Shown in pieces: positions 1 to 64,000 of a stretch of DNA of 64,000 nucleotides. The position numbers were made by a program, and so were the translations under genes. The notes below the pieces were generated by a model. It was not told the DNA's origin. It ran no database searches and saw only the letters and a program-made list of their open reading frames with translations. Location of the stretch: assembly GCA_017303715.1 (NCBI GenBank), contig JAFLBZ010000001.1:1-64000 (forward strand), written 5' to 3'. Position 1 is the first letter of the stretch, and each line of letters begins with the position of its first letter. Origin of the DNA: Rhodothermia bacterium. Lineage in GTDB: Bacteria; Bacteroidota; Rhodothermia; Rhodothermales; UBA2364.

Positions 1-465
1 TTGGCAATAATCATGGATTTACTGATTTAATGCTTTGATAAAATTAATTAATTTTGCAAATTGTTTTTTCGAACTGTTAATTTATTTCGTGAAACGCTTT
101 AGTTGCATAGAAAACTTGGTTTCATCCGCTTTTTCATTATCGTACTCCTATAAAAATCGGCGAGGAATTATTCTTGGATCTACCGTACACCAGTAACGGA
201 GACCAGTAGAAGGTGCTGAAGGTTTATACAGATTTTCTTAATACAATTTAAGACTTTGTAATATAAGAGGGCAAATTTATTAGGGACTGTTTTTGGGCAA
301 GTAATTCTGAATTTTGGCTTGGGGTTACTCTAGTAGCCGCCAAGATGAGCGGGCGAAGCATACTCAGATAGCTTCTCGGAATCCCAGTGTATTTCGCAGC
401 AGTATTTGGGCCACCAGAAGAAGATCATTCATTAAAAAAAACATAAAGACTAAACCAGATTGGTT
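1..465. other. AT-rich intergenic region at the left edge
   Basis: No reading frame in this stretch looks like a gene, and I see no tRNA or clear terminator. It lies downstream of the CotH-type gene, which ends at 466 on the minus strand. A small inverted repeat (AAACCA, GAT, TGGTTT; 452-466) overlaps that stop codon, but the nearest U-run on the transcript lies 11 nt further on, so it is a weak terminator candidate. Confidence 0.5.
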
Positions 466-2979
466 TTAACGCCGGATAACCCACTTTATCGTTCGGAATT
501 GTTGATTTACCTCAACCCGAACAAGGTACACTCCTGAAGACAGCCGTTCCACTGGCAGACGAAAAACTTGTATTTGCTCGTTTGAGGGGCGATCCACCAC
601 CTTATAGACCTCGCGCCCCAACAGATCAAACACCGAGACTTTTAAGTGGCCACTTGGTATGCCAGCTATGCGAAGTTCCCCGTATTCTTTTGCCGGATTT
701 GGGAAAAGGGCTATGCTTAGCGGTTTGGGGACGGCCTCGGCCTCGTTCTTTACGCCAATCCTACGGAAGGTGGCTTGAAGACCGGACTCTCCAATAAGCG
801 TAATGGTCAGCGTATCCGATTTTGAATATGAAGAGCCAGACCATCCTGCAAATTCAAATCCTTGTGCGGGAATGGCTTTTAACCTTAAGGGCACGTCTTT
901 AAAAAACAACATCCGATGCGAACCGTTGGGCATTCTTACCCCTTGAATGTTTACCCGTCCACCAAACGTATTTTCGGGCGAGGTAACGGTTAAGTTTAGA
1001 CCAACCGAGGTCTCCAAGCCAAATTTTGCTTGGTAGAAACTCCGTATCGCATCCGGCCTCTTTTGAGCAAAATCCCGCATCACTTGTATGGCATCGTCCC
1101 ATGTTTTATAAAAAGATAGGCTCTTATCCCAACGTGCTTTGTGACGGGCAATTTCTGGCGATAGCAAAGTTTTGATACTGTCTATGGTTTGCAACACATG
1201 ATCAGTTGAAAAAGTGGTATTGAGGTGTGCAGCCATACGTTGGATAAAATCCTCTTTAAATCTATTGTTTTCCAATAATTTACGTAAAAGAAAAGTGGAC
1301 CAAGGTGGATTGTATTCAGCCGAGCTTGCGGGATCGGTAGCCCAGTTTAAGGTATTGCTGTTGTACATGCCATTGCTGTTTCCTCCGAAGCCAAAATCCA
1401 AGTCATAAATAAACCAGCGCCATTTTCCATTGGGCGTTGCAGACCGCCAATAAGAGAGGTTATGCCCCGGCCAATCGCCATTTGCCACAAAAATCTCGGA
1501 CGTTGTGTAATCCAAATAATTCTCCAAATCAATTTGCTTTCCAACATAGGTCAGTGCTGTCGGTGTGCGTATATCATTTTTTGATAGCCAATCTGTTAGG
1601 GCTTTATAATGGTTGAAGTTCCCATTTTTGACCGTCCCATTCCCCTCTATGACCTCCAAAGCATCTTTATCCACACCATGATGTGCGGCTAAATAGGATT
1701 CGTTTTGCTTTTCGCGCAGATTGTGAATGCCCCAAAAAGCACCGTTTAGAAACATCAAAGCCGGACGATAAGCCATTACGTCTAACGTCGTGTTTTTTCC
1801 GATTAACGTGTGCATCAATTCGTCACGGAACATGGTTCGCCACCAATCTTGCCCGCCGCTTCTCAGCAAAAGATTGTTGTAGGAATCGAAAGGCAGTTGC
1901 GGGAAAATGTTGTATTTGATTCTGGAAGGCCCATATTGGCTACGTGCATATAAAGCCAAACCTTTCTGTGGATAAATTCGTGAGCAACCACCATAAATCT
2001 GTATGCCCATGTCTTGTGCAAAACCCACCGTTCCATTCGGTTCAAAGAAAGAGACATGCACGGGCCGTTCCCAGTCTTGGTTCCAGTTCACGGGCTTAGA
2101 CGAGCAATTCCCCGTCTTGCCATTGGTTCCCTCCACATAAATTCCTGTGATGTTGTCAAAAAAGTTATTGGGGTCTGTGACAATGGAGACGATGGGCAAG
2201 CTTGCTTTTTCACCGATAAAGTAAGAATGGGTAAGGACTTCACTTTCTTGGTAATCTGGATGAAAAACAGCAGCCCGTAATGCCGTGTTTGCACCAATAG
2301 TTAATGGCTTGGTATAGATGGGTGAGACCGAAGTAGGTGGTGATCCATCGGTTGTGTAATGGATCGAGGCTTTCTCAATAGACGTACTTAAAACAACAAC
2401 TTGTGGCGAATTATACAACCCACCTTCAAGGTTTGCAAGTGGTTTTGGAGCCTTCCCCAGAACACCCTTTTCAGGATTTGAGATACCGGGAGATGTAGGT
2501 GCTAAATACGTCCAGCCTCCCCTTCCATCTGGGGAACGTCCCCAAGAAATATCCGAACTTTGTTTGGGGAACGACAAAGAATCCAGCACCAAGCCTGAAC
2601 GATCATACAAACCAAGGTATTCTCCATCTGCGGATAGCTTGAAATTGGTGTGTACTCCCACATTCTGGTCGTCTGCCCAAAGCAGCAAATACCCATTAGA
2701 AGGAATAAAGGTATTTTCTGGAATGGCCCATTTTTGGGTCATTTTCCGATCGTCCGAAAGGAAAAATCCACCCACATTCACAGGAAAGCCGTTTAGGTTT
2801 CGGACTTCTACCCAATCACTTTTTTGTCGAAAATCTGGATCCGATATGCCTTGAACATTAGAAGCCAATAGCTCATTCAGCACCACTTGCGCCGCAACAG
2901 CGTTCCAAATGTTCGTACACAAATACAAATAAACCAGAAAACTACAGAAAACAACCTTTCGTTTTTGACACATAACCAT
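466..2979 (-). CDS. Secreted CotH-domain protein with lamin-tail, chitobiase-like and T9SS sorting domains
   Basis: The frame is open to 3087, but the start at 2979 (or ATG 2973) gives a clean signal peptide ending in ...NAVAA/Q, so I place the start there; ATG 3048 is the other candidate. Counting from the open frame, residues 68-205 form a lamin-tail domain (VVLNELLASN, then SDWVEVRN). Residues about 228-292 resemble the chitobiase/beta-hexosaminidase C-terminal module (IHYTTDGSPPT). Residues about 296-640 are CotH, an atypical protein-kinase-like fold, with the acidic motif YDLDFGFG at 561-568. The last 80 residues are a T9SS type A sorting domain (FPNPAKEYG ... SGVYLVRV), so the protein is expected to be exported by the type IX system encoded 8 kb away. 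It is the last gene of a minus-strand run. The CotH substrate is unknown. Confidence 0.85.
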   Translation of the reverse strand: MVMCQKRKVVFCSFLVYLYLCTNIWNAVAAQVVLNELLASNVQGISDPDFRQKSDWVEVRNLNGFPVNVGGFFLSDDRKMTQKWAIPENTFIPSNGYLLLWADDQNVGVHTNFKLSADGEYLGLYDRSGLVLDSLSFPKQSSDISWGRSPDGRGGWTYLAPTSPGISNPEKGVLGKAPKPLANLEGGLYNSPQVVVLSTSIEKASIHYTTDGSPPTSVSPIYTKPLTIGANTALRAAVFHPDYQESEVLTHSYFIGEKASLPIVSIVTDPNNFFDNITGIYVEGTNGKTGNCSSKPVNWNQDWERPVHVSFFEPNGTVGFAQDMGIQIYGGCSRIYPQKGLALYARSQYGPSRIKYNIFPQLPFDSYNNLLLRSGGQDWWRTMFRDELMHTLIGKNTTLDVMAYRPALMFLNGAFWGIHNLREKQNESYLAAHHGVDKDALEVIEGNGTVKNGNFNHYKALTDWLSKNDIRTPTALTYVGKQIDLENYLDYTTSEIFVANGDWPGHNLSYWRSATPNGKWRWFIYDLDFGFGGNSNGMYNSNTLNWATDPASSAEYNPPWSTFLLRKLLENNRFKEDFIQRMAAHLNTTFSTDHVLQTIDSIKTLLSPEIARHKARWDKSLSFYKTWDDAIQVMRDFAQKRPDAIRSFYQAKFGLETSVGLNLTVTSPENTFGGRVNIQGVRMPNGSHRMLFFKDVPLRLKAIPAQGFEFAGWSGSSYSKSDTLTITLIGESGLQATFRRIGVKNEAEAVPKPLSIALFPNPAKEYGELRIAGIPSGHLKVSVFDLLGREVYKVVDRPSNEQIQVFRLPVERLSSGVYLVRVEVNQQFRTIKWVIRR

Positions 2980-3080
2980 TGAGATATTTTTCCATAACGC
3001 ACGAAAGGGTTGGCAAACAAACTCCCTCCACCTATAGCGTTTATTCATAATTATATAGTGCATTAATTCCCATGTAGGGA

Positions 3081-3395
3081 TTACCAATCCCCCTGAATTT
3101 CTGGCGGGTACATTTTACGATAAACCAACTTTTCGCGGAGTTTGTCCAGAATTAAATTGGCGAGCAAGATAGGGATTTCATCCTTCGGTGCGAAACCTAA
3201 AATCCGCTTTGCATCTCCTTCCCGCACATCTACGCGATATAAAACACCGAGTAATTCCTCGAAGCGATGGTCTAATAACCACGAGATCCGAACAGCTAAG
3301 GTATTTCTAAGTTTTGTCGCATCCCATAGTTCCTCCGACGCAACCAAATCAAACTGCTGGGCTGCCATTTGCGCCAATTTAGTCGAGGTGTTCAT
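3081..3395 (-). CDS. Conserved-looking hypothetical protein, 104 aa
   Basis: I do not recognise this family. The protein is soluble, mostly helical and charged (repeated L/E/K/R), with no signal peptide or membrane segment and no obvious catalytic motif. Its start overlaps the 3' end of the upstream epimerase gene by 17 nt, and its stop lies next to the earliest possible start of the CotH gene. That tight packing suggests translational coupling in one operon and supports it as a real gene. The reading frame is intact. A function cannot be assigned. Confidence 0.6.
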   Translation of the reverse strand: MNTSTKLAQMAAQQFDLVASEELWDATKLRNTLAVRISWLLDHRFEELLGVLYRVDVREGDAKRILGFAPKDEIPILLANLILDKLREKLVYRKMYPPEIQGDW

Positions 3396-4785
3396 CCAAT
3401 GGCCTCCGTGCTTTTTGCCCCAAAAGGTGCTCCAATGCTTCCTTAAGTTGCGGGAATTGGAACGAGAAACTTTGATATTTTAACCGTTGCGGTATCACTT
3501 TTTGGCTTTGTAAAATGGTTTCTTCGCCCATTTCACCGAATAAAAGGCGGATTATTCCTGCGGGTACTTTAAAAATAGCGGGACGGCGCAAGACTTTTCC
3601 CAAAGTTTTGGAAAAATCGGCATTGGTCTCTGGATTTGGGGACACAACGTTAATTGGCCCGGTCAAGGTATTTTGGTAAAGGGCATGGTAAATGGCGGCA
3701 AGCGCATCATCTAATGCAACCCAACTCATGAACTGGCCTCCTGTGCCCACTGGCCCACCAATCCCCAGTTTGAACGGCAACAAGAGTTTTTTTAATGCCC
3801 CCCCTTTCATGGACAAAACAACCCCAAAACGGGTATAGACCACGCGAATCCCAACCTTTTTAAGGGGATCTGAGGCTGCTTCCCACTCTCGTACCACTTC
3901 CGCCAAGAACCCGCTCCCTGCCTTGGTTTGCTCGGTTGCGGGACGGTCGTGCGTTTCACCATAAAGCCCAATAGCAGATGCAGCGATAAATACCTCTGGC
4001 TTTTTTCTCAACTTAGACACCGTTTGGGTAAGCATGTGGGTCATCTCGGTACGGCTTTTTAGGATCCGTTCTTTTCTCCTTAACGTCCACCGTTTGCCCA
4101 CATTTTCCCCCGCAAGATGGATGATCGCGTCCATGCCTTCGATCTGAAATTCATTGATGAAGTGCGTTTCTGGGTTGACGTAAACTTCTGTATTTTTTTG
4201 AGATGGGGACCGAACCATCCGCAAGACCTCGTGGCCAGCACCGGATAGAAAGGCCACCAATGCTTCGCCAATTAATCCATTGCTGCCACTTACCAAAATT
4301 CGTTTAGGCGCAAGAGGATAGCGGCCAAAAACGGCTAAATCATGGGTCAAAACTCGGTGACGATACGCGAAAGCACGCTCCAACGTCCGTAATACTCCTT
4401 TAAGCATAAACCGATGAGTAAGATCGGAAAGTGGGAGCTTAAATTGTATTTCGTCTTCGAGAAAACAAGCGTCTTCTCCGTCTTCGGTAATTTTATGGAG
4501 GTGTTTCCAATACGCAAAAGGCCCCTTGCGTTGGACGTCTGCGAAAAGATGTCCTTCCTTATAATCCACATGCTCAGCCACCCATTTGCGTTTAAAGGGT
4601 GTACCCGGAATACCCATTTTGATCACCGTTTTTTGGCCATTTTGAATGCCCCCGTGGGTGATCACCCGTGCATCTTGCCAAGGCGGGATCATTCTGTGTA
4701 TGGCACCTTCTCTTTTATGCCAATCAAAGAGGACTTTAGCAGGTACTTCAAAACGGGATTTGTAACGAAAAATGGATGTTTCCAC
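3379..4785 (-). CDS. TIGR01777-family epimerase with N-terminal SRPBCC domain
   Basis: This 468-residue protein joins two modules. Residues 1-150 are an SRPBCC/START-like ligand-binding domain (SIFRYKSRFEVPA ... WFxW-type helix-grip pattern). Residues 160-455 are an extended SDR NAD(P)-binding epimerase with the nucleotide motif GSNGLIGEAL at 167-176 and LAGENVGKRW, which is typical of the YfcH/SDR39U1 (TIGR01777) group; the C-terminal segment matches the DUF1731 tail (VPAGIIRLLFGEMGEE). The substrate of this family is not established. The gene starts 5 nt after the stop of the M48 protease gene and overlaps the next gene by 17 nt, so the three are very likely cotranscribed. Confidence 0.88.
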   Translation of the reverse strand: METSIFRYKSRFEVPAKVLFDWHKREGAIHRMIPPWQDARVITHGGIQNGQKTVIKMGIPGTPFKRKWVAEHVDYKEGHLFADVQRKGPFAYWKHLHKITEDGEDACFLEDEIQFKLPLSDLTHRFMLKGVLRTLERAFAYRHRVLTHDLAVFGRYPLAPKRILVSGSNGLIGEALVAFLSGAGHEVLRMVRSPSQKNTEVYVNPETHFINEFQIEGMDAIIHLAGENVGKRWTLRRKERILKSRTEMTHMLTQTVSKLRKKPEVFIAASAIGLYGETHDRPATEQTKAGSGFLAEVVREWEAASDPLKKVGIRVVYTRFGVVLSMKGGALKKLLLPFKLGIGGPVGTGGQFMSWVALDDALAAIYHALYQNTLTGPINVVSPNPETNADFSKTLGKVLRRPAIFKVPAGIIRLLFGEMGEETILQSQKVIPQRLKYQSFSFQFPQLKEALEHLLGQKARRPLDEHLD

Positions 4786-4790
4786 GCGGT

Positions 4791-6041
4791 TTATGGTTTT
4801 GGTTTTATCACCCGATCCATCGCTGCCAATCTTTGAAGAAGCGGTGGATGAGAGTAGTTCAAAAATACAAAAAGTGGGTGCGGGAAGAGGTTTGAAAGAT
4901 GCTTTACCGACATTTTTTTCAAGGCTTCACCCAGAGCTTGTGGTTCTGGTGCGGTCTCAAGAGCAAAGGCATCAGCCTCGAACTCATGCTTCCTTGAAAC
5001 ATAATTGCCCAACAAACCCAATACAAGCTGAATCGGGGAAAAAAGCATCGCAAAAAATACCAATCCGGCGTGAACACTGATTTGCGCTATACCAAAGGTG
5101 GTGTACAAGGGGGCTAAGTTCAAACAAAGAGACATTATATAAAGATAAGCCCCTACTTCTAAAAACCCCGTAATCATGTTTTTTGTTAAATGACGCAATT
5201 TGTAATGACCTACTTCGTGCGCAACAATAGCCGTAAGTTCCGGAACAGTATGGTCTGCGATTAAGGTATCAAAAAGGGCGATCCGCCTATTTTTACCAAA
5301 ACCCGTAAAAAACGCATTTGCTTTAGATGAACGCCGTGAACCATCCATAACCATCATATTGGCAAGAGGGAACTTTACTTTTTCGGCATAAGAAAGTACC
5401 GAAGTTTTAAGTGGATGGTCATCAGAAAGAGGTTCAAATGTATTAAACAAGGGCATAATCCAAGTAGGCGCTATGTATTGTAAAATCAAAGACAAGGCGG
5501 TCATCGTCAACCAAACATACAGCCACGCCGATGGCCCCATGCCTCCCAGTAACCAAAGGATGAGGGCTAAAACGGGTGTACCTATTATTAAACCCAAAGC
5601 CACACCTTTAATTCGGTCAAGCCAGAATGTGGCAGCCGTTGTTTTGTTAAAGCCGAATTGTTCTTCTACCACAAAAGTATTATACCAAGCAAACGGCAAA
5701 CCCAATAACCCATTAAACAAAGCCAATGCGCCCACGAACAACAAGCCAGTAACCACCTCACCCCAGCCCAAACTACGGGTAACGTGATCTAACCAGCCAA
5801 ATCCGTCCATGAACCAAAACAGCAGCATGGCGAGTAGGCCCAAACCGCTTTGGAAAATACTTAGTTGTGTATTCTTGTGTAGATACGTTTGCGACTTTAC
5901 ATAGGCCGTCTCGTCATACAAATTCGCAATCGAAGCAGGAATCTCTGCCTTAACTGCTGACATATTTAACCACTTCGCAATGGTTTCTAAGCAAAACGAG
6001 AAAATCAAGGCCCCTAAAATGGCCCATCCAAATTCATTCAT
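4791..6041 (-). CDS. Ste24-like M48 family zinc metallopeptidase (CAAX prenyl protease 1 type)
   Basis: A multi-spanning membrane protease. In the frame open to 6152 the zinc motif HEVGH is at residues 312-316 and the third ligand Glu is in the E-A-D-x-F-A motif at 392. An N-terminal M48_N-type domain with several hydrophobic helices precedes it (for example WFMDGFGW and WLDRIKG). I chose ATG 6041 because it gives 416 residues, the usual length for Ste24 homologues; the upstream 37 residues (from 6152) look non-conserved. The family cleaves prenylated proteins in eukaryotes and is thought to act in membrane protein quality control in bacteria. It heads the minus-strand run with the epimerase 5 nt behind it. 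Confidence 0.87.
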   Translation of the reverse strand: MNEFGWAILGALIFSFCLETIAKWLNMSAVKAEIPASIANLYDETAYVKSQTYLHKNTQLSIFQSGLGLLAMLLFWFMDGFGWLDHVTRSLGWGEVVTGLLFVGALALFNGLLGLPFAWYNTFVVEEQFGFNKTTAATFWLDRIKGVALGLIIGTPVLALILWLLGGMGPSAWLYVWLTMTALSLILQYIAPTWIMPLFNTFEPLSDDHPLKTSVLSYAEKVKFPLANMMVMDGSRRSSKANAFFTGFGKNRRIALFDTLIADHTVPELTAIVAHEVGHYKLRHLTKNMITGFLEVGAYLYIMSLCLNLAPLYTTFGIAQISVHAGLVFFAMLFSPIQLVLGLLGNYVSRKHEFEADAFALETAPEPQALGEALKKMSVKHLSNLFPHPLFVFLNYSHPPLLQRLAAMDRVIKPKP

Positions 6042-6189
6042 ATACCCAAAAGATTGAGAAGTCCCGATTGGTCGTGCAAGCCTGCACAACATTTGCATTA
6101 TCAAACAATCACCTTTGCCGATTGGTTTCATGAAAGGGTTTTCATAATTCACAGATTGTCTTATATTTCATTAACCTAACCTCAAACCC

Positions 6190-7992
6190 ATGACGTCCCC
6201 CATACGCATCCGCTATATTGATGGCCGAAGGCTTCGCCGCTGTACGCTTGCAGCAGCAAATAGGTTGATAGGTCGGCAGCAGGCACTAAACGACATAAAT
6301 GTCTTTCCCGTACCCGATGGCGATACGGGAACAAACATGGCGTTTACCATGCGAGGCGTTTTTGAACGGCTCAGGTCACTCTCCAGCCATACCATTGCCG
6401 AGATAAGTGAGGGAATTGCAGACGCGGCTCTTTTGGGTGCAAGGGGGAATTCAGGTGCTATTCTTGCACAATTTTTCCAAGGCATTTCCCACGAATTACA
6501 AGGCAAACTCCATAGCACCACCGAAGAGTTTGCACATGCCATTGCACGAGGAGCCGTATGGGCACGTGAAGCCGTTTCCGACCCCAAAGAAGGCACGATT
6601 CTCACGGTTATGCAAGATTGGGCAAATTTTATCGTGCAGAATGCCCCCAAAAAAACGGACTTCTTGGAATTGTTTGAAGTTGGGGTGGAACGTGCCCGCG
6701 AATCGCTTAAACACACTACCGAACAGCTCGCGGAACTCACAAAGGCCGGTGTGGTAGATGCAGGGGCGCAAGGCTTCGTATTTTTATTAGAAGGCGCGCT
6801 TGACTATATGAAGCATGGCAGAATTGACCGAGAGTTGGAGTTGCCCGCACAAGATGACCTCCCCTCAGAAGCACATGTAGCGCATGATACCCAAGAAATC
6901 ACGTTCCGGTATTGTACAGAATGTTTGGTACAAGGTGAGGATTTAGACCCCGCTATCGCAAAACAACTACTGAACAATCTTGGAGACTCCTTAGTGGTGG
7001 CTGGAGGCAAACGAAAAATGCGCATCCACATCCATACCGATACCCCCATTAAGGTATTTGATGCGCTAGAAACTATAGGAACCGTGAGCCATCAGAAGGC
7101 GGACGATATGCGGATTCAAGCCCGCGATGCTTTCGGAACCGAAACGGCGGCATTGGCCTTGGTGGTGGATAGTGCGTGTGACTTACCTCCGGAATTGATG
7201 GAGCAGTATAATATCCATGTGGTTCCTGTTCGACTGAGTTTCGGAGAAAAAGAGTATATAGATGGCGTGACCATAGATGCAGAAACCTTTTTCCGTAAAT
7301 TACAAACCGATCCACATCATCCCCGAACCTCACAACCCTCTCCGGCAGATTTTGAGCGGGTGTATGCCCATGTTATGTCGCATTACGATGCCGCCATATC
7401 GCTACATATCCCAGAAATGTATAGTGGAACCATGCAATCTGCACGAAGAGCCGCTCAACGTTTTGGTGGCCGGATTGACGTTGTAGATGCGGAAGCCGTC
7501 TCGATAGCAACCGGATTATTGGCGCTAAATACCGCACGGAGAATCCAGCGCGGCTTATCGAGAAGCGAGGTTCTTGCCGCACTCCAGAAAGACGTTCAAC
7601 AATTAGAAGTTTATGTTGCCCTCCCCACAGTCGAGTTTTTGATCAAAGGGGGAAGGGTGAGCCAACTTAAAGGTCTCTTTAGTCGGCTGTTCAATCTTAG
7701 ACCCGTAATTAACTTTGGTGAAAAGGGAAAAATCAGTGCTGTTGGTAAAGCAATTGGCGGACAAGATGTGTATCTTCAGTTATTAAAAGTGGTGGCTAAG
7801 CAAGTTGGCCCTCAAAAAGGACTTATGATGGCTGTTGGACATGCAGCAGCCCCCACAAAGTGTAACGAAGTCATCGAACATTTAAAACAAAAATATGAAC
7901 CGGCGGCGTGTTTCAGCGTTCCACTTTCGCCAGCGCTTTCCATTCATGGCGGCCCGGGACTTATTGGCATTGCCTTTCTCCCGCCTGCGTAA
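6190..7992 (+). CDS. DAK2-DegV fusion protein (FakA-like kinase fused to FakB-like fatty acid-binding domain)
   Basis: Residues 1-205 form a DAK2/DhaL-like ATP-binding domain with the Mg/ATP motif NVFPVPDGDTGTNM at 37-50 and GARGNSGAI at 83-91. Residues about 237-312 match the middle domain of FakA (RYCTECLVQG ... RIHIHTDTP). Residues 322-600 form a complete DegV/FakB domain (VVDSACDLP at 325-333, RTSQPSPADF at 379-388). In Firmicutes, separate FakA and FakB proteins phosphorylate exogenous fatty acids to acyl-phosphate; here both halves sit in one 600-residue chain. The plsY gene, whose product uses acyl-phosphate, starts 24 nt downstream. Role in fatty acid incorporation is inferred from family and context. 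The start ATG directly follows a short divergent spacer. Confidence 0.88.
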   Translation: MTSPIRIRYIDGRRLRRCTLAAANRLIGRQQALNDINVFPVPDGDTGTNMAFTMRGVFERLRSLSSHTIAEISEGIADAALLGARGNSGAILAQFFQGISHELQGKLHSTTEEFAHAIARGAVWAREAVSDPKEGTILTVMQDWANFIVQNAPKKTDFLELFEVGVERARESLKHTTEQLAELTKAGVVDAGAQGFVFLLEGALDYMKHGRIDRELELPAQDDLPSEAHVAHDTQEITFRYCTECLVQGEDLDPAIAKQLLNNLGDSLVVAGGKRKMRIHIHTDTPIKVFDALETIGTVSHQKADDMRIQARDAFGTETAALALVVDSACDLPPELMEQYNIHVVPVRLSFGEKEYIDGVTIDAETFFRKLQTDPHHPRTSQPSPADFERVYAHVMSHYDAAISLHIPEMYSGTMQSARRAAQRFGGRIDVVDAEAVSIATGLLALNTARRIQRGLSRSEVLAALQKDVQQLEVYVALPTVEFLIKGGRVSQLKGLFSRLFNLRPVINFGEKGKISAVGKAIGGQDVYLQLLKVVAKQVGPQKGLMMAVGHAAAPTKCNEVIEHLKQKYEPAACFSVPLSPALSIHGGPGLIGIAFLPPA

Positions 7993-8016
7993 ATCATTCA
8001 CCAAAACCCAATATTC

Positions 8017-8658
8017 ATGTTATCCTTAATCCTTATTCTGACGTTGAGTTATTTGGTCGGTTCCATCCCAACCAGTATTGTGGTGAGTAAACTATTTAAA
8101 GGGATAGACATTCGAGAACATGGAAGTGGTAATGCTGGCGGAACCAATACCTTCCGTATTCTGGGTCGTAATGCCGCACTCATTGTGGTTGTGGTAGATG
8201 TATTAAAAGGATTGGTGGCGGCGTTGTTTATTTCACAAATACGTATCGGAAATGAACCACTTCCTATCTCAGAAAAATACAATGCGATTATGTATATGGC
8301 TGGATTGGCGGCGGTTATGGGGCATATTTGGACGATTTTTGCGGGATTTCGGGGTGGGAAGGGCGTCGCAACCGGTATGGGAATGGTACTCGGCACGTTA
8401 CCCGGAGGTGCTTTGATCGGCCTCCCGGTCTTTATTGCGATTGTGTGGCTAACGGGCTATGTTTCTCTTAGCTCCATTTTATCTGCATTGGCCATTCCAT
8501 TTGCCTTTGTGATTATGGACGAAACCGGAATTTATAATTTCTCTCCGGTGGCCATTTGGTTTACCATTGGATTGTCCCTATTGATTGTATTTGCACATCG
8601 TACCAACATTAAAAGGCTCTTCGAGGGTTCTGAAAGCAGTTTTAAGAAGAAGTCCTAA
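8017..8658 (+). CDS. plsY: Acyl-phosphate:glycerol-3-phosphate acyltransferase PlsY
   Basis: This 213-residue integral membrane protein has the three PlsY signatures: the N-terminal GSGNAGGTNTFR loop at about residues 33-44, the phosphate/acyl loop GFRGGKGVATG at about 110-120, and the C-terminal H-R-x-N-I-K-R-L motif. PlsY transfers the acyl group from acyl-phosphate to glycerol-3-phosphate, the first committed step of phospholipid synthesis, at the inner membrane. Length and about six hydrophobic segments fit the family. It follows the DAK2-DegV gene by 24 nt and is closed by a rho-independent terminator at 8688-8711, so the two genes probably form one transcript that makes and then uses acyl-phosphate. 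Confidence 0.95.
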   Translation: MLSLILILTLSYLVGSIPTSIVVSKLFKGIDIREHGSGNAGGTNTFRILGRNAALIVVVVDVLKGLVAALFISQIRIGNEPLPISEKYNAIMYMAGLAAVMGHIWTIFAGFRGGKGVATGMGMVLGTLPGGALIGLPVFIAIVWLTGYVSLSSILSALAIPFAFVIMDETGIYNFSPVAIWFTIGLSLLIVFAHRTNIKRLFEGSESSFKKKS

Positions 8659-8687
8659 TAGTTGTTTACTTAAATTCGTTTAAGGAA

Positions 8688-8711
8688 GGGCACGATTGTT
8701 GCCCTTTTTTT
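8688..8711 (+). terminator. Rho-independent terminator after plsY
   Basis: A GGGCA stem (8688-8692), 7-nt loop and TGCCC (8700-8704) are followed directly by a run of seven T. It lies 30 nt after the plsY stop codon. Confidence 0.8.
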
Positions 8712-8886
8712 GTTTGAACAACTGCCGAAAAGTTTGATTCCCCTGAAACCGTTTCAAGGTTTTAAAGTGGGGAGCAAAAGAGGCTCCAAGCGCTTCATCT
8801 TATAAATTGAGCGTTTAACCGGCATACAAGTAGAAAAACGCCCGTAAATTTACCGAGAAGTTAAACAGGGCGAATCATAAACAGAT

Positions 8887-9546
8887 ATGACACACCTACA
8901 AACCATCCCACTTTTCCCCCTCCCTATGGTTTTATTGCCAACGGAGCAAATTCCGCTTCATATTTTTGAACCCCGTTATAAAGAAATGATCCAATACTGC
9001 CTTGCTACGCAATCCGTTTTCGGGATGGTACTCATGATGGAAAAGGGGATTGCCCAAACGGGGTGCGGCGCAGAAATTATCCGCGACCTAAGATCTTATG
9101 ACGACGGAAAAAGGGACATTTTGGTAGAGGGCAAAGAGACCTTTCGGATTGAACAAATCCGGCGAGATAATACCTACTATACTGCCGATGTTGTTTGGCA
9201 TCCGATAGACCTAAATCCGGCTCCAAATACACTCAAAATGCGGTTTTTGGCTCTTTATGCCAAGTGGATGGAAGTCCTAAACCAAAAATCACACCTACAA
9301 CTCAATGCCGAAGACCATCAACTCTCTTTTGCCGTAGCCCGTACCTTGCCCTTAAAATTAGAACAAAAACAAATTTTATTACAAATTGGTAGTGAAACCG
9401 AGCGGTTGGGTTATTTATCCGGTTATCTTACAAAATCACTACCAGATGCACATGAAATGGCTGAAACCAAACGACTTATCCAGTCTGACGGCCACTTCGA
9501 AGACATCCTCCCAGATTTAGACCTCAACCAAGACGATCAAGACTGA
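8887..9546 (+). CDS. LON substrate-binding (N-terminal) domain protein
   Basis: The 219-residue protein opens with the ATP-dependent protease La N-terminal signature (TIPLFPLPMVLLPTEQIPLHIFEPRY) and FGMVLM, typical of stand-alone LON-substrate-binding proteins of about 200 residues; there is no AAA+ or protease domain. Such proteins are thought to bind polypeptides, but their role is not settled. The stop codon overlaps the start of the next gene in a TGATG arrangement (stop 9544-9546, ATG 9546-9548), implying translational coupling with the MBL-fold hydrolase. The upstream region 8712-8886 carries no other gene. Confidence 0.88.
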   Translation: MTHLQTIPLFPLPMVLLPTEQIPLHIFEPRYKEMIQYCLATQSVFGMVLMMEKGIAQTGCGAEIIRDLRSYDDGKRDILVEGKETFRIEQIRRDNTYYTADVVWHPIDLNPAPNTLKMRFLALYAKWMEVLNQKSHLQLNAEDHQLSFAVARTLPLKLEQKQILLQIGSETERLGYLSGYLTKSLPDAHEMAETKRLIQSDGHFEDILPDLDLNQDDQD

Positions 9547-10403
9547 TGCCAAAAATCGCCGGATACGAACTCTACACCATTGAAAGTGGCCGCTTTGGCC
9601 TCGATGGTGGCGCCATGTTTGGCATTATCCCTAAACCCATGTGGGAAAAAATCATTCCTTCGGACGAGCGTAACCGGATTCCCATGAATATGCGCTGCCT
9701 TTTGCTCATTGGGAATAACCGCGTCATTTTGGTGGACGATGGCTTGGGGGATAAATACGATGCCAAATTTGCCCATATTTATGCCGTTAATTCGGAAATG
9801 TTTAACCTACGCCGCTCCCTTACCCAACACGGCATTACGCCCGAAGATGTAACGGATGTCGTACTTTCGCACCTTCATTTTGATCATGCTGGCGGAAGCA
9901 CTACCAGGAAAGGCGAACACTTGGTTCCCACCTTTCCGAATGCGACGTATCATGTGCAAAAATCACATTGGGAGTGGGCTACAAACAAACCCAATATCCG
10001 CGAAAGAAATTCATTTCTGCGGGAAAACTTAGTACCCTTGGCGGATTCAGGGCAATTACGCTTTCAAGATGGCTCCGGTGCGTTGTTTGAAGGGATTGAA
10101 ACGAGAGTCGTTCACGGCCATACGCCCGGCCAACAAATGCTAAAGGTCTCGGATCAGAACCAAACGCTTGTCTTTACAGCGGATTTACTCCCCACCCTCG
10201 CACACGTACCTTCTATTTGGGTAATGGGCTACGATTTAGAACCCTTGATAACGATCTCCGAAAAAGAGGCTTTCTTACGAGAAGCTGCGGATAAAAACTG
10301 GAAAGTGATGTACGATCACGACCCTTACCACGAAATTTCCGACATTCATTGGACGGACAAAGGACCAATTGGGGTTAATCCAAGACCCTTGATCGAGCTT
10401 TGA
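9546..10403 (+). CDS. MBL-fold metallo-hydrolase
   Basis: A 285-residue cytosolic protein with the metallo-beta-lactamase-fold metal motif HLHFDH at residues 109-114, a further His in VVHGHTPGQQ (190-192) and Asp in TADLLP at 213, all expected zinc/iron ligands. The spacing and N-terminal AGGST context are like quorum-quenching lactonase or glyoxalase-II-like members, but the substrate cannot be told from sequence. It is translationally coupled to the LON-domain gene by a 1-nt overlap. No obvious terminator follows. Confidence 0.85.
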   Translation: MPKIAGYELYTIESGRFGLDGGAMFGIIPKPMWEKIIPSDERNRIPMNMRCLLLIGNNRVILVDDGLGDKYDAKFAHIYAVNSEMFNLRRSLTQHGITPEDVTDVVLSHLHFDHAGGSTTRKGEHLVPTFPNATYHVQKSHWEWATNKPNIRERNSFLRENLVPLADSGQLRFQDGSGALFEGIETRVVHGHTPGQQMLKVSDQNQTLVFTADLLPTLAHVPSIWVMGYDLEPLITISEKEAFLREAADKNWKVMYDHDPYHEISDIHWTDKGPIGVNPRPLIEL

Positions 10404-10744
10404 ACAAGATCCAACAGATTTTAAAGACCCGTAGCCGATCGCAAGACAAAGACACCCTGTTTCTGCACAATTTTTTCATCAATATATCGTTTTTGCCCGA
10501 GTTTTTTCGGGTCAAAATTCGCTTATCTAAACCAATTAAGGTATTGATTTCATTAAGCTTATCGTAATTCACCAACGTTCGGGAACTAAAAGCCCAACAT
10601 CTATATTTAATAAATCACTTTAACCAACCTTACGTTTGCAACATAATTCATATTGCCAATCTGCTACCATTTTTTTATCGAACCATTTCCACCTAACCTT
10701 AAGATGACGGGTTCGTTTTTAGCGCAAACGTAAACGTAAATTCC
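10404..10744. other. Intergenic region before porU
   Basis: About 340 bases with no supported gene. It contains an inverted repeat CCCGA/TCGGG (10496-10511) without a downstream T-run, and CGAACC (10679-10684) pairing with GGTTCG (10710-10715) followed by TTTTT, a long-loop hairpin of uncertain meaning about 25 nt before the porU start. The porU promoter presumably lies here, but I cannot point to a convincing TTTG/TAnnTTTG pair. Confidence 0.5.
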
Positions 10745-13700
10745 ATGTTAAGACGTATTTTCACTTTTGTCGGATTGCATTTTCTTGCGGCGTTCGTCTG
10801 TTTTTCTTATGCCCAGCAGGTTCGCTTAGAACGCCTTACCCAAAATGAGACGCAAGCGGTTTTTCGGATTCAAGCCGAATGGACAACGGTTCAAAAGCCA
10901 GATGATTTACGTTCCCAAACGGCCCATTCTTTCTTGGCTTCTCTAACAGAGGGCTGGCCTACCATTTCGGAACCAATTGTAATGCCCCGTCTTGCTCTTG
11001 CTACAGTAGAGGCAGCAGGCGATCAATATGAAACCTTTTCAGTCAAGCATATCACCGATAAAAGTTTATTCCAAAGCTATACGGGCGATTTGGCGGCACT
11101 TACACAAATCGGGATGGAACGCAAAAAAGCGACGGCAACCCTCTTTGCTAAACTTGTTTCTTATGATCCGGCTACGGAAACGCTTCGGCGTTACACAACC
11201 TATACCATCACGGTGCGCTTTGGGACAGGGACGGTTTTATCGAAAACGGAAGCTTGTACCAACCCGCATTTGGCCACCACACAAAGCATTTTATCCACTG
11301 GACGTTGGTTCCGATTTCCCATCACAGAGGACGGTCTTTATAAGATTGACGCTGCATATTTACAAACGTTAGGCGTTTCGGGTACGATAGATTGGACGAA
11401 AATTCAGGTGTATGGCAATGGGGGAAAAATGTTGCCGGCCAAAAACTGCGACCCACGCCCCGGCGACCTCCAGTCAGTCTCCATTTCGGTGGTTACAGAT
11501 GGTGTTATTTTTTATGCAAATGGTCCAAGTGGTTGGAATTATAATGCCGAACAAAACCAGTGGGAACATTATATTCATGATTTCAGCAATGAGAACGTAT
11601 ATTTTGTTCGCGTAGATGAATCCACTCAAAACACCGTAAAAACCACTGCCGCACCTTTGCAAACCAACCCCGTAACCCTTTTAGAAACCACAGGAAGATG
11701 GTTCAAAGAAGAAGACAAAATAAACATCGGTGGAGATTCAGGCACAGGGTTAGATTGGTTGGGACAAGAAGTCGCGGGCGGAGGGAGTCTAACCGTGGTA
11801 GATCAGGTTTTTGAAGGTTTAACCAGTGGAACCGTGCGATACCGTTCTCGCTTGGCAGCAAGAGCCAATCCCGGCGCACAAATTGCGGTCGTTTCTGGTG
11901 CAACGACAATTCATCAGCTTGTTAGCCGAATCGTTGATTTAAACCAAAGTCTGGGCGTTAAGGCATCAGGGGAGTTGTTCTCCTTTTCCAATCCCGCCAC
12001 TACATCAAGCAAGCAAACCATTCAGTACCGCATCGCCAAGACGGACAACGAGCCTCGGTTTTGGATGGACTGGATCGAAGCGATTTATCCACAAAGCCTA
12101 ACAGCAACCAACAATTATTTGCGATTCGCTACGCCAGAGGCCGAGAAAGGAGAAATGCTTTTGTCGTTACGCGGCTTTAGCGGAACCCCATCGGTTTGGG
12201 ACATCACCGAAAGCAATGCGATCAAACAACTTGCTGTAGAAACTGCCGGAGGGGCTTTTCAGGTAAGGCTAAACGTTTCTGGCCGCCCCCGCGAATTGGT
12301 GGCTTTTGTACCATCTGGGTTTACCTTCAAAAAACCCAATATAGGAACCGCTGTGTCCAACCAAAATTTACACGGCATAACGGCTATTCCTCAATTTGTG
12401 ATTGTTACCCCAACGGATTTTAAGGCGCAAGCCGAGAACTTAGCACAATACCGCCGTAGCCAAGGCATAACAACCGAAGTTATTGAATTAAACCACATCT
12501 TGAACGAGTTTTCCGGTGGGGTAATGGATATGCGGGCCATGCGTGACTATTTCAAGTTTTTGTATGACAAAGATAAAAATGACATCTTTAAATATGTCTT
12601 GCTTTTGGGAGATGGACACTACGACTACAGAAATATAAATGGAACCTACAATACGCTAAAAAACTGGCTCCCTGTATATCAAACCGAAGAATCTTTTGAC
12701 GAAATCACCTCTTTCACCTCCGATGATTATTTCGGGTTGTTGGACGACAACGAGGGGGTTTGGGAATGGCTGTTTGATGCCAGTTCCTCTTTTGAGCGAA
12801 TGGATATTGGGATCGGACGGTTTGTTGTTCAAAGCGCTAACCAAGCCGCTGCCGTAATTAATAAGATCAAGCACTATGAGCATCCAAAAAACTTCGGAGC
12901 ATGGCGGTCAAGATTTACCTTCATTGCCGATGATGAGATTGCTGGCTCCCGACAACCAGAGTCGGATTTACATACCCAAAATGCAGATATGATTGCTCGA
13001 ATGATCGAACAAATGGAGCCAGACATTAACTTGAATAAAATCTATGCCATCTCGTATAATCCCGTTGCAACCGCAAACGGACGACGTGTTCCAGAAGCAA
13101 GAGACGATATCTACCGTGCATTTAATGATGGGACTTTGATTTGGAACTATAGCGGACATGGTGGCTACGAGGCTTTGGCAGACGAAAAATTGGTGCTTTT
13201 GGAAGAATTAAACGAGTTAACCAATTTTGATACCTTACCTATTATTGTTACGGCTACCTGTTCATTCGGACATTGGGATTATGCAGATAAACAAAGTGGT
13301 GCTGAAGTTGCTTTTTTGAATGCTGATGGTGGAGCAGTGGCTGTTTTTACAACCGTAAGACCTGTTTATACCACAAGTTCCTTAGACGCTCTAAATCCGG
13401 GTCTCAACCGGCAATTAACCATCCAGATGGTAACCAGAGAGCCTAACGGGCTTCCCCAAAGACTCGGTGACGTTTTGAGAATCACCAAAAACACCACTGC
13501 AGGATCCCAAGACAACAACCGGAAGTTTAACCTATTTGGAGATCCTACCATGCGGGTCGGCTTGCCCAGTTTGGAAACAACCATTACAAGTATTAACGGA
13601 CAAGCACCTACCGAGAATATCCAAATTAAAGCCTTGGACAAAGTTGAAATGAAGGGCGAAATCATTCAACATAACGGACAACGGGATGCTACTTTCACTG

Positions 13701-14680
13701 GAAAAGTGGATGTAATGGTATATGATACCCCAAGGCAAGTTTCGTTGCGGGATTCACAGTATTTACCGGACGGACAATACAAAGTTTATAGAGACCTTAT
13801 TTTTAGGGGTCGGGCAAGTGTGCGAAGCGGGCAATTTTCGCTCACTTTTATTACACCAAAAGACATCTCCTATAGCAATGCCAACGGTCGTATTTCGCTA
13901 TATGCGGCGGGTACACAGCGTGACGCAATTGGCCACTCCTTAAAGATCGTGATCGGAGGAACCTCAACCAATCCCGTCAAGGATTTAACAGGTCCGAAGA
14001 TTCAGGTCTTTTTGAACGATACTACATTTGTTTCTGGTGGAATTACCCATAAAAAGCCGCGCCTGATCGCTAAACTTTTTGACGAAAACGGCCTCAATAC
14101 CGTTGGAACAGGCATTGGGCATGAATTGCTCTTAATCCTTGATGGAGACGAACAAAATGCACGGAACCTCGGCGAGTTTTTTGTAGGGGACGAAAACTCC
14201 TTTCAACGAGGAACAGTATCCTTCGAGTTGCCCGAATTAACCCCCGGCTCCCACTCCTTAACGCTCAAGGCTTGGGATGTTTCCAACAATTCGGCGATTG
14301 CAGCATTGGATTTTACAGTGGCCGACGAACAAAACTTGACCATTCGTAACTTGGCAAATTATCCCAATCCAACCCTTGGTCCAACGCGGTTTATCTTAGA
14401 ACACAACCAACTTTCGGGGCAAATGGCAGAGGCTGAAATAAAAATCTTCACCCTTAGTGGGCGTTTAATCCGACACATTGGCACCGATGAACTTCTACCG
14501 AATGGGATTTTATCCGGAAGTACCCTCCAATACAACTGGGACGGGCGAGATGAGGACGGCGATTTACCCGCTACGGGCGTTTACCTCTACAAAGCAAAAC
14601 TAAAAATCACCGACGAGTCCGCCGAAAACCCAAATAAACAACAGGCTGAACTGATTGAAAAATTGGTCATCATCCGCTAA
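10745..14680 (+). CDS. porU: Type IX secretion system sortase PorU (C25 gingipain-like)
   Basis: The 1311-residue protein starts with a signal peptide (cleavage after SYA-23, before QQ). The C25 cysteine protease domain carries the catalytic His in SGHGG (His805) and the catalytic Cys in TATCSFG (Cys839), the spacing of gingipain-type peptidases. A C-terminal FlgD-like Ig/sorting-type domain (YPNPTLGPTRF ... NWDGRDEDG ... TGVYLYKAKL) occupies about residues 1215-1311. PorU sits on the outer membrane, cleaves the C-terminal signals of T9SS cargo and attaches the cargo to anionic LPS. Length and domain order match the family. porV follows 93 nt downstream, the classic gene pair. Confidence 0.95.
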   Translation: MLRRIFTFVGLHFLAAFVCFSYAQQVRLERLTQNETQAVFRIQAEWTTVQKPDDLRSQTAHSFLASLTEGWPTISEPIVMPRLALATVEAAGDQYETFSVKHITDKSLFQSYTGDLAALTQIGMERKKATATLFAKLVSYDPATETLRRYTTYTITVRFGTGTVLSKTEACTNPHLATTQSILSTGRWFRFPITEDGLYKIDAAYLQTLGVSGTIDWTKIQVYGNGGKMLPAKNCDPRPGDLQSVSISVVTDGVIFYANGPSGWNYNAEQNQWEHYIHDFSNENVYFVRVDESTQNTVKTTAAPLQTNPVTLLETTGRWFKEEDKINIGGDSGTGLDWLGQEVAGGGSLTVVDQVFEGLTSGTVRYRSRLAARANPGAQIAVVSGATTIHQLVSRIVDLNQSLGVKASGELFSFSNPATTSSKQTIQYRIAKTDNEPRFWMDWIEAIYPQSLTATNNYLRFATPEAEKGEMLLSLRGFSGTPSVWDITESNAIKQLAVETAGGAFQVRLNVSGRPRELVAFVPSGFTFKKPNIGTAVSNQNLHGITAIPQFVIVTPTDFKAQAENLAQYRRSQGITTEVIELNHILNEFSGGVMDMRAMRDYFKFLYDKDKNDIFKYVLLLGDGHYDYRNINGTYNTLKNWLPVYQTEESFDEITSFTSDDYFGLLDDNEGVWEWLFDASSSFERMDIGIGRFVVQSANQAAAVINKIKHYEHPKNFGAWRSRFTFIADDEIAGSRQPESDLHTQNADMIARMIEQMEPDINLNKIYAISYNPVATANGRRVPEARDDIYRAFNDGTLIWNYSGHGGYEALADEKLVLLEELNELTNFDTLPIIVTATCSFGHWDYADKQSGAEVAFLNADGGAVAVFTTVRPVYTTSSLDALNPGLNRQLTIQMVTREPNGLPQRLGDVLRITKNTTAGSQDNNRKFNLFGDPTMRVGLPSLETTITSINGQAPTENIQIKALDKVEMKGEIIQHNGQRDATFTGKVDVMVYDTPRQVSLRDSQYLPDGQYKVYRDLIFRGRASVRSGQFSLTFITPKDISYSNANGRISLYAAGTQRDAIGHSLKIVIGGTSTNPVKDLTGPKIQVFLNDTTFVSGGITHKKPRLIAKLFDENGLNTVGTGIGHELLLILDGDEQNARNLGEFFVGDENSFQRGTVSFELPELTPGSHSLTLKAWDVSNNSAIAALDFTVADEQNLTIRNLANYPNPTLGPTRFILEHNQLSGQMAEAEIKIFTLSGRLIRHIGTDELLPNGILSGSTLQYNWDGRDEDGDLPATGVYLYKAKLKITDESAENPNKQQAELIEKLVIIR

Positions 14681-14724
14681 ATTCGCGTTCTCCTTTAAAA
14701 ACACGAACTTTAAACCTTACCACC

Positions 14725-14753
14725 AGAACAGAAAAATTGGTATCTTCTGTTCT
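14725..14753 (+). promoter_or_regulatory. Perfect 9-bp inverted repeat between porU and porV
   Basis: AGAACAGAA (14725-14733) and TTCTGTTCT (14745-14753) flank an 11-nt loop, 20 nt before the porV start. No T-run follows, so it is more likely an mRNA-stability or attenuation structure, or an operator, than a terminator. Confidence 0.45.
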
Positions 14754-14773
14754 ATAACTTATGTACCTAAAAC

Positions 14774-15910
14774 ATGAAAGCTTTTATGATTCGTAAAACC
14801 CTGCTTGCCCTCTTTGTTTTGTTTTGCACATCGAGCCTGTATGCACAAAACAATGCTGCGGTTGTCTTTCTCCAAATAGAACCAGATGCTCGTTTTTCAG
14901 GTATGGGAAATGCTGGAAGCGCTGTAGCCGACAATTCCAGTGCCATTTTTTGGAACCCAGCCGGGTTGGCTTCTCAAAAAAACACTGAACTCTCGTTGAC
15001 CCACTCGAATTGGCTCCCCAAGTTGAGTACCGATTTGTTCTATGAATACCTTACCGGAAAATACCATGTGGATGGACTGGGGACTTTTGGGGCGCATGTC
15101 ACCTTTCTAAATCTTGGGGAGAGTGAGCGCCGCGATGAATCTAACAACCTTATAGATACATTCCGCTCCTATGATGCTGCTGCGGGGGTTTCCTTCGGTT
15201 TTCCAATCAATGAACGCCTTTCGATTGGCACTGGTGCCCGCTTCATCTACTCAAACCTTGACAGTGGTGGCGGTAGTGTTGGAACGCAGAAATCACGAGC
15301 GGGCATCTCGGCAGGTGTGGATTTAGGTGTGTTGTACAAAGCCCGTCCGATTAATCTGGGAGGTATCAAGACCTCACTCTCAACGGGATTTAACGTGTCG
15401 AATATGGGGCCAAAAATCCAATATGCCGACCAAGGCCAGAGTGACCCCATTCCGACGAGCCTGCGCTTAGGCGTAGCCAGCCGATTTGATATTGACAGTT
15501 ATAATTCGATCACCCTTGTTGGCGACGCTACGAAACTGCTCGTCCATTCCGAAAAAAATCCTGAAACGGGCAACTTTGAAGCTGATCCGTTTTACAAGGC
15601 CATTTTCTCCGCGTGGAAGCCGCTCACCGTCAATATTGCTCCTCAAGGTCAGCCAGAAGTGCTCAAAAACCTCAGCATTGCCAATCAGATGACTTGGGCA
15701 GCCGGAATGGAGTATTGGTATCGGAAGTTTTTTGCCATCCGTGCAGGTTATTTCTACGAGCACCCAGACAACGGTAATCGGAATTTCCTTACCCTTGGCG
15801 CGGGTATCCGACAGAGCATCATTGGTGTGGATTTCTCCTATGTAATTTCGTTGCAAGAGAACGGTGCAAATGCCGACACCCCACGTTTCTCCATCATTCT
15901 AAATCTTTAA
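14774..15910 (+). CDS. porV: Type IX secretion outer membrane protein PorV
   Basis: This 378-residue protein has a signal peptide (cleavage near YAQ/N) followed by the PorV/UPF0164 N-terminal pattern: FLQIEPDARFSGMGNAG, AVADNSS and FWNPAGLA. The remainder is a FadL-type beta-barrel with alternating amphipathic strands and a terminal aromatic-hydrophobic strand (FSIILNL). PorV (LptO) shuttles cargo from the Sov/SprA translocon to PorU at the outer membrane. The start ATG 14774 has a second in-frame ATG at 14786. It lies 93 nt after porU and is followed by two hairpins, so it may end the porUV transcript or be partly read through. Confidence 0.93.
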   Translation: MKAFMIRKTLLALFVLFCTSSLYAQNNAAVVFLQIEPDARFSGMGNAGSAVADNSSAIFWNPAGLASQKNTELSLTHSNWLPKLSTDLFYEYLTGKYHVDGLGTFGAHVTFLNLGESERRDESNNLIDTFRSYDAAAGVSFGFPINERLSIGTGARFIYSNLDSGGGSVGTQKSRAGISAGVDLGVLYKARPINLGGIKTSLSTGFNVSNMGPKIQYADQGQSDPIPTSLRLGVASRFDIDSYNSITLVGDATKLLVHSEKNPETGNFEADPFYKAIFSAWKPLTVNIAPQGQPEVLKNLSIANQMTWAAGMEYWYRKFFAIRAGYFYEHPDNGNRNFLTLGAGIRQSIIGVDFSYVISLQENGANADTPRFSIILNL

Positions 15911-15938
15911 ATCCATCTTCTGCCCTCGTGGCGGAATT

Positions 15939-15960
15939 AAGCACCTTGGTTGTGCTTTTT
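15939..15960 (+). terminator. Rho-independent terminator after porV
   Basis: AAGCAC (15939-15944), 7-nt loop and GTGCTT (15952-15957) lead into a T-run (15956-15960), 29 nt after the porV stop. Confidence 0.65.
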
Positions 15961-15981
15961 GGATGAACCATACAAGAATTG

Positions 15982-16009
15982 GGGAACGTGCGGTTGTACG
16001 TTCCCTTTG
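15982..16009 (+). terminator. Second, stronger hairpin downstream of porV
   Basis: A perfect 8-bp stem, GGGAACGT (15982-15989) and ACGTTCCC (15998-16005), with an 8-nt loop and TTTG after it. It ends about 20 nt before the next start codon, so it could terminate or attenuate transcription into the M6-like gene. It also argues against translation starting at TTG 15979. Confidence 0.5.
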
Positions 16010-16026
16010 TTTCGTTAAAAGGTTTT

Positions 16027-18618
16027 ATGCACTTTTTTAAGCAATTGGTCACCGCCTTATGTTCCATCATCTTTCTTTCGGGGATGTATCAAGACACTTG
16101 GGCGCAAAACATTCAAAATCCGGCTCATCCGCAGTACGACATCATTGCGCTGCGGGTCGCTTTCCAGCCGGATACAACTCGGTTTACAACCGGAGATGGT
16201 ACATTTTCGGACAATCTTTGGAAGGGTTTAACGCCCAAAATTGACCCTTTGCCCCATAATGACCAATATTTTGAAGCGCATCTACAATTCCTAAAAAACT
16301 ACATTCACCGGGTTTCGGACGGAAAAACCACCATCCGCACCCACCTATTGCCCGAAGTAGTACAGGTTTCCAAGCAAATGGGAGACTATGCCCCAACGGG
16401 TCGCTTAGCCGATAGCAATGCTGAGCGTGCTAAGTTGGCGGCATTGGTAAAAGAGGCGTGGCAACTGGCTCATGAAAAAAGTGGTTTTAGCACTACCGGT
16501 CTTGATCCGGCACGAACCATGTTTGTCCTCTTTCATGCGGGTGCAGGCAGAGACATCGAATTGGTGGGAACCACCTTGTTAAAGACGCCCCAAGATTTGC
16601 CTTCCTTGTTTTTTAATGAGGCTTCTCTCAAGCAGTTACGAATCGAAGAAGTCTATTTTAAGGGCTTTAAGGTTAACCATACCGCCGTTCTGCCCGAAAC
16701 CGAAACAAGACTTGGCTATGACAGCTTCGCCAACAAACCCTTTTTAGTTGAGTTATCTATAAATGGCTTACTTGCGGCCTCATTTTTAAATTTCTTGGGT
16801 GTCCCCGATTTGTTCGACACCCTCAATGGCAAAACGGCTGTTGGGTCGTTTTGCGTAATGGATGGAGAAGGCATTTTTGCTTATAATGGCCTCTTTCCGC
16901 CTGAACCTTCTGCGTGGGTAAAGTATTATTTAGGTTGGACTATCCCCAAAACCATTAACGCTGCGTATGGAACACCGCAAACGGTGGAACTCCTCCATGC
17001 CAGTGATGCGTCCTCGTCCGAAATCTTAAAAATACCCTTGTCCAATACAGAATATTTCTTGGTTGAAAATCGGCAACGAGACCCTGAACGCAATGGGATA
17101 ACCGTTCATCTCCAAAAACCCAATGGTCAGATCGAAACCCAAACATTTACCAACCAAGACAAAACTTTTTCCAGAACAGATCAATCCGGTTTTTCGGGAG
17201 GAACAGTGATCGGTGTGGACAATTACGACTGGGCATTACCGGGAGGGGTGGACAGGGCGGGAAACAACCGGATGGGCGGGATACTCATTTGGCATATTGA
17301 TGAAGCTGTTTTGGCTGATAGAATGGCAGACAACCGCGTAAATACTGATGAAAACAGACGTGGTATAGACTTGGAAGAAGCCGATGGCGCACAAGACATC
17401 GGTGTAGCCTCATTTCCTTGCAATGATGCCGGAGACAACAACATTTTACGCGGTAGTTATGATGATTTTTGGTATGCAAACAATCCGGTAAATTGCGTTA
17501 TTGATGGAACTGCTAAGCCCATAGGCCAATACTTGAACGAACTTGGCCCAACCACCCGCCCAAATTCGGAAACCAATACAGGGGCTAAAACTGGAATCCA
17601 CCTTTCCGGATTCTCCGAGTCGGCCAATGTTATGCGCTTCGTGGTTTCGCGGAGCAAATCACCAACATACCTCCAACAAGGCTTTTACCAAGTCCCAACT
17701 TCATTTAAAACCACTAACGAGGCTTCTTATCCTGTAAAAGCCAACGTGGGGAACACAACTTGGACGCTTACCCCCGATCTTAAGAACCAAACATATAACT
17801 GGCATTTGAATGAAACTGCCGGATCAATTTTTGACCCCAAAACCTATCTCCCGGAGGCCACTTCGATCAATGGTTTTCCGATTTTAGCCCAACTTGGAGC
17901 AGGCCAACCCCTTGTCGCCATTACAACCGTTGGAAACAAGCTCATCGCTTTTAATACCCATGGCGCAATGGTAGCCGGTTTCCCCATTAATATGCCGACC
18001 TCCTCCCCCTTCCAACCTCTTTTGATCCATTTTAAAGACCAAAAGCTTGGCACAGTAGTCGTTGCGGGACGTGATGGCAATCTATATGGGTATGACCTCG
18101 ACCAAAAAGGCAAACTCCATGAGGATTTCCCCTTAGCAGCAGGCGGGACCTTTAGTCACCATCCAAAGGCCAATATGCTTGGAATCTCTACAAAAACAAC
18201 CTCTGATAATGGGCAATATTGGCAGTGGGAAAATGGGCGAATCGCCTCGGTTTGGTGGGGAGAATTGTTCTACGACACACAAAACAGCAATACCGTTTTC
18301 ATAAATAGCCCCACACCACCAACCTCGGAAAGCCTTCTGGTGGATGCAGAAACATACAATTGGCCGAATCCCGTTCGTGCAGGTAACACCCATCTGCGGT
18401 TGGCGTGTACCGAAAAATGTGATGCAGAAATCTTGATTACAGACTTGGTAGGGCTGAAAATTTCCACAATGACCCTTAACAACATAAAGGCTCATGTGCC
18501 TTATGAAGCCCAATGGACAGCGGATGTTCCAAATGGCATTTATTTGGCGCGGGTGAAGGTAACGACTGGGCAAAAAACTGCTTATAAAATTGTTCGGATG
18601 GCGGTTATTAAGGTCTAA
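16027..18618 (+). CDS. Secreted M6-like protein with degenerate zinc site and T9SS sorting domain
   Basis: I chose ATG 16027 (863 residues) because it begins a good signal peptide (MHFFKQLVTALCSIIFLSG ... WAQ); the frame extends to TTG 15979 but that would cross a hairpin. The N-terminal half resembles M6 (immune-inhibitor-A-like) metalloproteases: FQPDTTRFTTGDGTF, then YFEAHLQFLKNYIHRVS, and the post-active-site motif LGVPDLFDT. Where M6 enzymes have HExxHxLGxPDL, this protein reads ASFLNFLGVPDL (residues 251-262), so both His and the Glu are absent. The last ~85 residues are a T9SS type A sorting tail (YNWPNPVRAG ... NGIYLARVKV). It is likely T9SS cargo, and probably not an active M6 peptidase. 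It sits directly behind porUV. Confidence 0.8.
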   Translation: MHFFKQLVTALCSIIFLSGMYQDTWAQNIQNPAHPQYDIIALRVAFQPDTTRFTTGDGTFSDNLWKGLTPKIDPLPHNDQYFEAHLQFLKNYIHRVSDGKTTIRTHLLPEVVQVSKQMGDYAPTGRLADSNAERAKLAALVKEAWQLAHEKSGFSTTGLDPARTMFVLFHAGAGRDIELVGTTLLKTPQDLPSLFFNEASLKQLRIEEVYFKGFKVNHTAVLPETETRLGYDSFANKPFLVELSINGLLAASFLNFLGVPDLFDTLNGKTAVGSFCVMDGEGIFAYNGLFPPEPSAWVKYYLGWTIPKTINAAYGTPQTVELLHASDASSSEILKIPLSNTEYFLVENRQRDPERNGITVHLQKPNGQIETQTFTNQDKTFSRTDQSGFSGGTVIGVDNYDWALPGGVDRAGNNRMGGILIWHIDEAVLADRMADNRVNTDENRRGIDLEEADGAQDIGVASFPCNDAGDNNILRGSYDDFWYANNPVNCVIDGTAKPIGQYLNELGPTTRPNSETNTGAKTGIHLSGFSESANVMRFVVSRSKSPTYLQQGFYQVPTSFKTTNEASYPVKANVGNTTWTLTPDLKNQTYNWHLNETAGSIFDPKTYLPEATSINGFPILAQLGAGQPLVAITTVGNKLIAFNTHGAMVAGFPINMPTSSPFQPLLIHFKDQKLGTVVVAGRDGNLYGYDLDQKGKLHEDFPLAAGGTFSHHPKANMLGISTKTTSDNGQYWQWENGRIASVWWGELFYDTQNSNTVFINSPTPPTSESLLVDAETYNWPNPVRAGNTHLRLACTEKCDAEILITDLVGLKISTMTLNNIKAHVPYEAQWTADVPNGIYLARVKVTTGQKTAYKIVRMAVIKV

Positions 18619-18955
18619 TACCAATTAGGAATACGCTATGTTTATGGGCAAATATTTCGAAGCTCTTAGGGTGTTGGACAATCAAACTTAAGTACCCGAA
18701 AATATTTAAAACCTTGCTTAAATAAGACATACTGTTAAGCCCTAAATCGTATATAATAGCTTTTCGACCAAAGCTCCAAAAACTTTTAAAGCCACTTAAA
18801 AGGGGTACACGATCTGGCTGTGTTTGATTTTATGACAGGTCATCCTGTTTTGCAACACTCGAAATCGTTTTCTACTTCAAAACCAACTATAAAATCCTGA
18901 TTCATCGCATAAACGCTACTTCTTGTCAATCTTCTCCAACAAACCTTCGAGTGCG
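18619..18955. other. Intergenic region between the M6-like gene and the plug-protein gene
   Basis: About 340 bases without a supported gene. I see no tRNA, repeat or convincing terminator; the promoter of the downstream lipoprotein gene is presumably here. Confidence 0.5.
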
Positions 18956-20221
18956 ATGAAATATTTTGCCTTTTTCTTGTCTTTGCTTTTCTTTGGTGGC
19001 TGCGCACGCTTGATGGGCATTGAAGACACCGAGACCGTATTACCCAAAACAAGCCCTCCTTCCATCCCCACCATTGCCTCTATTCAGTTGTTCGCAAATG
19101 CCGTGCAAACCCAGCCTCCTATCATCCGCATAAACAGTGACGAAACGCTCGACCTCCATTTTGATGTGATGTCATTTGAAGCTCGGCCATTATCCATTTA
19201 TTTTTTTCACGAGGATGTAACGGGAAAGCGGCTTTTGCAACCCATAGAATACATGAAGTTGGCCCGTCAGGACGACCTCCTTACGTATTGGCCCTCCAGC
19301 CATACCCAACAACCGTATTCACATTATCATTACCGCTTTCCAAATCATAAAATCCAGTTCCGGATAAGTGGGCGCTATGTTCTCGCGGTAACAGAACAAG
19401 GAAATCCAACCCAAGTATTTTTTGAACGCACATTTTTTATTCACGAAAACCAGACAAACATCACCACAAATGGAAAGTTGATCTTAGGCGATCAAGTCGG
19501 TCGGTATTATTTTTGGCCGGAAACAACCCTTGAACTACCGGAAAGTATCGCTGCCAATATTCATCAATTAACGGTTTGTGGGTATGAAAACGATCTAGGG
19601 CAACCAACTGTTTGTGACCGCGACCCACGGCTGAGTTTATTTCCTCGGCTGACCTACGGCCCCTTACGTCAAGACGCTTATCAGGTGATGTGGGATCGGC
19701 GGGTGCTGGATTTAAGAACACTTCAAAATGGAGGGAAGGTCGAACAAATAAACCGCTCTCTCAACCCATTTGGTGTAAAGCTCATCGCAGAGGATGAGGA
19801 ACAAGACTTGTACAGTGCTGAACATCGGACGTATGGCTACCCAAAAATCGGTTCCTCCGAAGTACCGCAAGACGCCGAAAACCTTCAGGCAGAATACGTA
19901 GATGTCACCTTCAGGTTTGTGCCTACTTCTAAAACGGCTTTGCCTTTTCCGGTTTACCTTCAAGGTGATTTTAACCAATGGAAAAACAATCCGACACATA
20001 AAATGGCTTGGTCTGCGGAAGAAAATGCGTACAAAGTAACCTTAATGCTAAAACAAGGCTTGTATGAATACAGGTATTTCTTAGACAACCCAAATCCAAC
20101 CAGAAGGAATCTTGCAACTTGGTTTAACCGTTCTATACGATGGCAAACACTTGTTTTTTATCGTGATACTTTTCTGGGAACGGATCGGCTCATTGGCACA
20201 GAAGTACGGATTTGGGATTAA
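18956..20221 (+). CDS. T9SS plug-like lipoprotein (DUF5103 / T9SS_plug family)
   Basis: ATG 18956 gives a lipoprotein signal (MKYFAFFLSLLFFGGC, lipobox F-G-G-C), so the frame's upstream TTG 18923 is rejected. Residues about 35-170 match the DUF5103 N-terminal domain (SIQLFANAVQTQPPIIRIN, then a Y-F-x-H segment, then FPNHKIQFRISGRYVLAV). The C-terminal part has a CBM48-like strand set (VYLQGDFNQW ... YKVTLMLKQGLYEYRYF) usual in this family. In Flavobacterium the homologue plugs the extracellular side of the SprA/Sov translocon. Lying 3 kb from porV, it fits a T9SS gene neighbourhood. About 421 residues, the expected length. Confidence 0.82.
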   Translation: MKYFAFFLSLLFFGGCARLMGIEDTETVLPKTSPPSIPTIASIQLFANAVQTQPPIIRINSDETLDLHFDVMSFEARPLSIYFFHEDVTGKRLLQPIEYMKLARQDDLLTYWPSSHTQQPYSHYHYRFPNHKIQFRISGRYVLAVTEQGNPTQVFFERTFFIHENQTNITTNGKLILGDQVGRYYFWPETTLELPESIAANIHQLTVCGYENDLGQPTVCDRDPRLSLFPRLTYGPLRQDAYQVMWDRRVLDLRTLQNGGKVEQINRSLNPFGVKLIAEDEEQDLYSAEHRTYGYPKIGSSEVPQDAENLQAEYVDVTFRFVPTSKTALPFPVYLQGDFNQWKNNPTHKMAWSAEENAYKVTLMLKQGLYEYRYFLDNPNPTRRNLATWFNRSIRWQTLVFYRDTFLGTDRLIGTEVRIWD

Positions 20222-20292
20222 ATCTCAAAATAAATGGCTTGACTGAATCCTATAATCTAAATGATTTTTCAATTTATTATCCTCGATAAACG

Positions 20293-21630
20293 ATGCCCAA
20301 TAACCCGCACCCCCTCCTACTGAATAGGTCTGCACAAGGTGGACTTATGCTTTTCTGGACAGGCATTGCCTTTCTCGTAGCAGCAGCATCGGGCTTAAAG
20401 TTTTTCTCGCCCTTGCTTTACCTCCTTTTGGGCATGGGTGGTACGGTTTTGGGGGCAATTTGGTACTTATTTGCAACTTATCATCAACAATGGCCGGGCA
20501 TCAAAAACAATGGGATAATGCAAAATGCCCTCACCGCTCGTGGTATATACGGCTGGATACTTGGCATTGTCTTAACGGGTTTTTATGTTTTGCTCTATTG
20601 GTTTCCGACCTATCTCACAAACCTGATTCGCATTACCGATCCAATTAGCTTTGGCCTCAGAGGTGTGGCCGCCGATCAGTGGTTTTTGTATGGCGTATTT
20701 TATACCCTCGCTGTTCTGGTCATGGGTCTTCGGATGGTGTACAAATACCGCCACAACCGTTATCAAATCATCCGTACCTTCTCGGTAATGTTTTTCCAGA
20801 CGATTTTTGCCTTTTTTATCCCTGCCATCCTCAAATTAATGAACGAGCCGGAGTTTTATTTCCACTACTTTTGGCCTTTAGACTATGACTATCTTTTCCC
20901 AAACACAGTTCAATGGCTTTCACAGGGGTCTTCCGTCGCCCATCTTGCTTTGTGGAGTGGCCTTTTTCTTACCTTTATTGCCACACCTGCACTGACTTTT
21001 TTCTTCGGTAAACGATGGTATTGTTCTTGGGTCTGCGGCTGTGGCGGCTTGGCAGAGACCTTGGGGGATCCCTTCCGGCAACTTTCCGACAACTCCTTGA
21101 CCGCTTGGCGGATAGAACGCTGGATGATCCATACGGTACTTGTCGGCATTGTGAGCCTAACAGCCTTGCTTTGGGTCAATTCATGGACGGAAGGCGAGGT
21201 TTTGGGATCCTTTTCCCAATCTTTTGCAAAATGGTATGGGTTCGGAATCGGCTCGGTGTTCTCTGGTGTAATCGGCGTGGGATTTTACCCCTTAATGGGT
21301 TCACGGGTATGGTGTCGCTTCGGTTGCCCAATGGCAGCTTTGATGGGACTTCAACAAAAATGGTTTTCACGATTTAGGATCACCACCAATGGCGGACAAT
21401 GTATCTCTTGCGGAAATTGCTCTGCCTATTGTGAAATGGGTATTGATGTGAGATGGTACGCACAGCGGGGACAAAATATTGTGCGGGCGTCTTGTGTGGG
21501 ATGCGGCATTTGCGCTGCTGTATGCCCACGTGGTGTCTTAAAATTGGAAAATGGTACATCGGAACGGAACGAACGGTACGGCAAAGCGGTAATGGTTCAT
21601 TCCGATGATGTGGACATTCTGACACCTTAG
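20293..21630 (+). CDS. Membrane 4Fe-4S ferredoxin-type protein (NapH/NosR/CcoG-like)
   Basis: A 445-residue protein with about six membrane segments and, near the C-terminus, two 4Fe-4S motifs: CISCGNCSAYC and CVGCGICAAVCPRG. Additional Cys motifs within the membrane part (YCSWVCGCGG and CRFGCP) are characteristic of the NapH/NosR-C/CcoG group, which move electrons across the inner membrane or help assemble copper oxidases. The exact partner is unknown; no nos, nap or cco genes are in the window. It begins 71 nt after the plug-like gene and is followed 14 nt later by a lipoprotein gene, so the latter two are likely cotranscribed. Confidence 0.82.
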   Translation: MPNNPHPLLLNRSAQGGLMLFWTGIAFLVAAASGLKFFSPLLYLLLGMGGTVLGAIWYLFATYHQQWPGIKNNGIMQNALTARGIYGWILGIVLTGFYVLLYWFPTYLTNLIRITDPISFGLRGVAADQWFLYGVFYTLAVLVMGLRMVYKYRHNRYQIIRTFSVMFFQTIFAFFIPAILKLMNEPEFYFHYFWPLDYDYLFPNTVQWLSQGSSVAHLALWSGLFLTFIATPALTFFFGKRWYCSWVCGCGGLAETLGDPFRQLSDNSLTAWRIERWMIHTVLVGIVSLTALLWVNSWTEGEVLGSFSQSFAKWYGFGIGSVFSGVIGVGFYPLMGSRVWCRFGCPMAALMGLQQKWFSRFRITTNGGQCISCGNCSAYCEMGIDVRWYAQRGQNIVRASCVGCGICAAVCPRGVLKLENGTSERNERYGKAVMVHSDDVDILTP

Positions 21631-21644
21631 ACTTCGCATAGAAC

Positions 21645-22586
21645 ATGAAAAAATACTTTTTAGTGCTTGTATTACTTACTGGATGTAGCACACCAAACGA
21701 CCCAGAAAACAGTATATTGGCAAATAAAAACAAGCCTTTAGCAGAGGTAGGAATTCCAACATCTGTGCAGTGGAACGCCCATTGGTTTGACGGAAAGGCT
21801 GAGCTTACATCCTACCGGCTGGAACAAGCACGCTATGGCGAAATGCGAACCGGAGAAGCAGTAACCATCTTTGTAACGGAGGATTTTTCAGCCTCAAAAC
21901 AAGTCAAGTTGGATCGCCCAAGTGCCGCTGGAGAAGACCGTGTACCCGTGCTAAAATTGAACCTGACGAAAAAGTTCCAGACAGGCATTTACCCCTATAG
22001 CTTAATGACTTCCGTTTTTACCCCTTTAACGGGTACTTCCAGTCTAAAGGTGACAACAAGTGTTCAAGAATGGTGTGGTCATATTTTTATGCAATATAAC
22101 CTGCGCGACGGCAAGTATTCGTTCAAAGGACTATCCTACTTTGAGTCTGAAGGAGAAGAAACCGGAAACCTCCCGAAAGTCCTCTTGGAGGATGAGGTCT
22201 GGACAAAACTGCGTCTTCATCCGGAACAATTACCAACGGGAAACATCAAAATCATCCCATCTACCCTGTTTTCACGCTTGCATCACCATCCGCAACAAGT
22301 GGTTGAGGTATTGGCCGAGTGGGAAAAGACCCCAGATGCCACGTTTGGCAACCGTCCTATGCGGATTTACAAAATCACTTATGCCAATCCAGAACCCCGC
22401 ACCCTCCGTATTGCCATCGAAACCGGATTTCCCTTTGCCATTTTAGGCTGGACAGAAGCCTATAACGATGGCTTTGGAAAGTCCGCACCTTTGGTTACAA
22501 AAGCGATAAGGAAAAAAACAACACGGTTGGACTATTGGTCTAAAAATACCAATGCAGACCTATCCCTCCGTAAGCTATTGGAATAA
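21645..22586 (+). CDS. Conserved Bacteroidota lipoprotein of unknown function
   Basis: A lipoprotein signal (MKKYFLVLVLLTGC, Cys14) precedes a mainly beta-strand periplasmic or outer-membrane protein of about 300 residues. Motifs WFDGKAELTSYRLEQARYGE and GEAVTIFVTEDFS and the late IETGFPFAILGW are shared with a Bacteroidota family that databases often mislabel as septum formation inhibitor Maf; it does not resemble the Maf nucleotide pyrophosphatase. Function unknown. Its stop codon (22584-22586) directly abuts the stop of the convergent hmgA gene with no bases in between. Confidence 0.75.
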   Translation: MKKYFLVLVLLTGCSTPNDPENSILANKNKPLAEVGIPTSVQWNAHWFDGKAELTSYRLEQARYGEMRTGEAVTIFVTEDFSASKQVKLDRPSAAGEDRVPVLKLNLTKKFQTGIYPYSLMTSVFTPLTGTSSLKVTTSVQEWCGHIFMQYNLRDGKYSFKGLSYFESEGEETGNLPKVLLEDEVWTKLRLHPEQLPTGNIKIIPSTLFSRLHHHPQQVVEVLAEWEKTPDATFGNRPMRIYKITYANPEPRTLRIAIETGFPFAILGWTEAYNDGFGKSAPLVTKAIRKKTTRLDYWSKNTNADLSLRKLLE

Positions 22587-23762
22587 TTATTTTTTGGGGT
22601 ATCGCTCTGGCTGCCATGACAACATATAGTCTGGATCTTCCCATGTCAATGCCGCCTCTGTTAGCAATAAGGGTCTAAAAGTATCCACCATTACCGCCAA
22701 TTCGTGGGTTTCTTTTTTACCAATACTGGCCTCTACCGTTCCCGGATGAGGCCCATGTACAATCCCACCCGGATGTAGCGTAAAGGACCCACGATCAATC
22801 CCACGTCGGCTCATGAAATCGCCTTCCGCATAGAACAAGACCTCGTCGGAGTCAATATTGGAGTGGTTATACGGCGCAGGAATGGCTGCTGGATGATAAT
22901 CAAACAAACGGGGTACGAAAGAGCAAATCACAAAATTATGTCCTTCAAAGTGCTGATGAACGGGCGGTGGCTGATGAATCCGACCCGTTATGGGTTCAAA
23001 ATCGTGGATAGACGTTGCATATGGATACATATAACCATCCCAACCAACAACATCAAAGGGATGATGCCGATAAACCAAGCGGTTGATGCGTCCGTTTTTT
23101 CGGATTCGCACCTCGAAAGCACCTGTTTCGTCGTAGCAAATCAATTCCTCTGGTGGACGAATGTCACGCTCGCAAAAGGGGCTATGCTCCAGCAGTTGTC
23201 CGAATTTATTCCGATACCGTCGTGGGAAATTGATTTCTCCTGATCCTTCGATCACCAATAAGCGGGGTTGAACCTCGCGATCAAACACAAAGCGGTGTGT
23301 AATGGTGCGCGGAATGTGGACATAGTCCCCTTTTCTAAAGGACAATCTCCCGAAAATGCTTTCCAAAAATCCACTTCCCTCATGCACAAAAACCATTTCG
23401 TCGGCTTCGGCATTTCGGTAAAACACCTGCATTTCTTCGGTCGGTGCCGCCAATGCCAGCCGCACATCTGGATTCCCCATCACATAGATTCTTCCGGAAA
23501 GATAATCACCAAACGGCGTAAAAGCCCCGCCTTTAATATGGCGATGTTGCAAAGGTGGGTTTTCCACATAGGTGATATTGGCCGAAATCGGTGGCAAAAC
23601 GGCATCAACCAATGTCGGTGGATACAAATGGTAAGCGATGGAAGAAATACCACTAAAGCCCTCAGCACCAATCACTTCTTCCTGATAGAGGCTCCCATCC
23701 GGTTTGCGGAATTGGACATGTCTTTTTTGGGGAATTTCACCCAAGCGATAATAAAAAGGCAT
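22587..23762 (-). CDS. hmgA: Homogentisate 1,2-dioxygenase
   Basis: The 391-residue protein is a cupin-type non-haem iron dioxygenase that opens homogentisate to maleylacetoacetate in tyrosine/phenylalanine breakdown. Recognisable segments are GISSIAYHLYPPT near the N-terminus, HQHFEGHNFVICSFVPRLFDYHP, and the iron-site region NHSNIDSDEVLFY ... HGPHPG. In this region human HGD has His, Glu and His ligands; here the acidic ligand could be Asp or Glu in DSDE. The neighbour 11 nt upstream is hppD, the preceding enzyme of the pathway, so the pair forms an operon. Confidence 0.92.
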   Translation of the reverse strand: MPFYYRLGEIPQKRHVQFRKPDGSLYQEEVIGAEGFSGISSIAYHLYPPTLVDAVLPPISANITYVENPPLQHRHIKGGAFTPFGDYLSGRIYVMGNPDVRLALAAPTEEMQVFYRNAEADEMVFVHEGSGFLESIFGRLSFRKGDYVHIPRTITHRFVFDREVQPRLLVIEGSGEINFPRRYRNKFGQLLEHSPFCERDIRPPEELICYDETGAFEVRIRKNGRINRLVYRHHPFDVVGWDGYMYPYATSIHDFEPITGRIHQPPPVHQHFEGHNFVICSFVPRLFDYHPAAIPAPYNHSNIDSDEVLFYAEGDFMSRRGIDRGSFTLHPGGIVHGPHPGTVEASIGKKETHELAVMVDTFRPLLLTEAALTWEDPDYMLSWQPERYPKK

Positions 23763-23773
23763 ATTTGATCAGA

Positions 23774-24901
23774 TTAAAGGTTTCCACGGAGGGCTTGTTC
23801 ACGTTCAATGGCTTCAAAGAGCGCTTTAAAATTACCCTTTCCAAAAGAACGTGCGCCTTTTCTTTGGATAATTTCGTAGAAGACGGTTGGCCGATCTTCA
23901 ACGGGTTTGGTAAAAATTTGCAACAAATACCCTTCATCGTCTCTATCCACCAAGATTCCCAAGTCTCTAAGGGGTGCGAGGTCTTCATCAATATGACCAA
24001 CGCGGGCCAAAACCTCGTCATAATAAGTGGATGGTACTTGTAAAAATGAAACGCCTCGCTGCCTCATTGCCGTAACCGTCTCGATAATATTATCGGTGGC
24101 CAAGGCAATATGCTGAACGCCCGCACCTTTGTAAAACTCCAAATACTCCTCGATTTGGCTCTTTTTTTTGCCATCGGCAGGCTCATTAATAGGTAATTTG
24201 ATGCGCTCATTACCATTCGACATCACTTTAGACATCAATGCGGTATAATCGGTCGAAATGTCCTTGTCATCAAAAGAGACCAACTGACGAAAGCCCAATA
24301 CATTTGCATAAAATTGAGCGTAACGATTCATCTCACCCAATTCAAGATTACAAACCACATGATCAACGTATTTTAGACCAATGGCTTCCGGCGTAAAATA
24401 AGGATTGTGAAAGGCGATAAAGCCCGGCATAAATGACCCATTGTACTTTTTTCGTTCGACAAAAGTGTGAATGGTATCACCATATGTGCGGATGGCAGAT
24501 TTTACAAGGAGACCAAATTCGTCTTCTAAGGTGATCGGCTCGTGAACGGGAATAGCGCCACGCTCAACGGTAGCATCAAACGAATACGTGGCATCATCCA
24601 CCCAAAAGGCGACATCTCGGACACCATCGCCATGTAAATGTGCATGATTTGCGATAAAATGATCAGGCGAAAGGGCTGTTGTGAGCAGGAATCGGATCTT
24701 ATCTTGTCGCAAAACATATGTTACCGCTTCGCGATATCCAGTTTCTGGCCCGCGATATGCTTCCAACTGGAAACCAAATGCCGCTTGATAATAATAGGCC
24801 GCTTGTTTGGCATTACCCACATAAAACTCTATATAATCGGTTCCATTGATGGGTAAAAAATCGGTTTCGGTTTGTACTACAGGGTGTATTACGCTTTCCA
24901 T
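23774..24901 (-). CDS. hppD: 4-Hydroxyphenylpyruvate dioxygenase
   Basis: A 375-residue vicinal-oxygen-chelate protein with two glyoxalase-like halves. The iron ligands are visible as His in KYVDHVVCNLE, His in GVQHIALAT and Glu in PTVFYEIIQRKG. It converts 4-hydroxyphenylpyruvate to homogentisate with O2, and hmgA follows 11 nt downstream. The length matches the family. The first ATG at 24901 is preceded by a 150-base AT-rich region shared with the divergent small gene at 25091. Confidence 0.94.
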   Translation of the reverse strand: MESVIHPVVQTETDFLPINGTDYIEFYVGNAKQAAYYYQAAFGFQLEAYRGPETGYREAVTYVLRQDKIRFLLTTALSPDHFIANHAHLHGDGVRDVAFWVDDATYSFDATVERGAIPVHEPITLEDEFGLLVKSAIRTYGDTIHTFVERKKYNGSFMPGFIAFHNPYFTPEAIGLKYVDHVVCNLELGEMNRYAQFYANVLGFRQLVSFDDKDISTDYTALMSKVMSNGNERIKLPINEPADGKKKSQIEEYLEFYKGAGVQHIALATDNIIETVTAMRQRGVSFLQVPSTYYDEVLARVGHIDEDLAPLRDLGILVDRDDEGYLLQIFTKPVEDRPTVFYEIIQRKGARSFGKGNFKALFEAIEREQALRGNL

Positions 24902-25090
24902 TGAGGTTTTCTTTAGGGGATTGGTTAGGAACTACAAATGCTAAAGTACCCGAAAATGTCTTGTTTTGTACCTTCTAACGAAATGTATTCGGAAATTCGG
25001 CAAAAATCCGGTTTTGGTTGGACAATATTAAGCCTAACAAAATATAATTAGGTGTTGATTTGGCAAATGAACTTTTTTACAGAATATTAC

Positions 25091-25315
25091 ATGCCACAAT
25101 TTGAATTAAAATTAGTGCAGCCCGTCCCGTTTGAGGGCTTGGTTCGGGCGCGCTCTAAGCAAGATGCCCTTTTGGGAAAATGGCCACAGGACGCCACAGA
25201 ATTGCCAGAAATACAAGCCGCTGCGAACCTTCAAGGCTGGCAAGAAATCACCCTCGGACAAGTGGTTATCGGGCAGATCCGCGACCATAACCGCATGAGG
25301 TTCAGGAGAGATTGA
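25091..25315 (+). CDS. Small protein of unknown function coupled to a NUDIX hydrolase
   Basis: The frame is open from GTG 25052, with ATGs at 25067 and 25091; I take 25091 because the following 74 residues (PQFELKLVQPVPF ...) look like a compact folded domain. No family is recognised. Its stop TGA (25313-25315) overlaps the ATG of the NUDIX gene by one base, so the two are translationally coupled. The nucleotides 25304-25310 (AGGAGAG) inside its end serve as the ribosome binding site for the next gene. Confidence 0.55.
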   Translation: MPQFELKLVQPVPFEGLVRARSKQDALLGKWPQDATELPEIQAAANLQGWQEITLGQVVIGQIRDHNRMRFRRD

Positions 25316-25875
25316 TGGGAGATCATCTTTTACCGAACGACGCATGGACGCTCCTCCACCGGAAATACTGGTTCCAGTCCGTCTTTGGTAGTCTTCGTCA
25401 AGACCATGTACGGTTGCCAAATGGCGTAGAAATTGACGATTATTACGTTATGGAATATGCGGACTGGTGTGGCGTTTTGTGCTTCACCCAAAGTGGCGAC
25501 ATCCTTACCGTTTCGCAATACCGACATGGAGCCGCACAGGAAAGTATCGAGTTTCCGGCTGGGATGGTGGACGCAAAGGAGACCCCACTGGAGGCTGCGA
25601 AGCGGGAATTATGGGAAGAAACAGGCTACATCGCCGAAAAATGGCAACCACTGCTCGTCTGCTACCCTGAACCCGTAAAGCAAACCAATCGTGGCCATAT
25701 TTTTGTGGCTCAAAACGCAAAAAAGGTCTCCGCACCGCAAACAGAAGCCACCGAGAACCTCCATTTACATGTCGTTAGTCCAGAAACCCTTTTCCAATGG
25801 GCGTTGGAGGGGAAAATCATCCACGCCGTCTATCAAACGGCAGTATTCAAAGCAAAGATACTGGGATTGCTTTGA
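25315..25875 (+). CDS. NUDIX hydrolase
   Basis: A 186-residue protein with the NUDIX box G-x5-E-x7-REUxEExGU visible as GMVDAKETPLEAAKRELWEE followed by TGY. The N-terminal part resembles ADP-sugar pyrophosphatases (ADP-ribose hydrolases) in the way the sheet leads into GDILTVSQYRHG, but the substrate is not certain. ATG 25315 is chosen over the adjacent TTG because of the strong Shine-Dalgarno sequence AGGAGAG (25304-25310). It is convergent with the Gfo/Idh/MocA gene 38 nt away. Confidence 0.9.
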   Translation: MGDHLLPNDAWTLLHRKYWFQSVFGSLRQDHVRLPNGVEIDDYYVMEYADWCGVLCFTQSGDILTVSQYRHGAAQESIEFPAGMVDAKETPLEAAKRELWEETGYIAEKWQPLLVCYPEPVKQTNRGHIFVAQNAKKVSAPQTEATENLHLHVVSPETLFQWALEGKIIHAVYQTAVFKAKILGLL

Positions 25876-25913
25876 CGTTAACCCCTGCAAGAACCGATGC
25901 TGTGGTATTATCT

Positions 25914-26942
25914 TTAAGCCTCGATGGATCCACTTTGAGGAAACTCCACCCACTTGTCTTGTTCTTGGCTGGTAAATATTGCATCAATGATGCGCATATT
26001 GGCAAGAGAATCTACCAAAGGGATGGGCATAGATTTGGTGCCAAGGATAGCCGCTGTAAATGCCTCACACATTTGTACATAGCTATTTACAGGTTCGCTT
26101 TCCCAAACCACCGAACGCCCCTCTTTCACCAAGGTCAGTTTAGCCGGATCATGATTGGGCTGAAAAAATGGCGTTTCCACCAGCACACGTCCTGTAGTGC
26201 CCACCACTTCCACCATTTGTTGGTGCTCGGACTGGGTTCCGCAAACAAATGATGCTTGTATCCCATCAAAATCCATCAATGCCGTCACCAAACGATCTAC
26301 GCCAAAAACCGGATCGTTTTCCACCAAGCCCATTACCCGCTTCGGTTCGCACGCTGCAAGCCACCTCGTCACCGAGATGCAGTAGCACCCAACGTCCAAG
26401 AGACCGCCACCGCCGGGTAAATTGCCATTCCGAATGTTTGCGGGATCGTCGTTAAAATAGGTAAAAACGGAGCGGATAGACTGAAGTCGGCCAATTTCTC
26501 CGGCAGCAATCCAGTTCCGCACTTGCTCCCACTGCGGATGAAAGCGGTACATAAACGCCTCCATCACCTTTAGCTTAGGAAATTCTGTAACAGCTTCGGC
26601 AAGCGATAGCGCCTCCTTCGCCGTTAAAGTGAGTGGTTTTTCACAAAGGACATGTTTTCCGGCATTCAACGCCGCTAACGTCAAAGGTAAGTGCAAGTGA
26701 TTCGGCAAAGGGTTGTACACCACATCCACTTCGGGATCGGCCAAGAGGGCCTCGTAACTTCCATAGGTTTTGGGAATGCCCAACTTCGCCCCAATCCGAG
26801 CGGCATGGTCGGTATTACGAGACGAAATGGCCACCACATCGGCTTGGTCACTGGCCTGTAAAGCCGGAATAACGGCATTAAGGCCAATGCGTGCAGTGCT
26901 AAGAATACCCCAACGGAGGCGTTGAGTAGGCTGTTTTTGCAT
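25914..26942 (-). CDS. Gfo/Idh/MocA-family NAD(P)-dependent oxidoreductase
   Basis: The 342-residue protein has an N-terminal Rossmann fold (RWGILSTARIGLN at about residues 9-21) and the conserved E-K-P motif (LCEKPLTLT) that carries the catalytic Lys, plus a C-terminal alpha/beta domain with GGGLLDVGCYCIS. Such enzymes act on sugars, inositols or dihydrodiols. The nearest assigned relatives may be dihydrodiol dehydrogenase-like, but no substrate can be claimed. It stands alone between convergent and divergent neighbours; 26943-27173 upstream carries no gene. Confidence 0.88.
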   Translation of the reverse strand: MQKQPTQRLRWGILSTARIGLNAVIPALQASDQADVVAISSRNTDHAARIGAKLGIPKTYGSYEALLADPEVDVVYNPLPNHLHLPLTLAALNAGKHVLCEKPLTLTAKEALSLAEAVTEFPKLKVMEAFMYRFHPQWEQVRNWIAAGEIGRLQSIRSVFTYFNDDPANIRNGNLPGGGGLLDVGCYCISVTRWLAACEPKRVMGLVENDPVFGVDRLVTALMDFDGIQASFVCGTQSEHQQMVEVVGTTGRVLVETPFFQPNHDPAKLTLVKEGRSVVWESEPVNSYVQMCEAFTAAILGTKSMPIPLVDSLANMRIIDAIFTSQEQDKWVEFPQSGSIEA

Positions 26943-27173
26943 AAGGGTACTTCAGGGGAATGAATCCAACGTACAATACTTTCAAGCGGAAATATTCCGT
27001 TTAGTTGCCACAAAATAAAGATAAGCGGCTCCAAAATCTATTGAAAGTTTTGTATTATAATCAGTCATCGGTTTGTTTTACCGTTCGCAGCAAAGGCAAG
27101 AAGACTTTTAGTATAGGGGCAAGCGACTTGGCTTAGGAAACATTCTTCCAGCCAATCCTTAACACAAGAGCAT

Positions 27174-27668
27174 ATGAATCTTTTTCTATGGATACTTTTA
27201 GGCTTTTGCCTAATGGAAATAGCCGCTTATATCTTACATCGCTGGATTTTTCATGGCTGGTTATGGCGGATACACCGCACTCACCACGAAGTTTCAAATA
27301 GCGTTTTTGAACTGAACGATATTTTCTCGGTAGGTTTTGCAGCCATATCAATGGCCATGATGTACTACGGTCTTCAATCTAGTGCAAACCAACATTGGCT
27401 GGGAGCTGGTATCGGGATTGCCGTCTATGGCATCTTATACTTCATCATTCACGACCTCTTTACCCACAAGCGTTTCCGGCCTTTCAAATCGGAAAACGAA
27501 GCCCTTCAAACCATACGTAGGGCACATCAGCGACACCATCAAACCGTAGAAAAAGAAGGATTTGAACCGTATGGACTGTTTTTGTTTCCTTATAGCAAAT
27601 TTAACACCCCATTTATGCGCAAAAACAAACCTCAGCAGGGACAAAAAAAGACCCATGTAGAAGATTGA
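27174..27668 (+). CDS. crtZ: CrtZ-type beta-carotene 3-hydroxylase (fatty acid hydroxylase superfamily)
   Basis: A 164-residue di-iron membrane enzyme with the four His clusters of CrtZ: HRWIFH (about 22-27), HRTHHE (35-40), HDLFTH and HQRHHQ. Two to three hydrophobic segments surround them. CrtZ hydroxylates beta-ionone rings to give zeaxanthin-type pigments, an O2-dependent step. No other carotenoid gene is adjacent, so the symbol rests on the His-box spacing and length alone. A 7-bp hairpin follows 4 nt after its stop. Confidence 0.82.
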   Translation: MNLFLWILLGFCLMEIAAYILHRWIFHGWLWRIHRTHHEVSNSVFELNDIFSVGFAAISMAMMYYGLQSSANQHWLGAGIGIAVYGILYFIIHDLFTHKRFRPFKSENEALQTIRRAHQRHHQTVEKEGFEPYGLFLFPYSKFNTPFMRKNKPQQGQKKTHVED

Positions 27669-27672
27669 AGGC

Positions 27673-27689
27673 TTTTCAGTCGCTGAAAA
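27673..27689. terminator. Hairpin between convergent crtZ and HTTM genes
   Basis: TTTTCAG and CTGAAAA form a perfect 7-bp stem with a TCG loop. There is no T-run on either side, but the place between convergent genes suggests a bidirectional 3'-end structure. Confidence 0.4.
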
Positions 27690-27731
27690 CGTGGTTTCTG
27701 TGCCATATAAAAACCATAGAAGTGACGATTT

Positions 27732-28682
27732 TTATCCCTCCGTTCCGACGGTACGATGTGCCCTTTCCGACTTCCATTGTTTGAGGTCGCGTAAACATTC
27801 GTGTCCAAATGCCGAGACCGACAATAAAATCATAATACCCGCAAAAAGCCACAAGCCCAAAAACAAGGCAATACCCAGATGAAGGGCAATCATGTTTAAA
27901 AGCCAAAACACCCGAAGGCGGGGAACCCACATGCCAACGCCATACAACGTCTCGATCAAAAGCGTCCACCAACCCAGAAACATTGGTATGAAGGGATAAT
28001 CGGCCACCCAGTACATGTCAATTCCGCTTTTAAAAAACGGATGGGTCATCGAATACCACAGAATATCCCCATTCCACCATTCAAAATTCCAAATTTTGCC
28101 CACACCAGCGGATAAATAGGCAAAACACATATGGACTTGAAGTACACGAATGGCTACCCCAGTCCCCCATGTTGCCTCTGGAGATACCCAACCCAGTTTA
28201 ACGTCTAAAGACCACGCTTTTGAGACCGGAAAAACCATTATATAAAAAAGAGAGATATGCACAAAAATATCCAAACCATAAAAAAATGTTGGAATACTTG
28301 CCATAATGACAATGTGCATAAACCACGAAATCACCGAGAAAATACGGGTGAGCAGCCCAATCGCTACCATGCCTAATGCACCAATATAGACCCAAAAGAA
28401 GACATAAATGCGTGTTTCTTCAGCAATACCCAATGTGCCCAAAAACTGGCTAACGTGTTCCATATGAATTTCCCACGGGTTATTCAATGCCCGCGAGATC
28501 TCCCATTGTATCCAGCCATATTGTCCTACGAAGGCTTCCCAATCTGGAAGCCATAACAAGGCTTGCACAATACAAAACAAGGAAATCGCTATTCTAAAGA
28601 ACCCCAAGGGTTTAGGTGACTGCGGAGTTTCAAAAAAAGCAATTATCCACGCAGTGGCCGATTTTAAGGATAAGGAGGACAT
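27732..28682 (-). CDS. HTTM-domain (vitamin K-dependent gamma-carboxylase-like) membrane protein
   Basis: The 316-residue protein has about eight hydrophobic segments and the HTTM signature: LGFFRIAISLF near the N-terminus, and a central IRVLQVHMCFAYLSAGVGK(196)IW followed by WWNGDILWYSM. In gamma-glutamyl carboxylases this stretch contains the catalytic base Lys; Lys196 lies in the corresponding AG-x-x-K position as far as I can align by eye. It lacks the extracytosolic C-terminal domain of full-length carboxylases, which the 164-residue neighbour could supply. It is the last gene of a four-gene minus-strand run (28710, 29272, 29736). Confidence 0.8.
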   Translation of the reverse strand: MSSLSLKSATAWIIAFFETPQSPKPLGFFRIAISLFCIVQALLWLPDWEAFVGQYGWIQWEISRALNNPWEIHMEHVSQFLGTLGIAEETRIYVFFWVYIGALGMVAIGLLTRIFSVISWFMHIVIMASIPTFFYGLDIFVHISLFYIMVFPVSKAWSLDVKLGWVSPEATWGTGVAIRVLQVHMCFAYLSAGVGKIWNFEWWNGDILWYSMTHPFFKSGIDMYWVADYPFIPMFLGWWTLLIETLYGVGMWVPRLRVFWLLNMIALHLGIALFLGLWLFAGIMILLSVSAFGHECLRDLKQWKSERAHRTVGTEG

Positions 28683-28709
28683 GTTTTTTTGGTTTGGCGA
28701 ACTCCCAAA

Positions 28710-29204
28710 TTATTGGCCTGCAAAGGCCGCAAAATAGACTTCTCGCGGCTGGCTACGCTTCCCCATTTTCCATTCTCGGAGACTTGGATTTTGCATACCC
28801 ATCAAACGAACATCTACCTGAACAGCATCTCGATTTTGGTTCAGCATCCGTACCGCAACCGTATGCGAAAGCAAGTCTTGGTATGTGGTGTCTTGACGAA
28901 TGTAAACACTCAAGCCATAAAAACGGTTATACGATTCATGTGCATGGGTATAATACCGAAACCCTTTCTGGGTGTCTAAAACCACCTTAGAACTATCCCA
29001 TTTATGTAGGGTATATCGTTCAAAAGCCACACTGCCCACCTTTTGCGAAAAGAAACCAAAACTCCAATCACCAAAGTACAGATCGTTCATAACCGCAGTA
29101 AAGTAGCTAAAATTGGTTCTTTCTAACTTGCCGAGAAACTGAAACAAGGCCATTGTCAGAAAGCAAAAATGCACCACCAAAAGGATACGGATAAATTTTC
29201 GCAT
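28710..29204 (-). CDS. Single-span membrane protein, partner of the HTTM protein
   Basis: The frame is open to 29261, but ATG 29204 gives a compact N-terminal membrane anchor (MRKFIRILLVVHFCFLTMALFQF) and about 164 residues. The remainder is a polar, beta-rich extracytosolic domain with aromatic motifs (TNFSYFTAVMNDLYFGDWSFGFFSQKVG). I recognise no named domain; proteins of this type are found beside HTTM proteins. It lies 27 nt upstream of the HTTM gene on the same strand and 67 nt after the nearest secreted paralogue, so operon membership is probable. Confidence 0.6.
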   Translation of the reverse strand: MRKFIRILLVVHFCFLTMALFQFLGKLERTNFSYFTAVMNDLYFGDWSFGFFSQKVGSVAFERYTLHKWDSSKVVLDTQKGFRYYTHAHESYNRFYGLSVYIRQDTTYQDLLSHTVAVRMLNQNRDAVQVDVRLMGMQNPSLREWKMGKRSQPREVYFAAFAGQ

Positions 29205-29271
29205 GAGGGCTTGTAATATAAAAAAGGGAGACAAGAACCAAGCCCGTCTCCCAAAGTTCATTTGAGGGGAC

Positions 29272-29715
29272 TTATTGGTATTTCACCAAAATAGACTGGA
29301 TTTTTTGCGCCTTGGCCTGTCCTACAACCGATTCGAAGGACTTCATGTCCGATTTGTAAATAAACACATAACCCGGATCGCGGGTAATGAAGGTCATTCC
29401 TTGGAGGTCACCGGGGCGTCGAATTTTCGAAACGGCCTTCACCTCAGAAAGCCCCATATTTTTCTTACCGATCGTGCTACCGTCCGAAAAGCGAATAAAA
29501 TATTGGCTGGGATTCACCCCCTTTAACAAGCTCGTCAGTTCTGCTTTGTCGGCGGCATCAATTGTACCCCGACCCAGAATAAAGCCTTGGTGCTGCTGGC
29601 GAAGTGTGGCGATTTTAGCCTCGGTTAGTGCGGGCTGAGCGGCTGCTACGCCTGCCGATAAAACAAGGAAAAACAAGGCCATGAGGCCAAGTTTAGGGTA
29701 TAAAATGTTTTTCAT
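29272..29715 (-). CDS. Small secreted protein, paralogue B of a tandem pair
   Basis: A 147-residue protein with a signal peptide (LGLMALFFLVLSAGVAAA). The mature part of about 120 residues matches the neighbouring gene at 29736 across its whole length; shared blocks are L-K-x-V-N-P-x-x-Y-F-x-R-F-x-D-G, G-K-K-N-x-G-L-x-E-V-K, S-K-I-R-R-P-G and F-E-S-x-V-G-Q. No family is recognised and there are no Cys, HExxH or lipobox motifs. It precedes the HTTM partner and HTTM genes in transcription order. Function unknown; its tandem copy suggests recent duplication with divergence. Confidence 0.75.
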   Translation of the reverse strand: MKNILYPKLGLMALFFLVLSAGVAAAQPALTEAKIATLRQQHQGFILGRGTIDAADKAELTSLLKGVNPSQYFIRFSDGSTIGKKNMGLSEVKAVSKIRRPGDLQGMTFITRDPGYVFIYKSDMKSFESVVGQAKAQKIQSILVKYQ

Positions 29716-29735
29716 ATACGGATGAAGGATTAAAA

Positions 29736-30173
29736 TTAGAAACGGCTGGCAAGTTGTTGAATTTTTAAGGCTTTTTCTTGACCTACCTTAGATTCAAATG
29801 CCTTTAAATCTGATGTGTAAATGTAAATAAATTCAGGCCCTTCTACGATGAAGGTGATGCCTTGTGTGCCACCGGGGCGCCGGATTTTGGACAGGTTCTT
29901 AACTTCAGCAAGTCCTAAATTTTTCTTCCCCATCGTGGTTCCATCTGCAAAGCGGACAAAATAGAGATTGGGATTAACATCTTTGAGCAAGGCTTTCAGT
30001 TGGCTTCGCTCATTAGCAGGCATCGTGCCATTGGCCAATAAAAAACCTTTGTTCGAGGCTTTTAATTGTGCAACCTGTGCAGCTGATAAGGTTTTTTGTG
30101 CGTGTGCTTGGCTGATGATGCCCATCAATAGGACAACAAATAGGCCAATGCCCAGTCTGAAGGGTAATTTCAT
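29736..30173 (-). CDS. Small secreted protein, paralogue A of a tandem pair
   Basis: A 145-residue protein with a signal peptide (LGIGLFVVLLMGIISQAHA/Q). It shares the same mature fold as the 29272 protein: KALLKDVNPNLYFVRFADG, MGKKNLGLAEVK, LSKIRRPGG and LKAFESKVGQEKALKIQ. A 20-nt gap separates the two genes. It is the first gene of the four-gene minus-strand set ending in the HTTM gene. The function is not known. The conserved R-R-P-G and F-x-x-Y-x-S-D motifs may mark a binding surface. Confidence 0.75.
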   Translation of the reverse strand: MKLPFRLGIGLFVVLLMGIISQAHAQKTLSAAQVAQLKASNKGFLLANGTMPANERSQLKALLKDVNPNLYFVRFADGTTMGKKNLGLAEVKNLSKIRRPGGTQGITFIVEGPEFIYIYTSDLKAFESKVGQEKALKIQQLASRF

Positions 30174-30465
30174 GACGATAAAGATTGAGTTATGATTGGT
30201 TAAGGCGGAATGGCGAAAGAAATTGCATTCACAACCACAATATCCGAAAAAGGTTTAATATTTAAAAGGTGTGAAGTCACAATAATTTCATATTCATGAT
30301 TTTTGCTAAAAAACTTATATATCTTTAAACAAAAATATATCTAACCAAATCTTGCAAGGCCATACGCAACGAACACCTTTTGGCTCTATCAAGGCGAGAA
30401 CAACTTGGTAAATTACGATGTTTAAATACGACGAAAAGGAATGGTGTAAGTCGGTGAAGAAGGGC

Positions 30466-30491
30466 AAAAAAAAGCCGACGTAAAGCCGGCT
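30466..30491 (-). terminator. Terminator downstream of tRNA-fMet
   Basis: On the minus strand a 7-bp stem (AGCCGGC/GTCGGCT with one G-U pair; plus coordinates 30473-30479 and 30485-30491) is followed by eight U. It begins 3 nt after the encoded CCA end of the tRNA. Confidence 0.8.
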
Positions 30492-30493
30492 TT

Positions 30494-30568
30494 TGGTTGC
30501 GGGGGCGGGATTCGAACCCACGATCTTTGGGTTATGAGCCCAACGAGATACCACTTCTCCACCCCGCG
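30494..30568 (-). tRNA. tRNA-fMet (initiator, anticodon CAU)
   Basis: The 5' end CGCGGGG pairs with 3' CCCCGC while the first position (C1) faces A72, the mismatch that marks initiator tRNAs. The anticodon stem ends in GGG-CTCATAA-CCC, the three G-C pairs specific to tRNA-fMet, with CAT as anticodon. The T arm is GTGGG-TTCGAAT-CCCGC. The CCA end is encoded (30494-30496). A strong TTTG/TATATTTG promoter lies upstream and a rho-independent terminator directly downstream, so the gene appears to be a single-gene transcription unit. Confidence 0.95.
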
Positions 30569-30585
30569 CTGTTATATTAGGAAGG

Positions 30586-30617
30586 CAAATATAAGGCAAA
30601 AGACGTCCCACTGCAAA
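30586..30617 (-). promoter_or_regulatory. Bacteroidetes-type promoter of the initiator tRNA gene
   Basis: On the minus strand the -33 element TTTG (30617-30614) is separated by 20 nt from the -7 element TATATTTG (30593-30586), a perfect match to TAnnTTTG. The expected start is about 10 nt before the tRNA 5' end at 30568. Confidence 0.7.
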
Positions 30618-30631
30618 CACCTCACAGTTCT

Positions 30632-32140
30632 TCATGATTGTTTAACGCTTTCCAACCAAGCATCAAAAAGATTTTGCAGGTTTTGTTCATGCTGATGTTG
30701 CTCATAGATCCGGGCCGGTGCCGCCCGATCGGTACAAGAAAGTGCAGACAAGCTACAACGCTCACAGGTTTCATTCACCTGTATAGCAGCAATGGCGGGA
30801 TCATTCCAGAATTTGACCACCGATTTAAGATTTTCGTCCACCATCAACCCAATATTGATGGCAGACAAATGGCGATCCTTCAGCAATAACCTACGCGAAA
30901 TGGAAAAAGTTAAAAAGCTGGCATTTGCATCCATAAAATTTAGCCGTTTTAGGCTGGTGGTTTCTTGGTGCGGGGTTGTAGGTGGGAACTGGGAGAGCGC
31001 ACGTAATTGCGTGAGCGCCGTCCACCTCCGGCAGTAATGTTCATTCAAGCCTTTTCCATGATACATAAATACGGGCGAGAGGTTTAAACGTTTGGTCAAC
31101 AAAAAGTCATCTGAACCAATCGGGTGTGTAAATCGTTGATAATACAAGTGTTGGAGGCCCATTTTTCCCGGAATAAGTTGGCTTAACCGATAAAGAAAAA
31201 GTTCGGGTGTAACGTCATAATGGGCTTTGATCTGCGAAAAATGAGCGGGATCCCACTTCGGTTTTGAGAAGAGCTTCATCAATTCATTTACAATCGCATC
31301 CCCGTCCAACATGACGGCTCCAGCAAAGTAGGAGGCTTTAAAATAGGAGAGTAATCCTTCAAACGTTTTTGACGGGCCGATATGACTTCCAGAAACCATG
31401 GGCGCATCTGGCAAATTCAAAATTTTGAATCCCAATTCCCTTAATTGAATGAAGATGCGTTGTGAAGACCAAAGTTTGGGGTTGATAAGCAGTCTCTCCG
31501 GTTTACCTTCAATCCGAATTGAACGTATTTCAGGCATTTCCAATACATTGGGCAGACTATCGAAAAGGACGTTTTGGCTAAAGTGAGTTTTTGCCAGATG
31601 GATTAATGCTGCACCTTGTGGATCGTTTTGCAGTGTCCATTGGAAGGTTTTTCGGAACATAGTGGCCGCTTCTTCCAATTCTTGAAAATAATTCTTTTTC
31701 ATGGCTTGGAATGACCGAAGTGCAGCATGTAGAAAGTGGTCTATATGCATATCGTACTCTCCCACAATCTCCGTCAAGGTTTGAATGAGAGCGGATGCAC
31801 TGTGTGGCTCGCCCGACACCAATTCCAAAAGGTCTTGCCCGGTAATCCCAAAAATTTCAAAGGGGAAGGACTGCATCATCTCCGACCCAAGGAGCGATTT
31901 CAGGGGATCCAGTTGATCGGCAAGTTGAGTGGAGACCAAGTTATCAAATGGCAAATCCAAGACCTGCGACAACAAGAGCAGTTTTTCCGGCTTCGGGTAT
32001 TTTTTCGCTTTCTCAATCTCGCTAAGGTATGAGATCGAAAGGCCCGTTTTTTCCGCAAGATCTCGCAGGGAATAATTTAGCTTCGTTCGCTGCTGTTTGA
32101 TTTTAAGCCCAAGGATAAAGCGTAGATTTTCAGAAGTCAT
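30632..32140 (-). CDS. RamB-like XRE regulator (HTH plus DUF2083 short-chain fatty acyl regulator family)
   Basis: The 502-residue protein has an N-terminal XRE helix-turn-helix at about residues 8-60 (IKQQRTKLNYSLRDLAEKTG, then SISYLSEIEKAKKYPKPEKL), a long middle region, and a C-terminal Cys cluster Cys459, Cys462 and Cys469 in the CERCSLSALSC motif typical of the DUF2083 tail. Members such as Corynebacterium RamB control acetate and glyoxylate genes. It is divergent from aceB with 195 bp between them, which contain several GCGAA elements. Regulation of aceBA by this protein is inferred from this layout. No HExxH is evident in the middle region, although related proteins carry an IrrE-like domain. 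Confidence 0.83.
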   Translation of the reverse strand: MTSENLRFILGLKIKQQRTKLNYSLRDLAEKTGLSISYLSEIEKAKKYPKPEKLLLLSQVLDLPFDNLVSTQLADQLDPLKSLLGSEMMQSFPFEIFGITGQDLLELVSGEPHSASALIQTLTEIVGEYDMHIDHFLHAALRSFQAMKKNYFQELEEAATMFRKTFQWTLQNDPQGAALIHLAKTHFSQNVLFDSLPNVLEMPEIRSIRIEGKPERLLINPKLWSSQRIFIQLRELGFKILNLPDAPMVSGSHIGPSKTFEGLLSYFKASYFAGAVMLDGDAIVNELMKLFSKPKWDPAHFSQIKAHYDVTPELFLYRLSQLIPGKMGLQHLYYQRFTHPIGSDDFLLTKRLNLSPVFMYHGKGLNEHYCRRWTALTQLRALSQFPPTTPHQETTSLKRLNFMDANASFLTFSISRRLLLKDRHLSAINIGLMVDENLKSVVKFWNDPAIAAIQVNETCERCSLSALSCTDRAAPARIYEQHQHEQNLQNLFDAWLESVKQS

Positions 32141-32156
32141 ATCAATAGGGGTAATG

Positions 32157-32171
32157 TTCGCTACCTGCGAA
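32157..32171. promoter_or_regulatory. TTCGC-N5-GCGAA inverted repeat near the regulator start
   Basis: TTCGC (32157-32161) and GCGAA (32167-32171) lie 16 nt upstream of the regulator gene. They repeat the core of the palindrome at 32236 and could be an autoregulatory site. Confidence 0.4.
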
Positions 32172-32216
32172 AAATAAGGCTTTGCCCAAGCAACATGATG
32201 AAGAAATCAGGATATA

Positions 32217-32249
32217 AGCGAAATATTTTATTATTAGCGAAATTTCGCT
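32217..32249. promoter_or_regulatory. Predicted operator: GCGAAAT repeat and 14-bp palindrome before aceB
   Basis: AGCGAAAT occurs at 32217-32224 and again at 32236-32243, where it forms the perfect palindrome AGCGAAATTTCGCT (32236-32249). The palindrome ends on the predicted -33 element of aceB. The divergent RamB-like regulator is the obvious candidate to bind it. Confidence 0.6.
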
Positions 32250-32279
32250 TGTAGAATATTTTTTCTATTATTATCTTTT
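32248..32279 (+). promoter_or_regulatory. Predicted aceB promoter
   Basis: CTTG (32248-32251) then a 20-nt spacer and TATCTTTT (32272-32279) match the Bacteroidetes consensus TTTG / TAnnTTTG at 3 of 4 and 5 of 6 fixed positions. Transcription would start near 32286, about 50 nt before the aceB ATG. Confidence 0.5.
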
Positions 32280-32335
32280 ATCCATACAAAAAGACCCAAA
32301 CATTGAAGGACGATCTTTAAAAGAACAAAGAAAAG

Positions 32336-33973
32336 ATGGAAGAAATGATCGAAAAAGTTGACTTTTTTCCGGAAGCGCTTTCGGAAAAGACTATGATTCA
32401 CAGCCCTGCACTGACCCCAAAAGCGGCCACTATTCTAACACCACAGGTAGTAGCCGTGCTTGAAAAGCTCCACAATCGCTTTGAACCTGCACGAAAACAA
32501 CTTTTGGAAACACGCCAAAATCGCCAAAAGGACTATGACGCGGGCAAGGTTCCGACGTACCTCCATGAAGAAAATTCGGAAGCACGCTCGGAATGGCAAG
32601 TCCCCGAAATCCCAAAAGATTTGCGAAGAAGAAGAGTGGAAATAACGGGGCCGGTGAACAGTGCCAAAATGGTGATTCAGATGCTCAACCGTAACGAACA
32701 AGGTTTTCGTGCGGATACGGCGATGTTGGACTTCGAGGACTCCATGAAGCCAACTTGGCAAAATGTGGTAGAGGGGGTATTAAACGTGATTGCCGTTGCC
32801 GAGAACCGGTTAGAAACCGTAGAAAACGGAAAACACTACGTTTTGCATCCAGAAGATCAAGCCGTGATGATGGTACGTGTTCGCGGCTTGGCCTTAGACG
32901 AATCAAACATCAGGATCAATGGCAAGGCCATCTCCGGTGGTTTGTTTGACTTGGTTTTGACGTGGATGCACACGGCGGAGAAGTTGATTCAACAGGGTAA
33001 AACGCCCAAGTATTATATCCCAAAAACCGAATATCACGAGGAGGCCCGTTGGTGGAATGCCGTTTTCTCGGCCTTAGAGTCCGAGATTGGGGTTTCAGAA
33101 GGGACATTACGCGCCACATTTCTGATCGAGACGTTGCCCGCTGCCTTCCAAATGGAGGAGATTCTGTACGAATTTCGCACCCATGCGGCAGGAATGAATG
33201 TGGGGCGTTGGGATAAAATTTTTAGCGACATTAAAGTGCTTAAGAACCACCCAGATAGGGTTATGGGAGACCGCGCAACCATCACCATCAAGCCCGATAC
33301 ACCTTGGATGTACCAGTATGCCCGAAGATTGATACAGGTATGCCACAAACATGGTGCTTTTGCTATTGGCGGAATGGCAGCCTTTACGCCCGGTAAAACA
33401 CCCGAATTACGCGCCGAACAAATGGCGAAAGTGGTTGCAGACAAGCAATTAGAAGCCTCGCTTGGGCACGACGGTTGCTGGGTATCTCATCCCTACTTTA
33501 TTGGATCGGCGCTGAAACAATTTACGCGAAACAACCAATTGGATGTTTTACAAGACGATCTTGAGGATTATCCAGACTTGTTGCCCAAAAGTCGAGGGCC
33601 ATATACCATCGAAGGTCTTCGCACCAATGTTCGGGTTGGGATTGCTTATTTGGAAGGCTGGAACCGTGGTATTGGCTGCGTGGCATGGGACAATCTGATG
33701 GAAGACTTGGCAACCTTAGAAATATCTCGCGCACAAATTGGGCAATGGCTTAAACATGGCATTGTGCTAAAGAGCGGAGAAAAAGTAACAAGAGAATTTG
33801 TTTCTACTATTTTCTCTGAAGAGTTACAAAGAATAGAAGACGAATTAATAGAGGCAAATGCAAGTGTACACGTTTTGGAGTGCTTCCGAAAAGCTGCTGA
33901 AGATGCAAAGACACTTTTTCTACAAGAAGAATTTCATCCACACTTGGCCTTGTGTTCTGAATTGGCCCACTAA
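32336..33973 (+). CDS. aceB: Malate synthase A
   Basis: The 545-residue protein has the malate synthase A sequence pattern: RRRRVEITGPVNS-type start of the barrel, TAMLDFEDSMKPTW, IETLPAAFQMEEILYE, and GRWDKIFSDIKVLKNHPD followed by GGMAAFTPGK. It condenses glyoxylate and acetyl-CoA to malate, the second step of the glyoxylate shunt. Length is that of the A isoform, not the 720-residue G isoform. ATG 32336 is used; a second ATG lies 9 nt later. The isocitrate lyase gene follows after 118 nt, so both are likely induced together. Confidence 0.95.
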   Translation: MEEMIEKVDFFPEALSEKTMIHSPALTPKAATILTPQVVAVLEKLHNRFEPARKQLLETRQNRQKDYDAGKVPTYLHEENSEARSEWQVPEIPKDLRRRRVEITGPVNSAKMVIQMLNRNEQGFRADTAMLDFEDSMKPTWQNVVEGVLNVIAVAENRLETVENGKHYVLHPEDQAVMMVRVRGLALDESNIRINGKAISGGLFDLVLTWMHTAEKLIQQGKTPKYYIPKTEYHEEARWWNAVFSALESEIGVSEGTLRATFLIETLPAAFQMEEILYEFRTHAAGMNVGRWDKIFSDIKVLKNHPDRVMGDRATITIKPDTPWMYQYARRLIQVCHKHGAFAIGGMAAFTPGKTPELRAEQMAKVVADKQLEASLGHDGCWVSHPYFIGSALKQFTRNNQLDVLQDDLEDYPDLLPKSRGPYTIEGLRTNVRVGIAYLEGWNRGIGCVAWDNLMEDLATLEISRAQIGQWLKHGIVLKSGEKVTREFVSTIFSEELQRIEDELIEANASVHVLECFRKAAEDAKTLFLQEEFHPHLALCSELAH

Positions 33974-34091
33974 AACTAAACTAAAGCATCATTGATAATA
34001 AAAGTGACCCCATACAAACTGCGTAACGACCAAATCCCGCAATTTATCTGAGGTCAACTGATTTACACAATCCAAAATAAGGAGTTCTCAC

Positions 34092-35363
34092 ATGGAAATC
34101 CAACACTATATGCAAACAGATTGGGCGAACAACCCACGCTGGGCTGGCATAACGCGCCCGTACTCGGTTCAAGATGTGTTACGGCTACGCGGAAATTTCA
34201 GAATTGAATATACCCTTGCACGTCTTGGGGCAGAAAGGCTGTGGTCTTTGTTGCAAACCGAAGACTTTGTAAATGCCTTAGGGGCGCTAACCGGCAACCA
34301 AGCCATGCAGCAGGTACGAGCCGGATTAAAAGCCATTTATCTTTCTGGATGGCAAGTAGCAGCAGACGCCAACTTAGCTGGAGACATGTATCCCGATCAA
34401 AGCCTATATCCGGCCAATAGTGTTCCTGCCGTTGTAAAACGCATTAACAATACCCTTCTACGGGCGGATCAGGTGATTAGTGCCGAAGGCGGAACAAATG
34501 ATGTCCATTGGCTGGCTCCAATTATTGCAGATGCAGAAGCCGGATTTGGCGGGGTTTTAAATGCCTATGAGTTGATGAAGGCTATGATTGAGGCCGGAGC
34601 CGCAGGCGTCCACTTTGAAGACCAACTTTCTTCTGAAAAAAAATGTGGTCACTTGGGTGGTAAAGTACTGGTTCCAACCAACGAGGCCATCAAGAAATTG
34701 GTTGCTGCCCGCCTCGCTGCTGACGTCTGTGATGTTCCAACACTCTTGATTGCCCGCACCGACGCCGATGCCGCAACCCTGCTAACCAGTGATATTGACG
34801 AACGGGATCGCGAATATTGCACAGGAGAGCGCACTTCGGAGGGCTTCTTTAGGATCAAAAATGGCCTTCCAACTGCCATTGCACGCGGTTTGGCGTATGC
34901 GCCTTATGCAGATTTGATTTGGTGCGAAACGTCAAAACCAGATTTGGATGAGGCGAAAACATTTGCCGAAGGTATCCACAAAACCTTCCCGGGCAAAATG
35001 TTGGCCTATAATTGCTCACCTTCGTTTAATTGGAGCAAAAACTTAGATGCCACAACGATTGCTAAATTCCAACGCGAATTGGGGGCAATGGGGTATAAGT
35101 TCCAGTTTATCACCTTGGCCGGCTTTCATGCGCTCAATTATGGCATGTTCGACTTGGCATATGGCTATGCACGGAACCAAATGCCGGCGTTTGTGGAACT
35201 TCAAAATAAAGAGTTTGCTGCTGCCGATCGCGGCTTTACGGCTGTAAAACACCAGCGCGAAGTGGGCACAGGCTTCTTTGACGAGATCACCAATATTGTA
35301 TCCGGCGGGATGGCCTCCACAACCGCTTTGGCGGGTTCCACCGAAGCAGATCAGTTCCATTGA
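34092..35363 (+). CDS. aceA: Isocitrate lyase
   Basis: A 423-residue protein with the isocitrate lyase signature [11 protein letters not shown]; the catalytic Cys is Cys185. It splits isocitrate to succinate and glyoxylate. The first ATG is preceded by a good ribosome binding site (AAGGAG at about 34079-34084). It follows aceB by 118 nt and ends in a clear terminator at 35386-35416. Length is typical of the bacterial enzyme (about 430 residues). The glyoxylate pair implies growth on acetate or fatty acids. Confidence 0.95.
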
Positions 35364-35385
35364 GGCATCAAATCTCAAATACAAC

Positions 35386-35415
35386 AGCGTCTTATCAAGC
35401 GGTAGGACGCTTTTT
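35386..35415 (+). terminator. Terminator after aceA
   Basis: AGCGTCTTA (35386-35394) pairs with TAGGACGCT (35403-35411; one G-U pair) around an 8-nt loop, followed by TTTTT. It starts 22 nt after the aceA stop. Confidence 0.85.
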
Positions 35416-35532
35416 GTATGAGGTATAAGTTCTAAAATTTAGTTTTTAAGAAATTAGGCTTCTTGAATTAGTTTTTGGTGGATCGTTAAAAAATACGTTG
35501 GCTTCGACTACAAAAAGCCACTTACCTCCTCA

Positions 35533-36357
35533 TCAAGCACCCTTTGCTTGTTGTTTGGCTGCTTTTTCGAATTGTCTTTTTTCTTTTTTACTGGTCGCAT
35601 CAGCTACACCCATAGGTACATCAGACGTCTCTTGCGGTTCATCACGAAAAGATTCCAGATAGAAATCCACCTTGTCCACGCTTTCGCGAATCCAGACCAA
35701 GCGTTTTCGTGCCATTTCTAGAACTGCAAGAAATGTGGTAATAATAAACGATTTACTTTTGCCCATACACGTTTCCACAAAACTCAAGCGCCCTTGCGCC
35801 TGAATCCGTTCTCGCAGGAAGGCTTCTTGCTCCTCTATAGAAAAGTTTTCTGGTGCGATGGCATGGACGGGTGGGGCGTCCTCTACTTGCTTCAATATCC
35901 GCTGTAACGCAGAAATAAGCCCAAAGAGAGACACGCGATACAAGACTTCCTCGTTTGGGGTTACATATTCTTGTACCATACCTGCATTGCCACGGACAAA
36001 GCGATTGCTACGCGCCTCGTGTGCCGCCTCCAAGTGTGCAGCCCCTTCTTTATACCGAATATAGGCCAAAAGCCGCTCCACCAATTCCCGACGTGGGTCT
36101 AAGACTTCGCCATCTTCGTCCAACGCTTGCCGTGGCAGCAACATTTTTGTCTTTATGCTGATCAGCAAAGCCGCCATATAGACAAATTCACCCGCTGTAT
36201 CTAAGTTTAATAATTTAAGGGTTTGGACGTAGTCTAGAAACTCTGTAGTGATATACGAAATGGGAATATCAAAAATATCTATCTCGTCCCGTCGGATAAA
36301 ATACAACAAGAGGTCTAAAGGCCCTTCAAACTCGGTCAACTGGATGCGGTAGTCCAT
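35533..36357 (-). CDS. scpA: Segregation and condensation protein A
   Basis: This 274-residue protein matches kleisin ScpA: YRIQLTEFEGPLDLLLYFIRRDEIDIFDIPIS at the N-terminus, LLISIKTKMLLP in the middle and a winged-helix C-terminal region (FIITTFLAVLEMARKRLVW). ScpA bridges SMC heads together with ScpB in chromosome condensation. The C-terminal 25 residues are Lys-rich and low in complexity. It begins 3 nt after the stop of the M16 protease gene on the same strand. No scpB is in the window. Confidence 0.93.
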   Translation of the reverse strand: MDYRIQLTEFEGPLDLLLYFIRRDEIDIFDIPISYITTEFLDYVQTLKLLNLDTAGEFVYMAALLISIKTKMLLPRQALDEDGEVLDPRRELVERLLAYIRYKEGAAHLEAAHEARSNRFVRGNAGMVQEYVTPNEEVLYRVSLFGLISALQRILKQVEDAPPVHAIAPENFSIEEQEAFLRERIQAQGRLSFVETCMGKSKSFIITTFLAVLEMARKRLVWIRESVDKVDFYLESFRDEPQETSDVPMGVADATSKKEKRQFEKAAKQQAKGA

Positions 36358-36360
36358 ACA

Positions 36361-37599
36361 TCAATCTTGGTTCAGGGTCGGTAAATAAACCACCTCTGCA
36401 AAGTTTTTGGGGTCAAAAAGCTCGATCGCCGCCTTTTTTATTTCCTCAGCACCTACGGCATCCACCGCCTCGGCAATTTCCTCTGGCGCATAAAATCGTC
36501 CGAAATACACTTCCATCCGTCCCAGACGCATCATGCAGTTGGTTGTGCCCTCCAATTCAAACATTAATCCAGCCTTAATCTGCTTCTTGGCTTGCTCCAT
36601 CAACCGCGTCGGAATGGGTTCATCCACAAAACGCAAAAGTTCACGATGGATTAACTGCCTTGCACGGTCTATTTTGGCCGCATCGGTTCCCATGTAAACA
36701 CTAAAATCTCCGACGTCCGAGAACACATTCAAACTTGCATAGATGCTATAACAATAGCCATATTTTTCCCGAATATTAAGGTTTAGCCGACTGGACATGC
36801 CGCCGCTCAACATGGTGTTCAGCACAGAGAGAACATTCCGACGGGCATCATCTTTCAGACCAGCGCAGGTGGTTCCGAGCAATAAATGGGCTTGTTGGAT
36901 GGGTTTGGGAATGGTTTTTTGTTGTACGACCACAGGCGCTAATATCCGTTCTGGAAACGCGGTCATAGACGACTGGACGTGTTGGGTGTATTTTTCCACC
37001 AAGCGGACGACCTTCTCGTGGGCAATGGCTCCCGCAACCGCTACCACCACGCGATCCGGCTGGTAATGCGTGCTGATATACCGCATCAACTGGTCTTGGG
37101 TGAAAGAAGTAACCGATTCTGGAGACCCAATGATCGGATGTCCCATGGGCTGATCTCCATACACAGCACGTTCAAAGTGATCGAAGATGGATTCTTCTGG
37201 GTCATCTTCATACATTTTCATCTCCTCGATCACCACTTCTTTTTCTTTCTGGAGTTCGTCCTCCGGAAAAGTGGGATTAAAAACGAGGTCGGTCAATAAA
37301 TCTATTGCTCGCTCGGTATGCTCTGCCAATGCACGGGCATAATAACAGGTATTTTCTTTGCCCGTAAACGCATTTAAATACCCACCAACCGATTCTAAAT
37401 ATGCCGCAATTTGCTTCATCCGACGGTTGCGCGTTCCTTTAAATACCATGTGTTCTATAAAATGGGTAATTCCTTCTTCGCCTTTCAACTCATCGCGACT
37501 ACCGCTATCCACCCATATCCCTACGGATACGGTTCTGACCGTTGGGATGGTCTCTGTTACCACCCGAATGCCATTGGCCAGTACAGTTTTTTGCATCAT
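36361..37599 (-). CDS. M16 family zinc peptidase (processing-peptidase type)
   Basis: The inverted zinc motif HxxEH is present as THFIEHMVFKGT, with the expected downstream Glu region VVIEEMKMYEDDPEE. I place the start at ATG 37599 (or the adjacent ATG 37596): both follow a TAAGG ribosome-binding sequence and give about 412 residues, the family norm; the frame open to 37728 adds an unconvincing N-terminus. The protein looks cytosolic, like Bacillus YmxG. It lies 3 nt upstream of scpA in the same operon. The physiological substrate is not known. Confidence 0.9.
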   Translation of the reverse strand: MMQKTVLANGIRVVTETIPTVRTVSVGIWVDSGSRDELKGEEGITHFIEHMVFKGTRNRRMKQIAAYLESVGGYLNAFTGKENTCYYARALAEHTERAIDLLTDLVFNPTFPEDELQKEKEVVIEEMKMYEDDPEESIFDHFERAVYGDQPMGHPIIGSPESVTSFTQDQLMRYISTHYQPDRVVVAVAGAIAHEKVVRLVEKYTQHVQSSMTAFPERILAPVVVQQKTIPKPIQQAHLLLGTTCAGLKDDARRNVLSVLNTMLSGGMSSRLNLNIREKYGYCYSIYASLNVFSDVGDFSVYMGTDAAKIDRARQLIHRELLRFVDEPIPTRLMEQAKKQIKAGLMFELEGTTNCMMRLGRMEVYFGRFYAPEEIAEAVDAVGAEEIKKAAIELFDPKNFAEVVYLPTLNQD

Positions 37600-37726
37600 A
37601 TGCCTTAATTTTTTTGTAGAACGACGAATATACCAAATCCTAAGTGTAATTGGTATGGATGTCTTTGAAAAGTTGGGCTTGCACATGGTGTAAACTCGCT
37701 GTATCATATCCTCAAAAAAAATCACC

Positions 37727-39499
37727 ATGTTTTGGTTACGTTATACAACGCCCTTCTTGAACATTCTTCGAAAACGCCTAACACGCGGCCAGTTTGTGAT
37801 GGGCCTTGCTGTTGTAACAGGGATCACATCGGGTGCAATTGCAGTGCTGCTCAAGTCCGTTGTCCATTATATCCAACAGTTTTTAAGTAGCGTTAGTTTG
37901 TTCGGATGGACGTATGTTTTTTTTCCTTTGTTTGGCATTTTTATTACGGTCTGGGTGATCCATCGGTTTTTTGGAGGAAAATTAGAACGTGGTGTTCCGG
38001 CGGTCTTATATGCTATTGCGCAGCGATCCAGTTTTATCCCGCGCGTTAATACCTACTTACACGCAGTTTCGAGTGCCATAACAATTGGATTTGGCGGCTC
38101 GGCGGGGCTGGAAGCGCCCATTGTGGCAACCGGTTCAGCGATTGGGGCGAATTATGGCAAAATTTACCGAACGAGCTATCCAGAACGAACCCTCTTATTG
38201 GCATCTGGAGCGGCGGCAGGTATCTCGGCTGCGTTTAATGCTCCCATTGCGGGCGTAATGTTTGCCCTTGAGGTATTGTTAACCGATGTTGCGGTGAGCC
38301 ATTTTATTCCCTTGCTCATTGCTTCGGCTACAGGCGCGATTTTTTCCAAGTTGCTTTTAAACGAAGGTATTTTATTTGCTTTTAACATTTCGGAAGGCTT
38401 AGAAGCCTATCATTTGCCATTTTATCTTTTTTTAGGTGTATTGGCGGGACTACAAAGCGTCTATTATGCGCGTGTAACACACTGGGTAGAGCGCCAATTT
38501 GCCCGTCTAAAGCACCACCCTTACCGCCGAGCTTTTGTTGGTGGGCTTATCCTTGTGGTTCTTTGTACGTTTTTCCCGCCGCTTTTCTCGGAAGGTTATT
38601 CCAGCCTAAAACTATTGGCGGGTAACGATCCCAAAACACTTCTACAACATCCATTCCTCCCAGATTTACCAGAAACCGAGTGGATGCTTTTGGTCTTGGT
38701 GGCTGCCGTCTGTTTACTCAAGGTTTTTGCAACCTCCATCACTTTAGCTTCTGGCGGCTATGGTGGGAATTTTGCGCCATCGCTTTTTGTAGGTGCATAT
38801 CTGGGCTTTTTCTTTGCACGCTTTATCAATTATTTCAACTGGATCAAACTACCTGAAGCCAGTTTTACGGTCGTAGGTATGGCTGGAATCTTAAGCGGGG
38901 TAATGCATGCCCCCTTGACGGCCATTTTCCTTATCGCCGAGATCACCAGTGGGTATTCACTTTTTATCCCGCTTATGCTCGTGGCCTCGGTTGCCCTCTT
39001 TATTTCTCGGCACTTCGAGCAATACGCAATGGATACCAAAAAATTAGCCACACAGGGCGATATTTTCACCTCTAACCGCGATCACAATGTCTTGACCCGA
39101 TTAAAACTAAACAAGTTATTGGAAAAGGATGTTGCGGTTGTACATCCAGATGGAAATCTTGAAGACTTGGTTGAGGCAATCCGAAACAGTAAGCGTAATT
39201 TATTTGCCGTCGTAGAACGATCCGGTAAATTCGTTGGAGTGATTACCTTAGATGACGTTAAAGACGTGATTTTTGATCGTGAATTGTATCATTGGTTGGT
39301 CATCGAAGACGTCATGACCCGTCCTCCTGCCACTTTGGAAGTACAGGAGGACATGGAAAGCGTCATGCGAAAATTTGAAGAGACCAAAAGTTGGAATTTA
39401 CCTGTTTTGGAAAAAGGTCAATACCTTGGCATTGTTTCTAAGTCTGGCATTTTCAACCAATACCGGCAGTCACTATCGGCCCAGCGGGAGGTTCTGTAG
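37727..39499 (+). CDS. CLC-family chloride channel/transporter with two CBS domains
   Basis: The 590-residue protein has about 11 membrane helices. The second selectivity motif is GSAGLEAP with the gating glutamate at Glu129, and the third is GGYGGNFAPSLFVG, the GxFxP loop. The usual first motif GSGIP is not present: the equivalent loop reads GGKLERGVP (83-91). Two CBS domains occupy about residues 465-585 (MTRPPATLEVQEDMESVM). Such proteins move chloride or fluoride across the inner membrane. Its last 47 bases overlap the convergent DinB gene. Confidence 0.88.
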   Translation: MFWLRYTTPFLNILRKRLTRGQFVMGLAVVTGITSGAIAVLLKSVVHYIQQFLSSVSLFGWTYVFFPLFGIFITVWVIHRFFGGKLERGVPAVLYAIAQRSSFIPRVNTYLHAVSSAITIGFGGSAGLEAPIVATGSAIGANYGKIYRTSYPERTLLLASGAAAGISAAFNAPIAGVMFALEVLLTDVAVSHFIPLLIASATGAIFSKLLLNEGILFAFNISEGLEAYHLPFYLFLGVLAGLQSVYYARVTHWVERQFARLKHHPYRRAFVGGLILVVLCTFFPPLFSEGYSSLKLLAGNDPKTLLQHPFLPDLPETEWMLLVLVAAVCLLKVFATSITLASGGYGGNFAPSLFVGAYLGFFFARFINYFNWIKLPEASFTVVGMAGILSGVMHAPLTAIFLIAEITSGYSLFIPLMLVASVALFISRHFEQYAMDTKKLATQGDIFTSNRDHNVLTRLKLNKLLEKDVAVVHPDGNLEDLVEAIRNSKRNLFAVVERSGKFVGVITLDDVKDVIFDRELYHWLVIEDVMTRPPATLEVQEDMESVMRKFEETKSWNLPVLEKGQYLGIVSKSGIFNQYRQSLSAQREVL

Positions 39500-40052
39500 C
39501 AAGTCCGTCACCCGGACTATACAGCCGCTCTACCATCATTTCAATGGCTTGACGATGGTGTCGAATGTGGTACATGGTAAAATAGAGCATCTCGCGAATG
39601 GTAATTTTGCCCAACAAAGGATGTGGCAATTGAAATTCGTCGAGCTGTTCTTCGCGCCATTTACTCCTTAAAATCTTGAGGTGTAGCTCCACTTCCACAG
39701 AAAAAGCCTTTAGCAAGGTACTCCGGTCACCGGTTTCGTGGGGCAAATATCTTTCTGGAGCGCGACCACCCGATTTTAGCACTTCGCGGTAGGCAACAAC
39801 CAACATTTCATAGGTCAGAGAATCACGGCTTGGTGTTCCCGACATCAATTTGAGCAACATTTTGGGGAGTCTCAGCCCCAAATTTGTTTGATTCAAGCAG
39901 ATGTTCAGATGTTCGACATTTTCGGCGATAGACCATTTTCCGGGTATGTGTTTGCGGAACAACACTTCTTCCGGCAGGCTTTCAATGTAAATTTGAAACT
40001 GCGTAAATGTCGTCTGAATCTCTCGGATCAGATTGTTTTTTGAAGGATGCAT
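39453..40052 (-). CDS. DinB-superfamily protein
   Basis: A 199-residue four-helix-bundle protein with a DinB-type metal motif: HLNICL in the first helix region (ENVEHLNICL), and HIRHHRQAIEMM near residue 165-180. The pattern GKWSIAENVEHL is typical of DinB-like/YfiT-type proteins, which may be thiol-dependent hydrolases or transferases. Its function is not known. It overlaps the convergent CLC gene by 47 bases (39453-39499) at the 3' end; both frames appear intact, so this is a real antisense overlap. Confidence 0.8.
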   Translation of the reverse strand: MHPSKNNLIREIQTTFTQFQIYIESLPEEVLFRKHIPGKWSIAENVEHLNICLNQTNLGLRLPKMLLKLMSGTPSRDSLTYEMLVVAYREVLKSGGRAPERYLPHETGDRSTLLKAFSVEVELHLKILRSKWREEQLDEFQLPHPLLGKITIREMLYFTMYHIRHHRQAIEMMVERLYSPGDGLATEPPAGPIVTAGIG

Positions 40053-40120
40053 CAGGTTAATCTACTGGTGGGGGCGTTGGTATTGCCTTTGATACATCCC
40101 AATACAAAAAGGATGAATGA

Positions 40121-40154
40121 AGAAATGGCCTACATTTTTTTGCAGGCCATTTCT
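40121..40154 (-). terminator. Hairpin downstream of pnp
   Basis: AGAAATGGCCT (40121-40131) and AGGCCATTTCT (40144-40154) form a perfect 11-bp stem with a 12-nt loop. On the minus strand it lies 22 nt after the pnp stop codon; the following U-tract is weak. Confidence 0.6.
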
Positions 40155-40176
40155 CAACATATTTCTTTATGTGCGG

Positions 40177-42426
40177 TTAACGTCTCCGGTCTCCACCTCC
40201 GCCACGGCGATCCCCACCGCGACGGTCGTCCCGACGATCGTCCCGACGTGGAGGCCGCGGGGAACGTTCCCGCTCTACATATCCTTCCGGTTTTTCGAGG
40301 AAGGGCTTACGAGAGAGGCGCAATTTGCCATCCGGCAGTACATCAATCAATTTCACCTTCAGCACATCGCCCACTTTTACGACGTCTTCGACGTTTTTAA
40401 CAAATTCATAGCTCATCTCTGAAACGTGCAACAAGGCTTCTTTGCCGGGTAAGATCTCGATCAATGGCCCAATTTCAAGAATCCGAGTGACGGGGCCTTC
40501 AAACTCATCCCCCACTTCGGGTTTAGAGGCAATCCCTTTCACGATTTGGGCGGCGGCAGCGGCTTTCACGCCATCCACAGCAGCAATCGTGACATAGCCT
40601 TTTCCGTTACGCTCGTCAATAGAAATCACGGTTCCGGTCTCCCGTTGGATGCCCTGTACCACTTTTCCACCCGGCCCGATAACAGCTCCTATGAAGTCGG
40701 AATCTATCTCAATCACGGTTAAGCGTGGGGCAAATGGCTTCAGGTCTTCTCTTGGTTCCGAGATCGTTTCCCGCATTTTGTTCAGGATGTGTAAACGTCC
40801 AGCTTTGGCTTGGTTTAGTGCCGTAGCCATTGTTTCGCGGGAGAGGGACTTGATTTTGATGTCCATTTGGCAAGCGGTAATTCCGTCTTCGGTTCCGGTG
40901 ATTTTAAAGTCCATATCCCCCAAATGGTCTTCTGTACCCAAAATATCCGAAAGCACAGCAACGCGATCGCCCTCTGCAATAAGGCCCATCGCAATGCCCG
41001 CTACCATTTTCTTAACTGGAACGCCTGCATCCATCAAGGCCATCATGCCGGAGCAAACCGAACCCATCGAAGACGATCCATTCGATTCCAACACTTCACA
41101 AACAAGACGGATGGTGTAGGCGAAATCATCAATCGAAGGCAATACATAGGATAGGGCACGCTCGGCCAATTTACCATGCCCAACCTCGCGACGACTCGTG
41201 CCACGGATTGGCTTTACCTCACCCGTAGAATAGGGTGGGAAGTTATAATGTAAGAAGAACCTACGGTCTTGATTTTCAAACAATTGGTCTATAGATTGCG
41301 CATCTTTGTCCGTTCCAAGTGTACAAGATGCCAAGACCTGCGTCTCGCCACGGGTAAAGATGGAAGAACCGTGTACGCGAGGCAGATAACCAGCCTCGCA
41401 CCAGATCGGACGGACATCGGTCAAGGAGCGACCATCAATACGGCGACTGTCATTAAGGATGGCTTTCCGCATCACTTCTTTTTCCACCTCATCCACCGCT
41501 TCTTTTATTTGCTTGGCCGTCCAACCTTCCTCGGTGGCTTCTGCCTGAACTGATCCGGCTTCTTCGTCGGTTTTGCCCAACATGACCTCTAAAACGTGGT
41601 CGCGGATGGTTGCGATACCGCCATAAAAATTGGCTTTGTTATACGGCTGATTCAGGTGTTCGTCTATTTCTTTGGCACAATGTGTGGCCACCTTTTCTAC
41701 CAAGCCTTCTGGCAGGAGGTTTAACGAATAGGTTTTTGGCTCAATTTCTCCAACTTGCGCCACCAATTCCAACTGGGCTTGTACTACTTTGCGGATAACG
41801 CTATGACCAAAATCGAGTGCGGCCATCATATCCTCTTCACTCACCTCTTTCATTTCTCCTTCCACCATCACCACAGACTCGGCGGTTCCAGCGACAACCA
41901 AATCTATATCGCTCATAGTGAGTTGAGAAATGGTAGGATAAGCCACAAATTCCCCACCAACCCGTGCTACACGCACTTGGGCTACGGGGCCATGGAATGG
42001 GGCGCCGGTCAGCATCAGCGCTGCAGAAGCACCTGTTGCCGCAATTACATCCGAATCATTTTCGCCATCTGCCGAAAGCACCGTCAACATAATCTGTACT
42101 TCGTCTTGATACCCATCCGTAAACATAGGACGGATGCTCCGGTCGGAGAGGCGTGCTGATAGAATTTCCTTTTCGCTTGGGCGGCCTTCCCGTTTGATAA
42201 AGCCTCCCGGAATTTTCCCGCCAGCCGAGAAGCCCTCGCGGTACTCAACGGTTAAGGGAAAGAAATTTAGCCCCTCGCGTGGTGGACCAACCACTACGGT
42301 ACATAGTACCATTGTATCGCCTAAGCGAACAACCACCGATCCATCCGCCTGTTTGGCCAAACGTCCGGTTTCAAAAATCAATTCTCGGCCATCACCGAGG
42401 TCAAGGGTTTGGTAAATACCATTCAT
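40177..42426 (-). CDS. pnp: Polyribonucleotide nucleotidyltransferase
   Basis: The 749-residue enzyme has two RNase PH-like domains (GDTMVLCTVV; GTDKDAQSIDQL ... RREVGHGKLAERAL), a KH domain (GAVIGPGGKVVQGI) and an S1 domain (GPVTRILEIGPLIEILPGKEALLHVSEM). It degrades RNA 3' to 5' by phosphorolysis. The C-terminus ends in an Arg/Gly/Asp-rich tail of about 35 residues after the S1 domain. rpsO is located upstream on the same strand, the conserved rpsO-pnp order, but a terminator separates them. Confidence 0.97.
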   Translation of the reverse strand: MNGIYQTLDLGDGRELIFETGRLAKQADGSVVVRLGDTMVLCTVVVGPPREGLNFFPLTVEYREGFSAGGKIPGGFIKREGRPSEKEILSARLSDRSIRPMFTDGYQDEVQIMLTVLSADGENDSDVIAATGASAALMLTGAPFHGPVAQVRVARVGGEFVAYPTISQLTMSDIDLVVAGTAESVVMVEGEMKEVSEEDMMAALDFGHSVIRKVVQAQLELVAQVGEIEPKTYSLNLLPEGLVEKVATHCAKEIDEHLNQPYNKANFYGGIATIRDHVLEVMLGKTDEEAGSVQAEATEEGWTAKQIKEAVDEVEKEVMRKAILNDSRRIDGRSLTDVRPIWCEAGYLPRVHGSSIFTRGETQVLASCTLGTDKDAQSIDQLFENQDRRFFLHYNFPPYSTGEVKPIRGTSRREVGHGKLAERALSYVLPSIDDFAYTIRLVCEVLESNGSSSMGSVCSGMMALMDAGVPVKKMVAGIAMGLIAEGDRVAVLSDILGTEDHLGDMDFKITGTEDGITACQMDIKIKSLSRETMATALNQAKAGRLHILNKMRETISEPREDLKPFAPRLTVIEIDSDFIGAVIGPGGKVVQGIQRETGTVISIDERNGKGYVTIAAVDGVKAAAAAQIVKGIASKPEVGDEFEGPVTRILEIGPLIEILPGKEALLHVSEMSYEFVKNVEDVVKVGDVLKVKLIDVLPDGKLRLSRKPFLEKPEGYVERERSPRPPRRDDRRDDRRGGDRRGGGGDRRR

Positions 42427-42585
42427 GTTTTTTCCTTCGCGCGTTCACAACATAGAGGGCACAAGCGTAAGCCTGGGATACATCAACATTACAACGCAGC
42501 TTGTTTAGTGATACAACTAAACGGGCCTTACCCGTCCATTGGGCATGAGCATTCAATGAGAATTGACGGACAAGAAGAGCCGTTT

Positions 42586-42622
42586 TAAAAGAAAGACAGC
42601 GACTTCCACCAAGAAGCCGCTG
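42586..42622 (-). terminator. Terminator or processing hairpin between rpsO and pnp
   Basis: On the minus strand a 10-bp stem (one G-U pair; plus coordinates 42597-42606 and 42613-42622) with a 6-nt loop is followed by a U-rich stretch (TCTTTCTTTT). It starts 17 nt after the rpsO stop. Confidence 0.7.
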
Positions 42623-42638
42623 CCATTTTGGGTTTCGA

Positions 42639-42902
42639 TTATTTCCGAATACCGAGTTCTTTCAGAATTTGGCGGTATTGTTCAACGTCTTTTTTGTGGA
42701 GATAATCCAGCATATTTCGACGTTTACCTACCAATTGAATAAGGCCACGACGTGCGGCATGATCCTTTTTATTGCGCTGAAGATGTTCGGTAATTTCTGC
42801 AATGCGTTTGGTGTAAATGGCAATTTGAACTTGGGTTTTTCCCGTATTGTTCTCCGAGCCGCCATAGGTTTTTACCACCTCGGCAATTTGTTCTTTGGTC
42901 AT
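42639..42902 (-). CDS. rpsO: 30S ribosomal protein S15
   Basis: ATG 42902 gives 87 residues (MTKEQIAEVVKTYG ... LIQLVGKRRNMLDYLHKKD), the expected length for S15, and has a GGAG ribosome-binding sequence 6 nt upstream; the frame's TTG at 42914 would add four residues and lose that site. S15 binds 16S rRNA early in 30S assembly. The gene is followed by a hairpin and then pnp on the same strand, as in many bacteria. ribF lies upstream. Confidence 0.97.
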   Translation of the reverse strand: MTKEQIAEVVKTYGGSENNTGKTQVQIAIYTKRIAEITEHLQRNKKDHAARRGLIQLVGKRRNMLDYLHKKDVEQYRQILKELGIRK

Positions 42903-42972
42903 TTGGGTCTCCAATTTCCGAATCGTACATCCGGAAATAGATTTTTAATTTAAACAAGAAAATAAAGATCAA

Positions 42973-43908
42973 TTAAGATAAGGCAGAAAAATAGGTTTTG
43001 CAATCGGCTTTGTCTTTCTTCAACGCATCTTGTAACAAGGCTAATGAAGGAAAACGTTCATCATGTCGGATGAAGGTGTAAAATTGGACGGTGATCACCT
43101 GCCCATACAAGTTGTCTTCAAAGTCAAAGATATTTACCTCCAATCCCCGCCTTCCATTCGTTGTAACCGAGGGTCTTTCGCCCACATACGCCATTCCTTC
43201 GTGGCGGGTTCCGCTTGTGGTGGTTATCCGAACGGCATAACTGCCATTCATCGGAAGGATTTTGCGTGGATGTATCGGCAAGACATTTGCAGTTGGGAAT
43301 CCGAGTTTGCGGCCTATTTTTTGGCCAAGGTGTACAGTTCCGGCCACCTCGTAAGGTCTTCCAAGGAGTGTAACAGCCTCCTCCACCTGCCCTTTTGCCA
43401 AATAATGGCGAATGGCTGTAGAAGACACCACCTCATCCGATACCATCTGAGCGGGTATTTCGTGCGTCTTGAACCCAAATTCAGTTCCTTTTTCGCGCAA
43501 AAGATCAAAACCACCCATTCGGTTATGACCAAACCGATGGTCATAACCAATCACAAACACCTTTAGCCCAATACGCTCGACCAAGTATTTCTGGATATAA
43601 GGCTCTGGCAGCGTATCGGCGAAGTCTTTTGTAAACGGCACAACCACCAAGCGCGACAGCCCCAAAGCCGCTAAATAGGCAGAACGTTCCTTAATATCCG
43701 TCAGTAATCCATGCGGTTTGCCCATAAGGACTTCCCTTGGGTGAGGATCGAAAGTGACAACCGTGCTAACCCCTTTTTCCTGTGCTGCTGTATGGTTCAA
43801 AAACCGAATGATGGCTTCATGTCCGAGGTGTACCCCATCAAAGGTTCCTACCGTCAACACACTGTTCGCATTTGGACGAATATTTTCCCAGCCTTCTTCT
43901 ATTGTCAT
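42973..43908 (-). CDS. ribF: Bifunctional riboflavin kinase/FAD synthetase
   Basis: A 311-residue protein with the N-terminal FMN adenylyltransferase domain (VGTFDGVHLGHEAIIR: the HxGH nucleotidyl motif; FVIGYDHRFGHNR) and a C-terminal riboflavin kinase domain (KIGRKLGFPTAN, then GMAYVGERPSVTTNGRRGLEVNIFDF). It makes FMN and FAD in the cytosol. It is transcribed on the minus strand, 70 nt upstream of rpsO's start. The divergent gene on the plus strand is GldE-like; a tandem repeat lies in between. I see no FMN riboswitch upstream. Confidence 0.95.
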   Translation of the reverse strand: MTIEEGWENIRPNANSVLTVGTFDGVHLGHEAIIRFLNHTAAQEKGVSTVVTFDPHPREVLMGKPHGLLTDIKERSAYLAALGLSRLVVVPFTKDFADTLPEPYIQKYLVERIGLKVFVIGYDHRFGHNRMGGFDLLREKGTEFGFKTHEIPAQMVSDEVVSSTAIRHYLAKGQVEEAVTLLGRPYEVAGTVHLGQKIGRKLGFPTANVLPIHPRKILPMNGSYAVRITTTSGTRHEGMAYVGERPSVTTNGRRGLEVNIFDFEDNLYGQVITVQFYTFIRHDERFPSLALLQDALKKDKADCKTYFSALS

Positions 43909-43980
43909 ACCGAAAGATTACTTATTTTGAAGGATTGTAAAGGACAACAAAATTAACCTTTACCCAAGACCTTAAAGCGG

Positions 43981-44022
43981 CATTAACGGATAATTCAGAA
44001 TCATTAACGGATAATTCAGAAT
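43981..44022. repeat. Two exact tandem copies of a 21-bp unit
   Basis: CATTAACGGATAATTCAGAAT occurs at 43981-44001 and again directly at 44002-44022. It is placed in the divergent gap between ribF and the GldE-like gene, where promoters or operators are expected. Confidence 0.85.
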
Positions 44023-44205
44023 CACGAAGTCCAAAACGACCTCCAATTGGGAATCGGAAGCGCTATCTCTAAAAAAAAATCATCACCACTACTTGCATCC
44101 CCCCCTATATTTATTGCTAATTTAGGAGATATTCTTCCGAATGTATTGGCAAGCGGTCTTGATGGCCCATGTTTAACCAAACGAAGGACTTTACCTTCTC
44201 CAACT

Positions 44206-45555
44206 TTGGACGACCCTTACCCTATTTCTTCTTTGGATTGGGCAATCTTCTCCATCCAAACCCAGTGGTTTCTTTTTTTTGAGACGGCTGCTTTTTTAAC
44301 ACTTCTATTTGTTTCTGCGCTGTTATCGGGTGCGGAAGTTGCTTTTTTATCCCTTTCGGATCGGGAAAAACGCCGATTAACCGAGTCGTCCTCCGCTGCA
44401 CATCGCAGAATCCTGCATCTTGCAACAACACCCGGCGTGACACTCACTTCGATTCTCACCATGAATACGCTTGCCAACGTCACGTTAGTGCTTCTTGGAA
44501 CAGAGATCACCCAACAAATGGCGACGTCTTATGGACTTCCCACCCGTTGGAGTTTATTGGTAGAGGGCATATTGCTATCGTTGTTTTTGGTCTCTTTTGC
44601 AGAGATTATCCCAAAGATGTTGGCACACCACTATGCGCATACTTATTGCCGCATCATGTCTTTGCCCGTATATTGGGCGGTTCGACTGAGTGCGCCTTTT
44701 GCCCGTTTATTGGCTCCGCTTTCTTCTCGAATTAACGAACGGATAGATGCCTATAGCGGAGGCTTAACCGCAGAAGACCTAAAATACTTAGCTGATATTG
44801 GTGAAAAGCACGGCTCTATCCAAGCAATGGAGCGCGATATGATCCACTCGATCGCAGAATTTAATGAAACCACTGTTCGCGAGGTCATGACCAGTCGGGT
44901 AGATGTGGTTGCCCTTTCCACTACGCTAAACTTCTCGGAAGTCTTGCACCTCGTCCGCGAGCATGGCTACTCCAGATACCCCCTTTTCGAGTCCAATTTA
45001 GACCAGATCATCGGCTTGGTTTATGCAAAAGACTTTTTACCTTTTATGGATCAAATCCCGTTACTAGCATCCATTGATTGGCAAAAAGTGGTACGTCCAG
45101 AACCGCTTTATGTACCGGAATCCAAAAAAATCAGTGACTTATTGGAGGAATTTCGTCAAAAACGACTACACATGGCCATCGTCATTGATGAACATGGCGG
45201 TACAGAAGGCTTGGTGACCATGGAGGATATTCTGGAAGAAATTGTAGGCGATATCCGTGACGAGTTGGACGACGAAGAAGAATTCCTCTTCCGCAAAATG
45301 GACGAACATGTGTATCTGGTGAGTGGGCGGATGCACATTGATGATCTTCAGGCGGAACTTCCCTTCGAATTTCAGGCCGATGACGAAGACATTCAGACCG
45401 TAGCGGGTCTTTTTCTACACCTTTATGGCGATTTCCCGCAAGAAGGCGATACCATTGCCTTGGAAGATCTGAACTTTACCGCTCGAAAAATCACCCAACA
45501 CCGCATAGATGAAGTGCTCATTGAGCGATCAACTCCAAATGGCCCGACCGAATAA
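44206..45555 (+). CDS. CNNM/CBS-domain CorC_HlyC protein, GldE-like
   Basis: A membrane protein with a DUF21/CNNM domain (LLSGAEVAFLSLSDREKRRL, then about four helices), a pair of CBS domains (EVMTSRVDVVALS; VYAKDFLPFM) and a CorC_HlyC transporter-associated domain at the C-terminus. The order matches GldE of gliding Bacteroidota and the CorC/HlyC family. The frame is open from TTG 44047 but contains no ATG in the N-terminal part. I choose TTG 44206 because it yields 449 residues starting with DDPYPISSL, resembling the acidic, Pro-rich N-terminus of GldE. TTG 44233 is possible, as is an ATG at 44169 in another frame joined across an 8-T run. Confidence 0.78.
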   Translation: MDDPYPISSLDWAIFSIQTQWFLFFETAAFLTLLFVSALLSGAEVAFLSLSDREKRRLTESSSAAHRRILHLATTPGVTLTSILTMNTLANVTLVLLGTEITQQMATSYGLPTRWSLLVEGILLSLFLVSFAEIIPKMLAHHYAHTYCRIMSLPVYWAVRLSAPFARLLAPLSSRINERIDAYSGGLTAEDLKYLADIGEKHGSIQAMERDMIHSIAEFNETTVREVMTSRVDVVALSTTLNFSEVLHLVREHGYSRYPLFESNLDQIIGLVYAKDFLPFMDQIPLLASIDWQKVVRPEPLYVPESKKISDLLEEFRQKRLHMAIVIDEHGGTEGLVTMEDILEEIVGDIRDELDDEEEFLFRKMDEHVYLVSGRMHIDDLQAELPFEFQADDEDIQTVAGLFLHLYGDFPQEGDTIALEDLNFTARKITQHRIDEVLIERSTPNGPTE

Positions 45556-45556
45556 C

Positions 45557-46078
45557 ATGCAAGCGAATAAACCCCCAAACACATTCCCAGCCTTGTTTAC
45601 GATATTAGAATGGACGGTGGTCTTTTTCCTCTTAATCCCCTTCCGTGCCGAGGCACAAACCACGCAGCAGAAGCAACCTACGGACGAGATAATCCTTAAA
45701 GAAAACCACCTACCTCTTGTCGCACAACTTGCAGTGCCACAGCGCGTCCTAAACGCAAGAATTATGTCCTTTGGCATTGCACCCGATAGCGTCAAAAGGC
45801 CGAAAGACCCTTGGCTTGGCTTCGATAAAGTTCAGCATTTCACTTTTAGCACCCTTTTGGTATTAAGCCAACAATACATTTTAGTGAATAAAATAGCGAC
45901 TTCCGAAAAAGATGCCTTAAAATTTTCGGTTGGTTCTACCGCATTTATTGGATTGTTAAAGGAAATTTACGATCTAAAAAGAAGCAAGTCGCGCTATTTT
46001 AGCAAGCGGGATTTGGTGGCTGATGCAGCGGGAATCCTATTGGCTGCGGGCCTTATCCAACTAAAATCAAGACCATAA
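45557..46078 (+). CDS. DUF2279/YfiM-family protein
   Basis: Residues after the N-terminal hydrophobic stretch (ALFTILEWTVVFFLLIPFRAEAQ) are typical of YfiM/DUF2279: DKVQHFTFSTLLVL, then VGSTAFIGLLKEIYDLK and FSKRDLVADAAGI. The start at ATG 45557 lies 2 nt after the stop of the GldE-like gene; ATG 45539 and ATG 45509 are other in-frame options that overlap that gene. An operon with the upstream gene is likely. The family's role is unknown; E. coli YfiM is a lipoprotein, whereas this one has a signal-peptide-like N-terminus. Confidence 0.78.
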   Translation: MQANKPPNTFPALFTILEWTVVFFLLIPFRAEAQTTQQKQPTDEIILKENHLPLVAQLAVPQRVLNARIMSFGIAPDSVKRPKDPWLGFDKVQHFTFSTLLVLSQQYILVNKIATSEKDALKFSVGSTAFIGLLKEIYDLKRSKSRYFSKRDLVADAAGILLAAGLIQLKSRP

Positions 46079-46093
46079 TCCAACCCAATTTAT

Positions 46094-47599
46094 ATGTGTG
46101 GCATTTTCGGAATTATCAATGCGGCTGATGCAGCCCGAAAAACGTATTACGGCCTACATGCACTCCAGCACCGAGGTCAAGAGTCTGCAGGGATTGTTTC
46201 AGCCTCTTACGACGAAAAACGTAACCGAGCTATTATGCCCGCGCTTCGTAATTTTGGCTTGGTGACCGATGTTTTCCGAGATGAATCGGTCTTCGGACAA
46301 AAACTTAACGGACAAATGGCCATTGGCCACAACCGATATTCCACCAGTGGCTCTGCTACCAATGCCTCAAACATTCAACCCTTTGTGGTACATTACCGAA
46401 ATGGCAATTTGGCCATCGCCCATAACGGAAATCTATCCAATGCCACCCAACTTCGGCAGTTGTTTGACCAAAACGGAACACTTTTCCAGACCACTTCCGA
46501 TACAGAGGTCATCTTACACCTCATCGCACAAAGCCGACAGTTTAGACAAAGAGATCAGATTTTAGATGCGCTTTCACAGATTGAGGGCGCATTTTCTTTG
46601 ATCCTTATGACCGACGATAAACTGATTGCCGTTCGAGACCCACATGGGTTCCGCCCGCTGATGCTGGGAAAAATACCAAATGCCAATCCTGATGGTAGCC
46701 CTGCATGGTGTGTGGCCAGTGAGTCATGTGCTTTTGACTTGCTCGGCGCAACCTACATCCGCGACATACAGCCGGGCGAAATGTTGGTGATGGAAAAAGA
46801 AGCCTGCACAGCCGGTAACTTTGAGTCGTATCAACTTAAGCCCTCGTCCCTAACGGCACAATGTATCTTTGAATACGTCTATTTTTCTAGGCCGGATTCC
46901 CGCATCTTTGGCGAAATGGTGGACAAGGTGAGGCGAAAATTCGGCAAAATCCTTGCGCATGAAGCCCCTGCGCCTTTTGACCCCAATGGCAAAAGAACCA
47001 TCGTGATTCCAGTGCCCGACTCTTCAAACACTTCGGCGATGGGTTATGCCACTGAATTGAACAAAATTTTTGCTGCTAAAGAACAACGAGACCACTTTCG
47101 ATTCGAGTTCGGACTGATTCGGAATCACTACGTTGGCCGGACGTTTATCTCCCCCGGACAAAATGCCAGAGAACTTAAGGTGCGGCTAAAATTCAACACT
47201 GTCGAGGGTATCCTAAAAGACCGCATTGTGGTAATGGTGGATGACTCCATTGTACGCGGAACCACTTGCAGGCAATTGGTGAAGATGGTGCGTGAAGCTG
47301 GTGCAAAAGAGGTGCATTTCCGCGTAACCTCCCCGCCTGTCATTAGCCCTTGCTATTATGGAATGGATTTCCCGACGCCCGATGAGTTGTTTGCCAATCA
47401 ATTTGATGGTCTTTCCGGCATGGCAGCATGGCTTGGGGTGGACTCGTTGGCCTATTTGTCCGAAAAAGGATTGTTAGAGGCTGTACGCGAAACCAATTCC
47501 ATTCCACCCCATTATTGCACAGCGTGCTTCACAAAAAAATACCCCGTCCCGGTACAAAAACCGGAAGAAACCTTAAAAGAGGCTTACGAGTTTGTCTAA
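46094..47599 (+). CDS. purF: Amidophosphoribosyltransferase
   Basis: The 501-residue protein begins MCGIFGI, so Cys2 is the nucleophile of the class II glutamine amidotransferase domain (HALQHRGQESAGI, GHNRYSTSG). The C-terminal type I phosphoribosyltransferase domain has the PRPP motif VVMVDDSIVRGTT. It catalyses the first step of purine synthesis from PRPP and glutamine. It follows the YfiM-like gene by 15 nt on the same strand. No other purine gene is nearby. The protein has a normal length, and no propeptide precedes the Cys. Confidence 0.97.
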   Translation: MCGIFGIINAADAARKTYYGLHALQHRGQESAGIVSASYDEKRNRAIMPALRNFGLVTDVFRDESVFGQKLNGQMAIGHNRYSTSGSATNASNIQPFVVHYRNGNLAIAHNGNLSNATQLRQLFDQNGTLFQTTSDTEVILHLIAQSRQFRQRDQILDALSQIEGAFSLILMTDDKLIAVRDPHGFRPLMLGKIPNANPDGSPAWCVASESCAFDLLGATYIRDIQPGEMLVMEKEACTAGNFESYQLKPSSLTAQCIFEYVYFSRPDSRIFGEMVDKVRRKFGKILAHEAPAPFDPNGKRTIVIPVPDSSNTSAMGYATELNKIFAAKEQRDHFRFEFGLIRNHYVGRTFISPGQNARELKVRLKFNTVEGILKDRIVVMVDDSIVRGTTCRQLVKMVREAGAKEVHFRVTSPPVISPCYYGMDFPTPDELFANQFDGLSGMAAWLGVDSLAYLSEKGLLEAVRETNSIPPHYCTACFTKKYPVPVQKPEETLKEAYEFV

Positions 47600-47723
47600 C
47601 TTGTACTTTGTATATAAAAATCAATAAAGCGATTTCCCGTGGAGACTGTGGCAAGAACTGAATAATTTTATAGCGGCACGAAGTTGGCAAGGAAATGAGA
47701 AGAGGAATGCACGTAACACCCCT

Positions 47724-48263
47724 TCATCCAATGGTGTTTGTCCCCATTTTACGGAAGATGGCACACCAGAATTTTTCGCCCGATTCGTCATACGCATAAG
47801 GGGGTTCCGCTACGGCCCAGCCATATTGTTGAAAGAACATCATCAGCCCTATCGCGGTAAAGGACACCGTTTCGGGCTGGCCGTTTTGATGCACACCACC
47901 TTCAATTGCCGCAGGTACACAGACATACATCCACCCTCCTTCCACCAATACCTCCCACAAAGCGGCCAACTGTTTGGCCATTTTGGCCTCGGCAGAACAT
48001 GTATCGAAGGTTCGATGCGCCACGACCCATGCAAATGTTTCTTCTATACTTAGCGTCTCTTCAGGATTCCAACGAAGCACCGTGGGGGTATTTTCTGAAT
48101 TGAGGTCAAGGTCGTTGGTCTCCTCTTGCGCTTGACAAACCGTTACCGCAAAGCCGAGTTCTACTAACGGTACGAAGAGTTTATACGAGATCGGAGAAGC
48201 ATCTAACACCTTGATGCCCGGGGGCACTGCCGCTAGGGTTCGGAGGAGGTTAGGGTTAAACAT
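47724..48263 (-). CDS. Hypothetical protein with possible SAM-methyltransferase fold
   Basis: A 179-residue soluble protein. The N-terminal segment PPGIKVLDASPISYKLFVPLVELGF resembles the first beta-strand and helix of a class I methyltransferase, and LAALWEVLVEGGWMYVCVP and FFQQYGWAVAE look like later strands. The usual DxGxG glycine motif is absent (DASPIS), so SAM binding is doubtful. It starts 3 nt after the stop of the ferrochelatase homologue, which suggests cotranscription. I do not assign a function. Confidence 0.55.
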   Translation of the reverse strand: MFNPNLLRTLAAVPPGIKVLDASPISYKLFVPLVELGFAVTVCQAQEETNDLDLNSENTPTVLRWNPEETLSIEETFAWVVAHRTFDTCSAEAKMAKQLAALWEVLVEGGWMYVCVPAAIEGGVHQNGQPETVSFTAIGLMMFFQQYGWAVAEPPYAYDESGEKFWCAIFRKMGTNTIG

Positions 48264-48266
48264 AGA

Positions 48267-49487
48267 TTAGCCCGTTTGGCGCAATGGGGTAATGGTTGGC
48301 TTACTCTTTACCCAAGATTGTACCCAGATAGTCTTGCCATCCTGTTGCCGCAACACCCATTCATCTGGACGGTAGAACGATTTTTGTTTTTCGAGGGTTG
48401 TTATTTTTCGGACGACCATATCGCCTAAAGCCTCTAACAAAAGCGGATTGCCTTGGGGCGAATAGCTGACCTCGAATTGAATTCCTCGCTCAAGTGCATA
48501 GGAACGAAGAACGGTATCTAAAAAATAAGAGACCTCGAACCGTTCGGTAATAAAAGAAATGGGAATGACCAACACGGCCCGTTTGCCCTGATCCGCCAGT
48601 TCCGAGACCACTTGTTTTACCCCCATAAGGCCATATTTTTTGCTTCCAGATAAGACTTCGGACATGCAGGAGAGGTGCCACTCATTTTCGAGACGATTTT
48701 GGCTTAAGAGGGCAGAAATGGTTTCTTCGATAAGCACAAGTGCTGGATCGTTTGGCAAATGATTTGCGGTTCTGCAACCAAATGCCGCAAAAACGAGTTC
48801 TACATCCTCGCGGATATGCTTCGGAAAACGCGAAAGTCCTTCCATTATCCGGTCTGACAAAGCCTGAACATACTGCGGATGCCGTGCGTATTCATGCACC
48901 AAAGACACCTTGAATTGGGCATTTACGGCTTCAATGGCTTTTTGAAAATGTGCCAAAACCACGCCTGTTGTGGCTTGGCTAAAATGTGGATACATTGGGA
49001 TGAGAATTACATGCTCAATCCCCATTTCCTTTATTTTGCTGGTCACAGCCTCATGCGAAGAATCTCCATAAGAATTGGCAATAAAAACACTAAATAAATG
49101 CTTTTGTGCAAGGTGTTCTTGATGGTTTAAGTGTTCTTCGAGCATGAAGCGCAAGTCTCGACGGATTCGCGAATAAGCCGCCCCACCCCCCATTGCCTCC
49201 AAACCTAACAACCAATTCCGCAGTTCTTTACGGATACGGAGTTTGTAAAAAAACCTGCCGAAAGGTGACATCACACCAACATAACGGCTATTGACCAAAA
49301 AATCCTCAACTTCTTCGGTGGATCGAGGCTCTCCCAAACTCAGCAATACCACAGCAACCCGCCTTCCTGATGCTACATCAATCGGTCGGACGGGAAAAAC
49401 GGCGCCATGCTTTTGATAGAGGCTGATTTGTTCGGTAAAATTGCTCAAGGGATTACGGTGCTTAGGTTTTAACCATAATAACGCCAT
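48267..49487 (-). CDS. Ferrochelatase homologue lacking the catalytic histidine
   Basis: The 406-residue protein aligns over its length with ferrochelatases (HemH): LLSLGEPRSTEEVEDFL, PMYPHFSQATTG, then VIPISFITERFEVSYFLD with the conserved Glu318. In HemH the strand before the GDPY region reads SAHGLP and carries the metal-binding His; here it reads AAFGCR, with Phe236 in the His position. The partner motif NDPALVLIE replaces GDPYKEQ. An N-terminal extension of about 40 residues precedes the domain. Membership of the family is firm; ferrochelatase activity is not. No other haem gene is in the window. The methyltransferase-like gene follows 3 nt downstream. Confidence 0.8.
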   Translation of the reverse strand: MALLWLKPKHRNPLSNFTEQISLYQKHGAVFPVRPIDVASGRRVAVVLLSLGEPRSTEEVEDFLVNSRYVGVMSPFGRFFYKLRIRKELRNWLLGLEAMGGGAAYSRIRRDLRFMLEEHLNHQEHLAQKHLFSVFIANSYGDSSHEAVTSKIKEMGIEHVILIPMYPHFSQATTGVVLAHFQKAIEAVNAQFKVSLVHEYARHPQYVQALSDRIMEGLSRFPKHIREDVELVFAAFGCRTANHLPNDPALVLIEETISALLSQNRLENEWHLSCMSEVLSGSKKYGLMGVKQVVSELADQGKRAVLVIPISFITERFEVSYFLDTVLRSYALERGIQFEVSYSPQGNPLLLEALGDMVVRKITTLEKQKSFYRPDEWVLRQQDGKTIWVQSWVKSKPTITPLRQTG

Positions 49488-49588
49488 TCAGCACGTCATT
49501 TGTATAACAACCGTTGAAAAAAAGACAAACGAACGTTGAAGATTTCCCCCATAAAAAGCGCTTTCAAAAACAATTCGCATATCCTTCG

Positions 49589-50401
49589 CTAAAGATTGGC
49601 GAAGAGGCGGATAACCGATCGAATCATGCTTTTTTGCATTTCCAAGTGGCCATGTTCTGCTTCCACATTGATGTAGGGTACGCCAAAGTTGCCACAAAAA
49701 ACGGAGAAGGAGCCATCATCGGTTACGGTGGCATTGTTCTGTAGGGCGACATTAAACCCCTCCGCCTTTAGACGCTGAAAATGCAGGAGATTGGTGACGA
49801 AGAAGAAATCATCGGCATCGCTGCCAGCTACATAATGGGTTGCAGTTGCATCACGCGCATACGTTCCTCGTGGGAGGTAATCTTTCACGGTATAGCTATC
49901 GGGTGTATTGTTATGGAGCGCAACCACCAGTTCGCCCCGTTTAAGGCCAAAGTCATTCACCACAGCATTCGAGAAGGCTTCAACTTCAGCGGCGGCTTGG
50001 GCATCATAGCGGCTATTCGTCTCCAATGTTTTTTTGATTCCCAGAGGCGTAAAAATGCGGTTGGGATCTACCACATACCTTTTGCCTTCTAGGTTGAACG
50101 ACAGGTTGCGTTCGCCCGTATGTTGCAGTTCCACCAATTTTCCACCAGATTCCCTTAAGGTTTGCCATCCGGCCTGTGCAGAGGTGTTCTCATTGTCGTG
50201 CATATTAAAGTAGATCAGTTTAGCGCCCGCTTTTTGGGCATAAACCACCCGTATTTGCGCATCACCCAAATAATAATTGTTGGTGACTTTGGGAATGATT
50301 TTTCCCGATTCGAGCAGGACTTGTACAGAGTCTTGCGCCCAGACAGGTACAAGTGCGCCTAACAGCACGAGAAAGACAGAAAAAAACAATCGCCGAAACA
50401 T
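49589..50401 (-). CDS. Secreted protein of unknown function with an HxxE motif
   Basis: I start at ATG 50401, which gives a good signal peptide (MFRRLFFSVFLVLLGALVPVWAQ) and 270 residues; the frame is open to 50482. Conserved-looking motifs are FNMHDNE (His-Asp-Asn-Glu), a VVALHNNT strand, DDFFFV and NVEAEHGHLEMQ at the C-terminus. An HxxE pair followed by a later His and Glu is reminiscent of zinc carboxypeptidase-like or amidase-like folds, but the overall family is not one I can name, so this is speculative. It lies upstream of hemH on the same strand but separated by 101 nt, so linkage is uncertain. Confidence 0.6.
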   Translation of the reverse strand: MFRRLFFSVFLVLLGALVPVWAQDSVQVLLESGKIIPKVTNNYYLGDAQIRVVYAQKAGAKLIYFNMHDNENTSAQAGWQTLRESGGKLVELQHTGERNLSFNLEGKRYVVDPNRIFTPLGIKKTLETNSRYDAQAAAEVEAFSNAVVNDFGLKRGELVVALHNNTPDSYTVKDYLPRGTYARDATATHYVAGSDADDFFFVTNLLHFQRLKAEGFNVALQNNATVTDDGSFSVFCGNFGVPYINVEAEHGHLEMQKSMIRSVIRLFANL

Positions 50402-50505
50402 ACGCAGAAGGATTTTGATCACAAAGAGAAACGATAAAAACCAATAATACATTTTTTTGTATCTTCCTTCAAACATCCTCAAATTAATTCATTACCCTAT
50501 TCAAA

Positions 50506-51693
50506 ATGAAAGAAGCCTTGATTACCGATCCGATGCTCATTTTGGCCTATTTGCTAACTGTTTTGGCTTCGGTATTTGCCCTTAGCACGGTAAAATCCTT
50601 TCAGAAGTTTTTTGATTTTCTACCGGCTGTGATCTGGGCATACTTCATCCCCATGATTTCTACGTCACTGGGCATCATCCCCGATTCCAGTCCTTTGTAT
50701 GCTTGGACGTCAAAGTATATTTTGCCTTTTGCATTATTTTTATTGATGTTAACGATAGATTTACCGGCTGTTTTGAAGTTGGGAAAAACAGGTTTGATGG
50801 TCATGGTTTTGGCTTCGATCTCCATTTGGGTTGCCGGAATCGTGTCTTTTGCCATTTTTGGGGCTTATTTGCCAGCCGAGGCATGGAAGGAATTTGGTGC
50901 TTTAACGGGCAGTTGGATTGGTGGGAACGCCAATATGGTGGCTGTGGGGAATAGCTTTGAGCCGGTGGTGGACTTGAGCCGTATCATTGTCATGGATACC
51001 GTTGTTGGATATGGTTGGTTGGGTATTTTGATTTGGCTCTCCACCTACCAAACTGCGCTAAACAAGCATTTCAAAGCTGATACCCAAATCATAGATGACC
51101 TGAATGCCCATTTGGCCGCTTCAGATACAGAGAAAAAACCTACAGAAACCCTCCAAATTATGTACATCATTGGGATTGGCCTTGCCGTTACCATTGTTGT
51201 TGTGGCCTTAGCACAATTCATGCCCAAAGTCGGCAACCCAACCTTAATCAGTGCTTCCACATGGGCCATTTTGATGCTTACCACCTTGGGCATTGCGCTT
51301 TCACTTACTCCAATTCGGAAAATAGAAACCTATGGCGCTTCACGTTTTGGATATTTTGCGTTGTACTTTTTACTTACGACCATCGGCGCACAAGGAGACA
51401 TTACAAAAATCTTTAACACGCCGCTCTATTTGGTGGCAGGTATTTTCTGGATGTCAATCCATGCTGGATTGTTATACCTGATTGGCAAGGCATTCAAAGC
51501 GCCTTCTTTTATCCTTGCCACCGCAAGTATGGCCAATATTGGTGCTGCTGCAAGTGCACCTGTCGTAGCGGTTGCCTACCAACCCGCGATGGCTCCGGTG
51601 GGTGTTCTGATGTCTATGTTGGGGTACGCCTATGGGACGTATCTTGGGCTTTTGGCAGCATGGGCTATGTCAAAGATTTATAGCTGGTTTTAA
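50506..51693 (+). CDS. DUF819-family integral membrane protein
   Basis: A 395-residue protein with about ten hydrophobic segments. It resembles the YjcL/DUF819 family: SWIGGNANMVAVG, VVGYGWLGILIWLS, and IGAAASAPVVAVAYQPAMAPVGVLM. The family is predicted to be transporters, but the substrate is not known. It is transcribed away from the secreted HxxE gene and ends in a terminator at 51743. Confidence 0.85.
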   Translation: MKEALITDPMLILAYLLTVLASVFALSTVKSFQKFFDFLPAVIWAYFIPMISTSLGIIPDSSPLYAWTSKYILPFALFLLMLTIDLPAVLKLGKTGLMVMVLASISIWVAGIVSFAIFGAYLPAEAWKEFGALTGSWIGGNANMVAVGNSFEPVVDLSRIIVMDTVVGYGWLGILIWLSTYQTALNKHFKADTQIIDDLNAHLAASDTEKKPTETLQIMYIIGIGLAVTIVVVALAQFMPKVGNPTLISASTWAILMLTTLGIALSLTPIRKIETYGASRFGYFALYFLLTTIGAQGDITKIFNTPLYLVAGIFWMSIHAGLLYLIGKAFKAPSFILATASMANIGAAASAPVVAVAYQPAMAPVGVLMSMLGYAYGTYLGLLAAWAMSKIYSWF

Positions 51694-51742
51694 CGTTGAA
51701 TGTATGCGGCATTTCAATTACGCACTGCCTCCGAGATTGCAG

Positions 51743-51767
51743 AAAAGCCCCTTCGGGGCGGCTTTTT
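51743..51767. terminator. Bidirectional terminator between the DUF819 gene and galK
   Basis: AAAAGCCCC, TTC, GGGGC then GGCTTTTT: a strong G+C hairpin with A-run on one side and T-run on the other. It lies 50 nt after the DUF819 gene and on the minus strand about 105 nt after the galK stop. Confidence 0.8.
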
Positions 51768-51872
51768 CCTATCTACAACAAGTACATCTCGTTATTGCGC
51801 AAGTGCAAGGAATTAGGTCAATTTAAGGAGTAAATTTGTTTGATCACAACACTTAAAAACCCATAATGTATA

Positions 51873-53048
51873 TTATTCTTTACCCACAATTTGCTCTGTC
51901 CCATTTGCCGTAATGACTTCGTACAGATCGGGGCAATGACCAAATGCGGCTTCGTAGCTCCGAGCAACTTTCTCATAAATGCTTGGTATGGCGTCTTGGT
52001 GAATAAGGTTAATGGTACATCCGCCAAAGCCGCCCCCCATCATTCGTGTACCGAGTACCTTTGGATTTCCCCAAACCGCCTCGAACAAAAAATCCAATTC
52101 GGCGCAACTGACTTCATACAGATACCGCAATCCTTGGTGTGTAGCCGTCATACACTGCCCAAAGGTTTTAAGGTTGTTCTCGGTTAATGCCTTGCATGCA
52201 GCCTGAATACGAATATGTTCCTCAAGAACATACTGGCATCGCCGATAGACAATGGGGTCAATTCGGCTTTGGCTCGCTTGTAGCCATGTTATTGGAACCA
52301 CACTTAGATTGGGTATATCTGCATTAAAATACTGTCTGAAAAAATGTAATCCCGCCTCACATTGCTCCCGACGTTCGTTATAGGCAGAGTCCACCAAGGC
52401 ATGTTTCACATTTGTATTAAACAACACAATCCGATACTCGCCCAATGCAAGTGGGACATCACGGAACTCCAACGTTTGGCAATCCAATTGCAAGGCATGA
52501 TTGGCTTTTCCGTGCAAGCTGGTAAACATATCCATTATACCGCACTTTATGCCCACAAACTCATTCTCCGACTGTTGCACCAAGCGTGCTAGGTCTTTTC
52601 CCTCCAAACCATAGTCGAACATCTTGTTGAGTGCAAAGGCGAAAACCGATCCGAGCGCTGCAGAAGAAGACATTCCGGCGCCTATTGGCAAATCTCCCGC
52701 AAAAACGAGGTTGCAAACAGGAACATGAAAACCGCGTTGCTGTAATTGGGATACCACACCCCATAAATAATTTGCCCAAGTACATTGGGTTTGCTTTTGG
52801 TTTATTGGTGGTGAGGTGTCTATTTGGATGGTTTCTTCTTTATCCATCGCCATCCAATGGCCGATATCGGAGTTGGAAGGCCGGATTGCCAAGTAAATGC
52901 CTTTGTCTATGGCCGCAGGCAAAACCCAGCCACCATTATAATCGGTGTGTTCTCCAATGAGGTTTACCCTTCCGGGAGACCAGAATACATTTGGCTTGGC
53001 GCCAAATTGCGCGCGAAACCGAGCTAAAACATGGGTTGATATTTCCAT
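51873..53048 (-). CDS. galK: Galactokinase
   Basis: The start at ATG 53048 (391 residues, GGCGG ribosome-binding-like sequence) agrees with the length of GalK; the frame is open to 53114. GHMP-kinase signatures are visible: PGRVNLIGEHTDYNGGWVLP (galactose binding), GDLPIGAGMSSSAALGS (phosphate loop) and GGGFGGCTINLI near the C-terminus. It phosphorylates galactose at C1. The upstream neighbour on the same strand is a GH13 lipoprotein, 76 nt away, so the two may be co-expressed. No galT or galE is in the window. Confidence 0.94.
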   Translation of the reverse strand: MEISTHVLARFRAQFGAKPNVFWSPGRVNLIGEHTDYNGGWVLPAAIDKGIYLAIRPSNSDIGHWMAMDKEETIQIDTSPPINQKQTQCTWANYLWGVVSQLQQRGFHVPVCNLVFAGDLPIGAGMSSSAALGSVFAFALNKMFDYGLEGKDLARLVQQSENEFVGIKCGIMDMFTSLHGKANHALQLDCQTLEFRDVPLALGEYRIVLFNTNVKHALVDSAYNERREQCEAGLHFFRQYFNADIPNLSVVPITWLQASQSRIDPIVYRRCQYVLEEHIRIQAACKALTENNLKTFGQCMTATHQGLRYLYEVSCAELDFLFEAVWGNPKVLGTRMMGGGFGGCTINLIHQDAIPSIYEKVARSYEAAFGHCPDLYEVITANGTEQIVGKE

Positions 53049-53124
53049 TGAACCGCCATAATCAACTTCAACCGAGAAAGAAGGTAACTTTCCGGTTGAA
53101 GGTAAAAAGTCCAATCTACGTTTC

Positions 53125-54963
53125 CTACTTAATGGCCAAAATTAATGCTTCGTAAGGACGCAATGCCGTCTGCGCCTTAGCATCTGAGTAATTTCCCAGC
53201 AAGACCGTGGCTTTGTCAAGGTTTAGGTCTATGTTTACACGAGAAGTCTTTTCTGTAAAGTTAAGTAAAATTAATAACTTACGGCCATTAAATTCGCGGG
53301 TATAAGCGTAAGTGCTTGGGTTTTGGGCATCCAACAACGTGTATTTGCCATAGACCAGCGCTTTTTCCGATTTACGCAACTGGTTTAGCTTTCGGAAATA
53401 ATGAAGTGGTGAATTGGGATCCTTTTCTTGGGCTTCCACATTGATTTCCTTGTAGTTTGGGTTCACCATAATCCAAGGGGTTCCTGTAGTAAAACCCGCA
53501 TGGGGCATTGCATTCCATTGATGTGGTGTGCGGCCATTGTCTCGATTATAACGGGCAAAGTTAGCCAGAATTTCCTTCTCATCCACGCCTTTATTTTTTA
53601 GATACGTGTATTCATTGAAGGTAGGTTTATCACGATAATCCTCGATGCGGGTAAAACGGATATTGGTCATTCCGAGTTCATCCCCATAATAATAGTAGGG
53701 TGTCCCACGCATGGTCATGATAAACGTACTCAACATTTTTGAAGACGATTCCCGAAAAGCCGGCGTATCATTCCCGAATCGCGAGACCATACGTGCTTGG
53801 TCGTGATTCGCTAAAAAAATGGAAATCCACCCCTTCTCCGCAAATTCGGCATCCCATCTACTAAAGACTTCTTTAAAATCCAACAAAGTCCAATTAGGCT
53901 TACTACCTAAATCCACCCCTTCAAAGGCATAAGCCATGTTCAGCTCATTCCGATCCGCATCAACCAACATATGCGCGTCTTCCATCGTATTTCCAGCGCC
54001 CTCCGCAACACTCATCAAATCGTATTTGCTCAGGACTTCGCGGTTCATTTCTTGTAGGTATTCATGCAAACGTGGGCCCATTGCATAGTATTGCAGAAAA
54101 TTTTTCTCGTAACCTTCTGGAAATGGTGGGTAATTGGTATCTTTTGAAACAAACTGAAAGGCATCTAACCGGAATCCGTCAATTCCTTTATCCGCCCAAA
54201 ACCGCATAATGTCGTACACTTCTTGGCGCAACTTCGGATTTTCCCATTTAAGATCGGGCTGCTTTCGGGAAAAATAGTGGAGGTAATATGCATTGGTTTG
54301 AGCGTCGTACATCCAAGCATCCCTATTTACATCGAAGAGGCTGTAGCGGTAAGGCGGTTTTCCTTTTTCGGCAGGCCACCAATGGTAATAATCACGATAG
54401 GGGTTATCCCGCGAAGACCGACTTTGCTTAAACCATTCATGCTCGTCGCTGCTGTGGTTCACCACCATATCCATCACTAATTTTATGCCCTTCTGATGGA
54501 GTCCCGCGAGCAACTCGTCGAAGTCTTCCATCGTCCCAAACTCTGGCTGAATGTTGCGGTAATCACTAATGTCGTACCCGTTGTCATCATTTGGGGAGGT
54601 GTAAATGGGGTTGAGCCAAACGACATCTACACCCAGACTTTTGATATAGTCTATTTTTGAGATAATGCCTTTGAGATCGCCTATCCCATCTCCGTCGCTG
54701 TCCTTAAAACTTCTTGGATAGATCTGGTAAACCACGGCCTCCTTCCACCATGTTTGCTCTTTTGCGTCAGAAGTAGAACGGTGCATTTGTACTGCTTGTC
54801 GAACGGGATGGCAACCCGAAATCATGAGGAGCATCATCAAGACCCCAACACCCCATAAGGGCAAAGTCTTGGACTTCAAAAGCCGGTTGTTTTTGAATTT
54901 CTGTTCAAGTTTCGGTTGCTTGTTAAGACAAGATTGAGAATTGGCTGGTACAGGCATAGTCAT
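53125..54963 (-). CDS. GH13 alpha-glucosidase-type lipoprotein
   Basis: The 612-residue protein has a long N-terminal region followed by a hydrophobic stretch and a lipobox (MISGC, Cys51), so it is probably anchored in the outer membrane. The GH13 domain begins WWKEAVVYQIYPRSFKD. Catalytic residues are Asp267 (GFRLDAFQF), Glu321 (SVAEGAG) and Asp388 (ANHDQARMVSRFGND). The set resembles oligo-1,6-glucosidase/alpha-glucosidase subfamilies, but the linkage specificity is not certain. It is divergent from the sodium/sugar symporter gene and cotranscribed with galK, so it belongs to a sugar-use locus. Confidence 0.88.
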   Translation of the reverse strand: MTMPVPANSQSCLNKQPKLEQKFKNNRLLKSKTLPLWGVGVLMMLLMISGCHPVRQAVQMHRSTSDAKEQTWWKEAVVYQIYPRSFKDSDGDGIGDLKGIISKIDYIKSLGVDVVWLNPIYTSPNDDNGYDISDYRNIQPEFGTMEDFDELLAGLHQKGIKLVMDMVVNHSSDEHEWFKQSRSSRDNPYRDYYHWWPAEKGKPPYRYSLFDVNRDAWMYDAQTNAYYLHYFSRKQPDLKWENPKLRQEVYDIMRFWADKGIDGFRLDAFQFVSKDTNYPPFPEGYEKNFLQYYAMGPRLHEYLQEMNREVLSKYDLMSVAEGAGNTMEDAHMLVDADRNELNMAYAFEGVDLGSKPNWTLLDFKEVFSRWDAEFAEKGWISIFLANHDQARMVSRFGNDTPAFRESSSKMLSTFIMTMRGTPYYYYGDELGMTNIRFTRIEDYRDKPTFNEYTYLKNKGVDEKEILANFARYNRDNGRTPHQWNAMPHAGFTTGTPWIMVNPNYKEINVEAQEKDPNSPLHYFRKLNQLRKSEKALVYGKYTLLDAQNPSTYAYTREFNGRKLLILLNFTEKTSRVNIDLNLDKATVLLGNYSDAKAQTALRPYEALILAIK

Positions 54964-55464
54964 TTATTTTTAAAGAAATAGTTAATTTCACATTTTTGCG
55001 CTTCCACCAATCTGAAACCGACATCGGGAGCCGAATGAGTTTAACCCCTCAATATTTTTCTTCAGTGTCGGTACGCTTTTTTGATTTCCGGAAGGGCTTC
55101 CAAATCATATGCAAACCCAAATAAAGGCTATTAAAAGTCTAATGTATGTGTTTTTTAATCGCTCATCAAGCTATGTGCTATTACTTTGGCCATGAGTGCC
55201 TCCCTCCCAAGGGGTCACCACTCATTAGTCTCAACAATACGGTAAGCACATTCTTTACGGGCACTTAGGTCATCAATCTTCTCTGGAAGCCCTTCCATTT
55301 TTTAAGTCAAAAAAACCCTTTCAAATACCCATTGCATAGTGTCTCGGATTTTCATAAAATGCACAAGAACACTTTCTTTTTGGCTCTAAAAGCCGCCTTA
55401 TCCCACTGTTTTGAAATCAGGCAAGCCACCTTTGTCTGAGGTCGGACGAAAACCGTATTGTAAT
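54964..55464. other. Divergent intergenic region of the sugar locus
   Basis: About 500 bases between the GH13 gene (minus) and the symporter gene (plus) with no supported coding sequence. A 7-bp inverted repeat ATGAGTG (55192-55198) / CACTCAT (55219-55225) lies in the middle and might be an operator. Promoters for both directions should lie here; I cannot identify them with confidence. Confidence 0.5.
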
Positions 55465-57069
55465 ATGAACCAAGGAATGCAGTTATTAGACTATATCGTC
55501 TTTCTGCTTTATTTCGCCGTAGTTGCTGGTATTGGGTATTCGATTTATCGTAAGCGTACAAAAACGGCCAGTACGACCGATTATTTTCTGGCTGAAGGCT
55601 CCTTGACGTGGTGGGCGATTGGGGCATCCCTGATTGCCTCCAATATTTCCGCCGAGCAATTCATCGGAATGTCCGGCTCCGGATTTGCGATGGGTCTTGC
55701 GATTGCAAGTTATGAGTGGATGGCAGCACTCACGCTGTTGGTTGTGGCCGTTTTTTTCCTTCCGATTTATTTAAAAAACAAAATCTACACCATGCCTCAA
55801 TTCCTCAGCGACCGTTTTGATGGCCGCGTGAGTACGGTTATGGCCGTTTTTTGGCTTTTGGTATATGTTTTTGTGAACTTGTCCTCCATCTTATACTTGG
55901 GCGCACTCACGTTAGAGCGTATGGTGGGCCTAAATTTTATGGTCTGTGTAATTGGACTGGCAGTTTTTGCCATTGTGATAACTTTGGGGGGGATGCGCGT
56001 AATTGGTTATACGGATGTTTTCCAAGTATTGGTTTTGATTATCGGAGGTCTTATCACGGCCTATTTAGCCCTCGACTTAGTGGCGCAGAACTTTGGTAGC
56101 AGTGGTTTTTTTGCAGGACTAAGCATCCTCCACAAAGAAGCACCCGGACACTTTGACATGATCCTCTCGCCAAACAATAAGTTTTATAGTGAGTTGCCCG
56201 GACTGACGGTATTGGTGGGTGGTATGTGGATTGCCAACCTGAGTTATTGGGGAAGTAACCAATACATTACGCAGCGTGCTCTGGGGGCAAAAGACTTGGA
56301 TACTGCACAAAAAGGTTTGCTTTTCGCGGGATTCCTTAAACTTCTTATGCCCCTCATCGTGGTAATTCCGGGCATTGCCGCTTATGTCCTCCACAATGTT
56401 GATCCAGCCTTTAAAGCCAGTATGACCGTTAACAGTGTAATAAAACCAGACAGTGCGTATTCTACGTTGTTAGACCTTTTGCCAACAGGACTAAAAGGGA
56501 TTGCATTTGCGGCCTTGGTTGCGGCGATTGTCGCTTCGTTGGCTGGGAAAGCAAATAGCATTGCCACCATTTTCACCTTAGACATTTTTAAGAACTTTAT
56601 GGACAAAGAAGCCTCCGAGGAAAAATTGGTGCGTATTGGCCAGTATTCTATCTTGGCGTCTTTTGTTATTGCTATTGCTGTTGCACCTGCCCTAACGAGT
56701 TTGGATCAGGGCTTCCAATACATTCAAGAATATACCGGTTTTATCACCCCCGGTGTTTGTGCAATATTTTTACTGGGATTATTTTGGAAAAAAGCCACTC
56801 CTACGGCGGCACTCTCGGCGGCTTTACTCACTATCCCGCTTTCTGCCCTCATGAAAAGTTTTACGCCCGATGTTCCGTTTTTGGATCGGATGGGGTATGT
56901 TTTCCTGATTTTAGTTGCAATTATGGTGGTGATCAGTTTGCTAAAACCAGAGTCCAATAAAAAAGAAATTGTCGTAGATCGGTCTTTATTTGTGACCAGT
57001 TTCGGGTTTCGGATTGGCGCCTTGCTTATTATGGGTGTAATTGCCGCACTTTACATTGCCTATTGGTAA
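55465..57069 (+). CDS. Sodium:solute (sugar) symporter, SSS/SGLT family
   Basis: ATG 55465 gives 534 residues with about 14 hydrophobic segments (MQLLDYIVFLLYFAVV ...); the frame extends to TTG 55411 but the extra 18 residues look unlike the family. SSS motifs are visible: SLIASNISAEQFIGMSGSGF in the first helices, YLKNKIYTMPQFLSDRF, and SYWGSNQYITQRALGAKD. The asparagine/glutamine-rich NISAEQF is like that of vSGLT-type galactose carriers. It likely imports a monosaccharide with sodium; galactose would fit galK in the divergent operon. A strong hairpin follows. Confidence 0.88.
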   Translation: MNQGMQLLDYIVFLLYFAVVAGIGYSIYRKRTKTASTTDYFLAEGSLTWWAIGASLIASNISAEQFIGMSGSGFAMGLAIASYEWMAALTLLVVAVFFLPIYLKNKIYTMPQFLSDRFDGRVSTVMAVFWLLVYVFVNLSSILYLGALTLERMVGLNFMVCVIGLAVFAIVITLGGMRVIGYTDVFQVLVLIIGGLITAYLALDLVAQNFGSSGFFAGLSILHKEAPGHFDMILSPNNKFYSELPGLTVLVGGMWIANLSYWGSNQYITQRALGAKDLDTAQKGLLFAGFLKLLMPLIVVIPGIAAYVLHNVDPAFKASMTVNSVIKPDSAYSTLLDLLPTGLKGIAFAALVAAIVASLAGKANSIATIFTLDIFKNFMDKEASEEKLVRIGQYSILASFVIAIAVAPALTSLDQGFQYIQEYTGFITPGVCAIFLLGLFWKKATPTAALSAALLTIPLSALMKSFTPDVPFLDRMGYVFLILVAIMVVISLLKPESNKKEIVVDRSLFVTSFGFRIGALLIMGVIAALYIAYW

Positions 57070-57107
57070 GCTTATTAACTAAATATTATGTAAGCTTTAG
57101 GAATCAC

Positions 57108-57137
57108 GCCGCCTTGTACCGTGTAGTCCAAGGCGGC
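57108..57137 (+). terminator. Hairpin after the symporter gene
   Basis: GCCGCCTTG (57108-57116) and CAAGGCGGC (57129-57137) form a perfect 9-bp stem with a 12-nt loop, 38 nt after the stop codon. The T-run is weak, so it may be a terminator or a 3'-end stabiliser. Confidence 0.6.
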
Positions 57138-57343
57138 CTACATTTAAGCCATGCCGATTCTCTAATTATTCACAAATTGTAAGCGATTCCAGATTTTCCA
57201 AACGCTTTCAATGCACACTTCCAAGAAGTATTTTCCTATTGCACAGATAAAAACGTTTTCTTTTTGCTTGATGTAGAAAAGAAAAAAGCAATTTGCCCAC
57301 CTGTGACACCCCAAATTCCTAAAAACCAAACACTTACCAAACT

Positions 57344-60300
57344 ATGTTGAAAAAACTAAACAGCTTGGTGGCCGTGTTGTTGCTTTGTGGCGCCTCTTAT
57401 GCTTATGCACAAAAGACCGTCTCGGGTAAAGTAACAGCAGCGGACTCGGGAGCACCCCTTCCCGGCGCCACCGTTCAGGTGAAAGGCACCAATACCGGTG
57501 CAATCACCGATCTTGATGGTGGATACTCCATTCGTGTCCCAAACAACAATGCGATTCTTGTCTTCTCTTTTGTGGGATATGTTAGCAAAGAAGAAGTTGT
57601 GGGTGACCGTTCGACCATCAATCTTGCGCTGGGTGAAGACCCTAAAATGATGGAAGTCGTTGTAGTTGGATATGGTATTCAACGCAAAGCCGATGTGACC
57701 GCTGCCGTTTCCTCTGTTAATGTAAACGATGCCAATTTGGGGGTCGTTTCTTCGGTAGATCAACTCATGAATGGCCGTGCGGCTGGGGTTCAAGTCACCC
57801 AAAACTCTGGTGATCCCGGTGGTGGTATGACAGTTCGGGTTCGCGGGGGCGCCTCGATTGGTGCAAGTAACGAACCTCTTTATGTGGTGGATGGAATTCC
57901 GATGGACACGTCGCCAACGGCAACCAACAACAGTTTAGGAGCATCTGGCGCCGGCAATGCGACCTTCCAATCACGTAACCCGATGAACTTCTTGAACCCA
58001 AATGATATTGAGTCTATTGATATCTTGAAGGATGCCTCGGCAACGGCCATTTATGGTGCTCGTGGTGCAAATGGTGTGGTTCTTATTACCACCAAAAAAG
58101 GTAAAACGGGTATGCTTACCACCAATTATGACGTTTATGTGGCTTCTTCCGCACCTGCACGGATGTTAGATCTTCTTAATGCGAGTGAATACAAAACCTT
58201 GCGCTCGGCAATGGGCTTGGCGGCATTACCAGCAGACGAAAAATATGATACCAACTGGCAAGATGAGATTTTCCGTAGTGCAACCTCCATGAGCCACAAC
58301 CTGAGCTTTGGTGGAGGTACTTCAAATACCCAATATTTTGCATCATTGAACTACATCAATCAACAGGGGATTGTAATTTCGTCTGGCTTTGCACGTACTG
58401 GTGGCCGGATTAATGTGAACCATAAAGCATGGGATGGTAAACTCCGTCTTGGCTTGAACATGAGTTCTTCCTACACTTTAGATGACAACGTTCCTTCGGG
58501 TACTGCTGACGGCTTTAGTGGTGGTATGTTTACCAACGTCTTCCAAATGCACCCAACGCAACCTGTGACCAATGCCGACGGTTCTTACTTCGAATTTGCA
58601 CGCGCAACCCGTAATCCGGTTGCAATGGCAAACCAAGTAGAAGATGGGATCAAAACCACCCGTTCTTTGGGCAATATCTTTGCTGAATTGGATTTAGTTC
58701 CGGGTCTTGTTGGTCGGGTGAGTGCCGCAGCAAGCCGTTCGCAAGCCAGTCGCCGCTTCTTTATTCCTAAGAGCACGCCTTTGGGTGCAGAGTCCGGCGG
58801 TCAGGCCATTCAAGGTAACCGCGAATTGACCAACCAAGTTTTCCAAGGCCAGTTAACCTACTCCCCGAAAATTGCAGCCAACCAAAACTTGAGCGTTACG
58901 GGTGTTTACGAATACAACCAGTATGAAACGGAAGAACTAAATGCCCTTTCATATGGCTTTACGACGGACGTTAACAGCTTTAACCGTATGGAATCTGGAA
59001 CAACGCAACGAACCGGTTCTTACCATGCACTTAATAAGTTGATCTCCTTTATTAGCCGTGCAAACTACGACCTCAACGGCAAGTACTACCTTCAATTAAC
59101 GGGTCGTTATGATGGTTCTTCCCGCTTTGGCCCGAACAACCGCTGGGCATTCTTCCCATCGGCTTCGGTTCGTTGGCGCGTGAGCAACGAAGAGTTTCTA
59201 AAAGGAAATAGCACCATCTCTGAACTTTCGCTTCGCGCATCTTACGGCCAGTCTGGCCAAGAACGGATTGGGGATGATCTTTGGCGTGCAACCTTGGCCG
59301 CCAATGCCGGCTTCGTAGCGGGCTTGGGTGGTCAAACGATTACAGGATATGCCGCTACACAGTTGGCAAATCCAGACCTTAAGTGGGAAACTATTTCTTC
59401 TACCAACTTGGGATTAGACTTTGGGCTTTTCAATAGCAAAATTCAAGGCTCGCTGGAGTTGTACCAAGCCAAAACGAAGGATCTCCTTCTGGCTGTACCA
59501 CAAGCATTCGGTGTAGTAACCACCCGTTTTGAAAACGTTGGTTCTACCGAAAACAAAGGTTTTGAGTTTAACCTAACCGGTTACCTCTTAGACGAAGGCG
59601 ATACCTCGCTCTCGATTACTGCCAATATTGGTGCTAACCGTAATAAAGTTCTGGAATTAGATGGCCGTGAACAACTACCTTTCAGTGTGCGTGTTGCAGG
59701 TGCTGGATATTCAGAAGCGCCTTTGCAAGTTGTTCGTGTAGGCTTCCCAGTAACGGGAACCTTTATTGGTAAAAAATATACGGGTCTGGATGCGAGTGGT
59801 AAAGAAACCTATGCTGTTGCGCCAACCACAGGTGACACCGCTGTGGGCAATGGTCTCGAAGTGATTGGAACCGCAGAACCGGACTTTGTATATGGTCTTG
59901 CTACCAAGTTTACGAAAGGCAATATTGATGTGAACCTTTTCTTGCGTGGCCAAGTGGGGGGCTATGTTTTCAACAATACCGCAGCCGTATATGGCTACCC
60001 CGGCTCGTCTTTAAAGCAGGGACAAAGTGGTATCATTCCTAAAGACGTAACCGACCTCGCTGCACTTGCCAAAATTGAAAGCCCCGGATTTGCCTCCAGC
60101 CGCTGGCTCGAAGATGCCAGTTTCCTTCGTTTGGACAACTTAACCGTTGGCTACCGTCTTACAAATCTGGGCAAACGTGTCCGGACGGCCCGTGTTTATC
60201 TGACTGGCCAAAACCTCTTGCTCCTTACCGGATATTCAGGGTATGATCCTGAAGTTGCTGGTTTTGGTAATGGTGGCGGTGTTGGTGTTGATTATTTGGT

Positions 60301-60349
60301 TTATCCAAAAGCACGCACGATCACGCTTGGCGTAAACTTAGGTCTCTAA
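57344..60349 (+). CDS. SusC/RagA-family TonB-linked outer membrane protein
   Basis: The 1001-residue protein has a signal peptide (LVAVLLLCGASYAYA/Q), a CarboxypepD_reg-like domain (VSGKVTAADSGAPLPGATVQVKG), the TonB box region (MMEVVVVGYG), a plug domain (NGRAAGVQV, GASIGASNEPLYVVDGIPMD) and a long beta-barrel ending in an aromatic-hydrophobic strand (TITLGVNLGL). SusC-type channels import glycans or peptides across the outer membrane with a SusD lid. There is no STN domain, so it is unlikely to signal to an anti-sigma factor. The SusD gene is 99 nt downstream. Confidence 0.96.
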   Translation: MLKKLNSLVAVLLLCGASYAYAQKTVSGKVTAADSGAPLPGATVQVKGTNTGAITDLDGGYSIRVPNNNAILVFSFVGYVSKEEVVGDRSTINLALGEDPKMMEVVVVGYGIQRKADVTAAVSSVNVNDANLGVVSSVDQLMNGRAAGVQVTQNSGDPGGGMTVRVRGGASIGASNEPLYVVDGIPMDTSPTATNNSLGASGAGNATFQSRNPMNFLNPNDIESIDILKDASATAIYGARGANGVVLITTKKGKTGMLTTNYDVYVASSAPARMLDLLNASEYKTLRSAMGLAALPADEKYDTNWQDEIFRSATSMSHNLSFGGGTSNTQYFASLNYINQQGIVISSGFARTGGRINVNHKAWDGKLRLGLNMSSSYTLDDNVPSGTADGFSGGMFTNVFQMHPTQPVTNADGSYFEFARATRNPVAMANQVEDGIKTTRSLGNIFAELDLVPGLVGRVSAAASRSQASRRFFIPKSTPLGAESGGQAIQGNRELTNQVFQGQLTYSPKIAANQNLSVTGVYEYNQYETEELNALSYGFTTDVNSFNRMESGTTQRTGSYHALNKLISFISRANYDLNGKYYLQLTGRYDGSSRFGPNNRWAFFPSASVRWRVSNEEFLKGNSTISELSLRASYGQSGQERIGDDLWRATLAANAGFVAGLGGQTITGYAATQLANPDLKWETISSTNLGLDFGLFNSKIQGSLELYQAKTKDLLLAVPQAFGVVTTRFENVGSTENKGFEFNLTGYLLDEGDTSLSITANIGANRNKVLELDGREQLPFSVRVAGAGYSEAPLQVVRVGFPVTGTFIGKKYTGLDASGKETYAVAPTTGDTAVGNGLEVIGTAEPDFVYGLATKFTKGNIDVNLFLRGQVGGYVFNNTAAVYGYPGSSLKQGQSGIIPKDVTDLAALAKIESPGFASSRWLEDASFLRLDNLTVGYRLTNLGKRVRTARVYLTGQNLLLLTGYSGYDPEVAGFGNGGGVGVDYLVYPKARTITLGVNLGL

Positions 60350-60371
60350 GATTTTGCTTAGGTCTCTGAGC
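60337..60371 (+). repeat. Duplicated small hairpin at the susC stop and in the susC-susD gap
   Basis: CTTAGGTCTCTAAG (60337-60350, containing the susC stop TAA at 60347-60349) and CTTAGGTCTCTGAG (60357-60370; its flanking G-C pair extends the stem to 60356-60371) each fold into a 5-6 bp stem with the GTCT loop. They differ by one base and lie 20 bp apart. Confidence 0.55.
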
Positions 60372-60448
60372 ACTTAGTAGGGTATTCCTTGTTATTTAAA
60401 AACAAACGCTCCGAGACAAAACCTCTAAACTTATAAACACAACCCAAT

Positions 60449-62029
60449 ATGAATAAATTTTTCAAATCCCTTCGTGCAAAGACGCTGGCGGTAGGAATTG
60501 CGCTCCCGTCTGTACTTGGGACGGTAAACTTTGCTTGTACGGACTTAGATACCACGCCGTACAGTCTGATTACCCCAGATCAGTTCTTCAAGAACGATGA
60601 TGAGTTCTTGGGGGCTATGGCTCCGGTTTATGCACAACTCCGTGGATTACAGTGGGCTTACCACAATATCCAACAACACTCTACCGACGAAACCATGGTT
60701 CCTCAAAGAGGTGGTGACTGGGGTGATGGTGACCGTTGGAAGCAATTACACCGCCATACCTGGGACAAATCCCATAGCGATATTGGCGATGCTTGGGATG
60801 TTTCTTATGCGGGTATTGCACGAGCCAACTCACTGTTAGAAGCATTAGAGTCTTCTACACTTTCTTCTGCTGCTGCGTATAAAGCGGAAGTACGGGTGCT
60901 ACGTGCGTTCTACTACTATACTTTGTTGGATATGTTTGGTGGTGTGCCATTGTACAAAACTGCCTCTGCCGACAAAAACAACCTCCCAGCTCGTAGTACG
61001 GCTGCCGAGGTCTATAACTTCATCGTGACCGAACTGAATGAGGCATCAGCCGTACTTCCTAAGACTAAAGTACATGGCCGTGTGAACTATTACAGTGCGC
61101 AAGCATTATTGGTCAGAATGTATCTGAACAGCCAATTCTTTACCGGTACAGTTTCCACAAGTGGTCTCACCAAAGGATCTGCAAAATGGAATGAGTTGAT
61201 CACCGCAGCCGATAATGTGATTAATTCAGGACTTTATGGATTAGAGTCCGATTATTTTGCCTCTTTCATTCCCAACAACAAGGATTCGAAAGAAAACATC
61301 TTTGTTTCGGTAAACCTAAATATAGCCGGGCAAGGTCTCTCGTTCAACCAACGTCAGTTGCATTACAACCATCCGATGCCACAAAGTCCGTGGAACGGTT
61401 TTACAACCCTTGCGGAAACCTACAACAAATTTGCAGAGCAAGATTATCGTAAAAACATGTTCCTTGTTGGGCAACAATGTTCCAACTTCACCAATGCAGA
61501 CAAAGACGGTAATTGTCCGGCTGGTACAACTAAATTGACAGACCGCCAAGGTAATCCGTTGATCTTCACGCCAACCGTTGCCAATTTTGATGCCGCAAAT
61601 GAAAGTGAAGGCATCCGTGTACTCAAATGGGGCATAGATACCGGGGCTCAAGGGGGTGACTCCAAAAACGATTATGCATGGATTCGTTATGCCGACATTT
61701 TGCTCTCCAAAGCCGAAGCACTTAACGAAACAGGGAACACCACGGGTGCTGCCGCATTGGTCAACCAAGTACGTAGCCGTGCAAAATTGGGTAATTTGAC
61801 CGCTGCACAAACGGCTTCGCAAGCAGCCCTGCGGACAGCCATCTATGAAGAACGCGGCCTCGAATTTGTAATGGAAGCTGTACGTCGTTTGGACATGATC
61901 CGTGCCGGAACCTATACAAGCGCAGACTGGCAGTTCAAAGAGAAAAAAGAAGCGTTCCGTGTACTCTACCCAATTCCGCAAAGAGCTATAGATGCCAACC
62001 CGAAACTAAGCCAAAATGCAGGCTACTAA
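60449..62029 (+). CDS. SusD/RagB-family nutrient-binding lipoprotein
   Basis: The 526-residue protein has a lipoprotein-like signal (VGIALPSVLGTVNFAC, Cys at about 30) and the SusD signatures: TPYSLITPDQFFKNDDEFLGAM, GIARANSLLEAL, VLRAFYYYTLLDMFGGVPL (the first TPR helix pair) and RYADILLSKAEALNE, then EERGLEFVMEAVRRLDMIR near the C-terminus. SusD proteins cap the SusC barrel and bind the substrate at the cell surface. It is cotranscribed with susC and is followed by a long terminator. Confidence 0.94.
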   Translation: MNKFFKSLRAKTLAVGIALPSVLGTVNFACTDLDTTPYSLITPDQFFKNDDEFLGAMAPVYAQLRGLQWAYHNIQQHSTDETMVPQRGGDWGDGDRWKQLHRHTWDKSHSDIGDAWDVSYAGIARANSLLEALESSTLSSAAAYKAEVRVLRAFYYYTLLDMFGGVPLYKTASADKNNLPARSTAAEVYNFIVTELNEASAVLPKTKVHGRVNYYSAQALLVRMYLNSQFFTGTVSTSGLTKGSAKWNELITAADNVINSGLYGLESDYFASFIPNNKDSKENIFVSVNLNIAGQGLSFNQRQLHYNHPMPQSPWNGFTTLAETYNKFAEQDYRKNMFLVGQQCSNFTNADKDGNCPAGTTKLTDRQGNPLIFTPTVANFDAANESEGIRVLKWGIDTGAQGGDSKNDYAWIRYADILLSKAEALNETGNTTGAAALVNQVRSRAKLGNLTAAQTASQAALRTAIYEERGLEFVMEAVRRLDMIRAGTYTSADWQFKEKKEAFRVLYPIPQRAIDANPKLSQNAGY

Positions 62030-62080
62030 TTCGGATGTGTATCTAACCTAATTGGCATTTTTGCTTAAAAGGCGAATTGT

Positions 62081-62138
62081 AAAGGGAATAATCCTTGCCT
62101 GCCGGATAACCGGAAAAATCAGGGGTTATTCCCTTTTT
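62081..62138 (+). terminator. Branched hairpin terminator after susD
   Basis: AAAGGGAATAA (62081-62091) pairs with TTATTCCCTTT (62126-62136), ending in a T-run; an internal CCGG-ATAA-CCGG hairpin (62102-62113) sits in the loop. It lies 51 nt after the susD stop. Confidence 0.7.
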
Positions 62139-62185
62139 ATGTTGTAACTTCCAACAAGTCCCTACTCCTGCAAGATCAAAAGCTC

Positions 62186-64000
62186 ATGTTCAAAAGATTC
62201 CTCAACCCCATTGGGTTCAGTTTATTCTTCCTTACCATTGTTGGATGTACCCCAGATAATGGAACATCCACAGAAAATGGGAAGCCCCTTTTTACAAAAC
62301 GAACGGCAAAGGAAACAGGCATATCTTTTGAAAATCGGCTTTCGCCTACCAAGGAATTTAACATTTTCACCTACCGGAACTACCACAACGGTGGTGGCGT
62401 GGGCATTGGTGATTTTAATGGTGATGGCAAACAAGATTTATTCTTAACCGCCAATCAACGGTCTTCGCGTTTGTACTTGAACGAAGATAAGCTCCGGTTT
62501 AAAGACATTACCCAACAAGCAGGTGTGGGTGTAAACAAAGGCTGGGCTACAGGTGTAGCCATTGCGGATGTAAATGCAGACGGGAAATTGGATATTTACG
62601 TGTGCAATGCCGGCGACAAAGACGGCGAAGCCCGTGCAAACCAATTGTTCATCAATCAAGGCAACAACACTGTAGGTATCCCGACCTTTACCGAGCAAGC
62701 GGCACAGTATGGCATTGCAGACCAAGGCGCAACCACACATGCCGCATTTTTTGATTACGATTTGGATGGCGACTTAGACTTGTATGTCTTAAACAACTCC
62801 TTCCGTCCGGTTTCTTCATTTGGCCTACGCAACATCCGCCATGAACGCAATGAAGTGGGCGGTCACAAATTGTACCGGAACGAAGGAAACAACAAATTTA
62901 AAGACGTAAGTTCACAAGCCGGAATTTTTGGGAGCGAAATTGCCTTCGGACTTGGCGTAACGGTGGGGGATGTTAACCGCGACGGTTGGCCCGATATTTA
63001 TGTCTCTAACGATTTCTTTGAGCGAGATTATTTTTACATCAATCAAAAAAATGGCACCTTTTCCGAGGAATTAGAAGCACAAATGCCCTCCCTTTCTATG
63101 TCTTCGATGGGAGCAGATATGGCAGACCTCAACAACGATGCCTATCCCGAAATTTTCGTCACCGATATGCTTCCAGAAGACGACCTTCGGCTAAAAACCA
63201 CCACAATTTTTGAAACATGGGATGTTCGAAAACTCAAAATCGCGAATGGGTATTGGAATCAATTTACACGGAATGCCCTCCAGTTGAACAATAAAAACAA
63301 CACCTTCTCCGAAATTAGCCAACTGACCAAAACGGATGCCACCGATTGGTCTTGGGGCGCACTTATGGCCGATTTCGATTTGGACGGGCATAAAGATATT
63401 TTTGTCTGTAACGGGGTTTTTAAAGATGTGACCAACCAAGACTTCTTAGAGTTTTTCCAAAGCGAAGCCGTTGTACGAGAATTTGTGGTAGATCAAAATG
63501 CCGACTTCCGGCCTCTTTTAGACAAAATACCCAGCCGGCCTTTACCCAATTACCTCTTCCGCAACGATGGGAACCTCAACTTCCGCAATGTGGCCAAAGA
63601 TTGGGGATTGGCCGATCCAAGTTTCTCGAACGGTGCGGCTTATGCCGATTTTGATGGCGATGGCGACTTAGACTTGGTGGTGAACAACCTGAATGAACCC
63701 GCCGCTTTTTATGAAAACAATGCACGAACTTTAGACCAAAACAACTTCTTGCAACTCCAATTCGAGGGCGAGGCCGGCAATTTACGGGGCATTGGCGCAC
63801 AAGCAACCGCTTACGCAAAAGGACAACAATTCTACTTGGAAAACATCCCCCAACGCGGTTTCCAATCTTCCGTGGACGAGGTGATGACCTTCGGACTCGG
63901 CAAAATACAAACCATAGACAGCCTACGGGTGGACTGGCCTAACGGGAAAAGCCAAGTCCTTACACAAGTATCCGTCAACCAAAAACTCAGGCTCAAACAA
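62186..64000 (+). CDS. CRTAC1-type VCBS-repeat lipoprotein (partial, runs off the right edge)
   Basis: ATG 62186 opens a frame that continues without a stop to the last base (605 codons). It begins with a lipoprotein signal (MFKRFLNPIGFSLFFLTIVGC, Cys21). Several FG-GAP/VCBS calcium-binding-like repeats follow: IGDFNGDGKQDLFL, IADVNADGKLDIYV, FFDYDLDGDLDLYV, VGDVNRDGWPDIYVSND, MADFDLDGHKDIFV and YADFDGDGDLDLVVNN. The C-terminal part reads GIGAQATAYAKGQQ, then VDWPNGKSQVL, the start of an ASPIC/UnbV domain. Such proteins often follow SusC/SusD pairs in Bacteroidota and probably bind carbohydrate at the surface; the role is inferred. The true end lies outside the window. Confidence 0.88.
   Translation, partial: MFKRFLNPIGFSLFFLTIVGCTPDNGTSTENGKPLFTKRTAKETGISFENRLSPTKEFNIFTYRNYHNGGGVGIGDFNGDGKQDLFLTANQRSSRLYLNEDKLRFKDITQQAGVGVNKGWATGVAIADVNADGKLDIYVCNAGDKDGEARANQLFINQGNNTVGIPTFTEQAAQYGIADQGATTHAAFFDYDLDGDLDLYVLNNSFRPVSSFGLRNIRHERNEVGGHKLYRNEGNNKFKDVSSQAGIFGSEIAFGLGVTVGDVNRDGWPDIYVSNDFFERDYFYINQKNGTFSEELEAQMPSLSMSSMGADMADLNNDAYPEIFVTDMLPEDDLRLKTTTIFETWDVRKLKIANGYWNQFTRNALQLNNKNNTFSEISQLTKTDATDWSWGALMADFDLDGHKDIFVCNGVFKDVTNQDFLEFFQSEAVVREFVVDQNADFRPLLDKIPSRPLPNYLFRNDGNLNFRNVAKDWGLADPSFSNGAAYADFDGDGDLDLVVNNLNEPAAFYENNARTLDQNNFLQLQFEGEAGNLRGIGAQATAYAKGQQFYLENIPQRGFQSSVDEVMTFGLGKIQTIDSLRVDWPNGKSQVLTQVSVNQKLRLKQ

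What the first reader, a model, noticed from the sequence alone, without database searches (positions are those of the whole stretch)
27732..30173. HTTM cassette: two tandem secreted paralogues, a membrane partner and a gamma-carboxylase-like protein
Seen: four same-strand genes spaced 20, about 67 and 27 nt apart. The first two encode 145- and 147-residue secreted proteins that match along their full length, the third a single-span protein with a beta-rich outer domain, the fourth an HTTM protein with Lys196 in an AG-x-x-K segment like the one around the catalytic base of vitamin K-dependent gamma-carboxylases. Known: HTTM is the membrane core of those carboxylases, which modify secreted proteins. 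Inference: the small secreted proteins could be substrates or ligands of a split carboxylase-like enzyme, with the single-span protein supplying the missing outer domain. I know of no described system with this make-up.
Basis: partly seen in the sequence, partly recalled or inferred. Interest (0 to 1): 0.65.

Follow-up and report, generated by a model that had tools for sequence, protein, structure and literature searches.

The report
SdpAB-like cassette with unusual cargo
Four neighbouring bacterial genes look like a two-part membrane enzyme, a distant cousin of both the Bacillus SDP-toxin maturation pair and the human blood-clotting carboxylase, together with two related small exported proteins that are probably what it processes; what chemistry it does is still open.

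Summary
In detail: four minus-strand genes (145, 147, 164 and 316 aa; gaps 20, 67, 27 nt) under strong purifying selection and conserved as a block in all three genomes of the genus. The fourth protein is a remote HTTM protein. Its family profile matches human GGCX (E 3e-11), with Lys196 on the catalytic base Lys218, and this Lys is invariant in all HTTM proteins I aligned. However, the Glu-binding Asn159-His160 of carboxylases is replaced by a G-x-D motif, so Glu carboxylation is not supported. The make-up is not without precedent: it is that of the sdpABC toxin system (SdpA single-span, SdpB HTTM, SdpC exported). The window protein's only significant curated match is SdpB (E 1e-8, far below cut-off). 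A tree puts it in a third clade, apart from SdpB proper and carboxylases. Across Bacteroidota the same order (small exported proteins, often tandem; single-span partner; HTTM) recurs with unrelated small proteins, some SdpC-like. In several loci a terminator-like hairpin separates small genes from enzyme genes. P1/P2 occur only in this genus, always beside the HTTM gene. Best reading: a split SdpAB-like maturation enzyme with its own two substrates. Function is inferred, not shown.

The parts
29736..30173 (-). P1: 145-aa exported protein, candidate substrate; basic, no Cys, no internal hydrophobic segment
   Evidence: ORF; paralogue of P2; composition and dN/dS; hydropathy; genus-only family
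29272..29715 (-). P2: 147-aa exported paralogue of P1, candidate substrate
   Evidence: ORF; 51% identity to P1, E 8e-51; dN/dS
29226..29252 (-). Terminator-like hairpin (10 bp, then T6) between P2 and the partner gene; a hairpin of different sequence stands at the same place in both sister genomes; possible attenuator giving more substrate than enzyme
28710..29204 (-). Partner: single-span protein with W-S-F-G-F-F-S-Q motif; distant SdpA/DUF5819-like
   Evidence: z = 7 against the L044 partner, 0 of 300 shuffles as high; hhalign E 4.7e-4 to the partner family of its HTTM clade; hydropathy
27732..28682 (-). SdpB-like HTTM protein, 316 aa, Lys196 = GGCX Lys218, G-x-D at 136-138 in place of the carboxylase N-H
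   Evidence: TIGR04033 E 1.1e-8; GGCX profile match; alignment; tree

Best explanation
The cassette encodes a split, SdpAB-like maturation enzyme of the cell envelope and its own two substrates. P1 and P2 are exported by the general secretion route; the partner (SdpA-like, one span plus outer domain) and the HTTM protein (SdpB-like) form a membrane complex that modifies or helps cleave them on the outer face of the inner membrane, with Lys196 acting as a base as Lys218 does in GGCX, perhaps with a reduced menaquinone as cofactor. Shown: gene order, conservation, homology of the HTTM protein, the invariant Lys, and recurrence of the arrangement. Inferred: the complex, the substrate relation, the chemistry and the cofactor.
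For: Whole block conserved in 3 of 3 genus members and under purifying selection. The only significant curated hit of the HTTM protein is SdpB, E 1.1e-8. Tree: window genus plus flavobacterial clade 98/93, separate from SdpC-associated SdpB (100/100) and carboxylases incl. GGCX (100/99). The order small exported protein(s) - single-span partner - HTTM recurs across Bacteroidota: a partner in about 26 of 29 loci read, a small exported neighbour in about 20, with bona fide SdpA/SdpB and SdpC-like proteins in some. Tandem small genes are seen again in L050, L056, L060, L063, L095. A terminator-like hairpin lies between small gene and next gene in 6 of 18 loci against 7 of 156 other gene pairs, p = 6e-4, and in all three genus members. 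SdpA and SdpB are required to process SdpC into SDP (PMC6818787). P1/P2 are found only beside this HTTM gene.
Against: No family cut-off is met: SdpB 35 of 178.4 bits, no SdpA or SdpC hit. P1/P2 have no hydrophobic toxin segment and no Cys. Pairwise comparison of P1/P2 with other small exported neighbours is not convincing. Partner homology rests on modest profile scores. No structure of the complex; both AlphaFold models are weak. The hairpin test was devised after seeing the hairpins, and gap-matched it gives 4 of 11 against 2 of 46, p = 0.01.
Confidence: 0.6

Rival explanations
1. A true split gamma-glutamyl carboxylase: Glu residues of P1/P2 become Gla, with vitamin K (menaquinone) hydroquinone as cofactor.
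For: Lys196 on Lys218, Trp202 on Trp223, His268 on His287, Phe280 on Phe299; profile match to GGCX.
Against: Asn159 and His160, which hold the Glu (PMC12589487), are replaced by G-x-D in the window protein and in nearly all SdpB-like proteins, while bacterial carboxylases keep N-H. No detectable PF22777 lumenal domain in the partner. P1/P2 hold 4-6 scattered Glu, only one at a position shared by all six sequences. Separate clade from carboxylases.
Confidence: 0.08
2. An SDP-like toxin system: P1/P2 are precursors of a secreted killing peptide released with the help of partner and HTTM protein.
For: Same make-up as sdpABC and yitPOM, which make toxins (PMC6818787); SdpC-like proteins stand in the same place in other loci; P1/P2 are cationic, tandem and evolve somewhat faster than the partner; hairpin after the precursor genes.
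Against: No hydrophobic segment or Cys in P1/P2; no adjacent immunity gene and no SdpI over cut-off in the genome; cassette kept in all three genus members rather than patchy.
Confidence: 0.2
3. No enzyme-substrate relation: P1/P2 are envelope proteins that merely share an operon with, or form a structural complex with, the HTTM-partner pair.
For: The hairpin allows separate expression; no experiment links them; some HTTM-partner pairs have no small neighbour.
Against: Recurrent small exported neighbours of unrelated sequence next to the same pair; precedent of SdpC.
Confidence: 0.12

Closest known systems
sdpABC / yitPOM toxin systems (SdpA PF17418/TIGR04034, SdpB TIGR04033, SdpC TIGR04032)
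   Same: Single-span partner plus HTTM protein plus exported small protein in one operon; HTTM protein hits SdpB at E 1e-8; genuine SdpAB with SdpC-like neighbours occur in other Bacteroidota.
   Different: Scores far below the SdpB cut-off, no SdpA or SdpC hit, separate clade in the tree, substrates without a toxin-like hydrophobic segment, small genes first in the operon and duplicated, no SdpI-type gene.
Vitamin K-dependent gamma-carboxylase (GGCX, bacterial VKGC; PF05090 + PF22777)
   Same: HTTM domain by profile; base Lys, Trp223, His287, Phe299 equivalents.
   Different: Two chains; G-x-D instead of N-H in the Glu pocket; PF22777 not detected; different clade.
DUF5819 (PF19136) partner proteins and HTTM + W-x-M-F-A fusion proteins (L025, L026, L031, L033)
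   Same: Single-span or C-terminal outer domain with a W-x-x-F motif beside or fused to HTTM.
   Different: No direct hit of the window partner to PF19136; the link is through intermediate profiles.

Membership tests
sdpABC system | SdpB model TIGR04033 over its cut-off (178.4 bits) | tested here: not met
   35.1 bits, E 1.1e-8
sdpABC system | SdpA (TIGR04034/PF17418) partner | tested here: not met
   no hit of the window partner; only a distant profile link
sdpABC system | SdpC-type exported precursor with hydrophobic toxin segment | tested here: not met
   no TIGR04032 hit; no internal hydrophobic segment
sdpABC system | SdpI-type immunity protein | tested here: not met
   none adjacent; best PF13630 hit in the genome 17.9 bits, cut-off 28.2
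sdpABC system | SdpA and SdpB needed to process the exported precursor | not testable with these tools
   needs expression and mass spectrometry
Vitamin K-dependent gamma-carboxylase | base Lys218 | tested here: met
   Lys196
Vitamin K-dependent gamma-carboxylase | Asn159-His160 of the Glu pocket | tested here: not met
   Gly136-Leu137-Asp138
Vitamin K-dependent gamma-carboxylase | lumenal domain PF22777, same chain or partner | tested here: not met
   no hit; hhalign of partner sets against carboxylase lumenal domains not significant
HTTM domain (PF05090) | curated model match | tested here: not met
   no hit at E<=1 for the window protein; homology shown only through the A2 profile
DUF5819 (PF19136) | model match of the partner | tested here: not met
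   no hit

The most novel reading that the evidence does not exclude
A third lineage of split HTTM enzymes, beside SdpAB and the vitamin K carboxylases, in which a detached outer-domain subunit delivers small exported proteins of many unrelated sequences to a quinol-and-lysine active site for a modification other than Glu carboxylation, possibly through a common C-terminal helix ending in an aromatic residue.
Probability: 0.3. Interest if true: 0.75.

Novelty: new variant of a known kind. Interest (0 to 1): 0.5.

Why it matters
What SdpA and SdpB actually do to SdpC is not settled as far as I know. The profile link between SdpB-like proteins and GGCX, with the base Lys kept and the Glu pocket replaced by G-x-D, makes a direct test possible: does Lys196 (or its SdpB equivalent) catalyse a quinol-coupled modification of the exported precursor? 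A clade whose small proteins look soluble and non-toxic would be easier to study than the membrane toxin SDP.

Tried and rejected
Searching P1/P2 in Pfam, NCBIfam, PDB sequences, phage and plasmid records: nothing. A scan of all GTDB contigs found only the sister genome UBA2364, though that scan reaches only fairly close relatives. Phylum-wide profile search gave weak stray hits without context (G298, E 1.5e-4, no HTTM on its 3.7-kb contig). The idea that the partner is a detached carboxylase lumenal domain was attractive (same order: span, about 23 residues, W-x-x-M/F motif, strands) but profile comparison gave no support, so I do not claim it. Similarity of P1/P2 to the L044 lipoprotein, suggested by eye, was not borne out by shuffling. 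A first hairpin test with a loose definition was not significant (p = 0.07); only the stricter stem gave p = 6e-4. Literature searches linking SdpB with HTTM, vitamin K or DUF5819 found no paper in the held library.

Full report
What is there. P1 and P2 are tandem paralogues (51% identity, E 8e-51), each with one N-terminal hydrophobic stretch, no Cys and a net positive charge. Against the two sister genomes all four genes have dN far below dS (for the partner 0.08 against saturated dS). The block occurs complete in the three genomes of the genus held; one of them is the MAG Bacteroidetes bacterium UBA2364. By its relatives the organism looks like a member of the Rhodothermales (inference from genome sizes, not shown).

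What the HTTM protein is. Alone it has no Pfam or PDB hit; its one significant curated match is SdpB, TIGR04033, E 1.1e-8 but 35 bits against a cut-off of 178. Its own genome holds no other such protein. With four homologues found by sequence search it makes a profile that hits human GGCX at E 2.7e-11. In that alignment Lys196 falls on Lys218, Trp202 on Trp223, His268 on His287 and Phe280 on Phe299; Lys218 is the base that deprotonates vitamin K hydroquinone, and Trp223 and Phe299 line the quinone pocket (PMC12589487). In a joint alignment of SdpB-like, fusion and carboxylase HTTM proteins the Lys is present in all. But Asn159-His160, which hold the substrate Glu in GGCX, are N-H in bacterial carboxylases and are replaced by G-x-D in the window protein (136-138) and nearly all SdpB-like proteins. 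So the base and part of the quinone site look kept, the Glu site does not. A maximum-likelihood tree puts the window genus with a flavobacterial clade (98/93), apart from the SdpC-associated SdpB proteins (100/100) and from the carboxylases with GGCX (100/99); some long branches make deeper joins unsure. That Pfam's HTTM model also rings in Bacillus subtilis over its cut-off (control genomes) fits SdpB and YitO being HTTM proteins.

What surrounds its relatives. I read 29 loci of SdpB-like HTTM genes outside the genus (crude ORF picking and hydropathy). About 26 have a single-span protein of 165-230 aa directly upstream, typically with a W-x-x-F-[AST] or G-[YF]-x-F-F-[AS]-P-N motif; some are SdpA over the curated cut-off or DUF5819. 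About 20 have one to three small exported proteins just upstream. In L054, L056, L057, L059, L060, L061 and L063 these look SdpC-like (four tested: TIGR04032 E 1e-12 to 1e-19, below cut-off); in L044, L047, L048, L050, L051, L052, L062, L090, L091, L093, L094 and L095 they are unrelated and unnamed. Tandem pairs or triplets, as in the window, occur in L050, L056, L060, L063 and L095. Four proteins of about 500 aa carry HTTM and a W-x-M-F outer domain in one chain (L025, L026, L031, L033), and their C-terminal parts match the separate partners (hhalign E 4e-5; 7e-5). The window partner is linked to the partners of its own clade (z 7 against L044; hhalign E 4.7e-4), and those to the DUF5819/SdpA sets more weakly (E 5e-4). 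No link to the carboxylase lumenal domain was found.

The hairpin. Between P2 and the partner lies a 10-bp hairpin with a T6 tail (29252-29226); both sister genomes keep a 10-11-bp hairpin with T-rich tail there though its sequence differs. Similar strong hairpins stand between small gene and next gene in 6 of 18 other loci, against 7 of 156 other neighbouring pairs (p 6e-4; gap-matched p 0.01). That is how one would make more substrate than enzyme, but the test was devised after the fact.

P1 and P2. In the window's HTTM clade most small proteins end in a short amphipathic helix with a final Tyr or Phe (IQQLASRF, IQSILVKYQ, LEGVIQQYR, IDAVMDNYR, LDEMMHRYMNQ, LDNIMFRYVRQ, LKSMLDRF). The pattern was drawn from the same sequences, so it is a lead only.

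Verdict. The cassette is best read as a split SdpAB-like maturation pair with its own two exported substrates. It works like sdpABC, in which SdpA and SdpB are needed to process the exported SdpC (PMC6818787), but it is not a member by the curated models, and it is not a vitamin K carboxylase.

Noticed in passing
30632-32140 (-), 32336-33973 (+), 34092-35363 (+): A 502-aa HTH regulator with weak RamB (E 8e-6) and IrrE-domain similarity is divergent from malate synthase and isocitrate lyase: a RamB-like control of the glyoxylate shunt is likely. In two sister genomes the regulator lies directly upstream of the cassette too.
   Followed up: partly
30494-30568 (-): tRNA-Met (CAU) between the regulator and P1; the 106-aa ORF at 30315-30635 overlaps it and is probably not a gene.
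   Followed up: yes
27174-27668 (+): Fatty-acid/carotene hydroxylase-like gene (PF04116) convergent with the HTTM gene and kept there in all three genomes of the genus; possible functional link not tested.
   Followed up: no
L093 4006-6630, L094 3291-5933: Flavobacterial loci with an 80-aa two-Cys exported peptide, a 272-279-aa exported protein containing a GLPGLV motif, partner, HTTM protein and then an 860-aa probable outer-membrane receptor: a larger version of the same cassette.
   Followed up: no
L050 6741-7390: Two tandem 103-105-aa exported proteins with glycine/alanine-rich hydrophobic cores and a shared NDFSxFD end, next to a partner-HTTM pair: look like bacteriocin precursors.
   Followed up: no
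L025, L026, L031, L033: Natural single-chain fusions of HTTM with a W-x-M-F outer domain, not carboxylases by Pfam.
   Followed up: partly
L058 5028-6476: A carboxylase-like protein split into two adjacent ORFs (300 and 175 aa), either a natural split or a frameshift.
   Followed up: no
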